Origin: Nannocystineae bacterium
Lineage (GTDB): Bacteria > Myxococcota_A > Polyangia > Haliangiales > Haliangiaceae
Length of the DNA: 59,228 nucleotides
Reading direction: 5' to 3'
Assembly: GCA_007133195.1 (NCBI GenBank)
Contig: SLNH01000433.1
Coordinates: forward strand, 1-59,228
A program made the translations under genes and the position numbers. Of the stretch, positions 1 to 59,228 are shown piece after piece. How positions within the stretch are numbered: position 1 is the first letter of the stretch; the number at the start of each line of letters is the position of its first letter. The notes below the pieces were generated by a model. That model ran no database searches. It was given only the letters and a program-made list of their open reading frames with translations, and was not told the origin of the DNA.

Positions 1-304
<304 letters not shown>

Positions 305-586
305 TGCTCTCTTTGACTTTCTCTCTATGCGCCCAATGGCGACTTTCCGCTCACGGAGGGCCGCTTCCCTCCAATATACAAGACGGTCATATCATCGCCG
401 ACAACCCGCAGCCATCCGAAAACGTCGGCCCTGCGACGATTTTGACGGCGCCTACTCCCGGCCTCCCTAGAATGGCAAAACTCTCCTGATATTGCGGGAT
501 CTTACCTTAGGGAAGCGATGTAGCCGGCGCGCCCATTTCGTCGCAGACCGGAGCCCTCGCACGGCCGCGGAGCCCGGCGAGCGCGC
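305..586. other. Intergenic region upstream of the RRM gene
   Basis: About 280 bases between the RRM start and the stop of the MgtC-family gene, both on the minus strand. It must carry the RRM promoter. I see no clear -35/-10 pair, hairpin or conserved ORF. The plus-strand frames here lack a ribosome binding site and recognisable protein sequence. Confidence 0.5.
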
Positions 587-1285
587 TTATTCATCCTCCG
601 GGCGGATCTCCCAACTGATCGCGCTCACCCGGGGGGCGATGCTGAGCTGCCTCAAGACGTCTTCGATGAGCGCGTCGCGGCGCCCGGTGGTCAGGAAGTC
701 GGCTACCACCTCGGCGCGATCTTGGCTCAAGTCCTCACTGAAGATCGCCCGGATCAAGATTTCGTTTTGCCCGGCCGCCTTGAGCAGTGACTCGCGCACG
801 CGAGCTTCGTCCTCCTCGCCGCAGGTCACGCGCAGCCGATAGGTGACCTCGCTTTCGATGTCGTTCGCGGCCTTCCGGTTCAGCACGGGCACGAGCGGGC
901 GGAGCAACATGTTCGTGAGCAGGATGGCCCCGGCGCCGAGCGTCGCCGCCCAGTAAAACCCCGCGCCCGCGAGCACGCCGACCGCCGCAGAGCACCAGAG
1001 CGTCGCCGCGGTGTCGAGGCCGCGCACGCTGGCGCCCTCCTTGAAGATCACCCCGGCGCCGAGAAAGCCGATTCCGGACACCACCTGCGCAGCGACGCGC
1101 GTCGCGCTCACGTCCTCGACCATGGAAGACAGCGTCACGAACAGAGCCGCCCCCACCGAAACGAGGGTGTTCGTCCTGAGGCCGGCGAGCCGCTGTCGCC
1201 ACTGGCGCTCAGCGCCGATCACGACGCCGAGAACGAGCGCGAAGGCGACGCGGATCAGGAGTTCGTGCATCTCCAACGGTGTCAT
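587..1285 (-). CDS. MgtC/SapB family inner-membrane protein
   Basis: 232 residues from the ATG at 1285; the frame is open further upstream but that part lies inside the cobW-like gene. The first ~140 residues are hydrophobic, with several membrane segments and the family signature ERQWRQRLAGLRTNTLV followed by a glycine-rich helix (VSGIGFLGAGVIFKEG). The last ~90 residues form a soluble ACT-like tail, as in long MgtC proteins. The family is known for virulence, growth in low magnesium and modulation of the F-type ATPase, not for transport itself. The start overlaps the CobW-family stop by four bases (ATGA), so the two are probably translationally coupled. Family assignment is firm; the physiological role is not visible here. 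Confidence 0.9.
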   Translation of the reverse strand: MTPLEMHELLIRVAFALVLGVVIGAERQWRQRLAGLRTNTLVSVGAALFVTLSSMVEDVSATRVAAQVVSGIGFLGAGVIFKEGASVRGLDTAATLWCSAAVGVLAGAGFYWAATLGAGAILLTNMLLRPLVPVLNRKAANDIESEVTYRLRVTCGEEDEARVRESLLKAAGQNEILIRAIFSEDLSQDRAEVVADFLTTGRRDALIEDVLRQLSIAPRVSAISWEIRPEDE

Positions 1286-2247
1286 GCCTCCTCCCGCGCG
1301 TGACTCTCGCGTGCCCCGGCGCGACACGCCCACAGCCGCCGGCGGAGCGCCGCCTCGTCCACGTCGCCGATGAGCACGAGCTCTGTGCGGGGCTCTTCGC
1401 CGTCGCGCCACGGCCGCGCCCGCCTGAGCTCGGTGCGGCTGCCCGCCTTCTCGACGAACGCCGCCTCGCGCGCCCCGGCGAGGTGGACCGTGCCCTTGAC
1501 GCGCAGGAGCCGGTCGCCGAGCCCCCGGATGAGCTCGAGTAGCGGCTCTTCGAGCAACGGCTCGCGCGCGGTGAACGTCGCCGCCGTCACCTGCCCTTGC
1601 GGATGAGCGTGCTCGTGCCGCCGGCGCACCGATCGGAGCGGCCTCACTTCGAGGAGCCAGTGCACGAGCGCCACCCGGCCTTCATCACTATCCGGAAAGC
1701 TGGCCACCTCGGCCACTGGGTTGAGCTCCGCCAAGCGGGGGTGAAGATCCCGCACCACCTCGGGCACCGCGGCGTCTAACTTGGACAGAAGCAGACGGTC
1801 GGCGGCCTCGACCTGCTGGCGCGCCTCGTCTCGCCGGTCGAGCAATCTGGGCCCGGCCTCGCCATCCACGACGCACACGACGCCGGCCGGGCGAATCGCG
1901 GCCCGCTGCTCGTCGGGCAGGGCGTCGATCCCCTCGAGGATCGCCGGAGGCTCGGCGATTCCCGTGGTCTCGAGAATGACCGCGTCCGGCTGCGAGCGCC
2001 GAATCACGTCGACGATGCCGTCCCACAGGTCGTTTTTCACGTCGATCTTGCAGCACACGCATCCCCCGGCGAGCTCGAGAACGTCGCCGCCGCGCGACAG
2101 GATGAGCTCGCTGTCGATCGAGATGCGGCCCAGCTCGTTGACCAAAACCGCCACCCGCATGCCCTGCGGCGTCGACAAAACGCGGTTTAAGACGGTGGTC
2201 TTGCCAGCGCCTAAGAAGCCGGTGAGGATCGTAAACGGCGTGCTCAT
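1282..2247 (-). CDS. CobW/COG0523-family GTPase (candidate metallochaperone)
   Basis: 321 residues. The N-terminus has the P-loop GFLGAGKTT, then GGCVCC, the CxCC metal-binding motif of COG0523 proteins, the switch motif ETTGIAEP and SKLD in place of NKxD. The C-terminal third is the CobW C domain, followed by a short Arg/Ala-rich end. COG0523 GTPases deliver Zn, Co or other metals to client enzymes, several under zinc starvation. No cobalamin genes are nearby, so a Zn or generic metal role is likelier than cobaltochelatase assembly (inference). It is followed with a 4-base overlap by the MgtC-family gene. The pseudo-kinase gene stops 52 bases upstream, so all may share a transcript. I see no Zur-like palindrome. 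Confidence 0.9.
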   Translation of the reverse strand: MSTPFTILTGFLGAGKTTVLNRVLSTPQGMRVAVLVNELGRISIDSELILSRGGDVLELAGGCVCCKIDVKNDLWDGIVDVIRRSQPDAVILETTGIAEPPAILEGIDALPDEQRAAIRPAGVVCVVDGEAGPRLLDRRDEARQQVEAADRLLLSKLDAAVPEVVRDLHPRLAELNPVAEVASFPDSDEGRVALVHWLLEVRPLRSVRRRHEHAHPQGQVTAATFTAREPLLEEPLLELIRGLGDRLLRVKGTVHLAGAREAAFVEKAGSRTELRRARPWRDGEEPRTELVLIGDVDEAALRRRLWACRAGARESHAREEA

Positions 2248-2299
2248 GGTGAGGTCATGGATCGGGCTTCGTCACGACTCGGCCTCGCCCGCCGAGCGC

Positions 2300-3013
2300 T
2301 CAGCTCACCCTCGGTAACCGAAGCTCGAACGCGGTGCCCTTTTCGGGCTCGGCCGTGGCTCCCAGGCTGCCGCCGGCTTCCTCCGCGAGCTCCCGCGCCC
2401 AGACCTCCGCCGCCCGAGCCCGCTCGGGGTCTCCGGATCCGCTATCGGAGATCGAGATCACCACACTCTCGGGCTCGCCGGGCTCGCCCTCGCTGCGGGT
2501 GTGGATGGCGATGGCGGCGCCGCGGATGCCGCGCGCGGAGTCGGCGCAGGCCAAAATGAGCTGCGCCAGCGTGAGCACGAGCTTTCCGCCCGAGGTGCGC
2601 ACGGCGCCGGTGTGCCCGTAGTCGACGAAGACCTCGGTCTCGGCGGCGCAGTGACCGCGCGACAAAGACAGCGCGGACTCCACGCACTCCTCGACGTCCA
2701 CGGCTTGCGAAAGCGCCGGTCCCGCGCCGATCGCCTCGGCGAGGTGGCTCGCCAGCCGCGTCACCTCACGGCTGCGAAAGTAGGCCTCCGCGAGCCTCTC
2801 ACGGAGCGATCGCGTCGAGTCCCAGGGGTACGGATCGGGCCCCGTGGACTCGGTGAGGTGGCTGTCGAGCTCGTCGATCACCGACGCGAGCTCGCCGCGC
2901 AAGTCGCGGAGCGGGCGCACGAGCTCTGGCGCGACGCTGCTCGCGATCGCCCCCACGGCGGCCAGATCGGCGGCGCTGCGTCCGCCGGGCGGTGGCGACT
3001 CAGCTCCGCTCAT
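2300..3013 (-). CDS. Histidine-kinase-like protein lacking the phospho-acceptor His (pseudo-kinase)
   Basis: 237 residues from the ATG at 3013; the longer open frame lies inside the upstream gene. The N-terminal third resembles a HisKA dimerisation helix (GAIASSVAPELVRPLRDL), but the position of the catalytic His in the usual VAHEL pattern is Pro. The C-terminal half looks like a GHKL ATPase fold with a G1-like box (ISDSGSG). The N-box reads LAQLILACADSA, so both usual Asn residues are absent, and no G2 box is seen. There are no membrane segments. Its ATGA start overlaps the stop of the outer-membrane peptidase/propeller gene by four bases. It may be a degenerate kinase acting as a binding or scaffold protein. 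Activity loss is inferred from motifs only. Confidence 0.75.
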   Translation of the reverse strand: MSGAESPPPGGRSAADLAAVGAIASSVAPELVRPLRDLRGELASVIDELDSHLTESTGPDPYPWDSTRSLRERLAEAYFRSREVTRLASHLAEAIGAGPALSQAVDVEECVESALSLSRGHCAAETEVFVDYGHTGAVRTSGGKLVLTLAQLILACADSARGIRGAAIAIHTRSEGEPGEPESVVISISDSGSGDPERARAAEVWARELAEEAGGSLGATAEPEKGTAFELRLPRVS

Positions 3014-5931
3014 ATCGTTCCCGTAAACAAAAACCAGAATTCGTTTTGTCCATCCGCGGTGAGACCTCGTGCGTAGCCCAGGTCCAGCGAGCCGGGCAGA
3101 AAGTATCCGAATACCATGTCGAGGCGCAGTCCGCCGCCCGCCGACAGCTTGAACTCGCCGAGGTCGGGCCGGCCGTCGAACGCGTCCCCGGCGTCGAGGA
3201 GCGCCGCCGCGTGAATCCGCCTGACGTAGATCGGCAGGGTCTCGATCCCTCGCTCGATCTCCGCGATTTTCTGCCGGTACTCGAAGTTGGCCAAGTGGTA
3301 CTGGCTGCCGGTGGTCACCCGCCTGGGATAACCGCGAAGATACCCGGTGGAGGATCGGCGGCTCTCCGAGATGATCGAGTCGACGACATTCTGGCTGGGG
3401 ACCCCACCGATCGAATACACACCTGAGCGCTCTCGATCCGTTGATCGGAACGCGCCGACGGTTCGCAGCGACAGCGACGCGTCCCACGGCAAGTCCGCAA
3501 ACCCGCTCCAGCGGTAGCGAAGCGCGAGCGCCCGGAAATCCGAACCGATCGCGGGGTGGTCGAAGCGGAGGCTTACGGACGCGCTGTGTCCGCTCTGGGC
3601 CCCGATGGAATACCGTGTGCCGCGCGCCGAGCTGTAGCCGAGCGAGAGCGAAAGCTCGGACAAAAACACGTCCGTCTCCGGAAACTGCGGGACGCGATCA
3701 CCTGGGTCATAAGACTCGAACTCATCGCCCGTGTTGCGGAGCCAGTCGAAGCTGTACCCGGCACTCAACGTGGCCGACGAGCTCGGCCTGCGCCACAGGC
3801 TGATCCCGCTGTTTGCCGACAGCCCGAGCACCTCTTCGGTGTAGGCGGTGTTTTGCCCGTCGATGTAGACGCCGCCGCGCCGCCGAGCGCTCCGGGAGGC
3901 GGACACGCGGAGCGACGGCCACAGCCGATCGTAGGAATAGTTCACGGCCGCGCTCAGGTCGCCGTCCGACTCGAGGGTCGCCCCCAGCGAGTAGCCGTGG
4001 CGGCCGATGACGTCGCGACCGCTCGTGCTCACACCAATCGACTGCGAGGACGACGACAGCTCCGAGGACAGCGTGTAGTTCCGAGGCGCCAGCGTCTCGA
4101 GCGGCCGGTAGCGGCGGGACGGAGAGATCGGATAGGCGTCTTGCTCGACGACCACCGGATCGGGCCGGTCGTCGATGTGGGGCTCGGGATCCAGCCACCG
4201 GCTCGGCTCGAGCTCGAGCTCGTATAAATCGTGCCCGCGCTCGGTGAACCCGACGTAGGCGAGGCGGCGGCCGTCGGGCGACACGCTCGGCTGCACCGCG
4301 CTCCCGAGCACATTGGTCACCTGGTGGAGTTCGTCGGTCTCGAGGTCGTAGGCATACACGTTGTAGATGCCCGTGCGGTCGCTCGAAAAATACAGGTAGC
4401 GGCCGTCCGGGCCGAAGGTCGGGTGCGTATCCTGCGCGCGACTTTTCTCCAGCGCGCGCGCTCGTCCGCTGGCGACATCCAAGACGTAGATGTCGCGGTA
4501 TCCGCCCGCGCTCCAGGCAGACCACGCGATCTCGTTCCCCGAAGGAGACCACGCGGGCGAATACACCTGATCGAAGCGCCCCTCGCCGGACCACACGACC
4601 TCGGCGTCCGCGCCCGGCTCGAGCGGCATGAGCGCGAGATCGCGCCGTCCCCGCCCGCTCTGTACGAATGCGATCGTGGATTCGTCGGGCGACACGGCCG
4701 GATCGCGAGCCCTCCCGCCGCGCGTGAGGCGGGTGAAATCGCCGCTCGCCTCGTCGTAGTGGTAAAGCTCCTGAAAGCTGTAGTGGTAGCGGTACGGCCT
4801 CGTCATTTCGACGACCATGTCGTCGTTTTCGAGGAGCGAAAACTCGCCCACCCGGCGCATCGTCGAATAGGTGCGCGCGCGCCCGGCGTTCCCGCCGACG
4901 GGCATCCGCGAAAACCGGCCCTGCCGCACCCCGTCCGACTCGCGCCAGATGATCTCGGCGCCGCTTCGGGTGTAGCGCGGGCTCAGGCTGGTCTCCCCCG
5001 AGAACGTAAGCCGCCGCCCCTCGCGGCGCCCCCTGCGCTCCACCGCTTGCCGCTGCAGTTCGTATCTGCCGCGCAGGTAGTCGCGCCACTCCTGGTAAAG
5101 CTCGGGGAACCGCTTGCCCACGCTCTCCGCGATCGCGCGGTTTATGCCCCATGGGATCGCCTCGCGCCCGTAGGCCCACGACAGCTCGGCGAGCTTGTCC
5201 TCCCCGTAGCGGTCGAACACGTACTGGAGAAAATGCGATCCGTACAGGTACGGCACGTTGCCGTGCGGCCACACCCTCGGGTTGGCCGTCACGCGGTCGA
5301 GGTCGATGTGATCGCCGGCGAGATACGCCGCGCGCATGTAGGTGTCGAACAGCGCGCCCCGCGTCCGGCCTCCCGACGTGCGTTCGCTCTCCTGATAAGT
5401 GGCGATCCCCTCGACGAGCCACGTGGGCTGGATTTGGTTAGGCGCCCAAGTCTTGCCGAAGATCCGGTTATAAATGGACGGGAGGCCGCCGATGCTGTCG
5501 AGGTGAAGGATGTGCGCGTACTCGTGCGCCACGAGGAGGTAGTACCAGTCGTCGTAGTCGGCGAGCGGCGACATGCCCGTGGGCGCGGGCGCGAAGATCC
5601 GCATCACGTTGCGGGGAATCACGCGCGCGAAGCCACCAGCGCCGTCGCTGTCGTCGGTGACGATGATGTGGGTCTTTTCGTCGGGTTCGTGCTCGAAGAC
5701 CGGCACCATCTCGTGATGGGCGTGCTCTGCGACCACGGCGATGCGCTCGGCGATGTCGGCCAGCGGCCGGTCGTAGTGCACGATGAAGTGCTCGGACTCG
5801 ATCGTGCGCCACCTTTGGCTGGGATCGCCCGCGCTCGCCGCGGCCGGGGCGAGCCACAGGGCGATCACCGCGCAAACGCGCGCAGCCGCCGCCAGCCGGC
5901 GCGGACATCTCACGCAAAGGTGTTCGTGCAC
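3010..5931 (-). CDS. Secreted HExxH peptidase-like / beta-propeller / BamA-type barrel protein
   Basis: 973 residues from the GTG at 5931; another in-frame GTG lies at 5913. A signal peptide (hydrophobic AVIALWLAP, then AASA) is followed by a gluzincin-like domain with HEYAH at residues 136-140 and WLVEG with a candidate third zinc ligand at Glu174. Residues ~230-570 carry PD40/TolB-type propeller blades (for example SPDGRRLAYVGF and DGRYLYFSSDRTG). The last ~370 residues alternate aromatic and polar residues like an outer-membrane barrel and contain a surface-antigen-like stretch (GYLRGYPRR). The protein probably sits in the outer membrane with peptidase and propeller in the periplasm. It is followed by a coupled pseudo-kinase. 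Peptidase activity is inferred from the ligands only. Confidence 0.85.
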   Translation of the reverse strand: MHEHLCVRCPRRLAAAARVCAVIALWLAPAAASAGDPSQRWRTIESEHFIVHYDRPLADIAERIAVVAEHAHHEMVPVFEHEPDEKTHIIVTDDSDGAGGFARVIPRNVMRIFAPAPTGMSPLADYDDWYYLLVAHEYAHILHLDSIGGLPSIYNRIFGKTWAPNQIQPTWLVEGIATYQESERTSGGRTRGALFDTYMRAAYLAGDHIDLDRVTANPRVWPHGNVPYLYGSHFLQYVFDRYGEDKLAELSWAYGREAIPWGINRAIAESVGKRFPELYQEWRDYLRGRYELQRQAVERRGRREGRRLTFSGETSLSPRYTRSGAEIIWRESDGVRQGRFSRMPVGGNAGRARTYSTMRRVGEFSLLENDDMVVEMTRPYRYHYSFQELYHYDEASGDFTRLTRGGRARDPAVSPDESTIAFVQSGRGRRDLALMPLEPGADAEVVWSGEGRFDQVYSPAWSPSGNEIAWSAWSAGGYRDIYVLDVASGRARALEKSRAQDTHPTFGPDGRYLYFSSDRTGIYNVYAYDLETDELHQVTNVLGSAVQPSVSPDGRRLAYVGFTERGHDLYELELEPSRWLDPEPHIDDRPDPVVVEQDAYPISPSRRYRPLETLAPRNYTLSSELSSSSQSIGVSTSGRDVIGRHGYSLGATLESDGDLSAAVNYSYDRLWPSLRVSASRSARRRGGVYIDGQNTAYTEEVLGLSANSGISLWRRPSSSATLSAGYSFDWLRNTGDEFESYDPGDRVPQFPETDVFLSELSLSLGYSSARGTRYSIGAQSGHSASVSLRFDHPAIGSDFRALALRYRWSGFADLPWDASLSLRTVGAFRSTDRERSGVYSIGGVPSQNVVDSIISESRRSSTGYLRGYPRRVTTGSQYHLANFEYRQKIAEIERGIETLPIYVRRIHAAALLDAGDAFDGRPDLGEFKLSAGGGLRLDMVFGYFLPGSLDLGYARGLTADGQNEFWFLFTGTI

Positions 5932-5940
5932 TGATCTGGC

Positions 5941-5946
5941 ATTGTA
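5941..5946 (-). promoter_or_regulatory. Candidate -10 box for a leaderless transcript of the propeller/barrel gene
   Basis: On the minus strand these bases read TACAAT, five of six matches to the sigma-70 -10 consensus. A transcript from here would begin about 7 bases downstream, essentially at the GTG at 5931. That fits the absence of any Shine-Dalgarno sequence before that codon. No convincing -35 box is visible. Confidence 0.3.
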
Positions 5947-5961
5947 GGTAAAGTGCGGGTC

Positions 5962-6828
5962 ATGCGCACGCCACGATCGCCATCCCGCCGCCGCGCCGCC
6001 CGGAGCGGGGGATCCGGATTCACCTCGCCGCGGCCAGGGTGGGCGGCTGCCGCTCTGGCGGTCTGCGGAGTCTTGGTCCTCGCCTGCCAGCCGACGCGAA
6101 GCGCAGGTCAGGCCACCGACGACGGGAGCCCCGACGACCGCGCGACAGCCCCGACGCCGAGCGACTCCCCCGCAGACGAACACGAAAATGACTCTCGTTC
6201 GTCGGGTGATTCGGACGCCCCGGAGCCGGGGACCGAGCCGACCGATCTCGACGGCGAGCCCGCAGACGCACCGGCCAGCGATGGGGAAGGCGATGACGAG
6301 CGGGCGGGCGAGCGCATCCCTTACGTCGACGAAGATCACGCGCAGTACAGCCGCGTAGAGGGCACGGCGTTCGACAACGACTGCGAGACCGATGAGGATT
6401 GCCACGTCGGGGGCTGCTCGAGCGAAGTTTGCTCCGCCGAGCCCGGCGTGACCACGACGTGCGAGATGCCCGCCTCCGGTTGGGCGTCGTCGGGGGGCAC
6501 GTGCGGCTGCGTGGAGGGTACGTGCAAGTGGTACAAGGTGGCCGGGGAGAGCAAACCGCCCCAAAACGGAAACCAGGGCGAACCAACCCGGGCCGAGGGG
6601 CGGTCGCCCCATGCCCTCGAAGGACAGGGTGAGGCGTGCCGAGACGGCGCGTGCCCAGATCCGCTCGACTGCGTCACCTACTACGGCGTCGCCGGGACCA
6701 AGGGACCGGAGTTTTCGTCCTGCGAGATACCCTGTCCCGGCGGTAGCGACGAGCCGTGTCCCGACGAGCAGACCTGCGTGGCGATCGCCGACGGGCCCGG
6801 AGAGGTGTGCCGCGCCCGTCCCGAGTGA
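5962..6828 (+). CDS. Lipoprotein with eight-cysteine domain (paralogue 1)
   Basis: 288 residues from the ATG at 5962. A basic N-terminus and hydrophobic core end in the lipobox LVLAC with Cys42 as lipidation site. A ~75-residue acidic, Asp/Glu/Ser/Pro-rich linker follows, then a domain of about 70 residues with eight cysteines (NDCETDEDCHVGGCSSEVC, then a Cys and a CGCVEGTC cluster). The C-terminal ~65 residues form a second Cys-rich module (GEACRDGACPDPLDC onward). Eight-Cys domains of this type are known from myxobacterial secreted proteins, and their function is unknown to me. The next gene repeats the first domain. The acidic linker and disulfide-rich modules suggest a surface-exposed or periplasmic protein. 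Confidence 0.85.
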   Translation: MRTPRSPSRRRAARSGGSGFTSPRPGWAAAALAVCGVLVLACQPTRSAGQATDDGSPDDRATAPTPSDSPADEHENDSRSSGDSDAPEPGTEPTDLDGEPADAPASDGEGDDERAGERIPYVDEDHAQYSRVEGTAFDNDCETDEDCHVGGCSSEVCSAEPGVTTTCEMPASGWASSGGTCGCVEGTCKWYKVAGESKPPQNGNQGEPTRAEGRSPHALEGQGEACRDGACPDPLDCVTYYGVAGTKGPEFSSCEIPCPGGSDEPCPDEQTCVAIADGPGEVCRARPE

Positions 6829-6938
6829 CCGCGCGGAAAGGCCCAAACCGTTCGCGCGTCCGCGTGCGCCGGGGCAAGTTTCCCGATATGGTCGCGGCCA
6901 TGTGCGGCGTTAAAAACGCGCGTCCCCGGCCGCCGGCG

Positions 6939-7538
6939 ATGACGCGCGTCCTTCGAAGCCCGAATCTCGGCCTGATCGTCGCGCTGTGCGCGCTCGGCCT
7001 CGCCGCCGGCCCCGCCTGCAGCAGCGATGACGAGCCCGAGGCTGAAATACCGGCCGAGGGGGCGGGCAGCCCGGATGACGCGGCCCCGGATCCTGACCGC
7101 GGCGACGAGGCAGCAACCGGGGACGAGCCAGGCGACCCCGCAGCACGAAAGGACGCCGGCTCGCCGGACGACCGCGCTTCCGATCGAGACGATTCGGCTG
7201 ACTCGGCTGGCGAACCTGGCGGCGAGCCGGAAAACCAGGCCGATCGCGCCCCCGCGCGGGACGACGGCGCCGGCGATCCGTCCGCCGACCGCGGCGCCCG
7301 CGTTCCTGCGGTGCCGGAGGACCACGGGCAATACGCCCAGGTCGAAGGCGAGGAGTTCGAAAACGATTGCGAAAGCGACGCCGACTGCCACGTCGGCGGG
7401 TGCTCGAGCGAGGTATGCTCCGCCGAGGAGGGCATCACCACGATGTGCGTCGTCCCCGACGACGGCTGGGCGTCCCAGGGCGCCGACTGCGGCTGCCTTC
7501 AGGGCTCGTGCCGCTGGTATAAAGACGGCGGCAGCTGA
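6939..7538 (+). CDS. Lipoprotein with eight-cysteine domain (paralogue 2)
   Basis: 199 residues from the ATG at 6939, chosen because it places a normal signal peptide before the lipobox AAGPAC (Cys27). In-frame ATGs at 6888 and 6900 are alternatives, and none has a good ribosome site. After the lipidation site comes a long acidic Asp/Glu/Pro/Ala linker. The eight-Cys domain ends the protein (NDCESDADCHVGGCSSEVC, then CGCLQGSCRWYK) and matches the preceding lipoprotein almost position for position. The second Cys-rich module of paralogue 1 is missing. The two genes look like a tandem duplication in which the domain is conserved and the linkers are not. Function unknown. Confidence 0.85.
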   Translation: MTRVLRSPNLGLIVALCALGLAAGPACSSDDEPEAEIPAEGAGSPDDAAPDPDRGDEAATGDEPGDPAARKDAGSPDDRASDRDDSADSAGEPGGEPENQADRAPARDDGAGDPSADRGARVPAVPEDHGQYAQVEGEEFENDCESDADCHVGGCSSEVCSAEEGITTMCVVPDDGWASQGADCGCLQGSCRWYKDGGS

Positions 7539-7600
7539 TGAAAACCGCCTCGGCCATCGACGCTCGCGGCTCGTGTGGGCGAGGCAACCCGGGAGAAACT

Positions 7601-8131
7601 ATGAAGGCGCGACGTACGATGGTTTGTTTGTTGGCGATGACCGTGTCCTTCGCGGTCGCCTGTAACGGCGACGACGGCGACGCGGACGAAGGCGAGGCCG
7701 AGGGCGCGAGCGCCCTCGATGACATCGACCCGAGCGATGCATTCAGCCAGCTCGGCGTGGTGGTGGAGAGCAAAGGCAGCGACGTGCTCCGGCTCGAACA
7801 GGACGCGGAGCACCAGATCGAGTTCTGTTACGCTGGCGAAGGGTGCGAGGGCGCCGCGGCCACCATGGGAGATACCACCACCGTGGGCGGTGAAGGAGCG
7901 ACGTCTGTGCTCGCCAGCTCCGACCCGGATCGAAGCGTGGTGGGCGTCCGCGTCGCGTTCGAGACGAGCGGCGACGGCGAAGGCGTGGTCACCGTCGGCG
8001 AGGGTACGCTCGAGGTAGATGACGACGGTGTCGTCCCCGACGAGGACTTCGAGTTCAGCGAGATCCTCGACGTCTCCGAGCCTGTGAGCGGGGGTGAGAC
8101 CGTCTCGTTCGAGGTCGGCGCCACCGACTAG
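7601..8131 (+). CDS. Small acidic lipoprotein, unrecognised
   Basis: 176 residues from the ATG at 7601, which has GGGAGA six bases upstream. An in-frame ATG at 7538 overlapping the previous stop (TGATG) is the alternative. The signal peptide ends in FAVAC (Cys21), followed by a stretch dominated by Asp, Glu and Gly. The rest is beta-strand-like with one Cys pair (EFCYAGEGCEG) and no motif I recognise. It is the third of three co-directional lipoprotein genes and may be co-expressed with them. The stop lies eight bases before the terminal repeat of the MITE candidate. The high acidity resembles periplasmic proteins of marine or halophilic bacteria (inference). Confidence 0.75.
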   Translation: MKARRTMVCLLAMTVSFAVACNGDDGDADEGEAEGASALDDIDPSDAFSQLGVVVESKGSDVLRLEQDAEHQIEFCYAGEGCEGAAATMGDTTTVGGEGATSVLASSDPDRSVVGVRVAFETSGDGEGVVTVGEGTLEVDDDGVVPDEDFEFSEILDVSEPVSGGETVSFEVGATD

Positions 8132-8138
8132 AAAAATA

Positions 8139-8298
8139 CTAGAGCCCATCTCAAAAATCTCCCATCGCCCGACGCGCGATCCATCACCGCCAGCGGCGTT
8201 GCTCCTCAGTCACGGGCAAAAGCCCGCTCCTTCGTCGCGCCTAGCTGGCGGCGCGCCTCACACGCCGGGCTCGGTCCGATTTGTGAGATGGGCTCTAG
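8139..8298. mobile_element. MITE-like element with 21-bp terminal inverted repeats and CTAG ends
   Basis: 8139-8159 and the reverse complement of 8278-8298 match at 20 of 21 positions; the outer 15 are identical (CTAGAGCCCATCTCA). The ~120 bases between contain no ORF. If the CTAG at each end is the target duplication, the element proper is 152 bp. CTAG fits the YTAR target of the IS5 family (known for that family; the match here is inference). The right CTAG supplies the TAG stop of the EI gene, and the left end begins eight bases after the opposing lipoprotein gene. The long repeat could also act as a bidirectional terminator. Confidence 0.7.
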
Positions 8299-10076
8299 TC
8301 GTCGTCTTCGCCGTCGCCGAGCTTGGCCTCGGCATAGTACGCGCGGACCTCGTGTTTCACCTCGTCCGCGGTGCGAAGCTCCAAGAGTCGCGAGGCGAGC
8401 GACTGAAGCCCCGCGACATGGGCGGACCGCACCTTGCTCTTGATCTCGGGGATCGCGGTCGCGTTCATCGACAGCTCGCGTAGCCCGAGCCCCACGAGGG
8501 CCGGGGCTACGTACGGATCCCCCGCGGCCTCACCGCATACGCCTACCGAAACGTTCGCGGCCTTCGCCGCCCCCACCACCATGCTGATCAGCCTCAGGAT
8601 CGCCGGGTGGAGCGGCTCGTACGCGTAGGCGACGTACTCGTTCACGCGATCAACGGCGAGCGTGTACTGAATCAGATCATTCGTGCCGATCGACAAAAAG
8701 TCCACTGCCGGCGCCAAAAAGTCCGAGATCACCGCCGCCGACGGCATCTCGACCATCACGCCGACCTCGACGTCCCGGTCGAAATCTCGCCCCTCGCGCC
8801 ACAGCTCCTCTTTGGCCTCGTCGAGCACCTCACGCGCCTTCTGGAGGTCGCGCAAACCCGAGATCATCGGAAACATGATGCGGGCGCGCCCGTGCGCCGA
8901 CGCTCGCAGAAGGCCCCGGAGCTGCTGCTTGAACACCGGGCGGACCGCGCTTGTGAGGCACAGGCGCATCGAGCGCAACCCGAGCGCGGGGTTTGCCTCC
9001 GAGTGGAGATCGGGCAGGAGCCGAGAGACCTTGTCCGCCCCGAGATCGAATGTGCGAAACGTCGCGGGATGCGGCGAGAGCGCCTCGACCACCTGCTTGG
9101 CGTGCTCGTAGTGGTCCTCTTCCTCGGGAAAGCTTTCGGACGTCATAAACAAATACTCGGTCCGAAACAGCCCCACCCCGACCGCGCCGTGATCGGTCGC
9201 GCTTTTGACCTCCCGCACGTGATCCACGTTGGCGAGCAGCGCGATCTCCACTGCGTCGACCGACTCGGCCGGCAAGTCGCGGTTTTCCAGGAGCGCCGCG
9301 CCGCGGGCGGCCTCTTTGCGAGCCCGCTCGCGGTAGGCGGCGACGGTCTCCGCCGCTGGCTGAACGACGACGATCCCGCGCGAACCATCGACGACGAGCA
9401 GATCGCCGTTTTCCACGGCGGTGGTCACGTCCTCCAGGCCCACCACGGCCGGCACCTCGTTCGAGCGCGCCACGATCGCGGTGTGGGCGGTCTTGCCGCC
9501 GGCGTCGGTGGCGAGCGCCGCGACGGCGAAGCGAAACAGCTGGATCGAGTCGGCCGGAGACAGGTCGTGGGCCACGACGATGGCGTCCGGCGGGGGCCTC
9601 ACCGACGAGTCGTAGCCGAGCAGGTTGCGCAAGATGCGCTCCCCCACGAAGTCGACATCGCTCCGCCGCTCGCGAAAGTAGTCGTCATCGATCGCGTCGA
9701 ACACGCCCTTGATGTGCTCGACCGTCTTGCGGAGCGCCCACTCCGCGTTGTTGTGCTCGTCGCGGATGTAGCGCTCCGTCTCATCGACCACGTGCTCGTC
9801 ATGGAGAATGAGCTGGTGCGCCGCGATGATCTTGTAGTGCTCGCTCTCTTCCCGCTCCTCGATCTTCTCCTTGATCCACTCGAGTTGGCGATCGCTCACC
9901 CGTAGGGCGCGCCGAAACCGCGCGATCTCTTCATCGACCTCGTCGGGATCGATCGTGCGCTTGGGGATCTTGAGGCGGCTGCGATCGACGACATACGCGC
10001 GGCCGATCGCGATGCCCGGCGACGCCGCCGTGCCGCGCAGCTCCTGGCCCCGCGCTTCGGAGCGCTGTCGCGTCAC
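8295..10076 (-). CDS. ptsI: PTS enzyme I (phosphoenolpyruvate-protein phosphotransferase)
   Basis: 593 residues, a normal enzyme I length without the extra GAF domain of EI-Ntr (PtsP). It transfers phosphate from PEP to its His and then to HPr. The swivelling domain holds the active site GGKTAHTAIVARS with His198. The C-terminal TIM barrel has the PEP-binding stretch SIGTNDLIQYTLAVDR and the catalytic GVCGEAAG Cys. It overlaps the HPr stop by four bases and is the last gene of the rpoN/PTS cluster. No sugar-specific EIIB/EIIC is present, so the likely role is regulatory. The final Asp-rich tail (GDGEDDD) ends at a TAG contributed by the MITE candidate, so the natural C-terminus may have been altered. 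Confidence 0.95.
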   Translation of the reverse strand: MTRQRSEARGQELRGTAASPGIAIGRAYVVDRSRLKIPKRTIDPDEVDEEIARFRRALRVSDRQLEWIKEKIEEREESEHYKIIAAHQLILHDEHVVDETERYIRDEHNNAEWALRKTVEHIKGVFDAIDDDYFRERRSDVDFVGERILRNLLGYDSSVRPPPDAIVVAHDLSPADSIQLFRFAVAALATDAGGKTAHTAIVARSNEVPAVVGLEDVTTAVENGDLLVVDGSRGIVVVQPAAETVAAYRERARKEAARGAALLENRDLPAESVDAVEIALLANVDHVREVKSATDHGAVGVGLFRTEYLFMTSESFPEEEDHYEHAKQVVEALSPHPATFRTFDLGADKVSRLLPDLHSEANPALGLRSMRLCLTSAVRPVFKQQLRGLLRASAHGRARIMFPMISGLRDLQKAREVLDEAKEELWREGRDFDRDVEVGVMVEMPSAAVISDFLAPAVDFLSIGTNDLIQYTLAVDRVNEYVAYAYEPLHPAILRLISMVVGAAKAANVSVGVCGEAAGDPYVAPALVGLGLRELSMNATAIPEIKSKVRSAHVAGLQSLASRLLELRTADEVKHEVRAYYAEAKLGDGEDDD

Positions 10077-10360
10077 GTCTCGTCCTCGCCGAACCCGCTC
10101 GCCACGAGGTCGGCGAGCGCTCGAGTGGCGGCCTCGGCGTCTTCCCCGCGCGCCCGCACGAGGATCTGGCTCCCTTGCGACGCCACGAGCATCAGCACGC
10201 CCATGATGCTCTTCCCGTTGACCTCTTCGCCCTCCTTCTCGACGCTCACCTCACTCTGGAATTCGCTGGCGAGCTGCACGAACTGACTGGCGGCGCGCGC
10301 GTGCATGCCGAGCTCGTTGACGACCGTGACGCTCCTCTCGCTTGTCTTGTCCTCTGCCAT
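10073..10360 (-). CDS. ptsH: HPr phosphocarrier protein
   Basis: 95 residues from the ATG at 10360, the only start that gives the usual HPr length; upstream codons overlap rapZ. The EI phosphorylation site is His20 in NELGMHARAA. The regulatory serine is Ser51 in GKSIMGVLMLVA, matching the HPr kinase target site. This agrees with the HprK gene four genes into the same cluster. HPr passes phosphate from EI to EIIA-type proteins, and Ser phosphorylation slows that flow. The gene starts 14 bases after the rapZ stop and overlaps the EI start by four bases. Confidence 0.95.
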   Translation of the reverse strand: MAEDKTSERSVTVVNELGMHARAASQFVQLASEFQSEVSVEKEGEEVNGKSIMGVLMLVASQGSQILVRARGEDAEAATRALADLVASGFGEDET

Positions 10361-10374
10361 CGGGCCGCTTTCCC

Positions 10375-11214
10375 TCACCCGGTCTCGTCCAAGTCGCGGT
10401 GCCTCACCGATACGGACCACACAGGCTCGAGCTCAACCTTGAACCGCTCGACCACCGCGACCGAGCGATGTCGCCCGCCCGTGCAACCGACGGCGATCGT
10501 CAAATAGCGCTTTCCCTCGCGCTCGTACTGCGGAAGGGTAAACGACAAAAGCCGCCCCGCGTGCTCCATGAACGCGTCGGCCTCCTCGAGCCCCAGCACG
10601 AAGCTTTGAACCTCGGGGTCCCGCCCGTCGAGGCCCGACAGTCGCGCGTCGAAGTAAGGGTTGGCCAGAAAACGCACGTCGAACACGAGGTCGGCCTCGA
10701 GCGGCAGACCGCGCTTGTACCCGAATGACAGCAGCGTGACGGCGAGCTTGCCTTCACCCACGCTGTAGCGCTCCTGAATGATCCCCTTGAGCTGGTGCAC
10801 GTTGAGCTGCTCGGTGTCGAGCACGGCGGCGCGCTCGCGGAGCTCGCTCAGGATCTCGGTGTCTCGGCGGATCCCCTCCACGAGGTCGTCGCCCGCCAGC
10901 GGGTGCCGGCGCCGCGTCTCCGAGTAGCGGCGCTGAAGGATCGAGGCCGCGGCCTCGAGGTAGAGCACCTCCACATCGTGCCCCTCGCCGCGCAGGCGCT
11001 CCACCTCATCGGTGAAGTGGGCCAAAAACGGCTGCTGCCGCGCGTCCACGGAGATGGCGACCCGCCGCTCGCCAGCGTCCGAGAGCACGTCGCAAAGCTC
11101 GCGCACGAGCGGCAGAGGAAGGTTGTCGGCGCAGTAAAAACCCACGTCCTCGAGCGCTTGAAGCGCCGTGCTTTTGCCCGCCCCCGAGAGCCCTGTAACG
11201 ATGACGATCTTCAA
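10375..11214 (-). CDS. rapZ: RapZ/YvcJ-family nucleotide-binding protein
   Basis: 279 residues. The Walker A motif GLSGAGKST is at the N-terminus and the family block CADNLPLPLV follows. The C-terminal domain contains DVRFLANPYF and TIAVGCTGGRHRSVAV, both diagnostic of the family. In E. coli RapZ is an RNase E adaptor controlling GlmZ sRNA and glucosamine-6-phosphate synthesis. In other bacteria the family (YvcJ) binds GTP or ATP and nucleotide sugars, so the exact role here is inferred. The start is a TTG directly after the hprK TAA, which implies strict translational coupling. Linkage of rapZ to rpoN and PTS-Ntr genes is classic in Proteobacteria. Confidence 0.95.
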   Translation of the reverse strand: MKIVIVTGLSGAGKSTALQALEDVGFYCADNLPLPLVRELCDVLSDAGERRVAISVDARQQPFLAHFTDEVERLRGEGHDVEVLYLEAAASILQRRYSETRRRHPLAGDDLVEGIRRDTEILSELRERAAVLDTEQLNVHQLKGIIQERYSVGEGKLAVTLLSFGYKRGLPLEADLVFDVRFLANPYFDARLSGLDGRDPEVQSFVLGLEEADAFMEHAGRLLSFTLPQYEREGKRYLTIAVGCTGGRHRSVAVVERFKVELEPVWSVSVRHRDLDETG

Positions 11215-12192
11215 TTATTCGACCGAGTCAGTGTCAAAAGGATGCGGCCGCGCCTCGGAGATGGCGCGGTTCAATCGATCCTGAAACGCCCGCGCCGCGT
11301 GGTGGCCCATGGCCTTCAAAAGCTGATTGCGCGCAGCCACCTCGATGATGGTCGCGATGCTCCGGCCGGGCCGGACGGGCACCCGGAGCTTCGGCACGCT
11401 CGCCCCGAGCACCTGGTAGTAGTGGTCGTCGATGCCCAGCCGCTCGTACTCCTCGTCGGCGCTCCACTCCGCGAGCTCCATCACGACCTCGATCTTCTTC
11501 GCCTCCCGAATCGCCGAAATGCCGAACAGATCCTGGATGTTGATGATACCGAGACCGCGGATCTCCATGTGATGGCGGATGATCGGCGATCCGGATCCAT
11601 AGATGAGGTTCGGCCCGCGCCGGCGGATGTTCACGATGTCATCGGCGACGAGGCGGTGCCCCCGAACGAGGAGGTCGAGCGCCGCCTCGCTCTTGCCGAT
11701 GCCGCTTTTGCCGAGCAGGAGCACGCCGACGCCGAGGACGTCGAGAAGCACGCCGTGCACCGACGTGGTGGGCGCGAGGACGTCGTCGAGATACGTGCCG
11801 AGGCGCGCGATGAGCTCTCCGGTGACGAGATCGCTCACCAGCAGCGAAACACCACGCTCCTCGCACGCCCGCACGAGCTCGGGCAGGGGCGCTTGCCCCC
11901 GCGTGACCACCACGCACGCCGGATCCGAGGACATGAGCGTCTCCAGGCCGAAGGTGCGCTCCTCCGACGACAGCCCGCCCAGGTACTGAAGCTCCGTACC
12001 GCCGAGGATCTGGATGCGCCCCCGGTGGAGCTCCTCGGGGAACCCGGACAGCGCTAGGCCAGGTTTTTGGACCCTAGGAGATGTGACCGCTCGCTGCAGG
12101 CCCTCGCTGCCGGCCTCGAGCCGGAATTCGAACCCCGCGTTTTCCTCCTTGAGGAGCGCTTCCACGCCCAACTTCGCGCTACCCTCCTCCAT
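11215..12192 (-). CDS. hprK: HPr kinase/phosphorylase
   Basis: 325 residues. The N-terminal domain is the less conserved HPrK_N fold. The C-terminal catalytic domain has the P-loop GKSGIGKSE, the HPrK-specific VADDIVNI and MEIRGLGIINI blocks (the latter a signature of the family) and the end helix with RAISEA. It phosphorylates or dephosphorylates the regulatory Ser of HPr in response to ATP, Pi and metabolites. In Gram-negatives lacking sugar PTS permeases it is believed to tune PTS-Ntr output. It starts three bases after the EIIA stop and is followed with no gap by rapZ. Confidence 0.95.
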   Translation of the reverse strand: MEEGSAKLGVEALLKEENAGFEFRLEAGSEGLQRAVTSPRVQKPGLALSGFPEELHRGRIQILGGTELQYLGGLSSEERTFGLETLMSSDPACVVVTRGQAPLPELVRACEERGVSLLVSDLVTGELIARLGTYLDDVLAPTTSVHGVLLDVLGVGVLLLGKSGIGKSEAALDLLVRGHRLVADDIVNIRRRGPNLIYGSGSPIIRHHMEIRGLGIINIQDLFGISAIREAKKIEVVMELAEWSADEEYERLGIDDHYYQVLGASVPKLRVPVRPGRSIATIIEVAARNQLLKAMGHHAARAFQDRLNRAISEARPHPFDTDSVE

Positions 12193-12195
12193 GGC

Positions 12196-12657
12196 TCAGT
12201 ACTTCGCGTCCTCCTCTGCGATGATTTCGTACATTTTGTCCGCGTCGGGGGCCTCGAGGAGCCGCCGGCGAAAGTCTGCGTCCTTGAACACGCGACTGAT
12301 GCGAGCCAGCGCCTTGAGGTGAGCCCCGGTGGAATTTTCCGGCGCGACCAGCACGAAGAACAAGTAGGTGGGCTGGCCGTCCATGGAGTCGAAGTCGACC
12401 CCTTGGGGCGCGCGACCCACGCAGGCGTGAATCTCGCGCACCCGCGGAAGCTTGCCGTGCGGAATCGCCACCCCCTCGCCGATCGCGGTCGAGGCGAGGC
12501 CTTCGCGATCGATCAGCACCTTGGTGAGAGCGTCCTTGTCGACGTCCTCGTGGCGGGCGGACAGGTACGCGGCGAGCTCCTTGATAATGCCCGACTTGCT
12601 GGTCGACGAGAGCGCGGGAACGAGCATGTCCCGCTGGATGAGATCGACGATATTCAT
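12196..12657 (-). CDS. ptsN: PTS EIIA-Ntr-type regulatory protein
   Basis: 153 residues, one EIIA mannitol/fructose-type domain. The phosphorylated His lies in GVAIPHGKLPRV, the hallmark of the family. There is no EIIB or EIIC domain attached, as expected of EIIA-Ntr, which regulates potassium transport, phosphate sensing and nitrogen metabolism through protein contacts. It stands directly after hpf and before hprK, the normal place in rpoN clusters. The terminal acceptor of the EI-HPr relay in this window is most likely this protein, because no other EIIA is visible. Confidence 0.93.
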   Translation of the reverse strand: MNIVDLIQRDMLVPALSSTSKSGIIKELAAYLSARHEDVDKDALTKVLIDREGLASTAIGEGVAIPHGKLPRVREIHACVGRAPQGVDFDSMDGQPTYLFFVLVAPENSTGAHLKALARISRVFKDADFRRRLLEAPDADKMYEIIAEEDAKY

Positions 12658-12790
12658 CGGCGGAATGCGCGGCAGTCAGGTGGCCTGGCCGGCACGGACA
12701 GATGACCCGCACGGCCGCGGGGGCAAGTGCCCCATTGATGATGCGCGCGTCGTCACGAGGCCACGGGTACGGGACACTAGCACAAGGTGA

Positions 12791-13504
12791 TCACGACGAC
12801 GCGCTGGTCTCGATCAATCCGTAGGTACCGTCGTCGCGCCGGTAGACCACGTTCACCTGACCGGTGCGATCGCTCTGATACACCAAGAACTGCTCGTGAA
12901 GAAGGTTCAGCTGCATGATCGCCTCGTTTGCTGACATCGGCGTGGCGTGAAACTTCTCGGCTTTGTCCACGATGTCGTGCCGGCCCGGCTCGACCGCCGG
13001 CGGGGCGGCACCGACCTCGGGCAGGCCGTCCGCGCGGTCCGCCAGGGCCTCACCGTCCGCGAAGCTCGGGTCCACGCCGCCCGGCGGGGCCGCGAGCTCA
13101 CCGGCCTCGGCCATCTCCGGTTCGCGGGCAGCGGCGATCTCGGCCTGCACGCGATCGTGCTCCTCCGATATGATCGAGTGCGATGCCGCGAGCGGCGGGT
13201 AGGTGCTCTTGACCCTGCGCTGGCGGAGCTTGTCCTTGTATCGCTTGACCTGGCGCTCGACCTTCGCCGCCACCAAGTCGATCGAGGAGTACATGTTCTC
13301 CCCCATCTCGTGCGCCGCGACGGTAAACCCGTTGTGGAGTTGGAGGTTTACGTCTGCTCGATGATTGTGCCGCTCCTTGCTCAGCACCACGTGGCAAGCG
13401 ATGGGGTCGGGCAGGTACTTGCGGATCCGGCCGAGCCGGTCCTCGGCGTACGCTTTCAGCGCGTCGCTGGCGTCCATTTGGCGAAAGGTCACGGAAAGCT
13501 GCAT
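12791..13504 (-). CDS. hpf: Ribosome hibernation promoting factor, long form
   Basis: 237 residues from the ATG at 13504, which starts the conserved MQLSVTFRQMDASDALK helix-strand; the further open frame upstream lacks similarity. The first ~100 residues are the S30AE/YfiA fold that enters the decoding centre (HVVLSKERHNHRADVNLQL). A variable acidic linker leads to the C-terminal dimerisation domain (MSANEAIMQLNLLHEQFLVY, then NVVYRRDDGTYGLIE), which makes 100S ribosome dimers in long-form HPF proteins. hpf normally follows rpoN; here an unusual ~530-base gap separates them. Confidence 0.93.
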   Translation of the reverse strand: MQLSVTFRQMDASDALKAYAEDRLGRIRKYLPDPIACHVVLSKERHNHRADVNLQLHNGFTVAAHEMGENMYSSIDLVAAKVERQVKRYKDKLRQRRVKSTYPPLAASHSIISEEHDRVQAEIAAAREPEMAEAGELAAPPGGVDPSFADGEALADRADGLPEVGAAPPAVEPGRHDIVDKAEKFHATPMSANEAIMQLNLLHEQFLVYQSDRTGQVNVVYRRDDGTYGLIETSASS

Positions 13505-14033
13505 GGCGCTCGCGATCTCTCCTTTTGAGGTCCGGTCACCCGGCTCGGCCCGGGCTCCTCGTCTCCAGGCCACCCGCGAGATGAGGGCCCCCCGCCCCGC
13601 GCGACGCCGCCGGAGCTGGACGAATCGAAACCCCCATCATGCATCTAGTCTCGCACACCTTGTAGCTGCGGAGGACCACCCAGGGGACGAGAATTCGACT
13701 CCAACAGCCCGCCGACGCGGCGCAGGGTGAGCGCTGTGCCGACCCCGGCGCGCGGGGCGCCCGGCCGTGGTAGGCAGCAGCCGGCGAGGGTCTGTCGCCG
13801 GCCGAGATGCTGTCCGGGCACGCGCCGCCAGCCGACCCCGGCGTGCACTCCCGGCAGGCGCCCGCCGGCGGCCCCTGAGGATGCGTGCCCGCCTGTCCGA
13901 ACGGCCCGCCCCGCGGGCCTCGCGAACCCGCGTTTTGCGCAAACCAGCGACCTCGCAACCACCCCGGGGCGCGAACGAGCCCGACGCCCCCTAGGCTCGC
14001 CGGAGGGAACCACCACCGCCCGCCGAGCGGGCG
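13505..14033. other. Long GC-rich gap between rpoN and hpf
   Basis: 529 bases separate two genes that are usually adjacent. I find no protein I recognise; open minus-strand frames are rich in Pro, Arg and Gly and are typical of GC-rich non-coding DNA. No tRNA, RNase P, tmRNA or SRP RNA landmark was found. The strongest structure is the hairpin at 13775-13812. A promoter for hpf could lie near 13505-13660, which is less GC-rich, but no clear -35/-10 pair is seen. Confidence 0.6.
13775..13812. other. Strong bulged hairpin in the rpoN–hpf gap
   Basis: CAGCAGCCGGCGA at 13775-13787 pairs with TCGCCGGC at 13795-13802 and TGCTG at 13808-13812, leaving a 7-base loop and a 5-base bulge. Thirteen pairs in two helices make this stronger than random GC pairing nearby. 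No U-run follows on either strand. It could be part of a structured RNA, an mRNA processing site or a terminator without a U-tract. Confidence 0.5.
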
Positions 14034-15524
14034 TCAGAGGACTTGTTTGCGCTTGGACGAGCTCAGGATGCCGAGCTGCTCGCGGTACTTGGCGACCGTG
14101 CGGCGCGCGATGTCGATTTTGTGATCGCGCAACAGCTCGACGAGCTTCTGGTCGGAAAACGGACGCTTGGGCGGCTCGCCGGAGATGAGCTCTTTGATCT
14201 TGCTCTTGACCGCCTGCGAGGCGAGGTCCTCGCCGCTCGTCCGCGCGATGCCCGAGCTGAAGAAGAATTTCAGCTCGAATATCCCCTGCGGCGTGTGAAC
14301 GTACTTGTTCGTCGTAACGCGCGAGATCGTCGACTCGTGCATGCCGATATCCTCTGCCACGTCGCGGAGGATCAGGGGCTTTAGGTAAGCGATGCCCCGC
14401 TCGAAGAACTCGCGCTGGAACTTGATGATCGACTCGGTGACCTTGATGATCGTTCGCTGGCGCTGCTGGATCGAGCGAATGAGCCACTGCGCGGAGCGGA
14501 GCTTGTCCTGGATGTATTCCTTGGCCCCCTCCGAGTTGTCCATCGCCGCTCGGTAAAACGACGAGATCTTCAGCTTGGGTAGGCCGTCGTCGTTGGGGAC
14601 GACGAAGAAGCGCTCCCCGACTTTGTGAACGTAGACATCGGGGGTGATGTAGTGGGGTTCGTCGGCGCTGTACTGGCGACCCGGCCTGGGGTCGAACTCC
14701 ATGATGGCCTTGGCCGCCTCGTAGATCTCCTCGATGGGCTGCTTGAGGTCCCTGGCGATGGCCTGGTAGTTGCGCTTCTCCAGGTTGCCAAGGTGCGACT
14801 TGATGATCTTGACGACGAGGTCGTCGTCCTGACCGAAGTACATCGCCTGGATCAGCATGCACTCGGCGAGGTTGCGGGCGCCGACGCCTATCGGGTCGAA
14901 GCCCTGGATCACCTCGAGCACCTCCTCGGCCGCGTCCTCGCTGAGGCCCGATTCTTCGGCGATCTCGGCGAGTGGCGGATCCTTGAGGTAGCCGTCGGCG
15001 TCGATATTGCCGAGAATGAGGATGCCGACGTTGCGCTTGTCGTCATCCATTTCGGCGAGGGTGAGCTGCCAGTGGAGATGATCGTACAGTGAAGCGGAGC
15101 GCGTGAGGGTCGCTTCCAGTGAAGGCAGCTCTTCCCCGTCGCCGAGGCGCTGGGCCGGCATCGGCGCCGTGGTCGAGTAGCTCTCGAGGTAGGTTTCCCA
15201 GTCGATCTCGCCGACCGCCGAATCGTCCCCCTTCACCTCGGTTTCCTTGTTTTGGTTCTCCGTGGTGGGGGTCTCGGTATTGCCGGCGTCTTCCACGTGA
15301 CGCGTAGCGTCATCCTCCCCGCCGAGGGGCTCGCGCTCGCGAGAGGCCTCGGCTGAAGACTCGATATCGTCCTCGAGGATGGGATTCTCGAGCATTTCCT
15401 CGCGAACGAGGTCCACGAGCTCCATTCGGGAAAGTTGCAGCAGCTTGATCGCCTGCTGCAGCTGGGGGGTCATCACCAGCTGCTGAGACAGCTTCAGCTG
15501 CTGGCGCATCTCCATGGCGGCCAT
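14034..15524 (-). CDS. rpoN: RNA polymerase sigma-54 factor
   Basis: 496 residues. Region I is present and Gln/Leu-rich (LKLSQQLVMTPQLQQAIKLLQLS), followed by an acidic region II. The core-binding domain and the helix-turn-helix (DVAEDIGMHESTISRVTTNKY) are intact. The C-terminal RpoN box reads ARRTVAKYREQLGI, recognising the -24 element. The protein directs enhancer-dependent transcription of nitrogen, motility and developmental genes. It heads the hpf-ptsN-hprK-rapZ-HPr-EI cluster. The lptB gene that often precedes rpoN is not here. I found no convincing -24/-12 promoter within this window. Confidence 0.96.
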   Translation of the reverse strand: MAAMEMRQQLKLSQQLVMTPQLQQAIKLLQLSRMELVDLVREEMLENPILEDDIESSAEASREREPLGGEDDATRHVEDAGNTETPTTENQNKETEVKGDDSAVGEIDWETYLESYSTTAPMPAQRLGDGEELPSLEATLTRSASLYDHLHWQLTLAEMDDDKRNVGILILGNIDADGYLKDPPLAEIAEESGLSEDAAEEVLEVIQGFDPIGVGARNLAECMLIQAMYFGQDDDLVVKIIKSHLGNLEKRNYQAIARDLKQPIEEIYEAAKAIMEFDPRPGRQYSADEPHYITPDVYVHKVGERFFVVPNDDGLPKLKISSFYRAAMDNSEGAKEYIQDKLRSAQWLIRSIQQRQRTIIKVTESIIKFQREFFERGIAYLKPLILRDVAEDIGMHESTISRVTTNKYVHTPQGIFELKFFFSSGIARTSGEDLASQAVKSKIKELISGEPPKRPFSDQKLVELLRDHKIDIARRTVAKYREQLGILSSSKRKQVL

Positions 15525-15949
15525 AGCTTACTTCCCCTTCAACTCCAGAGAGTTAGAAACCACCTGGACGACCAGGATAGTCGGTAGCCGACAGATTGTA
15601 AAGCGCTGTCGGCCGATGATGGCCTAAAAATTGCTAAACCACCCCATCCCAAGGCGATGCCAGGCCTTCGCATCCCCTTCCACCGCGCACGGCGCGAGCA
15701 CTCCCGCCTCGCAGGCAGCGCGCTCGCCAGGTCTATGGGCACGCCGCGATGTGTCACCCGTTGGATGCCAAAACTGGCGCTACCGCCTAGCTTCAGGCAT
15801 CTCCCGCGCATCGCGCCCGGGAGTGGCGAAATCCGGGCCACGCCGGCGCCCAAACCGGCGTCGCTGCTGCAGCCCCACCCGCCCGTGCCAGCAAGCGAGG
15901 CCAGTTGGTGGAACCGAGCCGCGCTCGGTCGTCGTCGTTTCTGCAGAGA
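15525..15949. other. Intergenic region between phoU and rpoN
   Basis: 425 bases without a supported gene; both flanking genes are on the minus strand. It should hold the rpoN promoter and the end of the pho transcript. A short inverted repeat GGCC(gatgat)GGCC lies near 15618-15631 in a locally AT-richer stretch. Frames here give low-complexity Arg/Pro sequence only. No terminator with a T-run is visible. Confidence 0.5.
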
Positions 15950-16660
15950 TCAGGCGCCGGTGTCGCGCTTTTGCCGGCGGTGGTCGTCGAGCTTGCCGCG
16001 GTGGCGGACGTCTTGCCCCTCGACCATGAAGACCACGAGCTCGCCGAGGTTGGTGGCGTGGTCGCCGATCCGCTCGAGAAACTTGGCCACGGCCTGGATG
16101 TGAACGCCCCGCTCCACGGCGCAGGGATCGCTCTGCATGAGCTCCTGTGCGTGGTCGCAAAGCTCTCTGTAGTGGCCATCCACGGCGTCGTCGAGGTCCC
16201 AGATCGCGCGCGCGCGGCCGGTGTCATGTGCGACGAAGGCGGCGAGCGCCTCGCGGAGCATCGACAAGACGGCTTTCGTCATGCCGTCGATCACGTCCGC
16301 CGTCTGCGGGTTGGGTGCTCGGTCGAGGGCGAGCGCTCGCTGGGCGATGTTGACCGCGAGGTCGCCGATGCGTTCGAGGTCGGTGACCATCTTCATCGCG
16401 GTGGTGATAAACCGCAGATCGCTCGCGAGAGGTTGCCGCTTGGCGAGGATGAGTAGGCAAAGCTCATCGGTGTCCACCTCGAGCTGGTTGACCTTTTGAT
16501 CGGCCTTGGTCGTCGCCTCCGCGAGCTCGCGATCGAGGCGAAGAAAGGCGCGGGCGCCGTCGGCGATCATGGACTCTACCAGCCCGGCCATGGGCAAAAG
16601 GTAGTCCCTGACCCGCTGAAGCTCCGCCTCGTATTCCCGATCCGTGTGCTGCCTGGTCAT
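15950..16660 (-). CDS. phoU: Phosphate signalling complex protein PhoU
   Basis: 236 residues made of two PhoU three-helix repeats. Each carries the metal-binding motif: [12 protein letters not shown] in the first half and [13 protein letters not shown] in the second. PhoU bridges the Pst transporter and PhoR, keeping PhoR in its phosphatase state under phosphate excess. It is the last gene of the phoBR-pstSCAB-phoU unit, 12 bases after pstB. The C-terminal basic, Asp-rich tail ([13 protein letters not shown]) is not part of the fold. Confidence 0.95.
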
Positions 16661-16672
16661 GTGCGCGTCCGC

Positions 16673-17470
16673 CTAACCGAACTTCCCGGTGATATAGTCC
16701 TCGGTGCGACTGTCCTCGGGCGACGTAAACAGCTGGTTCGTCTCCGCGTATTCGACGAGATCGCCGCCGAGGAAAAAGCCGGTCTTGTCCGACACCCGAG
16801 TCGCCTGCGACATGTTGTGGGTGACGATGACGATCGTGTAGTGGTCTCGGAGCGAATGCAGAAGGTCTTCGATCCGCGCGGTCGCGATCGGATCGAGGGC
16901 CGAGCAAGGCTCGTCCATGAGCAAGACGTCCGGTTCGACCGCGAGCGCCCGCGCGATGCAAAGCCGCTGCTGCTGGCCACCCGACAATCCGCCGCCCGGC
17001 GCATCGAGTCGATCTTTGACCTCGTCCCACAGCGCAGCCTGGCTGAGCGCCCGCTCGATGACCTCGTCGGCGCGCGCCCGCCGGCGGAGCTTGCGCGTCA
17101 AAACCAGCCCAGCCAAGACGTTTTCGCGGACGGTCATGGTGGGAAACGGGTTGGGCTTTTGAAACACCATCCCCACGCGGCGTCTCAGGAGCACGGGATC
17201 GACGGCCCGGTCGTAGACGTCCTGGCCGTCGAGGAGGACGCTCCCCGACACCGCGGCGCTCGGCACGAGCTCGTGCATCCGGTTTATGCAGCGGATGAAC
17301 GTCGATTTTCCGCAGCCTGACGGGCCGATGATGGCGGTGACCTGCCGCTCCTCGATAGACATGTCGAGGGAGCGGAGCACTTGGGCCTGTCCGAACCAGG
17401 CAGAGAGCGATGTAACGGAGATCTTGGACACGTTTCGGCTCGTTCTACGCACCGCCTGGGGCGCGGCCAT
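16673..17470 (-). CDS. pstB: Phosphate ABC transporter ATP-binding protein PstB
   Basis: 265 residues with a complete ABC ATPase: Walker [11 protein letters not shown]-loop [18 protein letters not shown] (typical of PstB), signature [15 protein letters not shown], Walker [14 protein letters not shown] and the switch His in VTHNM. It energises high-affinity phosphate import through PstCA. The start codon overlaps the pstA stop by one base (TAATG). The ~18 residues before the first strand are slightly longer than usual. Confidence 0.96.
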
Positions 17471-18363
17471 TACGCGAGGTTGCGCCTTTGCAGTTTATTG
17501 CGAAGGAGGATCGCCCCGGCGTTGAGGCAGGCCAGCACCGCGAGCAGGACCACGATGCCGGCGGCGGCGTTTACGAGAAACTCCTGCTGAGGCATCGATA
17601 CCCAGTTGAAGATTTGGATGGGGAGCGCCGTGAACTGAGATTGAAGGCCATCGGGCACGAACGTGACGTAGGCCGCGGCGCCGACCACGATGAGCGGGGC
17701 CGTCTCTCCGATCGCCCGCGACATGGACAGGATGGCCCCGGTGAGGATGCCGGGGAGCGCGATGGGAAGGACGATGTGGCGCACCGTTTGCCACTTGGTC
17801 GCGCCGAGCGCGAAGCCGGATTCACGAAGAGCAGGCGTGACCGTGCGCAGCGCCTCGCGTGACGATACGATCACGATGGGAAGGACGAGCAGGGCGAGGG
17901 TGCAAGCGCCCGCGAGGAGGCTGGGCCCCAGGCCCGCGAGCCGCACGAAGATTTCGAGTCCGAGGAGCCCGTAGATCACGGACGGAACGCCGGCGAGGTT
18001 CGCGATGTTCACTTCGACGAAGCCGGCGAGGCGGCTCCGCTTGCCGTATTCTTCGAGATAGAGCGCCGCGCCGACCCCGATCGGGATGGCCATTACCGCC
18101 GTGAGCGCGACGAGGTAAACGCTGCCCACGAGCGCCGGCCAGATCCCGGCTCGCTCGGCGATTCGGGACGGATACTCGATGATGAATTCCCAGCTAAGGC
18201 GCGGCGCCGCATCGAGGAGCACATCGACGATGAGAACCGCCAGCATGAGGAGCGGCACGAGGAGCGCGAGCCAGCACAAGCCGACGAAGACTTGCTCCGG
18301 GACCCGGCTGCGGCGCCCCGTGATCGATTCGCGGCTCGCGCGCGCGCTCGCTCGGTCCGTCAA
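17470..18363 (-). CDS. pstA: Phosphate ABC transporter permease PstA
   Basis: 297 residues with about six membrane segments. The EAA loop that contacts PstB reads [20 protein letters not shown], followed by [24 protein letters not shown], a stretch conserved in phosphate permeases. It forms the channel with PstC. The gene overlaps pstC by four bases and pstB by one, so the unit is tightly coupled. Length and order are standard for the family. Confidence 0.95.
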
Positions 18364-19304
18364 GACGCGCTCCCCGTCCGCTTCCGCAGGCGCTGGGCGA
18401 AGCGGTAGCTCAGAATATTCATGGCGAAGGTGAGGACGAACAAGCTCGAGCCCACGGCGAAGATCGTCTGGTACTCGAGGGTCCCCGTCGGCGTGTCGCC
18501 CTTGGAGACGGCGACGATATAGGCGCTCATCGTCTCGATGGGGACGCGGGGGTCGAGGGTGAACTGGGGCCTTTGGCCGGCGGCCACGGCCACGATCATC
18601 GTCTCGCCGATGGCGCGCGATATCGCCAGCATCACGCTCGCCACGATGCCGGAGGTGGCCGCGGGCACGATCACCCGAAAGATCGTCTGCATGCGGGTGG
18701 CGCCGAGCGCATAACTCCCCTCGCGGAGGCTCGCAGGCACCGAATAAAGCGCGTCCTCGCTGAGCGACGAGACGAGGGGGATGATCATGATCCCCATCAC
18801 GATCCCGGGCGACAGCGCGTTAAAGCCGGACAGGCCCGGGACGAAGGTTTGCAAAAACGGGGTGACGACCACGAGGGCGAAATAGCCGTAGACGATGGTG
18901 GGAATCCCGGCGAGGAGCTCGAGGAGGGGCTTTAGCACCCGGCGGGTGCGATCACGGGCGAATTGGCTGAGATAGATCGCGGCGAGGAGGCCGAACGGGA
19001 GGGCGACGGCGATGGCGATCGCGGCGGTGAGAAAGGTGCCCGAGACCAGGGCCCAAATGCCGAAGTGCTTGTCGGCGAACAGCGGGGTCCACTGGGTATC
19101 GCCGAAAAACTCCGCCAGGGAGACCTCGCGAAAGAACGAGGCAGTTTGGCCTGCCAGAACGAGGATGATGCCGACGGTCACGGCGATCGAGAGCAGCCCG
19201 CACACGACGAGGCTGCGCTCGATCAGTCGCTCCCCGAGACTGGTCGCGGCTGGCCCGTCGGCCCCGCTCGCGACCCGCAGCCGTTTTTTCGCCCCAGCGC
19301 TCAC
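18360..19304 (-). CDS. pstC: Phosphate ABC transporter permease PstC
   Basis: 314 residues with about six membrane helices. The periplasmic loop between the first two helices holds [11 protein letters not shown], common in PstC. The EAA loop reads [20 protein letters not shown], and [17 protein letters not shown] follows. It pairs with PstA in the inner membrane. It overlaps the pstS stop by four bases (ATGA) and pstA by four. The basic N-terminus before the first helix fits cytoplasmic orientation. Confidence 0.95.
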
Positions 19305-20320
19305 GATCCCTTGAGGAGCTGTTCGGCCGAGACGCCGATCTGCGAGCCGCCCTCGAAAACCGAGCCCGTCGCTCGCTCGGCGAAGCGCTCGAGCGCGAGC
19401 TCCGTCGTGGATGCGGGCAGCGGGACGTACCCCACCTCCTCGACGAGGGGCGCGCTCTCACCGATATAAAATTCGACGAAGTCTTCGACCGTCTCTTCGT
19501 CCAGGGCTTCTCGATTCGCATAGATGAAAAGGGGTCGGGTGAGCGGCTGATACGTGCCGTCCTGGATCGTATCGGCACTCGGGCGAACCGGACCGTCGTG
19601 GGTGCCAGGGTCTTCATCGTCGATCGCCACGAGCTTCAACCTCTCGGCGTTGCCGGCGTAGTAGGCGTAGCCGAAAAACCCAAGCGCGTTCGGATCGCCC
19701 GAGACGCCCTGAACCAAGACGTTTTGATCGGCGCTGGATGTGTAATCACCTCGGCTCGCCGACTCGCGACCGACCACCGCGTGGGTGAAGTAGTCGTAGG
19801 TGCCGTTATCGACGCTGGGGGCGTAAAGATTCAGCCTGCGGTCGGGCCACTCGGGGCGGATTTGATTCCACCTGGTGATCTCGCCCTGGGCGGCGGGCTC
19901 CCAGACCTTTTTCAGCTCTCGGACGGTCATCGACTCCACCCAGTCGTTGTCGGGGTGGACGAGGACGGCGAGGCCGTCGTAGGCGATGGGCGCCTCGATG
20001 AAATCGATGTCGGCCTCGGCGCATGCTTCGCGCTCGCTGGGCTTGATGGGGCGCGAGGCGGCGCTTACGTGGACCTCGCCGCGGCAAAGCCGGGTAAACC
20101 CGCCGCCGCTTCCAGACACGCCGACGGTGGCGCGCTCCCCGGTCTCCGCGCGGAACTCTTCGGCCACCGCTTGGCTGATCGGGTACATCGTGCTCGAGCC
20201 GTCCACGTTGACGGCTCCAGAGCGCTCGCCGTCGCTGTTCGGACAGCCGGCGGCGAGCGCGGCCATTCCGCCGACGAGGATGAAAATCGAGTTCGTGGGT
20301 CCAATCCGCTTTCGCTTCAT
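19301..20320 (-). CDS. pstS: Phosphate-binding lipoprotein PstS
   Basis: 339 residues from the ATG at 20320, which gives a clean lipoprotein signal peptide with lipobox LAAGC (Cys26); the longer frame upstream overlaps phoR. The mature protein begins with [13 protein letters not shown], containing the phosphate-contacting DGSSTMYP loop, and has [16 protein letters not shown] and SRPIK, also binding-site elements. PstS captures phosphate and delivers it to PstCA. It is 91 bases downstream of phoR, and that gap contains a candidate Pho box, so pstSCAB-phoU may have its own PhoB-dependent promoter. Confidence 0.95.
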
Positions 20321-20356
20321 TTGGGCGAAAACGTAGGCCGCGTCCGTGGCAGCCGC

Positions 20357-20385
20357 GTGACAGGCGCGGAAACTCGCGGTCACAG
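20357..20385 (-). promoter_or_regulatory. Candidate Pho box upstream of pstS
   Basis: On the minus strand two half-sites, CTGTGAC and CTGTCAC, lie 22 bases apart start to start, twice the 11-base spacing of PhoB half-sites; the intervening repeat is degenerate. The site ends ~37 bases before the pstS start, where a PhoB activator site would be expected. Confidence 0.5.
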
Positions 20386-20411
20386 CCCCCAGCGCGCGGC
20401 TACGGGCGCTT

Positions 20412-22166
20412 CTACCGAGAGCCGGCGACCGGCAGGCGGACCCAAAACACGGCGCCGCGGGAACTGCCGCCGCGGACACCGACCGATCCGCCCATGCTCT
20501 CGGCGAGGTGCTTGACGATCGAGAGTCCGAGACCGGTGCCGCCGAGCTCGCGCGAGCGGCCCGGATCGAGCCGGTAGAAGCGCTCGAAGATCCGCGGGCG
20601 TTCGGCGGCGGGGATGCCGGGCCCGTCGTCGATCACTTCGATCACGACCGCGTCGCCCTCGCGGCGCCCGCGGATCGCGACGCGCTTTCCTTCGCCGCTG
20701 TACTTGACGGCGTTATCACCGAGGTTTTCGAGGATCTGGTCGAGCGCTCGCGGGTCCGCCATGACGACGGCCCCGGGCTCTACGTCGATCTCGATCGCGC
20801 AAGCTGTCGCGCCGCGGCTCTCCGCGGCGGCGGCGCACGCGGCGCGCGCTCGCTCTGCGGCGTCGCGCACATCGACAGGCGTGGGCTCCAGGCGGAATTT
20901 TCCGGCCTCGAGTCGCGACAGGTCCAAGAGATCGGCCACGAGACTCGCGAGCCGCTCGGCGTTTCGAAACAGCGCGCCGAGGAGCGCGGGCGCGGCGTGG
21001 GCATCCTCGAGCGCGCCATCCTGGAGCGTCTCCGCGTTCGCCCGGACCACGCTCACCGGCGTCCGAAGCTCGTGGGACACGTTCGCCACGAAATCGCGGC
21101 GCACGGTCTCGAGACGGCGGAGCTCGGTGACGTCATGAAGGACGATCACGCAGCCCCCGCCGCCCTGTTGGGGCGTGGCGCGGGCCAACACGCTCCGCCC
21201 GCCCGGCAGCACGAACTCGTTTTCGGCGTGCTTGCCGGCCGCCGCGTCGTCCAGGAGCGCGAGCAGCGCCGGCGCGCGCACGATCTCGATGAGCGGCCTG
21301 CCCACGAGGTCGCCCTCGGCGCCTAACAGAGCGCGCGCGGCTCGGTTGTGCAGCGTCACGCGCCGACCGCCGTCGAGCGCCACCACGGCCTCGCTCATGC
21401 TCTCGAGGACGAGCGCGAACCGGGCACGCTCCTTCGCGAGGGCTTCAACCGTATCTTCTAGCTCGCGGGCGAGCGCGTTTACCGAGCTGGCGACCGAGCC
21501 GAGCTCGTCCTCGGCGCTCACGACAGCGCGCCGCGCTTCGCCGCGGCCGAGGGCCCGCGCGCTGTCGATGAGCGTTCGCAGCGTCCGGATCATGCGCTGC
21601 GCGACCAGCGCGCTCGCGAGCAAGGCGAGCGCGCTCATAAGCGAAAACACGCCGATCACGAACAGGCGGGCACGACCTACCGCGGTCTCCACGCGGGACA
21701 GGGATCGCGCGACCCGGATCGCGCCGTGGCCGTCGCCGAACTCGGCGGGGATCGCGACGTAGAGCAGATCCGCTCCAACGGTCGTGCTGTAGCGAGTCGA
21801 GCGGCCAACCTCCCCGGCGAGGGCGCGCCGGACCTCCGGGCGCCCCGCGCGGTTTTCGAGCGGGGCGCCGTCCGCGGAGTCGGCGATCGTCGCGCCGGAC
21901 GCGTCGATGAGGGTCACTCGCATTTCCGCGGAGGTGGCGACGCGGCTGGCCAACTCGCCGAGCGCGTCCCAATCGGTCCGATCGGCGCGATCGACCTGGG
22001 CGATAGCTTCTTGCATTACGCGCGCCGTGCGGGCGAGATCGGTTTCGCTCTCATCGAGAAGCCAGCCCCTCACGTAGGACGAAACAGCGAACCCCAGCGG
22101 CACGGCGACGCACGCGATCACCACCAGGGCGACGATCATGAGCTTGCCGCGGACGCCGACGTGCAC
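20412..22166 (-). CDS. phoR: Phosphate regulon sensor histidine kinase PhoR
   Basis: 584 residues. One membrane helix at the N-terminus, a periplasmic region to ~165, a second helix (~168-190), HAMP, then a PAS domain (~245-345). HisKA has the phospho-acceptor His365 in NVSHELRTP. The ATPase has N-box NLGDNAVKYS, G1 VIDDGPGIP and G2 GGTGLGLSI, all intact. It senses the PstSCAB-PhoU state and controls PhoB. The periplasmic domain is larger than in E. coli PhoR, which is common in deltaproteobacteria. It starts 33 bases after the phoB stop. Confidence 0.95.
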   Translation of the reverse strand: MHVGVRGKLMIVALVVIACVAVPLGFAVSSYVRGWLLDESETDLARTARVMQEAIAQVDRADRTDWDALGELASRVATSAEMRVTLIDASGATIADSADGAPLENRAGRPEVRRALAGEVGRSTRYSTTVGADLLYVAIPAEFGDGHGAIRVARSLSRVETAVGRARLFVIGVFSLMSALALLASALVAQRMIRTLRTLIDSARALGRGEARRAVVSAEDELGSVASSVNALARELEDTVEALAKERARFALVLESMSEAVVALDGGRRVTLHNRAARALLGAEGDLVGRPLIEIVRAPALLALLDDAAAGKHAENEFVLPGGRSVLARATPQQGGGGCVIVLHDVTELRRLETVRRDFVANVSHELRTPVSVVRANAETLQDGALEDAHAAPALLGALFRNAERLASLVADLLDLSRLEAGKFRLEPTPVDVRDAAERARAACAAAAESRGATACAIEIDVEPGAVVMADPRALDQILENLGDNAVKYSGEGKRVAIRGRREGDAVVIEVIDDGPGIPAAERPRIFERFYRLDPGRSRELGGTGLGLSIVKHLAESMGGSVGVRGGSSRGAVFWVRLPVAGSR

Positions 22167-22199
22167 GTCTCGTTCCTTGCCCGATCGGCGGGTTCAGCG

Positions 22200-22904
22200 C
22201 TAGCCGTCTTCGTCGGCCCGAGCCCGAAATCGGTAGCCTACGCCCCGAAGCGTCTCGATATAGCGGCCGGCCGCGCCGAGCTTTTCGCGGAGGCGCTTTA
22301 CGTGGGTATCGACAGTTCTCGTAGTCACATCGGCTTCGATCCCCCACACGTCGGCGAGCAGCGAGTCTCGGGGCTGCACGCGCCCTCTCCGCTGCAAAAA
22401 CGTATCGAGAAGGCGAAACTCGAGCGCGGTGAGGGTGACTTCGCGCTCTTCGACCCACGCGCGGTGGCTGTCCCGATCGAGCTTGAGCACCCCAAACCGG
22501 GTGTGCGAAGCGCCCTCACCCGCAGGCCGCTCGGCGCGGCGCAACAGCGCGCGCACGCGCAATAGGAGCTCCCTTACGCTGAACGGTTTGACGACGTAGT
22601 CGTCGGCGCCTACCTCGAAGCCGACGATCCGATCGACCTCATCACCCTTGGCCGTGAGCATGACGATAGGCGTGTCTCGCGTGGCATCCGTGCCCCGAAG
22701 CCGGCGACAAACCTCGGTGCCCGGCATGTCGGGCAGCATGAGATCGAGCACGATCACGTCGGGCGGCGGGGAGGCCGCCGCGGCCGCGAGCGCGCCTTCG
22801 GCACACTCGGCGGTATCCACGTGAAAGCCTTCGCGCGAGAACGAGTAGCTCAGTGTCGTGACGAGATCCGCCTCGTCGTCGACGATAAGGATGCGACTTG
22901 CCAT
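22200..22904 (-). CDS. phoB: Phosphate regulon response regulator PhoB
   Basis: 234 residues from the ATG at 22904 (MASRILIVDDE), with the longer open frame rejected because it precedes the receiver fold. The receiver has the acidic pair in IVDDE, phospho-acceptor Asp54 in VLDLMLPD, and Lys in VVKPFS. The C-terminal winged helix is OmpR-type (LTALEFRLLDTFLQRRGRV, then TVDTHVKRLREKLG). It is first in the pho-pst unit. A role at the Pho box before pstS is inferred. Confidence 0.94.
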   Translation of the reverse strand: MASRILIVDDEADLVTTLSYSFSREGFHVDTAECAEGALAAAAASPPPDVIVLDLMLPDMPGTEVCRRLRGTDATRDTPIVMLTAKGDEVDRIVGFEVGADDYVVKPFSVRELLLRVRALLRRAERPAGEGASHTRFGVLKLDRDSHRAWVEEREVTLTALEFRLLDTFLQRRGRVQPRDSLLADVWGIEADVTTRTVDTHVKRLREKLGAAGRYIETLRGVGYRFRARADEDG

Positions 22905-23031
22905 GGCCCGGAGTTGGTCTACCACCGCTGCGTGACGTCCGTGTGACGACGCGCGTTCGCAACTTCGCGGAGCCCCCTCCCCCAAGCGAGTGACGACGGC
23001 GGCGGCCGTCGGCTCCTCGCCGGTCGCGGCT

Positions 23032-24846
<1,815 letters not shown>

Positions 24847-24920
24847 TCACGGTGCGAACCCTACCGGCAGGGGCGCGCGGCCGCCAGCGAAAGCGGGCGG
24901 CCCGCGCGTGACCGGCGCGG

Positions 24921-26477
24921 CTACGCGATGGAACGACCGAGGCCTTGGCTTCCCAGGCGCCACGGCGATATCGGCCTGGGGCCCGCCTGGCCTTCGTCAG
25001 TCTCGCTCACCCGGCTACCGGCCTCGCTCGCCGCGCGGATCGCGGCGGCGATGACACCGACGTCGAGGCGCTGCCCCGACGCGGCGGGCGCCTTGAGCCG
25101 CTCGCCCTCGCGGTCGAAAAAGCCCGTGTCGTAGTCCCCTTCGCGAAACCCGGGGTGCTCACAGATCTGGCGGTGCAGCGGGATGTTGGTCTCGATACCG
25201 CGCACGACGTATTCGCCGAGCGCGCGTCGCATTCGAGCGAGGGCCTCGCCGCGGTCGTCGCCCCAGGTAATGAGCTTGGACACCAGCGGATCGTAGTGAA
25301 CCGAGATCTCCGAGCCCTCGTAGACGCCGGAGTCGTCGCGCACCCAGGGCCCGCTGGGCACGCGGAGGTGCGTAATCGTCCCGGGCGAGGGAAGAAACCG
25401 CACGGGATCCTCGGCGTAGACCCGACACTCGACGGCTGCGCCCCGGGCGCGCGCGTCGATTTCGGCCTGCGAAAGCGGCAGCGGGGCGCCCTCGGCGACG
25501 GCGAGCTGCCAGGCTACGAGGTCGACCCCATAACGCATCTCGGTGACCGGGTGCTCGACCTGAAGGCGAGTGTTCATTTCCAAAAAGTAGTAGGCGCCGT
25601 CGTCGCCGAGGAGAAACTCGACGGTTCCGGCGCCGACGTAGTCGCAAGCCTTGGCCACCGCGATGGCCGACTCGCCCATGCGCCGGCGCAGCTCTTCGTC
25701 CACGGCGGGTGAAGGCGACTCTTCCACGACTTTTTGGTGGCGGCGCTGGATCGAGCAGTCGCGCTCCCCGAGGTGAACGACGTTGCCGTGGGCATCAGCA
25801 AAAACCTGGATCTCCACGTGACGCGGCCTGACGATCGCCTTTTCGACGTAGACGGTTCCGTCGCCGAACGACGCCTCGGCTTCGCGGCGCGCCGCGTCGA
25901 ACGCCGCCTCGAGCTGCGCCGCTTCCGACACGAGGCGCATCCCCTTGCCGCCGCCACCGGCCGCGGCTTTGAGAAGCACCGGAAACCCGATGGCTTGCGC
26001 GGCCACGAGCGCGGACGCCCCGTCGGGGAAGCCTTGACCACCTGGACCGTTGTCGCCCGGAACCACTGGGGCGCCTGCCTCCATGACGGCCGCGCGCGCC
26101 CGGGTCTTCGAGCCCATGACCCGCATCGCGGCGGCGTCGGGTCCGATAAAGGCGATCCCCTCTCGCTTACAGGCATCGGCGAGCTCTCCGTTTTCGGAGA
26201 GAAACCCGTAGCCGGGGTGAATGGCGTCTGCGCCGGTCTCCCGGCATGCCTCGAGGATGCCTTCGATGCGCAGATAGCTCTCGCTCGCGGGCGGCCCGCC
26301 GAGGCAGATCGCGAAGTCCGCGGCGAGAACGTGCGGCGCGTAGCGATCGGCCTCACTGAACACCGCGACGGTCTCGATTCCGCGGTCGCGACATGTGCGC
26401 ATCACCCTTACGGCAATCTCACCGCGATTCGCCACCAGCACGCGGCGAATCGGGCGTATCGAGCGAGCGTCTGTCAT
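24921..26477 (-). CDS. accC: Biotin carboxylase subunit of an acyl-CoA/acetyl-CoA carboxylase
   Basis: 518 residues. The N-terminal fold begins VLVANRGEIAVRVMRTC. The ATP-grasp has the glycine-rich loop AAAGGGGKGMRL, the HVEIQVF and ERDCSIQRRHQK blocks and the catalytic EMNTRLQVEHPVTE. It carboxylates biotin on a carrier protein. The C-terminal ~60 residues are an Arg/Ser/Pro-rich extension without a biotin carrier domain, so BCCP and carboxyltransferase must be elsewhere. No partner gene is adjacent. The gene may serve fatty-acid synthesis or propionyl-CoA metabolism; sequence alone does not separate these, so the accC symbol is family-level. The VWA gene is divergent, 125 bases away. Confidence 0.9.
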   Translation of the reverse strand: MTDARSIRPIRRVLVANRGEIAVRVMRTCRDRGIETVAVFSEADRYAPHVLAADFAICLGGPPASESYLRIEGILEACRETGADAIHPGYGFLSENGELADACKREGIAFIGPDAAAMRVMGSKTRARAAVMEAGAPVVPGDNGPGGQGFPDGASALVAAQAIGFPVLLKAAAGGGGKGMRLVSEAAQLEAAFDAARREAEASFGDGTVYVEKAIVRPRHVEIQVFADAHGNVVHLGERDCSIQRRHQKVVEESPSPAVDEELRRRMGESAIAVAKACDYVGAGTVEFLLGDDGAYYFLEMNTRLQVEHPVTEMRYGVDLVAWQLAVAEGAPLPLSQAEIDARARGAAVECRVYAEDPVRFLPSPGTITHLRVPSGPWVRDDSGVYEGSEISVHYDPLVSKLITWGDDRGEALARMRRALGEYVVRGIETNIPLHRQICEHPGFREGDYDTGFFDREGERLKAPAASGQRLDVGVIAAAIRAASEAGSRVSETDEGQAGPRPISPWRLGSQGLGRSIA

Positions 26478-26602
26478 GGCCCGACCATACCCGGATGCAG
26501 CGCAACCGGAAAGCGCTCCGGAGCCAACCTCGGGAGGACAGGCCGAGCGAAGCCCGCGTTCAGTCGTATTCTCCGGCGGGCCCTAGGTAGTAAGATGGGA
26601 TC

Positions 26603-27859
26603 ATGCAGGTCGAGGTGATGACCGATGTCGCCGCCGGCGGTTCGACCGTCCACATCCTTGTAAAGCTCTCGGCGGCCGCGGCGGCGGCCTCCGATCGGCC
26701 GCCCGTCAACCTAGCGCTGGCGATCGATCGGTCGTCCTCGATGCGAGGACCGCGGATGGCCCAGGCGCTTCGGGCCGCGGCGCAGCTCGTGGAAAAGCTC
26801 GAGCCTCGCGATCGGCTCACGATCGTCACGTTCGACGCTTCGGCGCGCGTGGTGTTCGGACCGGCGCCGGTGACGAGCGAGGCGAAGAGCGAGCTGCACG
26901 AGGTGCTCGCCGACATATCCACCGGGGCCGGCACCAATCTGGCCGCAGGCATGAAGAAGGCGGCGGAGGCGCTGCGGGCCGTGTATCTGCGAGAGGGGCT
27001 ATCCCGGCTCGTGCTTCTCACCGACGGGCAGCCGTCGGTGGGCGTGACCAACGCGCAAAAACTCAGCGAGCTCGCGCTGCGAGAAGCCAAGAGCGGCGTG
27101 ACCATCACCGGCATGGGCGTGGGCGAGGGCTTCGACGACGAGCTCCTCACCGACATCGCCCGGTGCGGCCAAGGCGGCTTTCACTACTTGGCCACGCCCT
27201 CGGATATCCCCGCCGCGTTCGGGCGGGAGCTCGACGGCGTGTTTTCTATCGCGGCCACTCGCGCCGAGCTCAAGCTCGTCCCCGGCGAGGACGTCACGTC
27301 CGTGGAAGTCCTTCACCGTCTGCCTTCGCGCCCGCTCGACGACGGCATGCTGGTAGAGGTTGGTGAAATCGCCTCGGGCGCACCGCGGCTCATACTTCTC
27401 AAGCTCGCCAGGCGAGCCGATGCCCCATCCCGGCATTGCGGCACGCTCACGCTTACCTATCGTCGCCCGAACGGAACGACCGGGGACGCCCACCTCGTGG
27501 GCGTCGAGTTGTCGCAATCCACCTCCAGTGACCACTTGAGCGAAGTGGCACGAGAGCGGCTCAGGCTCGAGACCGCCGCGGCGGTAGACGGGGCGTGGGC
27601 TAGACGGGCCGGAGGCGAAGGGCCGCAGGCGCTTGCCGTCCTCGCCGCGGTGAGCCGGCGGATCGCCGAGGCCGAGCAGCGCGGGCGGCTCGGAACGGAC
27701 GACGCCGGGGAGCTCCTCGAGGAGATTCGCGCGGCGCGGGAAGCGGTGACCAAGGGCGCCGCCGAGCGGGAAAAGCTCCGCCGCGGGATGCGCGAGCGGA
27801 GCCAGATCACGCTCCTCGGACAATCGTCGGTGCAATCGCTCCCCCCCGAAGAAGACTAA
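26603..27859 (+). CDS. VWA-domain protein
   Basis: 418 residues, no signal peptide. A von Willebrand A domain follows a short beta leader: the metal site MIDAS is DRSSSM (DxSxS) at LAIDRSSSM, then TGAGTNL (T of the site) and LTDGQPSVG (the D of the site). The domain after ~200 is beta-rich and the end is a charged helix (EEIRAAREAVTKGAAEREK). This layout matches bacterial VWA proteins of unknown partner, often regulatory or complex-forming. No MoxR ATPase is adjacent; one at 36610-37452 accompanies a different VWA protein. The gene stands alone, divergent from biotin carboxylase. Confidence 0.85.
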   Translation: MQVEVMTDVAAGGSTVHILVKLSAAAAAASDRPPVNLALAIDRSSSMRGPRMAQALRAAAQLVEKLEPRDRLTIVTFDASARVVFGPAPVTSEAKSELHEVLADISTGAGTNLAAGMKKAAEALRAVYLREGLSRLVLLTDGQPSVGVTNAQKLSELALREAKSGVTITGMGVGEGFDDELLTDIARCGQGGFHYLATPSDIPAAFGRELDGVFSIAATRAELKLVPGEDVTSVEVLHRLPSRPLDDGMLVEVGEIASGAPRLILLKLARRADAPSRHCGTLTLTYRRPNGTTGDAHLVGVELSQSTSSDHLSEVARERLRLETAAAVDGAWARRAGGEGPQALAVLAAVSRRIAEAEQRGRLGTDDAGELLEEIRAAREAVTKGAAEREKLRRGMRERSQITLLGQSSVQSLPPEED

Positions 27860-28102
27860 ATCGGATCGCCGGCCGCGCGCCCGACGCGGCGCGCGCACGA
27901 TAAACGTCGCGTCGACGACGGCGCCGGGCGCGATCGCGCAGGGACGAATTTCTGGCTCGCGACCTCGGGGACGCCGAGCCAAACACCTGGCTGGCCGCGT
28001 GAGGACCACGTCCGCGCCCCACCGGGCTGCCGCGCGCATCCGCTCCGCCGGTGGGTTGCGGGCGGCGCGATTGTCGCCGTCGACGGGGCCGATTACGGCA
28101 TA

Positions 28103-28120
28103 CCGCATAACACTATGCGG
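28103..28120. promoter_or_regulatory. Palindrome, candidate operator
   Basis: CCGCATA and TATGCGG form a perfect 7-base inverted repeat around ACAC, 290 bases upstream of the CheA-like start. The spacing is that of a dimeric regulator operator. No regulator is identified. Confidence 0.45.
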
Positions 28121-28183
28121 GTGGAACGAAGATACCGCGGGCCAGTGAACGAGCCGCTCCCATGTTCCACGACACACAGATCT

Positions 28184-28216
28184 CAAAACACGCTCGACAT
28201 CGTGAGATGTGTTTTG
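28184..28216. promoter_or_regulatory. 8-base perfect inverted repeat, AT-rich flank
   Basis: CAAAACAC at 28184-28191 and GTGTTTTG at 28209-28216 flank 17 bases. The right arm overlaps a possible -35 (TTGTGT), so the repeat could be an operator or a stem in a leader RNA. The AT content is unusual for this genome. Confidence 0.45.
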
Positions 28217-28409
28217 TGTTCGCTTTGCATCATGCATAATGGAGCCTACGTTTTGTACTTCGGCCTACCGGAGCGAGCACGGGTCTCAGCGAGGCGATAC
28301 GTGATCCTGGTCGGAGCGCTTACGCGAATTACCTGAGCGCGGCGTCCGCATCCGACGATCTTCGACAACCCCCGGAAGGCCGCCTCCTGCCGGCCGGAAT
28401 TGGGGACTG

Positions 28410-29969
28410 GTGAGTTACGACGAACTACCTACGGAGATGCTCTCCCGGTTCCGGGCACTGGCCCGGGCACGGCTCGCTCGAATCGAGGCGAGGTGGAGTA
28501 GCCTCCTGCGCGGCGACGCCGAGCCAGAAGCCGAGTCCGAAATGCTCCGCGACGCGCACACGCTCAAGGGCGACGCGCGGCTCGTGAACTTCGACGACGT
28601 GCTGCTTTTGTGCGACAAGCTCGAGGATCTCCTCATGTTCGCGAGTGAGCGGCGCTATCTCGTCTCGAGCCAGATCGACATCACCGTGAGCATGACGCTG
28701 CAGTTCATCGGTCTTCTCGCCCGCAAGCAGGCAGGAATGGAACTGGCCGGCATCGATCTCGAGGGCCTCGCGAGCCAAGTCGAGGAGGCCATGGCGTCGG
28801 CCGTAAAGAAGGAGCGGGCGGGCGTAACGGATCCGATCGCCCGCCCCCTCGCGGCGCGCCCCGCGACCGTTGAGCGGGTTTGTCCCGACACGCGCCTGAG
28901 GCTCGCCGCGTCAGCCACCACGGCGTACCTCGAGCACCTAAATGCCTTCGGCGCGTCCCGCCGCCGGCTGTATGCGCTGTGGAGCAGCCTGTGTCGAGAG
29001 GTCGCGTCGCTCGAGGCGACCCCGCTCGCGGCGGTGCTCGAGCGGCATGTCGCAGGGACCCGAGAGCTAGCGAGCAAGCTCGGCAAGCGCGCTGAGCTCC
29101 GGCTCGACGTCGCGGACCTGCGCGCCTCCGCCGAGGTCGCCGAAGCGCTCGACGTCGCGCTGCTCCACGCGCTGCGAAACGCCATCGACCACGGCATCGA
29201 AGCGGCCGGCGCGCGAGCGGCGGCCGGAAAACCGGCCACCGGCGTCATCGTCGCCGCAGCGCGCCTCGTCGGCGACGCGATCGAGCTGCGCGTCGAGGAC
29301 GACGGCCAGGGCCTCGACCCAGAGGAGATCCGGACCAAGGCCGTGGCTTCGGGCGCCATGACCTCCGCGGAGGCCGCGCGCGCCGGGGAGCGCCAGCTGT
29401 GCGAGGTCGTGTTTCGCACGGGCTTTTCCACCCGCGCGGAGGCCACCGACGTGTCGGGGCGCGGCGTCGGCCTCCACGCCGTCAAGAAGATCGTCGAAGG
29501 CCTCGGAGGTAGCGTCGCGCTCGACGGCCAAGTCGGGCGGGGCGTCGCGCTCAATTTGCGCGTCCCTCGCGCCAGCCGGCAGATCGAAGTCCACCGCGTC
29601 TCGCTCCCACGCGCGCCCGTCCCGTTCGCGCTACCCACGACATGGCGCCTGGACGCCCGAGAAGGGCCCGACGCGCGGCTCCCCGGAGTTCCGCTCCTCG
29701 ATCCGCTGCGCCTGCTCGAGCTCAGTCCCGACGGACAGGGGGAAGGCCGGGCTTCGAGCGCGCGACATACGATTCACACGGCGGATCAGCGCGAGGCGAT
29801 CGCCCTTCGTGTCGCCGAGCTGCCGGACCGTCGCAGCGCCCAGCGGATGTGCCCGACGAGTGAGAGCTACCCCGTCGAGGTCGTTTCCATCGAGGGCGAG
29901 GAGGCCATCCTGCTCCGTCCCGATCAGTTGCGCAGACGCCCCGCCGAGCCCGGCGCACTTCACGAATGA
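28410..29969 (+). CDS. CheA-like chemotaxis-type histidine kinase (HPt–HATPase–CheW)
   Basis: 519 residues, starting at a GTG behind GGGGA. An N-terminal HPt domain has the phospho-acceptor His50 in DAHTLKGDARLVNF. The CheA-type ATPase domain has ALRNAIDHGIEAAG (N-box), VEDDGQGLD (G1) and TDVSGRGVGLHAVK. The last ~130 residues look like a diverged CheW-like domain (VPLLDPLRLLEL, then IALRVAEL). It is shorter than CheA (~650) because the P2 response-regulator-binding domain is missing. The next gene is a single-domain response regulator, so a short phosphorelay is likely. No MCP, CheR or CheB is in the window. Confidence 0.87.
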   Translation: MSYDELPTEMLSRFRALARARLARIEARWSSLLRGDAEPEAESEMLRDAHTLKGDARLVNFDDVLLLCDKLEDLLMFASERRYLVSSQIDITVSMTLQFIGLLARKQAGMELAGIDLEGLASQVEEAMASAVKKERAGVTDPIARPLAARPATVERVCPDTRLRLAASATTAYLEHLNAFGASRRRLYALWSSLCREVASLEATPLAAVLERHVAGTRELASKLGKRAELRLDVADLRASAEVAEALDVALLHALRNAIDHGIEAAGARAAAGKPATGVIVAAARLVGDAIELRVEDDGQGLDPEEIRTKAVASGAMTSAEAARAGERQLCEVVFRTGFSTRAEATDVSGRGVGLHAVKKIVEGLGGSVALDGQVGRGVALNLRVPRASRQIEVHRVSLPRAPVPFALPTTWRLDAREGPDARLPGVPLLDPLRLLELSPDGQGEGRASSARHTIHTADQREAIALRVAELPDRRSAQRMCPTSESYPVEVVSIEGEEAILLRPDQLRRRPAEPGALHE

Positions 29970-29986
29970 GGGAAGGAGGCTAGGAC

Positions 29987-30403
29987 GTGAGCTCGAGAGA
30001 TGAAGCGCCACGCAAGATTCTGCTCATGGACGACAGCGAGCTCGCGCTGATGGTGGAGAAGCACTACCTCACGAACGCGGGCTACGAAGTTCGAACCGCG
30101 AGCAACTTGACCGAATTCGACGAGGCCTTGGCCGATTGGTCGCCCGACATGATCCTCACCGACGTCGATATGCCCGAGGCGGGCGGCGACGAGATCTGTC
30201 GGATCGTCAAACAGCGTGACGGGGCGAGTCACGCGCCGGTGGTCCTGTTCTCGGGCCTGCCGGACGACGCCCTCGCGAAGCTCGCGCAGCGGGCCGGCGC
30301 CGACGGCTATGTCTCGAAGGCGAACAATGCCGACAACCTCGTGAGCCAAGTGGGCGCGCTCTGCGAGTCGATCTTCTCCGGCGGCGGATCTCGGCCCCCG
30401 TGA
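29987..30403 (+). CDS. Single-domain response regulator
   Basis: 138 residues from the GTG at 29987, placed seven bases after a strong GAAGGAGG. A stand-alone receiver: acidic pair in LLMDDSE, phospho-acceptor Asp59 in LTDVDMPE, Ser in LFSGLPD and Lys in YVSKA. No output domain follows, and the ~15-residue tail is Gly/Ser-rich. It directly follows the CheA-like kinase gene by 17 bases and is its natural partner (inference). Its downstream target would be reached by protein contact, as for CheY. Confidence 0.92.
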   Translation: MSSRDEAPRKILLMDDSELALMVEKHYLTNAGYEVRTASNLTEFDEALADWSPDMILTDVDMPEAGGDEICRIVKQRDGASHAPVVLFSGLPDDALAKLAQRAGADGYVSKANNADNLVSQVGALCESIFSGGGSRPP

Positions 30404-30695
30404 GCTCCTCGACCGCGCGACGACGCGGATGTGACGAGATGTGGGCGTGACGCCGCGCGCGCGCGGCGTTATGCTGGTGAATTCGTCATCTTTGTAAAGG
30501 GAGGGCGCTTTGCTGATCCTACCCAATGGATCCTATTCTCCGCGTCCCGGCCGCAGTCCGCTGGGCCTCCCCGCCTATGGGCCGGTGCGCCCGGGCCAGA
30601 TTTCGGAGAGTGTGAGCGCACTTCGACGGCGGCGAAGGCGGCGCGCCCGCGCGAGGGCCGCTTGCCTACGGCGGCAAGCGCGACAAACTAAAGGA
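30404..30695. other. Region upstream of the small membrane protein, with alternative start
   Basis: 292 bases with a strong Shine-Dalgarno AAAGGGAGGG at 30496-30505, five bases before an in-frame TTG at 30510. Starting there would add 62 residues that include a run of seven Arg, unlike the rest of the protein. A GC hairpin (GCTTGCC/GGCAAGC at 30660-30679) ends 16 bases before the ATG at 30696. The leader may therefore be either coding or regulatory. Confidence 0.5.
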
Positions 30696-31268
30696 ATGAA
30701 CTTTCGAGCGTTCGAGCGCGAGCTTCTGCGCCTCGCGTTTACAACACGGCTCGATCTGTCGCCCCCCTCGCTCGCGTTCGCTCTGGGTATCCCGGTCAAA
30801 ACGGCGGAGGAGCACATGCAGACGATGGTCTCGCAGGGTGTCCTCGAGCTGTCCTCCGATGACGACGGCCGCCTTCGCTACCACATGCCCGACCGCCCCG
30901 CCGAGCCGCTGTCCGCGGACCACCCCGCGATCGTGGGACGCGACGCGATCGTGACTGAGTACGTGCAGAAGTCGGGCGACGGCGCGCCGCCGCACGCGAT
31001 CGTGGTGCGGAACCGCTACGCGCCGGCGCTGCCGCAGCGCGAGATCACGCACGGCCAAGCAGCGGTGGCGATGTTCTTGAACGCGCTGGTCTGCCCGGGT
31101 CTGGGCAGCCTCACCGGCGGACGAACGGCCATCGGCGCAGCTCAGCTCTCGATGTTCCTCGTCGGCCTTCCGCTCGCGGTGATCGCGATAGGCTTACCCA
31201 TCATGCTCGCCGCATGGACGTGGGGAATCGTCACGGGCGCCCAGCTCATCACCGAAGCCCGCGACTGA
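30696..31268 (+). CDS. Membrane protein with N-terminal winged-helix-like domain
   Basis: 190 residues from the ATG at 30696; the TTG at 30510 with a much better ribosome site would give 252. Residues 1-70 resemble a small wHTH (FERELLRLAFTTRL, then TAEEHMQTMVSQGVLEL). The C-terminal ~70 residues hold two hydrophobic segments around PGLGSLTGGRTAIGAAQLS, like the short TM2-type helical hairpin also seen at 39696-39965. It could tether a DNA- or protein-binding domain to the membrane. It follows the CheA-like/response-regulator pair but is separated by ~290 bases. The start is the main uncertainty. Confidence 0.65.
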   Translation: MNFRAFERELLRLAFTTRLDLSPPSLAFALGIPVKTAEEHMQTMVSQGVLELSSDDDGRLRYHMPDRPAEPLSADHPAIVGRDAIVTEYVQKSGDGAPPHAIVVRNRYAPALPQREITHGQAAVAMFLNALVCPGLGSLTGGRTAIGAAQLSMFLVGLPLAVIAIGLPIMLAAWTWGIVTGAQLITEARD

Positions 31269-31290
31269 CTTTCGAGTCGTGGCTGCCGGC

Positions 31291-33072
31291 TTATCGATCG
31301 CCCTCGCCACCCGCGCCGCGCCGATCGGGCTCGGCGGCGGGTAGGCCGCCCTTTCGCGGATCGCTGGCGGCCTCCCGGGTGCCGTCTTCGCGAACGACCA
31401 CGGCCTGCACAGCCGTGATGTAGGTGCTGAGGTCGATGTCGTGGCCGCGCGCCGACAGCGCCTGAGCCACGTCGCGCGGCGGGTCTTCGACGACGAGCTC
31501 GTCGGGGCTCCACTGGTGGTGAATGCGCGGCGTGGACACCGCCTCGGCCGCGTCCATGCCGCGCGCGAACACGTTGAGAAACCCTTGGAGGGTGTTCGAG
31601 ATGATCCGCGGGCCGCCCGAGCCCCCGAAGCAGCCGACCAGCTCGCCGTCCTCGAACACGAGCGTCGGCGACATCGACGACAGCGGCCGCTTTCCTGGCC
31701 CCACAACGTTCGCCGCCGCCTGGACGAGGCCAAACAAGTTTTCAGCCCCGGGCTCGACGGCGAAATCGTCGATCTCGTTATTGAGCACGACGCCGCTCTT
31801 TTCGCCCACGAGCTTGGCGCCGTAGTAGTGGTTGATGGTGGTGGTGAGCGACACGGCGTTGCCCTCGCCGTCGATCACGCAAAAATGACTGGTACCCCGA
31901 TCGTCCGGCTGTACGCCGGCGGCGGCCTCGAGATCCTGATCGCCGTAACGCTCGGGCAGCAAGACTCGTTCGGGATCGATGCGCTCGGCAAGCTCCGCAT
32001 AGCGGTCCGGGTCGAGAAAGCGCTCGGCCACGGCGCGCGCCTCGTCCGCGTCACCGAGGTAGCGGGCGCGATCGGCGAACGCGTGCTTGAGCGCCTCTGC
32101 GAGGATGTGCATGGGCGCCGAGGATCCCGGCGGCTCGTCCGCGAACGAAAACCCGGTAGCGTCTTCGTACGCCTCGAGGATTCCCAACGCCTTGAGGATG
32201 ACCAGCCCCCCGGACGAGGGGAGCGGCATGCTGGCGATCTCGTAGTCGCGGTACGACCCCGTCACGGGCTCGCGCTCGATCACCTCGTAGTTCGCTAGGT
32301 CGTCCATGGTCATGACGCCCCCGTCGCTTTGAACGGTGTCTACGATGTCACGACCGATCGGGCCCTCGTAAAACGCCTCCGGACCGTATCGTCCCAAGTA
32401 GTGAAGGGTGCGCGCCAGTCGCGGACGCCGCACGTGGTCACCGCGCCGCGCGGGCTCGCCGTCGTCATAAAGCCAACCCGCAAGGGAGTCCGGATCGCTG
32501 ACCCGGTCGGCAAAGGGGCCGGCCTGGGTCGCGACGAACCAGCCGAGCGAAAACCCGGCGTGCGCGAGCCGGCACGGCGGCGCGACCGACTGTGAAAACG
32601 GAAGGTTTCCGAACGTCTCGACGAGGTGCGAAAGGCCGGCCACCTCACCCGGCACGCCGACGGCCAGCCCGCCGCGCTGCGCCAGGGATGCATCGGGCTC
32701 CCCGTCTACCAGGAACGACTCCGGCGTAAGCGCCTCGGGTGCCGACTCGCGGAAGTCGAAGGCGCGCGTCTCGCCCGCCTCCGCGTCGTACACGAGGGCG
32801 AAGCCGCCGCCGCCGATGCCCGACGACAACGGGCTCACGACGCCCAGCGCGAGCGCCGTCGCAGCAGCGGCGTCCATCGCGTTTCCGCCGTTTGCGAGCA
32901 CCGAGGCACCCACCCGCGACGCCAGCTCGTGATCGGCCGCGACCACACCCTGCTCGGATGTAAGCGGGGGCGGGGTGCCCGCCTTCGCGACGGTCGTCCC
33001 CAGCAGGACCGCGGCGCTCGTTAGCAACGCACAAAAGGTCAGGTGGATTGCACCTTCCTGGTGTATCCTCAT
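31291..33072 (-). CDS. ggt: Gamma-glutamyltransferase
   Basis: 593 residues with a signal peptide (HLTFCALLTSAAVLLG, AKA). The Ntn-hydrolase fold autocleaves before the catalytic Thr394 in DDRGTSHFCVID, where the small subunit begins. PLSSMSPTLVFEDG and FGGSGGPRIISN are the substrate-pocket blocks of the family. It hydrolyses or transpeptidates gamma-glutamyl bonds of glutathione in the periplasm. The C-terminal ~20 residues are Arg/Gly-rich. It ends 22 bases from the opposing membrane-protein gene. No ribosome site precedes the ATG. Confidence 0.93.
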   Translation of the reverse strand: MRIHQEGAIHLTFCALLTSAAVLLGTTVAKAGTPPPLTSEQGVVAADHELASRVGASVLANGGNAMDAAAATALALGVVSPLSSGIGGGGFALVYDAEAGETRAFDFRESAPEALTPESFLVDGEPDASLAQRGGLAVGVPGEVAGLSHLVETFGNLPFSQSVAPPCRLAHAGFSLGWFVATQAGPFADRVSDPDSLAGWLYDDGEPARRGDHVRRPRLARTLHYLGRYGPEAFYEGPIGRDIVDTVQSDGGVMTMDDLANYEVIEREPVTGSYRDYEIASMPLPSSGGLVILKALGILEAYEDATGFSFADEPPGSSAPMHILAEALKHAFADRARYLGDADEARAVAERFLDPDRYAELAERIDPERVLLPERYGDQDLEAAAGVQPDDRGTSHFCVIDGEGNAVSLTTTINHYYGAKLVGEKSGVVLNNEIDDFAVEPGAENLFGLVQAAANVVGPGKRPLSSMSPTLVFEDGELVGCFGGSGGPRIISNTLQGFLNVFARGMDAAEAVSTPRIHHQWSPDELVVEDPPRDVAQALSARGHDIDLSTYITAVQAVVVREDGTREAASDPRKGGLPAAEPDRRGAGGEGDR

Positions 33073-33170
33073 AAGATCGAGACCGTTTTTGTATTACAGT
33101 AAAGTTTTCCGCATCGTGGGCCGACCCCACATCGAGACACCGTCGCCACCTGTCGATACCGAGGCGTACG

Positions 33171-35327
33171 TTGGAACATAGCGACCAAAGGCAGGCTCCC
33201 AGAACCCCCGTTACGCTCAAGATCAAGTTCAAGAGCGAAACCCTCGACCAGTTCATCGAGCGCTACTCCGTCGACATCAGCCCCGGCGGCATCTTCATCC
33301 GCACCAAGGAGCCCCTCGCCGTCGGCACGACCCTTCATTTCGAGTTTCAGCTCAAAGACGCATCGCCGCTTATCACCGGACAGGGGAAAGTGGTGTGGAT
33401 TCGTGAGCCCTCGACGCCCGGGGCGGCGCCGGGCATGGGGGTCCGCTTCGAGACGCTACCACAGCGAAGTCAGGAGGTCCTCGAGCGCATCCTCACGAAA
33501 AAGGGCCCCGCGGCGCGCGCCGCAGGCGAAGGAGCGGCGCAGGGCGCGGTTGCCAGGCCGTCGGGGGACACGCCGGACAGCGAGTTTACCGAGAATCCGA
33601 CGCGCGTCGCGCCGGGCGACGTGCTCCAGGGCCTCGGAGCGAACACGAGCTCGAGCTTCGAGGCCGAAGGCGACGTGCCTACGCGCGTTGCGCCGGACGC
33701 GATGCGCAAAAGCACGCTGCCGCTCGGAAGCGGGGCCGAAAAGCCCGCGGCGGGGAAGGCCAAAAGCGAGCGCAAGCCGATGCCCAAGCCCTTGCCGTTT
33801 CAGTCCGACGCCGACGACTTCGCGCAAGAGGCTTTCGAGGAGACGACCAAGGTCGCCAACTACCAGAAAATCGGGCTGGACGCGGTGCGCGCGGACGACG
33901 GCGCGGCGGGCGCCTCGGAGGCGGACGCCTCCTCGGACGACGAGGAGGGAAGCGGCGGCGCCCAGGACGACGGCGCTGGCCGCGCGCGCCAGGACCTAGC
34001 GGGTCGAGACGGCGCCGACGCCGACGATCCCCAGTTTCCAGGCGACGATGAGGAAGACGTCCCTGGCGAGGCAGCCGCCACCCCGGCGGGGGCGGCTAAG
34101 GAAGACGAGCGCGATAGCGATGGCGTCCGCGCCGATGAGGCCGAGGGCCAGGGTGAAAAGGACGACGATCTTCCCGACGACGACGAGCACATCCGCGAGG
34201 TCCGCGCCGCGCTCGCCAAGAAGCGAACGCAGGCGGAGGACTCATCGGAGGCATCGAGGTCGGGTGAACGCCAAAAAGACGAGGGGCCGTCCGGCGCGCC
34301 AGATTCCTCGCACAGCGCCAAGCCGTCCCCGCTCCCCGAGGCGGCGCCGGCGTCTTCGGGAGGCGGCCGCAAGCTCGCCCTCGCGGCGGCGATCGTGGTC
34401 GCCGCCGGCGGCGCCACTGCGCTGGTGGTCCACCTCGGCGCGGACGACGGGGACGAGCGGGCCACGGACGAGGCCGCTGACTCTCCGGTAACCGAGGACC
34501 CCACCGGGGAGACGGACGAAGGAGCGCCCGAGGAAGCGATCGCTGAGGATCCGGACACCGCGCCTGAAACGCTCGTGTCGCTCGCGGTCGACACCGAGCC
34601 ACGAGGCGCCACCGTCGAGCTAACTGCCTACGGTCAGGCAAACACCTCGCCCGCAACGTTCGAGGAGCTCGCTCCTGACGATGCCTATGAGCTCCACGTC
34701 AGTCACCCGGGCTATCGCGACGAAGTCATCGAGGTGCGGCCGGACGAGGGCGAGGCGTTCGTCGAGCTCGAGCCGCTCCCTCGGGTCCTTGCCATCCGCT
34801 CCAATCCTCCCGAGGCCAACGTGATGATAAATGGGGTCAACCAGGAGGTGGAAACGCCGGCCGAGATCGCGCTCGAGGGCGATCTCGAAGACGCAGACCG
34901 CTACGTGATCACCCTGCGCCGCCCGGGCTTCGAGCACGCGCGGCAGGCCGTCGAGGCAGACGCGGAGTTCGAAGACGAAGGCGGCGAGCGGCTCGTGCAC
35001 GAGGTCGAGGTCGCTCTCGTTCGCCAGCCGCCGCCCGAACAGCCGAGCGCCAGCAGCGAAGAGCCCCAGCCCGCCGGTGAGGACGACGAGGACGGCGAGC
35101 CCGCCGATAGCGAATCCGGGGATGCGGCGTCGGGCGAAGCGCCCGAACCAGAGACCGACGGCTCGCCCGCGGGTGAGGCGAGCGACGGCGACGACGCGGC
35201 GCCGCCCAGTGATCCGGAGGAGTCGCCGGAGGAATCGCCAGAGGAAGCGCCGGAGGAAGCGCCGGAGGAAGCGCTAGAGGAAGCGCCGGAGGAAGCGCCA
35301 GAGGAGTCGGACGACGACGCCGACTGA
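33171..35327 (+). CDS. PilZ–TM–PEGA-type protein with acidic low-complexity regions
   Basis: 718 residues from a TTG with GAGG six bases upstream. Residues 1-110 are a PilZ domain with RQAPR (RxxxR, 7-11) and DISPGG (DxSxxG, 35-40), so the c-di-GMP-binding motifs are present; the domain resembles the PilZ version common in myxobacteria. A long acidic, Ser/Glu/Asp-rich region follows to ~400. One membrane helix (~402-420, ALAAAIVVAAGGATALVV) precedes a PEGA-like beta repeat region (~466-600, for example EPRGATVELTAYG and SNPPEANVMINGVNQ). The end is a repeat-coded Glu/Pro/Ala tail. It may couple c-di-GMP in the cytoplasm to a periplasmic surface domain (inference). Confidence 0.85.
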   Translation: MEHSDQRQAPRTPVTLKIKFKSETLDQFIERYSVDISPGGIFIRTKEPLAVGTTLHFEFQLKDASPLITGQGKVVWIREPSTPGAAPGMGVRFETLPQRSQEVLERILTKKGPAARAAGEGAAQGAVARPSGDTPDSEFTENPTRVAPGDVLQGLGANTSSSFEAEGDVPTRVAPDAMRKSTLPLGSGAEKPAAGKAKSERKPMPKPLPFQSDADDFAQEAFEETTKVANYQKIGLDAVRADDGAAGASEADASSDDEEGSGGAQDDGAGRARQDLAGRDGADADDPQFPGDDEEDVPGEAAATPAGAAKEDERDSDGVRADEAEGQGEKDDDLPDDDEHIREVRAALAKKRTQAEDSSEASRSGERQKDEGPSGAPDSSHSAKPSPLPEAAPASSGGGRKLALAAAIVVAAGGATALVVHLGADDGDERATDEAADSPVTEDPTGETDEGAPEEAIAEDPDTAPETLVSLAVDTEPRGATVELTAYGQANTSPATFEELAPDDAYELHVSHPGYRDEVIEVRPDEGEAFVELEPLPRVLAIRSNPPEANVMINGVNQEVETPAEIALEGDLEDADRYVITLRRPGFEHARQAVEADAEFEDEGGERLVHEVEVALVRQPPPEQPSASSEEPQPAGEDDEDGEPADSESGDAASGEAPEPETDGSPAGEASDGDDAAPPSDPEESPEESPEEAPEEAPEEALEEAPEEAPEESDDDAD
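35215..35314. repeat. Short tandem repeats coding EEAPEE-type tail
   Basis: Units of ~12 bases (GAGGAAGCGCCG and variants) encode EESPEESPEEAPEEAPEE at the end of the PilZ–PEGA protein. Twelve-base units keep the frame, so the tail could shorten or lengthen. Confidence 0.8.
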
Positions 35328-35364
35328 GCGGCTCGACCTCGCTCACCTCGATGCGCAGGCGAAA

Positions 35365-35388
35365 GCGGCGCGCCCACCCGCGCGCCGC
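35365..35388. terminator. Perfect 9-bp hairpin between convergent genes
   Basis: GCGGCGCGC (35365-35373) and GCGCGCCGC (35380-35388) flank a 6-base loop. It lies 37 bases after the PilZ–PEGA stop and 15 before the VWA/CoxE-like stop on the other strand. No T-run follows, so it is a terminator candidate by position and stability only. Confidence 0.5.
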
Positions 35389-35403
35389 AGCCGCCCCGGC
35401 CGC

Positions 35404-36588
35404 TCAGCGGGTCCCCGTCCCCCGCGCGAGGTGCCCGACCGCGTCCTCGAGTCCCTCGAGGGTGAGCGACCACATCGGAAACACGTCGGCGATGAGCTCG
35501 ATCGTCGATCCCGGCCAAAACCGCTCCGGCTCGGGGTTTAGCCACGCGCGCTTGGGAAACGCCTCGGCGATGTGCCGGAGCCACTCGATCCCGGGCTTGC
35601 GGTTGTGGTGGGAAAACGCGATGGCCCCGCCGGCCGACAAGAGCTCCGCCGGGTGCATGAGCGCGTCGCCGACGACGACCAGCCGCTCGTCGCGACCGCT
35701 CGCGGCGAGGAGGTCGGGCACCGGGACCGGGCGCCGGAACGCCGCGTCCTCATAGACCGACTCGTAGACGCAATTGTGAAAGTAGTACGGGCGAAACCGG
35801 GAAAACCGCCCCGCGCGCGAAGCCGCCGTGAACAGCCGCTCGGCGAGATCGGCGTGGGGGTCCATCGAGCCGCCCACGTCCATGAGGAGAACGAGCTTGA
35901 GCTGGTTTCGCTTGGGCGCGCGGAACACGAGCTCGAGGTCTCCGGCGTTTTTGCAAGTGGCGTCGATGCTCTCTTCCACGTCGAGCTCGTCGGGCGCGCC
36001 CTCGCGACCGAGATCGCGAAGTCCTCGCAGCGCGACGTCGATCTGCCGCACGTCCAAGACGCGATCTTTGCGGTAGTCCCGAAACCGCCGCTCCTCGGCG
36101 ATCTGCATCGCCGAGCGCCCCCCTCCCCCGCCGCCCACGCGGATCCCGGTGGGGTGATAGCCGCCGTGACCAAACGGTGACGTGCCGCCCGTGCCGATCC
36201 AGCGGTTTCCACCGTCGTGGCGCTCGCTCTGCTCGCGGAGGCGCTGCTCGAACAGCTCGCGCAGGCGATCCAGGTCGAGGGACTCGATGAGCGCGCGCTC
36301 CTCCTCGCTGAGCGAGGCGAGGTGTTTCGGATCGCGAAGCCAGGACAGGAGCTCGTCCGACAGATTGAGCGAATCGGCGGTCACGCCGCGGAAATACGCC
36401 AAAAACGCCTCGTCGAACGCGTCGAACTGGGTGACGTCTTTCACGCAGATCGAGCGGGCCAGGCGGTAGAAGCCGTTTAGCGACGACTCGTGGAGGCCGA
36501 GCGCCATCGCCTCCATGAGCGCCATCCACTCGTGGGTGGTGACGCGCAGCTTGCGGCTCCGCAGCTCGAACAAAAACTCGATCAGCAT
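35404..36588 (-). CDS. VWA domain containing CoxE-like protein
   Basis: 394 residues. The N-terminal half is helical with Leu/Glu-rich stretches. The VWA-like domain begins near 228 with [17 protein letters not shown], a MIDAS-like [19 protein letters not shown] is the equivalent of the metal-site D region. CoxE-like proteins work with a MoxR AAA ATPase in metal-cofactor or complex assembly (CO dehydrogenase maturation is the named case). The MoxR gene lies just upstream, ending 21 bases before this start. No CoxMSL dehydrogenase genes are nearby, so the client is unknown. The Gly-rich linker at ~140-160 is unusual. Confidence 0.85.
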
Positions 36589-36609
36589 AGTCTGCGAGAC
36601 CGGCGCACG

Positions 36610-37452
<843 letters not shown>

Positions 37453-37505
37453 CCTAACAGCTCCGCACAGGTCCACCACCCCGCGCCGCCCGGCGCCGAA
37501 CCCGC

Positions 37506-39605
37506 TCAGGCGAGGTCGAAGGCTTTGAGGAGAAAGGCGTAGGACAGGGCCACCTCCTCGAGGTGAGAAAACCGCCCCGACGGGCCCCCGTGACCTGCGC
37601 TCATCTCGGTTTTGAACAGGAGCATCGTGTCGGCCTGCCACGCCTGCCGGAGCCTGGCGACCCATTTGGCCGGCTCCCAATAGGTCACCCGGGGATCGGT
37701 GAGCCCGGCGGTGACCAAGAGGTGCGGATATTTGCGGGGCTCGACGTTGTCGTAGGGCGAGTACGACAAGATCGTGTGATAGGCGGCCTCGTCCTCGATG
37801 GGGTTGCCCCACTCGGGCCACTCCGGCGGCGTGAGCGGCAACTCGGGATCGGACATCGTGGTGAGCACGTCGACGAAGGGGACGTTGGCGACGGCCGCGC
37901 GAAACAGATCCGGGCGCATGTTCAGCACCGCCCCGACGAGCAAGCCGCCGGCGCTGCCGCCGTGCATGGCGAGCCTTCCGGCCTCCGTGTAGCGCGCGCG
38001 GACGAGGTATTCCGCGCTGGCGATGAAGTCGTAAAACGTGTTTGGCTTGTTTTCGAGCTTTCCGTCGTCGTACCAGCGCTGACCGCGCTCGCGGCCGCCG
38101 CGGACGTGGGCGATGGCGAACACGAAGCCCCGATCGACGAGGCTCAGCCGGTTTGGTGAAAATCCGGCCGGCACCATGATCCCGTACGAGCCATAGCCGA
38201 ACAGCAAAAGCGGCGCGCTGCCGTCCACCGGGGTGTCCCGGCGGTGCAGGACGGAGATTGGGACGACCTCCCCGTCGTGCGATGGCGCGAAGTGGCGCGC
38301 GACCACGTACGCGGCGGGATCGTGACCGCTCGGGATCTCCTGCTCTTTGCGCAGCGTCCGCTCGCGGGTCTGCATGTCGTAGTCGTAGATGCGGGGCGGC
38401 GTCGCGAGCGACGAATACGCAAACCGGAGCGTGGTCGTGTCGAACTCGAAGCCGGGAACCAGGCCGAGCTCGTAGGCCTCCTCGTCGAACGTGATCGCGT
38501 GCTCCTCGCCGTCGTGGACGCGGCAAACGACGATGCGGGGCAGCGCGTTCTCTCGCTCGAGCCGCACGATGAAGTCCCGAAACACGAGCATGTCGCTTAT
38601 GAGGCGGCCCTCTCGGTGCGGCACGAGGTCCTGCCACTGCGGTCGGCCCGGGTCGTTCAGGGGCGCCTCGGCGATCTTGTAGTCCCTGTCGCCCCCGGCG
38701 TTCGTGCGGATCAGCCAGCGGTCGCCCTGATCGCTCACGTCGTATTCCACATCGCGCTCGCGCGGCTGGATGAGCCGCGGCTGTGCCGCCGGGTGCTCGG
38801 CGTAAAGCACGCGAACCTCCGAGGTGGTGTGGTCGAACGCCTTGATGGCGATGAAGCGCCCGCTCTCCGTCCGCTCCACCGCGACGAAAAACCCGGGATC
38901 GGGCTCTTCGTACACGAGCTCGTCGCGCGCCTGGTCGTCGCCGAGGCGGTGACGGTAGACCCACTTCGGCCGGTGCTCGTCGTCGAGCACGGTGTACAGC
39001 AGCGTCTGGCTGTCTGCACCCCACGCCAAGCTGCCCTGAGCGCCCTCGATGCGCTCGGGCAGGCGCTCTTCGGTGTCTAAGTCGATGACGGAGACGGTGT
39101 AGATCTCCGAGCCCTTGGTATCGACGGCGACGGCCAGGCGCCGGTGATCCGGGCTGTGCCGGCAGGCGGCGATGCGGTAGTAGGCCAGCCCCTCGGCCTC
39201 GCGGTCGCCATCGAGGAGGATCTCCTCCGCCGAATCCTGTTCCGTCGCGTCGCCGGCGGCTGATCGCCTGGCGAAGATGGGATACTGGCCGCCCACGCGA
39301 AACCGCCTGTAGTAAAGGTAGGGGCCGTCGCGAAGCGGCACGCTCTCGTCGTCCTCCTTGATGCGGGCCTTGAGCTCGGAAAATAGCTCTTCCCGCAGGC
39401 CGCGCGCGGGCCCCAGCACCGCCTCGGTGTGCGCGTTTTCGCGCTCCAAATACGCCCGGATGTCCGGGTCGAGGCGTTCCGGATCCCGCACGACCTCTCG
39501 CCAGTTGGGATCGCGAAGCCAGGCGTAAGGATCCTCGCGCTCGTGTCCGTGCTGGCGATGAATGTCGGTGTGGGCGGCGGCGACCGGGGGTTGGGGGCGA
39601 TTCAT
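37506..39605 (-). CDS. Oligopeptidase B (prolyl oligopeptidase family S9)
   Basis: 699 residues from the ATG at 39605 (a GTG at 39614 is in frame). The N-terminal half is the seven-bladed propeller gating the active site. The C-terminal alpha/beta hydrolase has the nucleophile Ser551 in MHGGSAGG, the Asp in GLTDPRVTYWEPAKW and the His in SAGHGG, in the expected order. It cleaves after basic residues in short peptides. No signal peptide is visible, so it is cytoplasmic. It may share a transcript with the MoxR and VWA genes; a small membrane protein gene starts 360 bases upstream. Confidence 0.93.
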   Translation of the reverse strand: MNRPQPPVAAAHTDIHRQHGHEREDPYAWLRDPNWREVVRDPERLDPDIRAYLERENAHTEAVLGPARGLREELFSELKARIKEDDESVPLRDGPYLYYRRFRVGGQYPIFARRSAAGDATEQDSAEEILLDGDREAEGLAYYRIAACRHSPDHRRLAVAVDTKGSEIYTVSVIDLDTEERLPERIEGAQGSLAWGADSQTLLYTVLDDEHRPKWVYRHRLGDDQARDELVYEEPDPGFFVAVERTESGRFIAIKAFDHTTSEVRVLYAEHPAAQPRLIQPRERDVEYDVSDQGDRWLIRTNAGGDRDYKIAEAPLNDPGRPQWQDLVPHREGRLISDMLVFRDFIVRLERENALPRIVVCRVHDGEEHAITFDEEAYELGLVPGFEFDTTTLRFAYSSLATPPRIYDYDMQTRERTLRKEQEIPSGHDPAAYVVARHFAPSHDGEVVPISVLHRRDTPVDGSAPLLLFGYGSYGIMVPAGFSPNRLSLVDRGFVFAIAHVRGGRERGQRWYDDGKLENKPNTFYDFIASAEYLVRARYTEAGRLAMHGGSAGGLLVGAVLNMRPDLFRAAVANVPFVDVLTTMSDPELPLTPPEWPEWGNPIEDEAAYHTILSYSPYDNVEPRKYPHLLVTAGLTDPRVTYWEPAKWVARLRQAWQADTMLLFKTEMSAGHGGPSGRFSHLEEVALSYAFLLKAFDLA

Positions 39606-39695
39606 GCCTCCCACGCTACCGCAGCACGGGGGGCGATCGCTGCCCGCAGCGCCACATCGCTGGCCGCCTCACCCCGAAGCGTCGATTAGAACGCT

Positions 39696-39965
39696 TCAGG
39701 AACGGCTCTTTTTGCGCCCGTGGTAGTACCCGTCCGCGATCCCATAGACCCAGGCGCCGGCTCCCGCCAGCCACGCGAGACCACCGACGAGGGGCAGGTT
39801 GCTCAGGAAGAACACGCCTCCAGCGGCGACGGCGAACACCCCCAGCGCCTTGTTCGAATCGCGATTCATGAGCTGCCCGAGCCCGGGGATGATCCCGCTC
39901 GCGACCGCGGGCACGACCCCCGCCGCAGCTGAGCTCTCAGGACGTTTGGCGAGCGCCTTCGACAT
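39696..39965 (-). CDS. Small TM2-like membrane protein
   Basis: 89 residues from the ATG at 39965; the longer frame upstream is not supported. A basic N-terminus, then GIIPGLGQLMNRDSNKALG between hydrophobic stretches and a second hydrophobic pair (GVFFLSNLPLVGGLAWLAGA), ending in a basic tail (GRKKSRS). The PGLGQ turn is typical of TM2-type small membrane proteins of unknown function. A related PGLGS motif occurs in the protein at 30696-31268. No signal peptide or catalytic motif is visible. Confidence 0.75.
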   Translation of the reverse strand: MSKALAKRPESSAAAGVVPAVASGIIPGLGQLMNRDSNKALGVFAVAAGGVFFLSNLPLVGGLAWLAGAGAWVYGIADGYYHGRKKSRS

Positions 39966-40057
39966 GGGGCGAGTATGACACGCCCGAGGGGGCCGAGCAC
40001 CCGTCCGTCCCGGCGGCCGGGCGCCGCCTGTCGGCGCGAGCCGGCGCCCGGCGCCCC

Positions 40058-40402
40058 TCAAGGCGCTTCGAACCCGCGGTCGCGACGGCCCTGCGCGCGC
40101 AGCGCCTCGAGCTTTTCGCGGATTCGCTCGCGCGCCTCCTCCGTGGCGGTCTCGTCGACCGTCGCGCTGTGCAGCCGGTCGCCTTCGAGCTCAACCCTGA
40201 GCCACCCGCCGTCGCGAACCTCGGCGGGCAGCTCGTCCGCCGGGACCACGACTTCGCGCTCGGGCGGATCGCCCACGATCAGGACGGCGTGCTCCCCGTC
40301 CACGATGCGGTCTAGCACCGCGACCTCATACGAGGCGTCGAGCCCGGCGATGATGAGCCAGAGGCACGCGTGACACAGCCACCAAAACAGGTTCCGTCTC
40401 AT
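40058..40402 (-). CDS. DUF3006-type small membrane-anchored protein
   Basis: 114 residues with one N-terminal membrane helix (FWWLCHACLWLII). The rest is a small beta domain (VAVLDRIVDGEHAVLIVGD, then EVVVPADELPAEV) followed by a charged helix. This sequence resembles DUF3006, a small domain frequently found next to ComEC/MBL-type proteins. The next gene upstream in transcription order (40474-41757) is exactly such an MBL protein, only 71 bases away, which supports the assignment. Function is unknown; a partner or inhibitor role for the MBL enzyme is a guess from context. Confidence 0.75.
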   Translation of the reverse strand: MRRNLFWWLCHACLWLIIAGLDASYEVAVLDRIVDGEHAVLIVGDPPEREVVVPADELPAEVRDGGWLRVELEGDRLHSATVDETATEEARERIREKLEALRAQGRRDRGFEAP

Positions 40403-40473
40403 ACCCCCGTTGTCGGGAGCGCGCGCCGAAAGTTGCTAGTGGGCCCGGAAAACTTTCCGCGCGCCGCCGCGCG

Positions 40474-41757
40474 CTACTCGATGCAGGCGAGCCCCTCGGC
40501 CTTGATATCCGCGACGCGGGACTCCCCGAACCCGTGAACGCGGTGCAGGCCGTCCAAGCTCTCGTAGGGGCGCTCTTCGATGATTCGCTCGGCTCGAGCC
40601 GGCCCCGTATGCGCCAGCTCCTGGAGCTCTTCTTTGGACGCGCGGTTTATGTCGATGCAGCCGTCGGCACTCCCGGTGCCGGCTCCGCCCGTGTCGGCCA
40701 CCGCGAGCGCGTCTCCCTGCTCTTCGATCTCGTATCCGTCGCCGTTTGTCCGCACGACGATGGTGCCGCTCGTGGGCGTACCGTAAATGTCGATCCCGAG
40801 CTCCTCGATACGCGAGATCACCTCGGCGTGGGGATGGTCGTACTGGCTGTCCTTCGCGGCGCTGTACACGACGACCTCCGGGGACACGGCGCGCAAAAAC
40901 GCCGATGACGACGAGGTTCGCGACCCGTGGTGGCCGAGCTGAAGGAGCTGGGCGGCGAGCGCATCGAGCGGTCCGTCCGGCGCGTCGCCTGACGCATCCT
41001 CGGCCGCCTCCCCGGCCGCCTCCCCTTCGGCGCCATCGGCGGCCGCCACCGCGTCCTCGCCGGCGCCAGCCGCCTTGGCCCACGCGATCATGCCCGCCTC
41101 GTGCTCCTCCTCCGCGTCCCCGGTGTAGACCGCGGCAAACTCCCCGTAGCGCACGCGCAGAGCGAGGTTGTCGTGCACGTGGGCGGGGTGTCGCTCCGGG
41201 TTTAGGACCTCCACGATGAGATCGCCAAACTCCTCGACCGCGCCGGCCTTGGGCTCGTGATAGCCGGTTCCCTCGGTCTCGAGCACGGCGTCGACCGCGC
41301 GCTCGAAGGTCGCCGACTCGTGCTCGTAGCCGCTCATCCACACCTCGCCGACGTCGAACGCCTCCACGACCTCGGGAACCTGTCCGAGGTGATCCGCGTG
41401 CGGGTGGCTGATCGCCACGACGTCGATCTCGCTCACGCCCGCGCCGCGAATGTAGGGCACGACGTCGTCGCGCTGCCAGTGCCCCGCGTCGATGAGGATG
41501 GTGCCCTCGGGGGCACGAATCAGGGTGGCGTCCGCCTGGCCGACGTCGAAGTGGTGAAACACCGCTTCACCCACCGGCGGATGCTCGGGGATCTCCCGCT
41601 CGGGCTCCTCGTCCGCCGGCTCGGCGAGATCCGTAGGCGCTTCGTAGCGCTCCTGCTCTTGCCGGGGGCAGCCGCTCCCCAACACCATCGCGACCACGAG
41701 GAGCGCCGCGGGCGGCGCGAGGGCGGGGCGCGCCCGCACGGATATGTCACGCGTCAT
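40474..41757 (-). CDS. Secreted lipoprotein: ComEC-like MBL domain fused to ComEA-like HhH domain
   Basis: 427 residues. The signal peptide ends in the lipobox LGSGC (Cys30), followed by an acidic linker. The metallo-beta-lactamase fold has the zinc motif SHPHADH at 117-123, then GDAEEEHE and LGHHGSRTSSS, as in the ComEC C-terminal nuclease-like domain. An acidic Ala/Glu/Gly insertion lies between the last two blocks. The C-terminal ~60 residues are two helix-hairpin-helix motifs like ComEA (DINRASKEELQEL, then GFGESRVADIKAEG). A lipid-anchored DNA-binding nuclease-like protein outside the inner membrane is the natural reading. A DUF3006-type gene follows 71 bases later. There is no ComEC membrane channel here. 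Confidence 0.85.
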   Translation of the reverse strand: MTRDISVRARPALAPPAALLVVAMVLGSGCPRQEQERYEAPTDLAEPADEEPEREIPEHPPVGEAVFHHFDVGQADATLIRAPEGTILIDAGHWQRDDVVPYIRGAGVSEIDVVAISHPHADHLGQVPEVVEAFDVGEVWMSGYEHESATFERAVDAVLETEGTGYHEPKAGAVEEFGDLIVEVLNPERHPAHVHDNLALRVRYGEFAAVYTGDAEEEHEAGMIAWAKAAGAGEDAVAAADGAEGEAAGEAAEDASGDAPDGPLDALAAQLLQLGHHGSRTSSSSAFLRAVSPEVVVYSAAKDSQYDHPHAEVISRIEELGIDIYGTPTSGTIVVRTNGDGYEIEEQGDALAVADTGGAGTGSADGCIDINRASKEELQELAHTGPARAERIIEERPYESLDGLHRVHGFGESRVADIKAEGLACIE

Positions 41758-41810
41758 GAGCGGGAATGCTAGCAGCTCGTGTGAGGCATTCTCAAAACAA
41801 TCTGGTGCGT

Positions 41811-43406
41811 TCAAAACCACGTGGTCACGCCGACGCTCATCAGCGTGTAACCCGACGAATACTCGCCCGCGTTGAACGGGCTCTGAAACTGATTCGTGCG
41901 GTCGCGGAGCGGCTGGATGGGGTCGGGCTGCTCTCGCTGCGCCATGGTGGGCGGCGAGTCCCCGCCGTCGCAGCTCGGCTGACTCGTGTCCGTCTGACAC
42001 GCTTCGACGCGACGATCGGGCTGGAGCACGGCGCCCCCGCCCGCGTCGACCCGAAGGCGCGGCGTCACGTAGGAGAGCCCGGCGGCCAGCGTGGTCTTGG
42101 AGTTCCCGTCGATGTCGAGGCGGGTGTACTGAGTGGGGGCGGCCGCGGTGTCGTAGGCCGCGCCCGCGCTCGCGACGAGGCCGCGCCCGTCGCCCATGGG
42201 AAACAAATACGAGCCGCCGAGCCGGAACGAAAACGTGTCGCGAAAGTGGTGGCGAAGCCGCTGATCCCGCATGGGCAGCCCCGTTAGCCCCGATTCGCCG
42301 TCTACGATGAGCTCGTAATCCGACGCCGTGCCCGATGACCAATTTTCCCACTTGATGTCGAATTCGATGTCGGCGCGCTCGCGGCCCTCGTCCTCCCAGA
42401 TCCAGCGCGCGCCGGCGCCGAGAGACTGGGGCAGCTTGAAGGTCACGCAGGTCTTGAGGGCGTCGAGCTCGCCGCCGGGAGCGCAGGTGGCTTCGTCGTC
42501 CGCCACGGGCCGGATGAAGTCCTGCTCGCCCTCGAAGCCGAGATCGTAGCCGAGCACGGCCGCTCCCTCGCCCTGAGCGCTCGCCCGCGCCGAACTGCTG
42601 TAGCTCGCGCCGATCTCCCATGAAGACGACGGCCGGTAGCGAGCCCCGAGGCCGAAATTCGGGACGAAGTAGTCCCAGCCCTCGACGTCGAAGTACCCGT
42701 CGCGGCCGATGTACTCCTCGTAGTTGCGAATCCCCCAGACGTAAGCCCGCGCCGAGATGTGCGCGATCCCCCACGTGAACCGCCCGCCCACGTCGAGATC
42801 GTCGGTGATCTGATAGGCCGCCCCCACGGTGGGCCCTCCCTTCAGCGCGGCCTGCTCCATGACGTCATAGCGCTGCGGCGGCGGCGCCTCGGCCCGTCCC
42901 TGCGCCGGCGATTGGGAAAACTCGTAGTCCGCGGCGAAGTTCCGCTCGGGAAACCCGTGGGGCGTGATCACGCCCGCGGCGAGGCGGAGCGGCGAGTCGG
43001 GATCGCCGAGGTCGGTGGCGAAGCCGATGAGGGGAACCGCCTGAAAGCCGGCGAAGCCCACGGCGGGATCGGTTTGATCCGTGACTTCGGGAAACGGCTC
43101 GCCCACGTAGCTCGGCTCGTCATCCTCCCCGGTGGGCCGGTAGGTACCCTCGCGCTGGAACGACAGCGACATGCTGATGAAGTTCGAGCCGAGCTGGAGC
43201 ATGTTCCCCTCGGCCCCGGCCAGACCGGCCGGGTTGTGCACGAGCGCGGACACATCGTCGGCCTTGACCATGAACGCTCCGGCGCGAGCCTGCGCCTGCG
43301 GACCGTAACCGGGCACGAAGATGGCGCCGGCGTGCGCCGCCGATATGCCCGTCAGCGACGCGATCGCAGCCGCCGAAACCGCGAGTTTCCCGATCGGCGT
43401 GCTCAT
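41811..43406 (-). CDS. FadL/OmpP1-type outer-membrane transport protein
   Basis: 531 residues with signal peptide (SLTGISAAHA). The N-terminal plug holds the NPAGLAGAEGN stretch characteristic of FadL family proteins, which import long-chain fatty acids or aromatic hydrocarbons. The remainder alternates residues like a barrel and ends in Trp-Phe. An extended loop rich in acidic residues (TGEDDEPSYVGEPFPEVTDQTD) and a Cys pair (ATCAPGGELDALKTC) are extra features. Its stop lies 53 bases upstream of the MBL–HhH gene start. The substrate is not predictable from sequence. Confidence 0.88.
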   Translation of the reverse strand: MSTPIGKLAVSAAAIASLTGISAAHAGAIFVPGYGPQAQARAGAFMVKADDVSALVHNPAGLAGAEGNMLQLGSNFISMSLSFQREGTYRPTGEDDEPSYVGEPFPEVTDQTDPAVGFAGFQAVPLIGFATDLGDPDSPLRLAAGVITPHGFPERNFAADYEFSQSPAQGRAEAPPPQRYDVMEQAALKGGPTVGAAYQITDDLDVGGRFTWGIAHISARAYVWGIRNYEEYIGRDGYFDVEGWDYFVPNFGLGARYRPSSSWEIGASYSSSARASAQGEGAAVLGYDLGFEGEQDFIRPVADDEATCAPGGELDALKTCVTFKLPQSLGAGARWIWEDEGRERADIEFDIKWENWSSGTASDYELIVDGESGLTGLPMRDQRLRHHFRDTFSFRLGGSYLFPMGDGRGLVASAGAAYDTAAAPTQYTRLDIDGNSKTTLAAGLSYVTPRLRVDAGGGAVLQPDRRVEACQTDTSQPSCDGGDSPPTMAQREQPDPIQPLRDRTNQFQSPFNAGEYSSGYTLMSVGVTTWF

Positions 43407-43492
43407 AGCAAGCGATGAGCATACCTCAAGTGGGCCCGCGAGGGCAGGACGAATGAGCGGGCGTCCGGACCGATCCGCGCGCCGCCGGTCGG

Positions 43493-45430
<1,938 letters not shown>

Positions 45431-45564
45431 GCTCTTTCCTCTAAACGTTCGGACGCGCCCAGGACCGCGGGGCGCGGCTTAGATCTGCTCGCGCGCGAGG
45501 CCGGTTGCCGACGAACATGCCGGCGCGGCCCCGGACGCGACGCGTCTCCCCATTCCGATCGACG

Positions 45565-46290
45565 TTAGCTGGCGCACTCGGGGTGGCCCGGCGGGAACAG
45601 GGTGTCGAAGTCGTAGACGTCCAGGAGAAACTGCAGGTAGATCGACGTGGGGTAGACGCGCTCGCGCACGTCCCCGGTGCGCCACGCGATGTCGCGGATG
45701 GCGGTCGATCCGCAGGTGTCGAGCACGTTGCGAACGGCGCGATTTCGAAACCGCTGCTGCCAGTGGGCCAGTCGTTCCATGGTGCAGCGCCCCGGGGCGC
45801 CGCAGTTGAAATGAAACGTGTCGTACCACCAGGGCCCGTCCTCGACGAAATCCGAATCGCCCAGTTCGGAGATCCTCACGGCGGCTGAAAAACCGTTTTC
45901 GCCGCGCGCGCGCGCCGTGACCTCGTGCTCGCCCGGGTCGAGGTCGACGTAAAAGCACTCGGTCGCGCGCTGGGGCGATTTGTAAAGCCGGTCGTCCCCG
46001 ATGGTGACCCACATCTCGCCAGGCGTGGGACCGATGCGAATCTCATAGCGCTTTTGTGACCCCGTCGCGCTGCCCGCGTCGTCGGGCGCCTCCTTGCAGT
46101 CGCAGCGGCGCGAGGTGCACAGGGGGCCGACGAGATCCGCGTCGGTCACGTCGAGCAGCCGCTCGTCAGGTGAAGGCAGATCGGAGCCGCCGCAGGCCGC
46201 GACGAACACCGAAATCGTGACTAGCGAGGCGGCCGCGAGCGCCACTGATGTGCGCCGCCCCCCTCGGTGGGCTTTGCGGTGGTCGCGCAT
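45565..46290 (-). CDS. Lipoprotein, unrecognised
   Basis: 241 residues from the ATG at 46290; the longer frame starts inside non-coding DNA. The signal peptide ends in VFVAAC (Cys33). An early Cys cluster (GPLCTSRRCDCKE) is followed by a beta-rich domain with GEHEVTARARGENGFS, resembling bacterial carbohydrate- or PEGA-like folds only loosely, then a Trp/Arg-rich helix (HWQQRFRNRAVRNV) and a final Cys (HPECAS). I do not recognise the family. It is transcribed toward mnmG, 134 bases away, and diverges from the BamD-like gene. Confidence 0.75.
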   Translation of the reverse strand: MRDHRKAHRGGRRTSVALAAASLVTISVFVAACGGSDLPSPDERLLDVTDADLVGPLCTSRRCDCKEAPDDAGSATGSQKRYEIRIGPTPGEMWVTIGDDRLYKSPQRATECFYVDLDPGEHEVTARARGENGFSAAVRISELGDSDFVEDGPWWYDTFHFNCGAPGRCTMERLAHWQQRFRNRAVRNVLDTCGSTAIRDIAWRTGDVRERVYPTSIYLQFLLDVYDFDTLFPPGHPECAS

Positions 46291-46424
46291 GGAGGCCGCA
46301 GTATAGCCCGGAAGCTCGTGCCCTTGGCAAACCGCGGGGGCCCGGTTCGGCAACGTTCGCGCCACCCGGCGGGTCCAAGGAGCGGGCCGATCGCCGCGTT
46401 TTGCCCGGCGCCCGGCCGCGAGCA

Positions 46425-46453
46425 TTGACCTGCTTTCAACATCGCACTATAGA
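46425..46453 (+). promoter_or_regulatory. Sigma-70-type promoter for the bamD-like/TPR pair
   Basis: TTGACC at 46425-46430 and TATAGA at 46448-46453 are separated by exactly 17 bases. The expected start of transcription (~46460) leaves only ~11 bases before the ATG at 46471. This is the cleanest -35/-10 pair I see in the window. Confidence 0.75.
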
Positions 46454-46470
46454 ATGCGGGAGTTCTTCGT

Positions 46471-47316
46471 ATGCATGGTCACATCAAAGCGCCGCGCCGG
46501 CCGTGGGAGATCCTGCTCACCCTCGGCCTCGCCCTGGCCCTGGGCTGCGGCGGGTCGCAAGGTCCGAGCGTGGAGTTTCAGGTCTCGGCCGAGAGGAACT
46601 ACGAGCGCGGGATGGAGAGCCTGGACGAGGAACGCTGGGAGGAGGCCGCTGCCTACTTCCAGTTCATAGGCGCCAATTTCCCCTACTCGCGCTACGCGGT
46701 GCTCGCCGAGCTGCGCCTGGCCGACGCTCAACTAGGCGCCGGCGAAAACCGCACGGCCATCGAGGGCTACCGGAGCTTCCTCACCCTTCATCCGACGCAC
46801 GAGAAGGCGCGCGACGGCTACGTGGCTTATCGAATGGCCCTCGCCTACGCGGAGCTGCTCCCCGGCGACTGGCTGCTCGCGCCCCCGTCCTACGAGCGCG
46901 ACCTGGAGCCGGCCGTTCACGCGCATCGCCATTTGTCGCGTTTCGTCCGCCAGTACGACGATTCGCCCTACATGGACGACGCGCGCGAGCTCCTCGCGAA
47001 GGTCAACCTCCACCTGGCCCGGCACGAGTGGTACGTCGCCAACTTCTACTGGGATCGAGGCGAGCCCATGGGTACGGTGATTCGACTCCGCAGGCTCCTC
47101 GAGCGCCACGCCGAAACGGAGCTGGACGGCGACGCGCTGTGGCTGCTCGGCCGCGCCTACGTCGAGGTCGAGATGCACGACCGGGCCCGGCGGACCTGGC
47201 AGCGCCTCGTCGATGAGCACCCCGACCACGACAAGGTCACGGCGGCGCAAGAAGAGCTCGCCAGCCTGCCGGCGGGCCAGGAGGGCGCGGCCGGCACGGA
47301 TGCCCGCGATGGTTGA
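46471..47316 (+). CDS. BamD-like outer-membrane assembly lipoprotein
   Basis: 281 residues. A signal peptide ends in the lipobox LALGC (Cys26). The mature part is a superhelix of TPR-like helical pairs ([40 protein letters not shown]), matching BamD/ComL. BamD is the essential lipoprotein of the beta-barrel assembly machine. The C-terminus ends in a Gly/Ala-rich tail. A consensus promoter precedes it, and its stop overlaps the start of the TPR gene by eight bases. Other TPR lipoproteins (YbgF/CpoB type) are similar, so the symbol is withheld. Confidence 0.85.
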
Positions 47317-48058
47317 CGAGCGCCTGCGCAGGTTGATCGCGCTCGGACGTGAGCACTATCACGCCCGAGAGTACGAGGAGGCCGCCCGCTACCTGGAAGA
47401 GGTCATCCGCGAGCACCGGCAGTTCCCGGACATCTTCAACATGCTCGGGGTGATCTACTACGACCAGGGCCGATTCGGGGAAGCCGAAGCGGCGTTCGAG
47501 GAGGCGCTCGGGATCAACCCGAACTACACCGAGGCGGCGCTAAACCTCTCGGTCACCTACAACGACCGCGGGAAGTACCAGCAGGCCCGTGAGCTCTACG
47601 GCCGGATGGTGAGCCGCACCCAGGCCGAGCAGGAACGCCTCGACCCGTTCGCGCGCGGCAAGATCGCGAACATGCACGCCGACCTCGGCAATGCCTACGC
47701 GGGCGTCGGCCTTTACGAACGGGCGATCCACGAGTATCGAAAGGCGCTCGAGCTTTGCCCGGACTTCGCGGACCTGCGCACCCAGCTCGGCCACATCTAT
47801 CGGGACAAGGGCGATCCCGAAGCGGCGCTTACGGAGTATCGCATGGTCCAGGACAGCCGGCCCGAGTATGTGCCTGCCAGCGTGGCCATCGGGGTGACCC
47901 TGTTTTCGCTCGCGCGCGTGAGTGAAGCGATCGCCGAGTGGGAGGCGGTCTTGGAGCGAGCCCCCGACAACAAGCCGGCGCGCCTTTACTTGCGCATGGT
48001 CCGCGACGATCCCAATCCGCCCAAGCCGGGCAGCGCGCTCCGCGACGCCGACGACTAG
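47309..48058 (+). CDS. TPR-repeat protein coupled to the BamD-like gene
   Basis: 249 residues from the ATG at 47309, overlapping the previous stop by eight bases; an ATG nine bases earlier is an alternative. It consists of about six tetratricopeptide repeats ([41 protein letters not shown]). There is no signal peptide, so it is cytoplasmic or loosely associated. TPR proteins act as scaffolds, and the coupling suggests a role near envelope assembly (inference). The C-terminal ~15 residues are Pro/Asp-rich. Confidence 0.88.
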
Positions 48059-48061
48059 TTT

Positions 48062-48106
48062 TGACGCCCAGGTCAGCTTCCACAGTGGCGCCTGAGTCAC
48101 GCGTCA
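48062..48106. terminator. Nested inverted repeat between convergent genes
   Basis: TGACGC (48062-48067) pairs with GCGTCA (48101-48106), and inside it CAGG (48069-48072) pairs with CCTG (48091-48094). It lies between the TPR gene and the opposing membrane-protein gene. TTGTTTAG follows on the plus strand. Terminator by position; weak. Confidence 0.35.
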
Positions 48107-48118
48107 TTGTTTAGCGAA

Positions 48119-48442
48119 TCAGGGCGGCGGCGGGGCCCGGGCGGGATCCGGCAACGGCCGCGAGCCGCGCGCGCGCGCCGCCTGGACCGGCTTAGCTTCT
48201 CCGATACCGAAGCCCGCTGCCCGATCGGCCGCGCGCGCGAGGGCGTCTTCGTGCTCGAGCGCCCCGAGTCGCTCCCGCTCCCCGCGGGGCCCGGACGGCC
48301 TGCGGCCAAAAATCAAGATGACGTGCGCCAGCCACAAAATCAGCCCGGCCGCGTGGACGGTGGGCGGCGCGCTGGCCGCCGAGACCGCGAGCGCATAGGC
48401 AGCGAAAGTCGTCACGCTCACGGCGGCATAAACCGCTTTCAT
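48119..48442 (-). CDS. Small membrane protein
   Basis: 107 residues from the ATG at 48442, preceded by GAGGAGGAGG with six bases of spacing, one of the best ribosome sites in the window. Two membrane segments (SVTTFAAYALAVSAASA; AAGLILWLAHVILIF) lie in the first 47 residues. The remainder is basic and Pro/Ala-rich with no motif. I do not recognise it. It may be a short helical-hairpin protein whose tail is cytoplasmic. It is convergent with the TPR gene. Confidence 0.65.
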   Translation of the reverse strand: MKAVYAAVSVTTFAAYALAVSAASAPPTVHAAGLILWLAHVILIFGRRPSGPRGERERLGALEHEDALARAADRAAGFGIGEAKPVQAARARGSRPLPDPARAPPPP

Positions 48443-48961
48443 CGCGCCTCCTCCTCGTTCCTACCCCTTCGATGCCCTGCGTTCGGGCATCGCAACCAGT
48501 TCCGACCCTTCGGCGACCTTGCCGATCGCGACCTGCCGAGTGCGATGAGGCCTCGCGGCCACTGGCCGCTCGCCGCGGCAACCGCTTTAGCCCGTTCATT
48601 CACGACGGTTGTTCATGACCGTGAGATCCATGACCGTGATCCATGACGGCTGTCCATGACGGGAGGGGCGCATCGTGACACGGCGTCTCGGCCCCGGGCG
48701 GCCTCGCGGCGGCCTCTCCAGTACATGATCAACGTTTGAGCCGGCCTTCGTTTGGATCGGGTAGCCGCGCCGCCGTCGTCCAGGTCGGCACGACGCACGA
48801 ACCAAGCCATAAAAGTGCGACTAGCTGCGCGAAAACCCCCCGGAATTCCACGCCGGCAAGGCCGATGGCGGCTTGCTTGCCCAGGTGGCCGCCTACCGGG
48901 TGGCCGGCGGCCCAAGTCCGAACTGCTGGGCGGCACACCGCTTGAATACGCGTCTTCCGCG
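48443..48961. other. Divergent intergenic region with iteron-like repeats
   Basis: 519 bases between the divergently transcribed small membrane-protein and kinase genes. It holds the five-copy repeat at 48601-48667. The rest has no supported ORF; frames in it are rich in Arg, Pro and Gly. Promoters for both genes must lie here, but I see no clear -35/-10 pair. Confidence 0.6.
48601..48667. repeat. Five-copy ~13-base tandem array (CACGACGG/CATGACSG core)
   Basis: The cores start at 48601, 48614, 48629, 48642 and 48655 (spacing 13, 15, 13, 13). The first is CACGACGG and the others are CATGACCG or CATGACGG. Such clustered short repeats in front of a gene are typical of a regulator binding array, and iterons are the other reading. 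No replication genes are near, so regulation is more likely. Confidence 0.7.
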
Positions 48962-49987
48962 ATGCCGGATCCGCGGCCCAGCGCCCATGATGAGCGGCCG
49001 CGGGAGGCCGGCGCGGGGGCCACCCGGCAGGGCGCGGCGCGCGCTCCGTTGCCGACCGGTGGCGCACAGGTGATCCGGAGCACGGACGCGGCTTACCGCC
49101 TGATTCGCCCCGTCACCCAAGGGGGAACGGCCGTGATCCACCTCGCCGAGCGCGAGCCTGCCGGCGGCGAGGTGGTGATCAAGATCGCCCGCGAAGACGT
49201 GTTGAAGATGCGCCAAATCATGGCCCACCTGCAGCGCGAGGCGGCGCTCCTCGGGCGGCTCGCGCATCCGCACTGCGTCACGCTCATTAGCTCCGGAACG
49301 TGGCGCGGGCTCCCGTTCCTGGTCCTCGAGCACGTCGAGGGCGAGCCGCTCGCGCGGCTTTGCGAAGGCGCGAGCCTCGCTCCGGAGCGCGCGGTGACCA
49401 TCGCGCGCCAGGTGCTGTCCGCGCTCGAGCACGCGCACAGCCGCGGCGTCCTTCATCAAGATCTCAAGGCGGACAATATCCAGGTGTCGCGGGCGGGTGA
49501 CGGCCGCGACTTGGCCACCCTCTTGGATTTCGGCGCGGCGCGCGCGACGGAGGTGAGCCGAGCTCCCGACGGGCGACGCCCGCTCCCCCTGCTACCTGAC
49601 CCCGAGGCAAACGGGCTGATTCTCGGAACGCCGTCAGTCATGGCGCCAGAGCAGATCCGGCTCGAGGCGGTGGATGCGCGCGCGGACATCTACGCCGCCG
49701 GGATCCTCCTTTACCAACTCCTCGTCGGCCGCAAGCCATTTGCCGCCGCCGATACGCAAACGCTGCTTCGCATGCAGCTCTTCGATGCGCCCGTGCCGCC
49801 CCGCCGGGCGCTCGGCCGCGCCCGGGTGAGCGCGGACCTCGAAGCCGTGGTGCTGCGCGCGCTCCGCAAAGACGCGAGCGCTCGCTTCGACAGCTGCGCC
49901 GCCATGGCGTCCGCGCTCGCCGAAACCCCGGAGGGGCGCGGCCGGTGGCGCAAGCGCGCTGCCAGGTCGCTCGGACCGCTCGCGTAA
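48962..49987 (+). CDS. Ser/Thr protein kinase (Hanks type), soluble
   Basis: 341 residues from the ATG at 48962; the frame is open upstream but lacks homology. The kinase domain spans ~40-330: glycine loop is degenerate (TQGGTAVIHLA), VVIKIARED holds the catalytic Lys, HQDLKADNI is the catalytic loop (Gln replaces the usual Arg), DFGAARA binds metal, and GTPSVMAPEQ is the activation-segment end. No membrane segment or extracellular domain follows, and the protein ends in a basic stretch. It may be paired functionally with the PP2C phosphatase at 56490-57356, although the genes are not adjacent. Confidence 0.9.
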   Translation: MPDPRPSAHDERPREAGAGATRQGAARAPLPTGGAQVIRSTDAAYRLIRPVTQGGTAVIHLAEREPAGGEVVIKIAREDVLKMRQIMAHLQREAALLGRLAHPHCVTLISSGTWRGLPFLVLEHVEGEPLARLCEGASLAPERAVTIARQVLSALEHAHSRGVLHQDLKADNIQVSRAGDGRDLATLLDFGAARATEVSRAPDGRRPLPLLPDPEANGLILGTPSVMAPEQIRLEAVDARADIYAAGILLYQLLVGRKPFAAADTQTLLRMQLFDAPVPPRRALGRARVSADLEAVVLRALRKDASARFDSCAAMASALAETPEGRGRWRKRAARSLGPLA

Positions 49988-50123
49988 CCGTGAGCTTTGC
50001 GCGAGCTCGGCGTAGCCCGCGGTCGGCGCCGGCCATTCCCGCGCCGCCGGGCCCAGGCCGCCGGCCGCGCCCGATCCCGGGATACGGACAGACGCGATCG
50101 CCGGCAACGTGTATAAGCGAGGT

Positions 50124-51182
50124 ATGCGGCAACCGCAGGCGCTACCGCTTATCACGGCAGACATCCCCGGTGTCGGCGGCGTGGTCAGGCAGATGCCCGA
50201 GGATTTCGTGGTCCGCGAGCTCCCGGCCTACGAGCCGGCGGGCACCGGCGACCACGTGCTGGCGGTCGTGGAAAAACGCGGGCTCACGACGCAGGACGCC
50301 GCGCGCGACATGGCGCGGGCGCTCGGCGTCTCGGCGCGCGACGTGGGCACCGCGGGTCTCAAAGATCGCCACGCGGTCACCCGCCAACAGATTTCGCTGC
50401 CGCCGCCGGTCACCCCGGAAGCGGTGTGCGAGCTCGATCTCCCCGGGATTCGCGTCATCTCCGCCGCCAGGCATCCACATAAGCTCAAGACCGGACACCT
50501 CGCCGGCAACCAGTTCGCGCTCCGCATCCGCGAGCTCGACGTGGCGCCGTCGCAGGCCGCCGAGCGTGCGCGCGCCGTGCTCGCCGCGCTGACTCAGCCC
50601 CCCGGCTGCCCGAACGGCTACGGTGAGCAGCGATTCGGGGCCGCCGGCGACAACGCCGCGCGGGGCCGCGAGCTCGTGTCGGGCGCCCGCTCGCTGCGCT
50701 CCGAGCCTCCGCGGCGGCGGCGGCTGTTGGTGTCTGCCTATCAGTCGATGTTGTTCAACGAGTATCTGCGCCGCCGCATCGAAGACGGCCTGTTCCGGCG
50801 GGTTTTGCCCGGTGACATCCTTCAGCCGGCGGGGTCGCGCGGGCTGTTTTCCTGTGAGGACGCCCAGGCCGAGCAGGCGCGGCTCGAGCGCGGCGATGTC
50901 GTCCCCACGGGCCCGATGTTTGGCCCCCGCATGCGCGGCCCCGCGCCGGGCAGCGAAGCGGGCGAGCGCGAGCGGGCCATTCTCGAAGCGGACGGCATCG
51001 ACGTGGGCACCTTCGCCCGGGTCGGAAAACTGGCTCCAGGCGCCCGCCGCCCCATCGCCATCCCGCTCGCGGGCGCCGAAGCCGCCGCCGCGGACGATGC
51101 GCTCGAGCTTCGCTTTACCCTGCCCCCAGGCGCCTACGCCACCGTGGTCCTGCGCGAGATCACGAAGACGGAGCCGGCATAG
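50124..51182 (+). CDS. truD: tRNA pseudouridine synthase D
   Basis: 352 residues from the ATG at 50124, with a GTG at 50109 as alternative. The catalytic Asp is in GLKDRHAVTRQ, the TruD signature, and the core FxxQxRFG-like block (GYGEQRFGA) follows. It modifies U13 of tRNA-Glu in E. coli. The C-terminal barrel reads FTLPPGAYATVVLREI, also typical. It ends 31 bases from the opposing membrane-protein gene, with a small inverted repeat (ACCGA/TCGGT) between. Confidence 0.93.
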   Translation: MRQPQALPLITADIPGVGGVVRQMPEDFVVRELPAYEPAGTGDHVLAVVEKRGLTTQDAARDMARALGVSARDVGTAGLKDRHAVTRQQISLPPPVTPEAVCELDLPGIRVISAARHPHKLKTGHLAGNQFALRIRELDVAPSQAAERARAVLAALTQPPGCPNGYGEQRFGAAGDNAARGRELVSGARSLRSEPPRRRRLLVSAYQSMLFNEYLRRRIEDGLFRRVLPGDILQPAGSRGLFSCEDAQAEQARLERGDVVPTGPMFGPRMRGPAPGSEAGERERAILEADGIDVGTFARVGKLAPGARRPIAIPLAGAEAAAADDALELRFTLPPGAYATVVLREITKTEPA

Positions 51183-51213
51183 GCGCCCGCGCGGCGTGAC
51201 CGACCCGTATCGG

Positions 51214-52950
51214 TTAGGACCCTCCCTGGCCCGAGCCCCCCGGCTTGTCACCCGGCTTGTCGGGCGGCGGCCCCCATTGGAACTGGGTTTTCGCCAGCGA
51301 TTTGTCGGGCGGACCAGGGGCCGCGGCCGGGGCCGGTTCGGCATCCTGTGCCGGAGGCGGGTTTTCGCCCTGCGGACCTGCGCCCGGAACATCACCGGGG
51401 TGGCTCGCTTGTGGCGGATGGCCGGGCTGCGGATGGCCGGGCTGCGGATGGCCGGGCTGCGGATGACCGGCTTGCGGGTAGCCGGGCTGCGCTTGGCCGC
51501 CCGGCGGATAGCCGGGCTGCGGATGACCGGCTTGCGGATGGCCGGGTTGCGCCTGACCGCCCTGCGGATAACCCGGCTGCCCCTGGCCACCATGCGGATG
51601 GCCGGGCTGCGCCTGGCCGCCCGGCGGGTAACCCGGCTGCGGATGACCGGCTTGCGGGTGGCCGGGTTGCGCCTGGCCGCCCGGCGGATAGCCGGGCTGC
51701 GGATGACCGGCTTGCGGGTGGCCGGGCTGCGCCTGACCGCCCGGAGCCGCTTGGCCAGGAACCTGGCCGGCCATCGCCGCCGCCGCTCCTGCCATCGCCA
51801 CCGGCATACCCCCGCCCGCGCCCGCCGGCGCCGGAGCAGCCCCGCCCGGCACGCCGCCGCCAGCGCCGCCATCGCCTCCGTCCGGCGCTCCCCCAGCCGC
51901 AGCCCCCACGGCAGGCGCGGACTCGGAGATCTGCTGCGCCGCGCCGCCACCTCCAGGCAACTCTTCCATTTTCAGATAGGCCAAGAGCTCCCCCCGGAGC
52001 TCTTCGGCGATGTGCTCGGGCCGCTCGATCTGCGTGTAAAAGATCGTGAAGTAGCTGACCTTGACGGTGGTCACGGCCCGGTCGAGGACGATGCTGCCGA
52101 GCTTGGCGACGAACAGGAGCCCCACGAGCGGAATCAGCGTGAGTTCCAGCGCGCCGTCCGTGAGCATCCACGACGGCACGTCCCCTGCGTCGGACGCGGA
52201 GACGAACTCCACCGACGGCAAAATCCCCGCCAGCCAAACGCTCATCGCGAACGCCAACAGCGCGATCAGGGCGTAAATCGGCGCGACCAGTATGCCCACG
52301 ATCCGGCCGATGAAGTCGATCCCGAAAACGCCCACCAGCGTCTTCGGCACGTGATCTTTGAGCTCCTTGATCTTCGCCACGCCGTCGCGGATCGACAGGC
52401 GATCGAGCGTCACGGCGGGCAACAGATAGTGGTTGACGAGGTCCCAGACCTCTGCGATGCCGCGCATGAGCAGCGAGAGCAAAAACGACGCGAAGCCTCC
52501 CTTGCTCCGCTTTCGCGACGTGATGCTCATCAGCCACGACACGAACATGTCCAAAAGCGCGATCTTCCGGATCTGGCCGGCGATCGCCTTGGTCTCCGTT
52601 GCCGCCTCGTCCAGGGTGCGGTTTCGCCCCGCCACCGTCTCGCCGACGAGCCAGGCCTGCATGGCCTCCTGCCGCGTGAAGTAAAAGAACTCGTACAAAA
52701 ACAGCGGCACCCAGAGCCCGATGGCGATCAGGCCCGCCGTGAAAAGCCCCTCGCTGTCGGTGAAGCCGCCGTGAATTGCGAGCCCGATGCCGACGAACAG
52801 CGGGAGATTGGCGATCGCGCCGTACACGACGGTCCTTATCGCCGGGGACAAGATCCCCCGATGGCGCCCCACCACCGTGAACGTGTTTTTTAAAAGGTAC
52901 TTAACTCGGTGAAAGCGTTCCCTGGCGGAGACGCGCTGTACATTCTGCAT
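51214..52950 (-). CDS. Multi-pass membrane protein with Pro/Gly/Gln repeat tail (DUF6159-like?)
   Basis: 578 residues. Residues 1-~345 hold several membrane segments ([51 protein letters not shown]), with cytoplasmic charged loops between. This resembles DUF6159 integral membrane proteins from memory; I could not verify it. The remaining ~230 residues are low-complexity Gly/Ala/Pro, ending in repeats of the type [20 protein letters not shown]. The tail resembles flexible scaffold or adhesive regions, and its function is unknown. It stands alone, convergent with truD and divergent from the amidohydrolase. Confidence 0.75.
51415..51745. repeat. Minisatellite coding the Pro/Gly/Gln tail
   Basis: About 330 bases built from a 15-base unit (GCCGGGCTGCGGATG and variants), grouped into ~60-base higher-order blocks. 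Three tandem 15-base copies occur at one end. All spacings are multiples of three, so copy-number change keeps the frame. Unit differences show the array is older than a fresh expansion. Confidence 0.9.
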
Positions 52951-53150
52951 ACTCGCCCCTACAAGCTGGCTCCGCGCTCGGCTCGAGGAAGCGCGAAGGC
53001 CGTGCGAGTTTCGGCCCGCGCTCCCGCAGCGTCAAGGGCCTCGGATCGCCGGCGTCGGCCGCCCCCGTCGCGCACCCAAGGCCCCGCGAGCGCGAGCGGC
53101 AGCGCGCGAGCCGGATTGCCAGCCGCCACCCCCTCGGATAGGTTCGCAGC

Positions 53151-54665
53151 ATGCGACGTGCAGTGCTGTTTTCTTCACTCGTGGGAGCCGGGGCCGCGGT
53201 ATCGGGTTGTGGCGGCCGCGAAGCCGAACCCTCAGCGCCTCATGACGAGGCGCGGGCGATCGCATCCGCCGAGGATTCGGAGCGAGCGGAGGTCGTAGGC
53301 GGAGCGGCAGAGGGTGTGGTCGCGTTCGAGGGCGTGTTCGTGCTGCCGATGGATGCGGACTCCGGCGTGCTCGAAGACCACACCGTGGTGATCCGAGACG
53401 GCCGCATCGCCGAAATCGGTCCCGCGCACGAGGTGAGCGCGCCCGAGGGGGCGCAGATCATCGCGGGCGAGGGCCGCTACCTTTTGCCCGGGTTCGCGGA
53501 GATGCACGCGCATCTTCCCGGTCCCGACGTCCCTGACGAGGAGGTCGAAGAGCTCCTGTTTCTCTATTTGGCAAACGGGGTGACCACCCTGCGCGGCATG
53601 CTGGGATTCCCGAGCCACCTCGAGCTCCGCGATCAGATTGAATCGGGGGAGCGATTGGGCCCCACGATCTTCGCGGGATCGCCGCCGCTCAGCGGCGACA
53701 CCGCCGCGACCGGCGCAGACGGCGGGTCTGCCGTGCGCGAGCTCGCAGGCGAAGGCTACGACCTCATCAAGCTCCACCCCGGGATCAGCCGCGAGGTCTA
53801 CGACCAAATCGTAAAGAGCGCTGGCGAAGAGGGGATCACCTGGGCCGGCCACGTCTCGCCCGAGGTCGGCTTGGAGCACTCCTTCGCCACGGGGAAATCG
53901 ACCATCGATCATCTGGACGGATACGTGGAGGCCGTAGCGTCCGAGGAGGTCCGCGACCGGCTCGCGGCGGGTGACGCCGTCCCTGTGGGGGAGCTCGTGG
54001 ACAGCGCGACCGACCGCCGCATCGAGGAGGTCGCCGAGGCCACTCGGGAGGCCGGTACGTGGAACGTGCCCACCGCATACCTTTGGGAGCTGTTTTATGG
54101 CGACGCCCCGGCCGCCGAGCTCGCCGCAAAACCCGAGATGCAATACGCCGCGGAGCCGCAAATCGAGCAGTGGACCAAGCTCGCGGAGGATCGGTTTTTC
54201 GTCGACCTGTTGGAGGGGTGGCGCACTGGCGGTGAGCTCGGAGCGGATGACGTCTCCGCCGAGGACGGCGAGGCTCTGATCGAGCTCAGGCGCCGAATCC
54301 TGGCGGCGCTCGACGAGGCCGGTGCCGGCATCCTCCTGGGCACCGACTCGCCGCAGATGTTCATGGTGCCGGGGTTTTCCCTCCATCACGAGATCGGGGT
54401 GATGGCACAGGCGGGGATGGCTCCCTTGGATATCTTGAAAGCGGGGACCCGGAACGTCGCCGAGTACGCGAATGATGAGCTTGGCTATGACGAGGATTTC
54501 GGCCGGGTGAGAGCGGGGGCGCGAGCCGACCTCGTGTTGGTGGACGGCAATCCGCTCGAAGATCTAAACGCGCTTCAAAAGCCACGGGGCGTCATGGTCC
54601 GAGGCCATTGGCTCTCGCGCGACGAGATCCGGCACCGGCTGAGCGAGATCGCGAAAGCCCGCTGA
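53151..54665 (+). CDS. Amidohydrolase-superfamily lipoprotein
   Basis: 504 residues. The lipobox is VSGC (Cys20), followed by an Ala/Glu-rich linker. The TIM-barrel hydrolase starts with EMHAHLPG (first metal His pair), then a Lys candidate in LIKLHPGIS (carbamylated-Lys position), GHVSPE, TIDHLD and LLGTDSPQM with the catalytic Asp. Metal-dependent hydrolases of this kind act on amide or ester bonds such as dipeptides or lactams. The closing beta domain is seen at GADADLVLVDGNPL-like residues (ARADLVLVDGNPLEDL). The substrate is unknown. The protein is probably lipid-anchored in the envelope. Confidence 0.88.
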   Translation: MRRAVLFSSLVGAGAAVSGCGGREAEPSAPHDEARAIASAEDSERAEVVGGAAEGVVAFEGVFVLPMDADSGVLEDHTVVIRDGRIAEIGPAHEVSAPEGAQIIAGEGRYLLPGFAEMHAHLPGPDVPDEEVEELLFLYLANGVTTLRGMLGFPSHLELRDQIESGERLGPTIFAGSPPLSGDTAATGADGGSAVRELAGEGYDLIKLHPGISREVYDQIVKSAGEEGITWAGHVSPEVGLEHSFATGKSTIDHLDGYVEAVASEEVRDRLAAGDAVPVGELVDSATDRRIEEVAEATREAGTWNVPTAYLWELFYGDAPAAELAAKPEMQYAAEPQIEQWTKLAEDRFFVDLLEGWRTGGELGADDVSAEDGEALIELRRRILAALDEAGAGILLGTDSPQMFMVPGFSLHHEIGVMAQAGMAPLDILKAGTRNVAEYANDELGYDEDFGRVRAGARADLVLVDGNPLEDLNALQKPRGVMVRGHWLSRDEIRHRLSEIAKAR

Positions 54666-54776
54666 GCCAGACGCTCGCATCTCCCAGCGTTTTCACAGTG
54701 GCGCCTGCCACGTGTGGCGGTCGGGGCTTCTCCGACATCTGAAGGAGACGAATGAGCGACGCCAAGGGAGGTGGGT

Positions 54777-55559
54777 ATGATCGCGCGCGCCATCGTCGCA
54801 TCCATTGTCTTTGCCGCCGCCGGGCCAGCGACTGCGCAGGCGCAGCAGGTGGCGTCCGAACGCGACCGGGAGCGAATCGGCTTCGCCGAGGCCAGAGGCG
54901 GCTGGGGCTTTCAGTTCGGTGAAACCGACTACGTGCCCGACGGTCCGCCGGGCGACTTCAAACATCCGCTCACGAACGGGTTCGCCGTCGGCGGCACCGC
55001 GGGCGTGTTTATCACGACCGACCTGGCGGCGATCGCCAGCTACGAGTTCGCGCGGGCTCAGTCGCGCAGCGGTGAAATCGAGGGCGCCGTGGCCGATATC
55101 GACGGCGAGATTTCCTATCACACCGCGCTCGTCGGGGCTCGCCTTCACCGGGCCCTAGGCCCCGGCGAGATCGTGGGCGAGCTCGGCGCCGGCATCGTGT
55201 TCCCGTTCGAGACCGAGCTCACCTTCGAATACGACGAGGCCCTCGAACCGCTCGGCATCACCGGGGAAGGCACTCGCGTGACCAACTACAACGTGGGCTA
55301 CGGAGGCCGCGCGATGTTCGGGTTCCGGCTCCCGATCGTGGAGGAGCTGTACGTCTCGAACTACGTCGCGCTCGAGGCGTTCCAAAGTTCGAACAACGGC
55401 AGAGAGACCGAGCTCGAAAACTTCGTCACCGATTTCGAGCAGGAGCCGCCCGAGCCGACCACCGCGGTCATCGAATTCGACGATGACGGGGGCGAGCAGC
55501 CCAGCACCTACCCAGTGTCATCGGTTCGCGTTCAGCTCGCCCTGGGCTACCAGTTTTGA
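54777..55559 (+). CDS. Outer-membrane beta-barrel protein
   Basis: 260 residues from the ATG at 54777, five bases after the strong AAGGGAGG. A signal peptide (AAAGPATAQA) leads into a barrel with alternating hydrophobic residues (YNVGYGGRAMFGFRLP) and terminal Phe (ALGYQF). An acidic loop (FDDDGGEQPSTYP) lies before the last strands. It resembles OmpA-like or porin-family small barrels without a periplasmic domain. It follows the amidohydrolase by 111 bases, and a short inverted repeat (ACGCT/AGCGT) lies in that gap. Confidence 0.8.
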   Translation: MIARAIVASIVFAAAGPATAQAQQVASERDRERIGFAEARGGWGFQFGETDYVPDGPPGDFKHPLTNGFAVGGTAGVFITTDLAAIASYEFARAQSRSGEIEGAVADIDGEISYHTALVGARLHRALGPGEIVGELGAGIVFPFETELTFEYDEALEPLGITGEGTRVTNYNVGYGGRAMFGFRLPIVEELYVSNYVALEAFQSSNNGRETELENFVTDFEQEPPEPTTAVIEFDDDGGEQPSTYPVSSVRVQLALGYQF

Positions 55560-55565
55560 GATGTC

Positions 55566-55594
55566 GGGGGCGGCGGGCCGACCGCGCCGCCCCC
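55566..55594. terminator. Perfect 10-bp hairpin between convergent genes
   Basis: GGGGGCGGCG (55566-55575) and CGCCGCCCCC (55585-55594) flank a 9-base loop. It lies between the beta-barrel stop and the opposing gene at 55609. Its strength suggests termination in both directions, although no T-run follows. Confidence 0.55.
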
Positions 55595-55608
55595 TCGCCG
55601 CCTCGTTG

Positions 55609-56241
55609 TTAGCCGTGACCGCGGACGCCGCGGAACGTGGCGTCGACGAGGCTCGTGTTCGCGAGCCGGCTCAGCGTACGCGACTCCTCACTGGACATCG
55701 GACCCTCGTGGTCGAGCAGGCGAACGAGACGGCACATGCTGTCTACGTCCAGACGGGCGTCCACGTGCACGTTGAGCAGCGCCGCGAGCGCCTGACACTC
55801 GGGCGCGGGCATGGCCTTGTAGGCGTGATACAGCGAGTCCGCGATCTCCATCCGCTCCCGCGCGCAATGAAAGAACGTGAGCACCGACTCGCGAGAAAAC
55901 GCGAACACTTGCTTTTGCACGCCCGTGGCGCGGTCACTGTCGGCTGCGACGCGCAGTGAGTTGACCACCGTGCCCCACAGCGCGACCACCGGCTCGAGCG
56001 TTACATAGCGCACGTCGTCGAAGTACTCGCGAACCTGGGCCCGGCGGCGGATCACCTCGTCGCGGATGTCCGCGGGAATCGACTGGTGAACGCGCCGCAC
56101 GTCGTCACCTACGATGTCCGCGAGCTGGAGCTTGAGTACCCAGTAAAGGTGATCGTTTTCGGCTCCCTGGCGCGTCCCCCATTGCTCGAGGACGAATTCG
56201 GCGCCGCCTTGGAGGATCTTGGACGTATCTGTGAGGGTCAT
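55609..56241 (-). CDS. Unrecognised soluble protein
   Basis: 210 residues from the ATG at 56241; the upstream extension is non-coding in character. It is mostly helical with an early GAEFVLEQWGTRQ, a charged middle (DEVIRRRAQVREYFDDVRYV) and a His/Cys stretch (LTFFHCARERMEI). No membrane segment, signal peptide or catalytic motif is visible, and I do not know the family. It precedes the PP2C phosphatase in the same direction with a 248-base gap and is convergent with the barrel gene. The next gene downstream is on the other strand, so it is likely monocistronic. Confidence 0.75.
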   Translation of the reverse strand: MTLTDTSKILQGGAEFVLEQWGTRQGAENDHLYWVLKLQLADIVGDDVRRVHQSIPADIRDEVIRRRAQVREYFDDVRYVTLEPVVALWGTVVNSLRVAADSDRATGVQKQVFAFSRESVLTFFHCARERMEIADSLYHAYKAMPAPECQALAALLNVHVDARLDVDSMCRLVRLLDHEGPMSSEESRTLSRLANTSLVDATFRGVRGHG

Positions 56242-56489
56242 CGGCGACTCTGAAGGTAGGAAGAAAAGCAGGCTACATCCAACAACACTCCAGCGCCGAG
56301 CGTCAAGCTCCGCCACGGGCCCCGCCGGGCGGCGCCGCCGACCCGCGGTCACCTCGGGCGGCAGCCCGCCGGGCCTCGAACCGGCCATCGCGGCCCGCAC
56401 TTCGCCGCGCGGGCCTCGTCGGTGCGGCCCCGGGCTAGGGCGCGAGCCGTCCCCTCACGTCGCGGCTCGGCCCGAAGCCGACCGGGACG

Positions 56490-57356
56490 TCACGGCTCCG
56501 GGGACGCCGATACCTCGACGACGACGGCCGTGATGTTGTCCTCGCCGCCTCGCTCGTTCGCGAGCGCCACGAGCCGCGCCGGAACATCTTTGCACGGCGT
56601 CTCGCCCATGAGCGGTGCCAGCTCGCCCCGGCCGATGTAATTCGAGAGCCCGTCTGAGCACAAAAGAAACCGATCCCCAGCGCAGAGCTCCAGCTCGAAC
56701 ACGTCGAGGTGGACGTTTCGCTCAAAGCCGATCGAGCGGGTAATGACGTGGCGATATTCGGAGACCTCGGCCTCGGCCTCGGTCATCATGCCCGCCTTCA
56801 CCTGCTCTCGCGTCCACGAATGATCCTCGGTGACCTGCTCGAGCTCGCCGCCGCGCATGCGGTAAGCGCGGCTGTCGCCCGCATGGACGATGTATGCGCG
56901 CTCGCCAGAGGCGAGCATGGCGGTGAGCGTCGTCCCCATGCCCCGCAGGCTCGAGTCCTTGCGCGCCGCATCGAAGATCGCATCGGAGGCGCGCTGCGCC
57001 GCACGGTGAAGAAACCGCCGCGCGGCCACCGCTTCACCCGCGATCACGTCTTCCGGCCGGACCCGCGGAACCTCGGCGGTGTCCGAGAACGCGACCGACG
57101 CCGCCGCGGCGGCCTCTCGCGGCGGCGCGTCGGAAGGGCGATCGCCGGATAGCCACGCCTCCACCTCGCTGCGCAAGACGTCCAGTGCCAAGCGGCTCGC
57201 GTGGCCACCACCGCGGTGTCCGCCCATACCATCGGCGACGGCGTACACGGACAGGCGCTCGCAAACGAGACAGCTATCCTCATTGCGGCCACGCCTGCGG
57301 CCCGGATCGGTCAGACACCAGCCCGAAAGCGCGAGGTGCGTGTCGCCGTCGCTCAC
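56490..57356 (-). CDS. PP2C-family Ser/Thr protein phosphatase
   Basis: 288 residues from the GTG at 57356, six bases after GAGG. The metal-binding motifs are [31 protein letters not shown] and [13 protein letters not shown], all in order. The protein is soluble and dephosphorylates Ser/Thr residues. The natural partner of such an enzyme is a Hanks kinase, here at 48962-49987, but the two are 7 kb apart. The insert at ~70-100 (Ala-rich, [15 protein letters not shown]) is longer than in Stp1. It precedes the unrecognised gene and follows SpoVR on the minus strand. Confidence 0.93.
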
Positions 57357-57509
57357 CTAGTGCCTCGACCCAGGCGTCATGATCCGATCGGGCGAGCCAC
57401 ATCGCGCGGCTCGCAAGGAGCGAAGAAGGAGGGCGTTGATCATACGTGCCTGATGAAGGGCGCTGCGAGGCGCGTGAGGGGGCCGCAAAACGGATCAGGA
57501 CGCCTGGGA

Positions 57510-59021
57510 CTAGCTCTCCGGGTACTCCGCCGACCGGTCCGAGTGCCCGCTCTCGTCAAACCGCAAGATCTTGCCCTTGTTGTCGATCTTGGTCAGGACG
57601 TTCACGGGCTTCGTCCACACCTTGTAGAGGTTTTCGAGCGTGTCCCGAGCCTGCGCGATGTCTAGATCCACGCCCTCGTGCGCGTGGTACAAAAGGAGCT
57701 CCCCGCGGTTTTCGAAGTTCGCGTCCTCTACGTAAATGAAGGGCTGCCCCCGGTTGGTGAGCGAGCGCAAAAGCTGCTCTTTAACCTGCTTGAACTCCCT
57801 CGAGACGATCTCCCAGTTGCCCGATCGATCGTTGAACCCGAAGGTGTAAAACTTCTGATCCAGGCAGAACTCGAGCGTGAAGAACTCGTCGAGGAAGGTC
57901 ACGTCGTTGTACAGCTTGCGCACCTCGAAGATCTTGCCGCGACCGAGCCCTAGCCGGCGATCCCAGTCGCGCTTGGCGACCATCGAATCGCACTCCTCCC
58001 ACTCCTTGCCGAACTGCCCTTTGTCCCATCGGCTCTCGATGTGGCGAAACAGCTCGACACCCAGTTTATAGGGATTGAGCCGCCCAGGCTGCGTGGCGAG
58101 GATACCCGAGCACGCGTCGGCGTAGTCCACGACCTCCGCGGCCGACAGCGCCTTCTCGGTCATGATCTTGCTGTGCCAGTACGTCGCCCACCCCTCGTTC
58201 ATGATTTTCGTCATCGCCTGTGGGGCGAAGTAGTACGCCTCGTCGCGCACGACCTCGAGGCAGTCTCGCTGCCAGTTCTCTAACGGGGCGTTGTCGAGCA
58301 AAAACAGCAGCACATCCCGCTGCCGCTCCTCGGGAAACTTCTTCTTGCGGCGCTTCTTCTCATCCTCCCGGCGCTTCCGCTGCTCCTCGAGGTAATCGGG
58401 CGGATTGATGTACTTGTCCATGTACTGCTTCGCCTGGAGCTTCGGCACCTCCTCCGCGGGCGCCTGCTCGCCCTGCTCGCCCTCCTCGCTCGCAGCTTGT
58501 CGCACGATATAGGGCGACATCGGATCGATCAGGTTCTCGAGCGACAAGCACACGTCGATGAAGTTTTCGACCTGCTCGACCCCGTGGTGCTCCATATGTC
58601 GCCGGATGAGCGAAGCGTGGTTCGCCATCCCGTCGATCATCTTGCGGTTGGTCTTCGAGAAGAAGTAGTTGTTCTTGAAAAAGTCCACGTGCCCCGTCAC
58701 GTGGGCCATGACGGTCTTCTGATCGACGAGCGAGTTCCCCTCCAAAAGGTAGGCGTAGGCGGGGTTGGTGTTGATCACCATCTCGTAGATCTTCGACATC
58801 CCCCACTCGTACCCCTTGGCGAGCTGCTCGTAGTCCATCCCGAACCGCCAGTGCGGATAGCGTGTCGGGAACCCGCCGTAGGAGGCGATCTCGTTCATCG
58901 TCTTGTAGTCGAGGACCTCGTAGACGATGGGGAAGAAATCGAGACCGTAATCGCGGGAGTACCCCTCGATCTCCATCTGCATGTCGCGCAGATACGTCGG
59001 TAGTCGCTTAACGGCCTTCAC
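57510..59021 (-). CDS. SpoVR family protein
   Basis: 503 residues from the GTG at 59021, which overlaps the YeaH-type stop by four bases. The sequence begins with [26 protein letters not shown] and has [33 protein letters not shown], both diagnostic of SpoVR/YcgB. A Lys/Arg-rich linker ([15 protein letters not shown]) sits in the middle. SpoVR, with PrkA (YeaG) and YeaH, forms a three-gene unit tied to sporulation in Bacillus and stress in E. coli; PrkA would lie beyond the right edge. Confidence 0.95.
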
Positions 59022-59228
59022 CTGCCTCTCCCCAGAAAATCGCGAATCGAGTCCATGATCGCTTCCTTGCCCTTGATCTCGGAGGTGATGAGCTCGTCTC
59101 GCTCCCCGAAGTGCTCCTGCAGATCCTTGATGAACTGCCCCGAGCCGTAGGGCGACTCGACCTGTCCATACGAGAACTGGTTCGACGCCGGCAGGATCTG
59201 GTTTTGGAGGAGCTCGACGCACGTCACC
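59018..59228 (-). CDS. YeaH/YhbH-family (DUF444) protein, 3' end only
   Basis: Only the last 69 residues are in the window ([18 protein letters not shown], then [16 protein letters not shown]), matching the C-terminus of YeaH/YhbH proteins, which accompany SpoVR. The VWA-like part lies outside the window. Its stop overlaps the SpoVR start by four bases, so they are translationally coupled. Confidence 0.85.

Follow-up and report, generated by a model that had tools for sequence, protein, structure and literature searches.

Which outer-membrane process could be served by a single protein that appears to combine a zinc peptidase, a propeller and a membrane barrel, and on which side of the membrane would its enzyme work? 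This question is raised by a locus in a 59,228-nucleotide stretch of myxobacterial DNA (the window). A first-pass annotation, made from the sequence alone, had placed such a protein at 3010-5931, and translation confirmed that one gene spans these coordinates. Its reading frame lies on the minus strand, opens with a GTG at 5931 and closes with the TGA at 3012-3010; the product has 973 amino acids. A GTG at codon 7 is a possible alternative start. The features of the gene are as follows.

3010..5931, minus strand: peptidase-propeller-barrel gene, 973 amino acids, stop included (translation, full-length homologues across the phylum, AlphaFold2)
5830..5931, minus strand: putative Sec-type signal peptide, residues 1-34 (sequence, AlphaFold2 N-terminus, inference)
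5032..5826, minus strand: predicted gluzincin-fold zinc peptidase module, residues 36-300 (fold matches, conservation)
5512..5526, minus strand: HEYAH, residues 136-140 (sequence; H136, E137 and H140 invariant)
5410..5412, minus strand: Glu174 in WLVEG, proposed third zinc ligand (invariant in 77/77; aligned with WLIEG of a Salinibacter relative and WFIEG of a paralogue)
5239..5250, minus strand: YLYG, residues 228-231 (Y228 and G231 invariant; Y230 in 76/77)
4183..5031, minus strand: TolB-like beta-propeller, residues 301-583 (PD40, 64.3 bits; TolB fold match)
4090..4182, minus strand: linker between propeller and barrel, residues 584-614 (AlphaFold2 secondary structure)
3013..4089, minus strand: Omp85-type barrel of 16 strands, residues 615-973 (strand list, BamA match, PF01103)
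3325..3339, minus strand: LRGYP, residues 865-869, counterpart of the Omp85 loop-6 VRGF/Y motif (strand order, conservation)

Structure prediction had been proposed in the annotation as a check of this architecture. AlphaFold2 was run on the full protein with a 77-row alignment (mean pLDDT 90.1, pTM 0.88) and returned three folded modules at high confidence, the C-terminal part indeed being a barrel. Together with fold matches and conservation, the model supports a gluzincin, a PD40/TolB propeller and a BamA-type barrel in a single chain, and this architecture was almost certainly read correctly. At the N-terminus, which was modelled with low confidence, a hydrophobic helix (residues 11-26) and AAASA ahead of GDP suggest a signal peptide; no lipobox cysteine was found there. 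The description of the product as secreted holds in the sense of export across the inner membrane. The word is loose, and an outer-membrane-anchored protein is the better reading.

The HEYAH noted earlier was present at residues 136-140. Positions H136, E137, H140, E174, G175, E181, R189, Y228 and G231 were invariant in all 77 aligned sequences, and Glu174, previously named as a possible third ligand, is likely to be one. In the AlphaFold2 full model HExxH is part of the helix formed by residues 129-144, and Glu174 belongs to the second long helix after it (170-183). This is the layout of gluzincins (clan MA(E)), with HExxH in a helix and the Glu ligand in a later helix. In shuffled versions of the 973-residue protein HExxH by itself arose in 4.3% of 5000 cases, and the longer pattern, with W..EG.A after HExxH, never arose. 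A chance HExxH was ruled out by conservation, fold matches and these shuffles. YLYG has the counterparts YRYG and YKFG in distant relatives (alignments with the Salinibacter protein and the paralogue), and from position and conservation the catalytic tyrosine may be Tyr228 or Tyr230.

Further support for a gluzincin-type peptidase, as had been suggested, comes from fold comparison. The module was folded alone with 26 relatives (mean pLDDT 80.5, pTM 0.82). Its best match was the M30 peptidase lugdulysin (7bb8; VIA-align Z 16.1, rmsd 3.9, 228 residues aligned), followed by M1 aminopeptidases and leukotriene A4 (LTA4) hydrolase (Z 13.7-15.2; LTA4 hydrolase 13.8). Foldseek matches also included M9 collagenases and M61, and in the viral fold library matches were only distant and M1/M61-like. 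The module is mostly helical, and such folds can give generic Z values up to about 13; the gluzincin fold was assigned because the matches exceed this value and cover the full length, and because nearly every top row is a gluzincin. Lugdulysin and the M1 aminopeptidases share the fold over the whole length of the module but are only about 12-16% identical to it, carry neither propeller nor barrel and come from other organisms. In the Pfam search no peptidase family reached its cut-off for this module (Peptidase_MA_2, PF13485, 18.6 bits vs 32.4), which speaks against the peptidase reading, and a sequence-profile search of solved structures found no peptidase relative of the N-terminal domain.

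The 77-row alignment comprised the window protein and 76 relatives found by three degenerate patterns. Since one of these patterns contained HExxH, relatives found by homology only are the cleaner evidence for the active site. HExxH was present in such similarity-found relatives from 29 of 29 further genomes. It was also kept at 20 of 20 loci of much more remote relationship. In both groups the downstream EG was present wherever it was inspected. Mean identity to the window protein across the 77 sequences was 0.48 in the peptidase, 0.41 in the propeller and 0.34 in the barrel; invariant positions numbered 24 of 260, 7 and 12, respectively. By these alignments the peptidase is the best conserved of the three modules. 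Of 269 genomes sampled from the phylum, 197 gave a match to a peptidase profile (E <= 1e-8), and among the about 150 places listed all but 12 lay within open frames of more than 900 amino acids, several of the short ones stopping at contig ends. The top full-length matches were 53, 46 and 41% identical. The survey covered one phylum: named relatives belong to the Myxococcota, the nearest being Kofleriaceae, and the 80 loci listed were titled Myxococcota or Deltaproteobacteria-type. What the computation shows directly is the presence of three modules, the order in which they follow one another, an invariant set of active-site residues and retention across the phylum. The three-module architecture as such is widespread in this phylum.

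Two other proteins built alike, but only distantly related to the first, are encoded in the same genome. Each has about 1,110 amino acids and carries a signal peptide, either HELVH or HELAH, the sequence WFIEG and a propeller-like middle part; the Omp85 match at the C-terminus is weak. One of them gave a colinear alignment with the window family that runs from HExxH as far as the barrel (E 6.7e-14). This second subfamily occurred in 6 of 58 sampled genomes. In a plasmid search the peptidase was covered by one match only, the plasmid-encoded WP_118831798.1 of Salinibacter ruber ('basic secretory protein-like', 633 amino acids). It has a homologous peptidase and propeller with an identical order of the active-site elements but lacks the barrel; hhalign aligned it with the window family at E 1e-37, and the two active-site stretches fell on their counterparts. 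The enzyme-propeller pair therefore extends beyond the Myxococcota, with and without a barrel, and should be able to work away from an outer-membrane barrel, a point against the anchored-peptidase reading.

The reading of PD40/TolB blades in the middle of the chain was upheld by the PD40 repeats (64.3 bits, cut-off 20.9, Pfam scan) and by the match to TolB structures (VIA-align Z 26.0, rmsd 2.2, 239 residues aligned). TolB of the Tol-Pal system shares the propeller fold and PD40 repeats but is a separate, soluble periplasmic protein. Identity with it was ruled out, as the TolB model TIGR02800 (120.2 bits, E 1.1e-34) fell far under its equivalog cut-off of 343.

In the C-terminal part the AlphaFold2 model has 16 long strands within residues 618-971. 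The loop-6 motif (V/L)RG(F/Y) is present as LRGYP between strands 11 and 12 (G867 in 77/77, R866 in 72/77, Y868 in 74/77), and BamA structures matched the barrel with a Z of about 20. The Omp85 family PF01103 matched marginally in a whole-genome search (24.2 bits, cut-off 24), was unlisted in the single-protein Pfam scan and matched 12 of 26 relatives. These results agree with the proposed BamA-type barrel. Of the Omp85 superfamily features tested, the modelled barrel, the loop-6 motif and a marginal PF01103 match are found in the three-module protein. POTRA domains were sought genome-wide and matched only elsewhere than at this locus, namely in a separate five-POTRA BamA and in other POTRA-Omp85 proteins. 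Identity as BamA was ruled out by the lack of POTRA at the locus.

A propeller joined to such a barrel is already known as a named Omp85 subfamily. In 2014 Heinz and Lithgow described WD40-Omp85 proteins, in which the propeller is TolB-like, and proposed that they are a BamA-BamB-like fusion; the part of their text considered here mentions no HExxH or peptidase module for this subfamily, and a separate 'Metallo' (metalloprotease) subfamily is defined there by PF00149 (PMC4104836). Both the WD40-like and the metalloprotease subfamilies were called uncharacterised in the later study of the patatin-Omp85 protein PlpD (PMC11116518). Compared by the published description, as far as consulted, the window protein resembles WD40-Omp85 in having a TolB-like propeller immediately N-terminal to an Omp85 barrel, with no POTRA at the locus. 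It differs by adding a peptidase, which goes unmentioned in the same portion of that description. We take PF00149 to be the calcineurin-like phosphoesterase family and not a gluzincin family. A search of the open-access literature found no study of the three-module protein.

Following this published proposal, the protein might be a BamA-BamB-like biogenesis factor of the outer membrane, its peptidase serving for self-processing or regulation only. The Omp85 barrel with its loop-6 motif fits such a role, as does what the WD40-Omp85 account, in the part consulted, proposes for propeller-plus-Omp85 proteins (PMC4104836). However, no POTRA was found at the locus, and the most conserved module is the peptidase, not the barrel. 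In addition, the genome has a canonical POTRA-bearing BamA, so the three-module protein is no replacement for it. We consider a biogenesis factor unlikely.

The catalytic module had been placed at the inner face of the outer membrane, and this stands as the likeliest topology. An Omp85 barrel of 16 strands, an even number, has both ends in the periplasm, and the propeller and peptidase are therefore expected there. PlpD is the only enzyme-carrying Omp85 protein mapped by experiment; its enzyme domain is periplasmic, an earlier surface model having been tested and overturned (PMC11116518). PlpD and other type Vd proteins likewise carry an N-terminal enzyme on an Omp85 barrel, but in PlpD this is a patatin lipase, with one POTRA and no propeller. 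Identity as PlpD or type Vd was ruled out, as the Pfam scan gave no patatin match and the N-terminal domain has a gluzincin fold. Taken together, the PlpD result and the barrel topology favour a tethered zinc peptidase that faces the periplasm. On the model and the analogy, the N-terminal modules are very probably periplasmic.

Alternatively, the peptidase-propeller part could be translocated across the outer membrane or exposed on its outer side, as once thought for PlpD under the type Vd idea, and digest external protein, for example in predation. Many Myxococcota are predators that release proteases, and the barrel-less Salinibacter ruber relative is probably exported. Against this, the N-terminal modules are large, confidently folded and precede a closed 16-strand barrel, and for PlpD the surface model was rejected by experiment (PMC11116518). 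The family is also mostly single-copy and widely retained, which gives it the look of housekeeping rather than predation. External digestion thus appears distinctly improbable. A pseudo-enzyme that uses the gluzincin fold as a binding scaffold would agree with the failure of any curated peptidase family to match at cut-off, but is very hard to reconcile with metal ligands and a general base that are all invariant, very distant relatives included. Judged by sequence and model, the peptidase is very probably catalytically active.

For the periplasmic zinc peptidase we infer zinc binding, catalysis, topology, the role of the propeller and a quality-control function as follows. The protein would be exported by its Sec signal peptide and inserted into the outer membrane via the C-terminal Omp85-type barrel. 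Its two N-terminal modules would remain in the periplasm, with the peptidase outermost. The predicted zinc would be held by His136, His140 and Glu174, water would be activated by Glu137, and Tyr228 or Tyr230 would probably steady the reaction intermediate. Placed between enzyme and barrel, the propeller with its TolB-like fold probably serves as a platform on which a substrate or partner docks and is presented or recognised. Cleavage of substrate proteins would take place on the periplasmic side of the outer membrane. The likeliest targets would be outer-membrane proteins or lipoproteins that have been misassembled, a mode of action like that of BepA. BepA is a zinc peptidase of the periplasm; it works at the BAM machine, where it acts on an outer-membrane protein (PMC8423444). 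Like the enzyme proposed here, it is a zinc peptidase located where the outer membrane faces the periplasm, and a similar job is proposed for the two. BepA (M48) differs in belonging to another fold family, in being unfused to a barrel and in lacking a propeller.

Overall, we think it reasonably probable that the three-module protein is an outer-membrane-anchored periplasmic zinc peptidase with propeller docking that perhaps handles misassembled outer-membrane proteins or lipoproteins. Quality control of these proteins as its specific role, drawn by analogy, is put forward tentatively. It would be bolder, and is rather unlikely, that the protein is a self-contained Myxococcota quality-control protease, in which propeller recognition, the gluzincin and a membrane-thinning Omp85 barrel together extract faulty outer-membrane proteins and destroy or mature them.

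No conserved neighbour gene indicates an envelope role, which speaks against quality control. Next to the peptidase gene lies one further feature.

2300..3013, minus strand: downstream gene, 237 amino acids, weak histidine-kinase-type ATPase match (HATPase_c, 19.2 bits, cut-off 26.4)

Its ATG overlaps the stop of the peptidase gene (ATGA), and the two are probably co-translated. A CobW GTPase gene comes after it, and the genes upstream of the peptidase gene are divergent and lipoprotein-like. No constant neighbour was found across 61 loci among called genes, the kinase-like ORF of 237 residues being uncalled in the window. Neighbours vary by clade: in one, PTS genes and a CobW GTPase are kept close by, in a second it is frr, pyrH and ribosomal genes, and in a third the set is different again. 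CobW, of metal chaperone type, was considered as zinc supplier and found too weak a candidate (a neighbour at 12 of the 61 loci, that of the window among them).

In the biology of the outer membrane, the uncharacterised Omp85 subfamilies are an open question. Should the WD40-type proteins of Myxococcota indeed prove to be outer-membrane-anchored zinc peptidases, one such subfamily would gain a testable chemistry, and outer-membrane proteolysis would become accessible across a whole phylum. They would then represent a second class of enzymes carried on Omp85 barrels, beside the patatin lipases.

Besides the main gene, which encodes the peptidase-propeller-barrel protein, the window holds the following features:
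2300-3013 (-), small kinase-like ORF
5953-6828 and 6756-7538 (+), tandem pair of lipoprotein-like genes
8295-15524 (-), PTS-Ntr-like cluster, its ORFs read by eye for likeness

The start ATG of the kinase-like ORF overlaps the stop of the main gene (3010-5931). Its HATPase_c match was under the cut-off, and no clear phosphoacceptor domain was found in this ORF. In the products of both lipoprotein-like genes, a Cys-rich block (DCExDxDCHVGGCSSEVCSAE) comes after an acidic stretch of low complexity; 5953-6828 had no Pfam match. On this reading, the cluster encodes enzyme I, HPr and a RapZ-like ATPase, together with proteins resembling HPr kinase, EIIA, a ribosome hibernation factor and sigma-54. 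Parts of the cluster recur near the counterpart of the main gene in related genomes. Farther along the window, a membrane protein (51214-52950, (-)) has a long tail of repeats rich in Pro, Gly and Gln at its C-terminus ([20 protein letters not shown]).

Proteins with peptidase domains were found elsewhere in the same genome (G000) and beyond it:
G000:C131:525-1139 and G000:C167:20764-21171, TPR-containing proteins with a Peptidase_MA_2 domain
L118:2869-4770, Salinibacter ruber plasmid pSR116, peptidase and propeller without barrel
G000:C196:2425-5757 (+), peptidase-propeller-barrel protein, second subfamily
G000:C398, locus L143:643-3984 (+), peptidase-propeller-barrel protein, second subfamily

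Peptidase_MA_2 was over the cut-off in both TPR-containing proteins. The S. ruber protein, annotated as 'basic secretory protein-like', is a homologue of the corresponding modules of the main gene. The two second-subfamily proteins share 61% identity, and this subfamily occurs in 6 of the 58 sampled genomes of Myxococcota.

Follow-up and report, generated by a model that had tools for sequence, protein, structure and literature searches.

The DNA analyzed here (the window, the full 59,228 nucleotides of contig SLNH01000433.1 from a Nannocystineae bacterium) holds a short hairpin-forming sequence between two convergent genes, one of which encodes PTS enzyme I. The features of the locus are as follows.

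7538–8131, plus strand: convergent open reading frame (ORF), lipoprotein-like as judged by eye, with its TAG stop at 8129–8131
8132–8138: AAAAATA spacer, the entire gap between the convergent stops in the empty-site model described below
8139–8142: left CTAG, read from the sequence as one copy of a duplicated target
8143–8294: element proper, a 152-bp hairpin, delimited by aligned copies and fold
8143–8159, plus strand: left terminal inverted repeat, 17 bp excluding CTAG
8174–8266, plus strand: conserved structured core common to the superfamily (96.8 bits with model R1, a score that is not independent, the model having been built with the window copy among its sequences)
8278–8294, minus strand: right terminal inverted repeat, matching the left one at 16/17 positions
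8295–8298: right CTAG, read as the other copy of the duplicated target, with the enzyme I TAG stop at 8295–8297
8295–10076, minus strand: PTS enzyme I gene, 593 aa (Pfam PEP-utilising enzyme domains)
10073–10420, minus strand: HPr gene adjoining enzyme I (Pfam PTS-HPr)

The convergent ORF had no Pfam match. Two adjacent plus-strand ORFs at 5953–6828 and 6756–7538 have closely similar cysteine-rich C-terminal parts and are apparently tandem paralogs.

An initial annotation of this DNA described a MITE-like element with near-perfect inverted ends, and the ends are indeed identical at 20 of 21 positions (8139–8159 against the reverse complement of 8278–8298), whereas none of 300 resamplings of the 601 bp around it under a first-order Markov model, with candidate pairs seeded from exact 10-mers, produced a match of at least 20/21. 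Its observations that CTAG stands at both ends and that the enzyme I stop (8295–8297) falls inside the right CTAG are likewise borne out, the latter by the minus-strand ORF at 8295–10076. Folding of the element strand gives −81.3 kcal/mol (z −6.7), a value reached by 0/200 shuffles. No Pfam match was found for the ORFs that cross or touch the element (8094–8483, plus strand; 7499–8149, minus strand), which together with the conserved hairpin indicates that the interior is probably non-coding. The CTAG is more plausibly a duplicated 4-bp target than part of the element, leaving 8143–8294 as the element proper; as CTAG is palindromic, a direct repeat at this locus is indistinguishable from a longer inverted repeat, and no strain with an empty site was found, which makes the target duplication at the window locus itself a putative one.

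The initial annotation further held that the element supplies the stop codon of enzyme I and that its insertion redefined the C-terminus. When the element body is deleted together with one CTAG, the sequence across the junction is TAG AAAAATA CTA, and both genes retain their stops, 7 bp apart. Enzyme I still ends in ...GAC TAG in this empty-site model, which argues against a redefined C-terminus; the sequence itself shows that taking the element out leaves the stop intact. The claim that the element supplies the stop codon holds only in the sense that the stop is one of the two target copies and pre-existed. Similarly, the enzyme I tail past approximately query residue 570 is 23 aa long, compared with 12–45 aa (median 22) in 28 homologs, although the tail sequences vary, so that the homologs show an ordinary length and not an identical sequence. 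Enzyme I matches were found in 36/36 genomes, source included (a few via distant PEP-utilising relatives alone), and 30 loci including the window's own were compared, one of which (L280) had no stop within the locus and another (L267) no flank for the repeat test. None of the 27 homologs with enough flank had a comparable inverted repeat at the end of enzyme I, the best score among them being 8, compared with 19.5 at the window locus.

Further copies were sought in the source genome (G000; 5.64 Mb in 496 contigs), as the initial annotation had proposed, and six near-complete ones were found at different sites, counting the window copy, that span 158–160 of 160 bp at 91%–100% identity. Two long partial copies (contigs C404 and C290) and shorter matches, some possibly due to chance, were also detected. 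A gene stop was called at the junction in four of the six near-complete copies and in neither C357 nor C122; in C357, one CTAG is CTCG.

The window element is a member of a superfamily, mostly hairpins of 157–159 bp, with a core of ~95 bp. In a first search, 9/56 genomes had matches, source included; in G005, G022, G030, G034, G047, and G051 the match was to the central part of an element whose inverted ends are quite different, and in G010 and G031 no inverted ends were seen around the match. Under strict filters, and with scoring limited to 14 candidates in any one genome, the core model matched 73/282 genomes of the phylum and 63/187 genera, many genomes having more than one match. A pattern scan of named genome records returned 41 stretches from ~17 assemblies (by accession prefix), of which 27 were labeled Myxococcales or Kofleriaceae, 1 Deltaproteobacteria, and 10 Acidobacteria including Luteitalea, and the remaining three Actinomycetota, Elusimicrobia, and uncultured (one each), with the proviso that labels on MAGs may be wrong. 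Plasmid and phage collections gave no match. None of 12 loci had an Rfam match at gathering score, the single match in the window scoring 16 bits, far below its gathering threshold of 50, and among the open-access papers listed by the literature searches, no title or abstract opening describes this hairpin family. The source genome also contains a second family of the same superfamily with other ends (contigs C292, C260, C372, C70, and C80; loci L345–L349). Its visible ends (L347 and L348) start with TGCCTCGACCC after CTAG or TAG, L349 is a variant, and the copies on C70, C80, and C260 lie at contig ends.

Fourteen members (160–166 bp as cut) share a common core with covarying stems: in a test with the structure taken from the same alignment, 92.3% of cells were paired and 20/27 pairs had changed on both sides, and 0/500 shuffles scored as high. 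With 100 distinct core sequences, 91.7% were paired and 609 two-sided changes were counted against 35 one-sided ones. One nearly fixed U-G pair aside, G-U accounted for 59 of 2316 standard pairs in these 100 cores, whose alignment was fitted to a G-U-poor model and may be biased the same way. Wobble pairs are generally commoner in structured RNAs, and from the few G-U pairs we infer that pairing is maintained at the DNA level rather than in RNA. In genome G324 (L151–L162), each of the six full copies has one three-base variant repeated on its two arms, three such variants occurring overall, as though one arm had been copied from the other. This matched-arm pattern is not general, since the arms of the G004 elements mostly show fixed differences.

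Ends and target sites were compared across the superfamily. From 190 core matches, 33 were removed by hand (same place matched twice, or core near a contig end), and of the 157 elements left, 11 had weak inverted repeats, giving 146 elements, 132 with flanks of at least 400 bp on each side. In 42/146 elements CTAG stands next to both ends, and in 13 more it does so with one difference. A GG start was found in 56/146, and 30 of those 56 have TNA on both sides; 35/146 fit no target class. Body length is 157–159 bp in 41/56 GG and 32/42 CTAG elements, the window family being shorter at 152 bp. The middle base, and with it the TNA triplet, is identical on both flanks in 26/30 cases compared with 12.8 in shuffles, and TNA is thus a true 3-bp target duplication; by analogy, CTAG would be a 4-bp one. 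Target class tracks lineage loosely, because it changes nine times on a tree of 48 labeled cores, fewer than in 500 shuffles (mean 16.0, minimum 10). At two loci in G004 (L239, C5 ~123480; L228, C8 ~107840), the ends of an element directly abut those of a second copy or of a remnant, giving the impression that elements insert beside their own kind.

Gene stops are common at these junctions. Based on a home-made and error-prone gene caller (open frame plus codon-position GC), a called stop lies at the junction in 27/37 CTAG elements and in 42/95 others (TNA and unassigned) among the 132 with flanks. As a control, the same flanks contain 47 CTAG sites, 20 of them outside gene interiors; a gene stop lies at 10 of these 20 and at 133 of the 1059 TNA sites outside gene interiors. 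The excess over target sites is not significant for the CTAG class (Fisher p = 0.14) and is approximately 3.5-fold for non-CTAG elements (Fisher p = 8e-13). With earlier thresholds, a coding stop lay within 9 bp of either junction in 73/135 elements, compared with 96 of 11,160 random 18-bp flank windows. Within 200 bp, 143 junctions face a gene end, 76 of them at the stop itself. In 15/132 elements there is no junction stop and both flanks are within called genes, which may reflect caller error or insertion inside genes. Solitary ends in G324 (L163 and L164) and G004 (L230, L243, and L250, judged from ORF lists) start right after the stop of a long ORF, and one in G004 (L241) has no stop triplet at its junction. 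On the reading favored below, elements collect at gene stops for two reasons: stop codons of either strand can fall within the target motif, and insertion there does no harm; the non-CTAG classes have an extra stop preference beyond motif overlap and harmlessness as modeled here.

A rival reading is that the main role of the element is transcriptional, selection having retained it between convergent genes as a bidirectional terminator, a function that the initial annotation had also suggested. In its favor, a hairpin of −118 kcal/mol on the enzyme I strand is followed immediately by UAUUUUU (the spacer 8132–8138 read on the minus strand), and called gene ends face the element from both sides within 200 bp in 40/132 cases. 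The T-run, however, comes from the host flank and not from the element, there is none after the hairpin on the strand opposite enzyme I, and a scan for consensus terminators, which covers short loops only, was negative. Moreover, 29/132 elements lack any called gene end within 200 bp, and stem changes seldom pass through G-U, pointing to DNA rather than RNA. Termination is an improbable main role. At the window locus, the predicted hairpin could possibly end transcription of enzyme I.

Membership among MITEs, as the initial annotation proposed, agrees with what was found: the element is multi-copy, has terminal inverted repeats, belongs to a superfamily with target duplication, and contains no known protein. 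It behaves as a MITE, with the testable features of one, and is not filed under IS5 or REP. An autonomous partner was sought by end motifs in G000, G004, and G324 (draft assemblies; the partner may also have been lost) and was not found, the searches returning element copies, solitary ends, and chance-like matches alone; no contig of G000 had two element ends at IS distance. A 1.2-kb candidate pair at L250 was rejected, its flanks being mismatched and its four internal ORFs having no Pfam match.

The initial annotation had looked to an IS5-family transposase, and an ordinary IS5-family MITE whose partner was lost, missed in drafts, or belongs to an unsearched IS5 branch is a rather unlikely origin. 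TNA is the target of the IS1031 group, and the TNA class of the superfamily matches it. CTAG is reported as an IS5 target duplication (PMC10379815), and the shared target sequence and duplication length are a true resemblance. PF01609 (DDE_Tnp_1) also has matches in 12/15 other carriers. Nevertheless, the source genome has no match to any of three IS5-type Pfam families (PF13340, PF01609, and PF13359), which counts against an IS5 origin, PF13359 being without a match in 16/16 genomes and PF01609 absent from G004, G258, and G324, each of which has several copies. No IS-sized pair of ends occurs in G000, G004, or G324, and the core lies near only 1/30 PF01609 loci, a weak locus with Ns.

Another candidate origin is mobilization as a REP/REPIN-like element by a RAYT, a Y1 HUH transposase with activity on hairpins. 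The hairpin is conserved, and Y1_Tnp matches occur in 11/16 carriers, with eight in the source genome. On the other hand, no Y1_Tnp match (E ≤ 0.001) was found in 5/16 carriers (G004, G037, G314, G215, and G224), and a RAYT was rejected as sole mover on this ground, although divergent RAYTs could escape the search. HUH transposition is not known to make target duplications, which the superfamily has. The core was near 0/30 Y1 loci searched. GTAG REPs are reported to provide flanking ORFs with TAG stops from their termini (PMC3733652), but REPs are there GTAG-tagged palindromes of 20–40 bp, compared with ~160 bp in the superfamily, and no such palindrome is present here: the element is 152 bp with CTAG flanks. 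We consider this route quite unlikely. Separately, G005 has 34 weak Y1_Tnp matches on many contigs (L205, L210, L216, L219, L221, and L224), a high-copy HUH transposase-like family; judging by the agreement between the flanks of L077 and L120, this genome apparently belongs to a Kofleriaceae MAG.

Known repeat families share some of these traits. Bacterial MITEs such as RUP, Correia/NEMIS, and ERIC are alike in being short and multi-copy, with terminal inverted repeats and target duplication (PMC2229807; PMC10969869), whereas here the core structure is conserved across genera and phyla, the ends differ, and no partner was found. GTAG REPs and REPINs are also palindromic repeats outside genes with TAG-stop termini (PMC3733652; PMC3116915), but the present elements differ in length, lack the GTAG tag, have target duplication, and occur in some carriers (5/16) without a Y1_Tnp match. 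The CIR repeats of Caulobacter are intergenic, with a conserved predicted structure shared by related genomes; unlike the present elements, they consist of two arms and a linker with a GANTC site, and their target duplication is marked as unknown (PMC2229807).

We therefore favor, at a probability of roughly 85%, the reading that a MITE-like hairpin inserted into a CTAG already holding the enzyme I stop and duplicated that CTAG, and that the protein stayed the same, its stop being restored by the target duplication; both the insertion and the recombinase behind it are deduced rather than observed. The insertion site would have been that CTAG between convergent genes with stops 7 bp apart, and a recombinase supplied in trans would have made a staggered 4-bp insertion with duplication of CTAG. 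Across the superfamily, the conserved part would be the structured core, with ends varying by lineage and target (CTAG or TNA). More speculatively, and in our view with well under even odds, these would be selfish hairpins of ~160 bp found across phyla, whose covarying core, not their ends, is recognized by an undescribed stand-alone recombinase, with preferential insertion at stop codons and TNA or CTAG duplications. On this speculative reading, the scarcity of one-sided stem changes suggests that one arm serves as the template for the other in DNA, via a hairpin intermediate.

At the window locus, an apparent gain of a stop codon is explained as reuse of an old one, and by inserting at stop codons such elements can spread through compact genomes without damage to genes. 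The usual MITE pattern is reversed here, the structured core being conserved and the ends differing, and this gives a way to test what mobilizes orphan bacterial MITEs.
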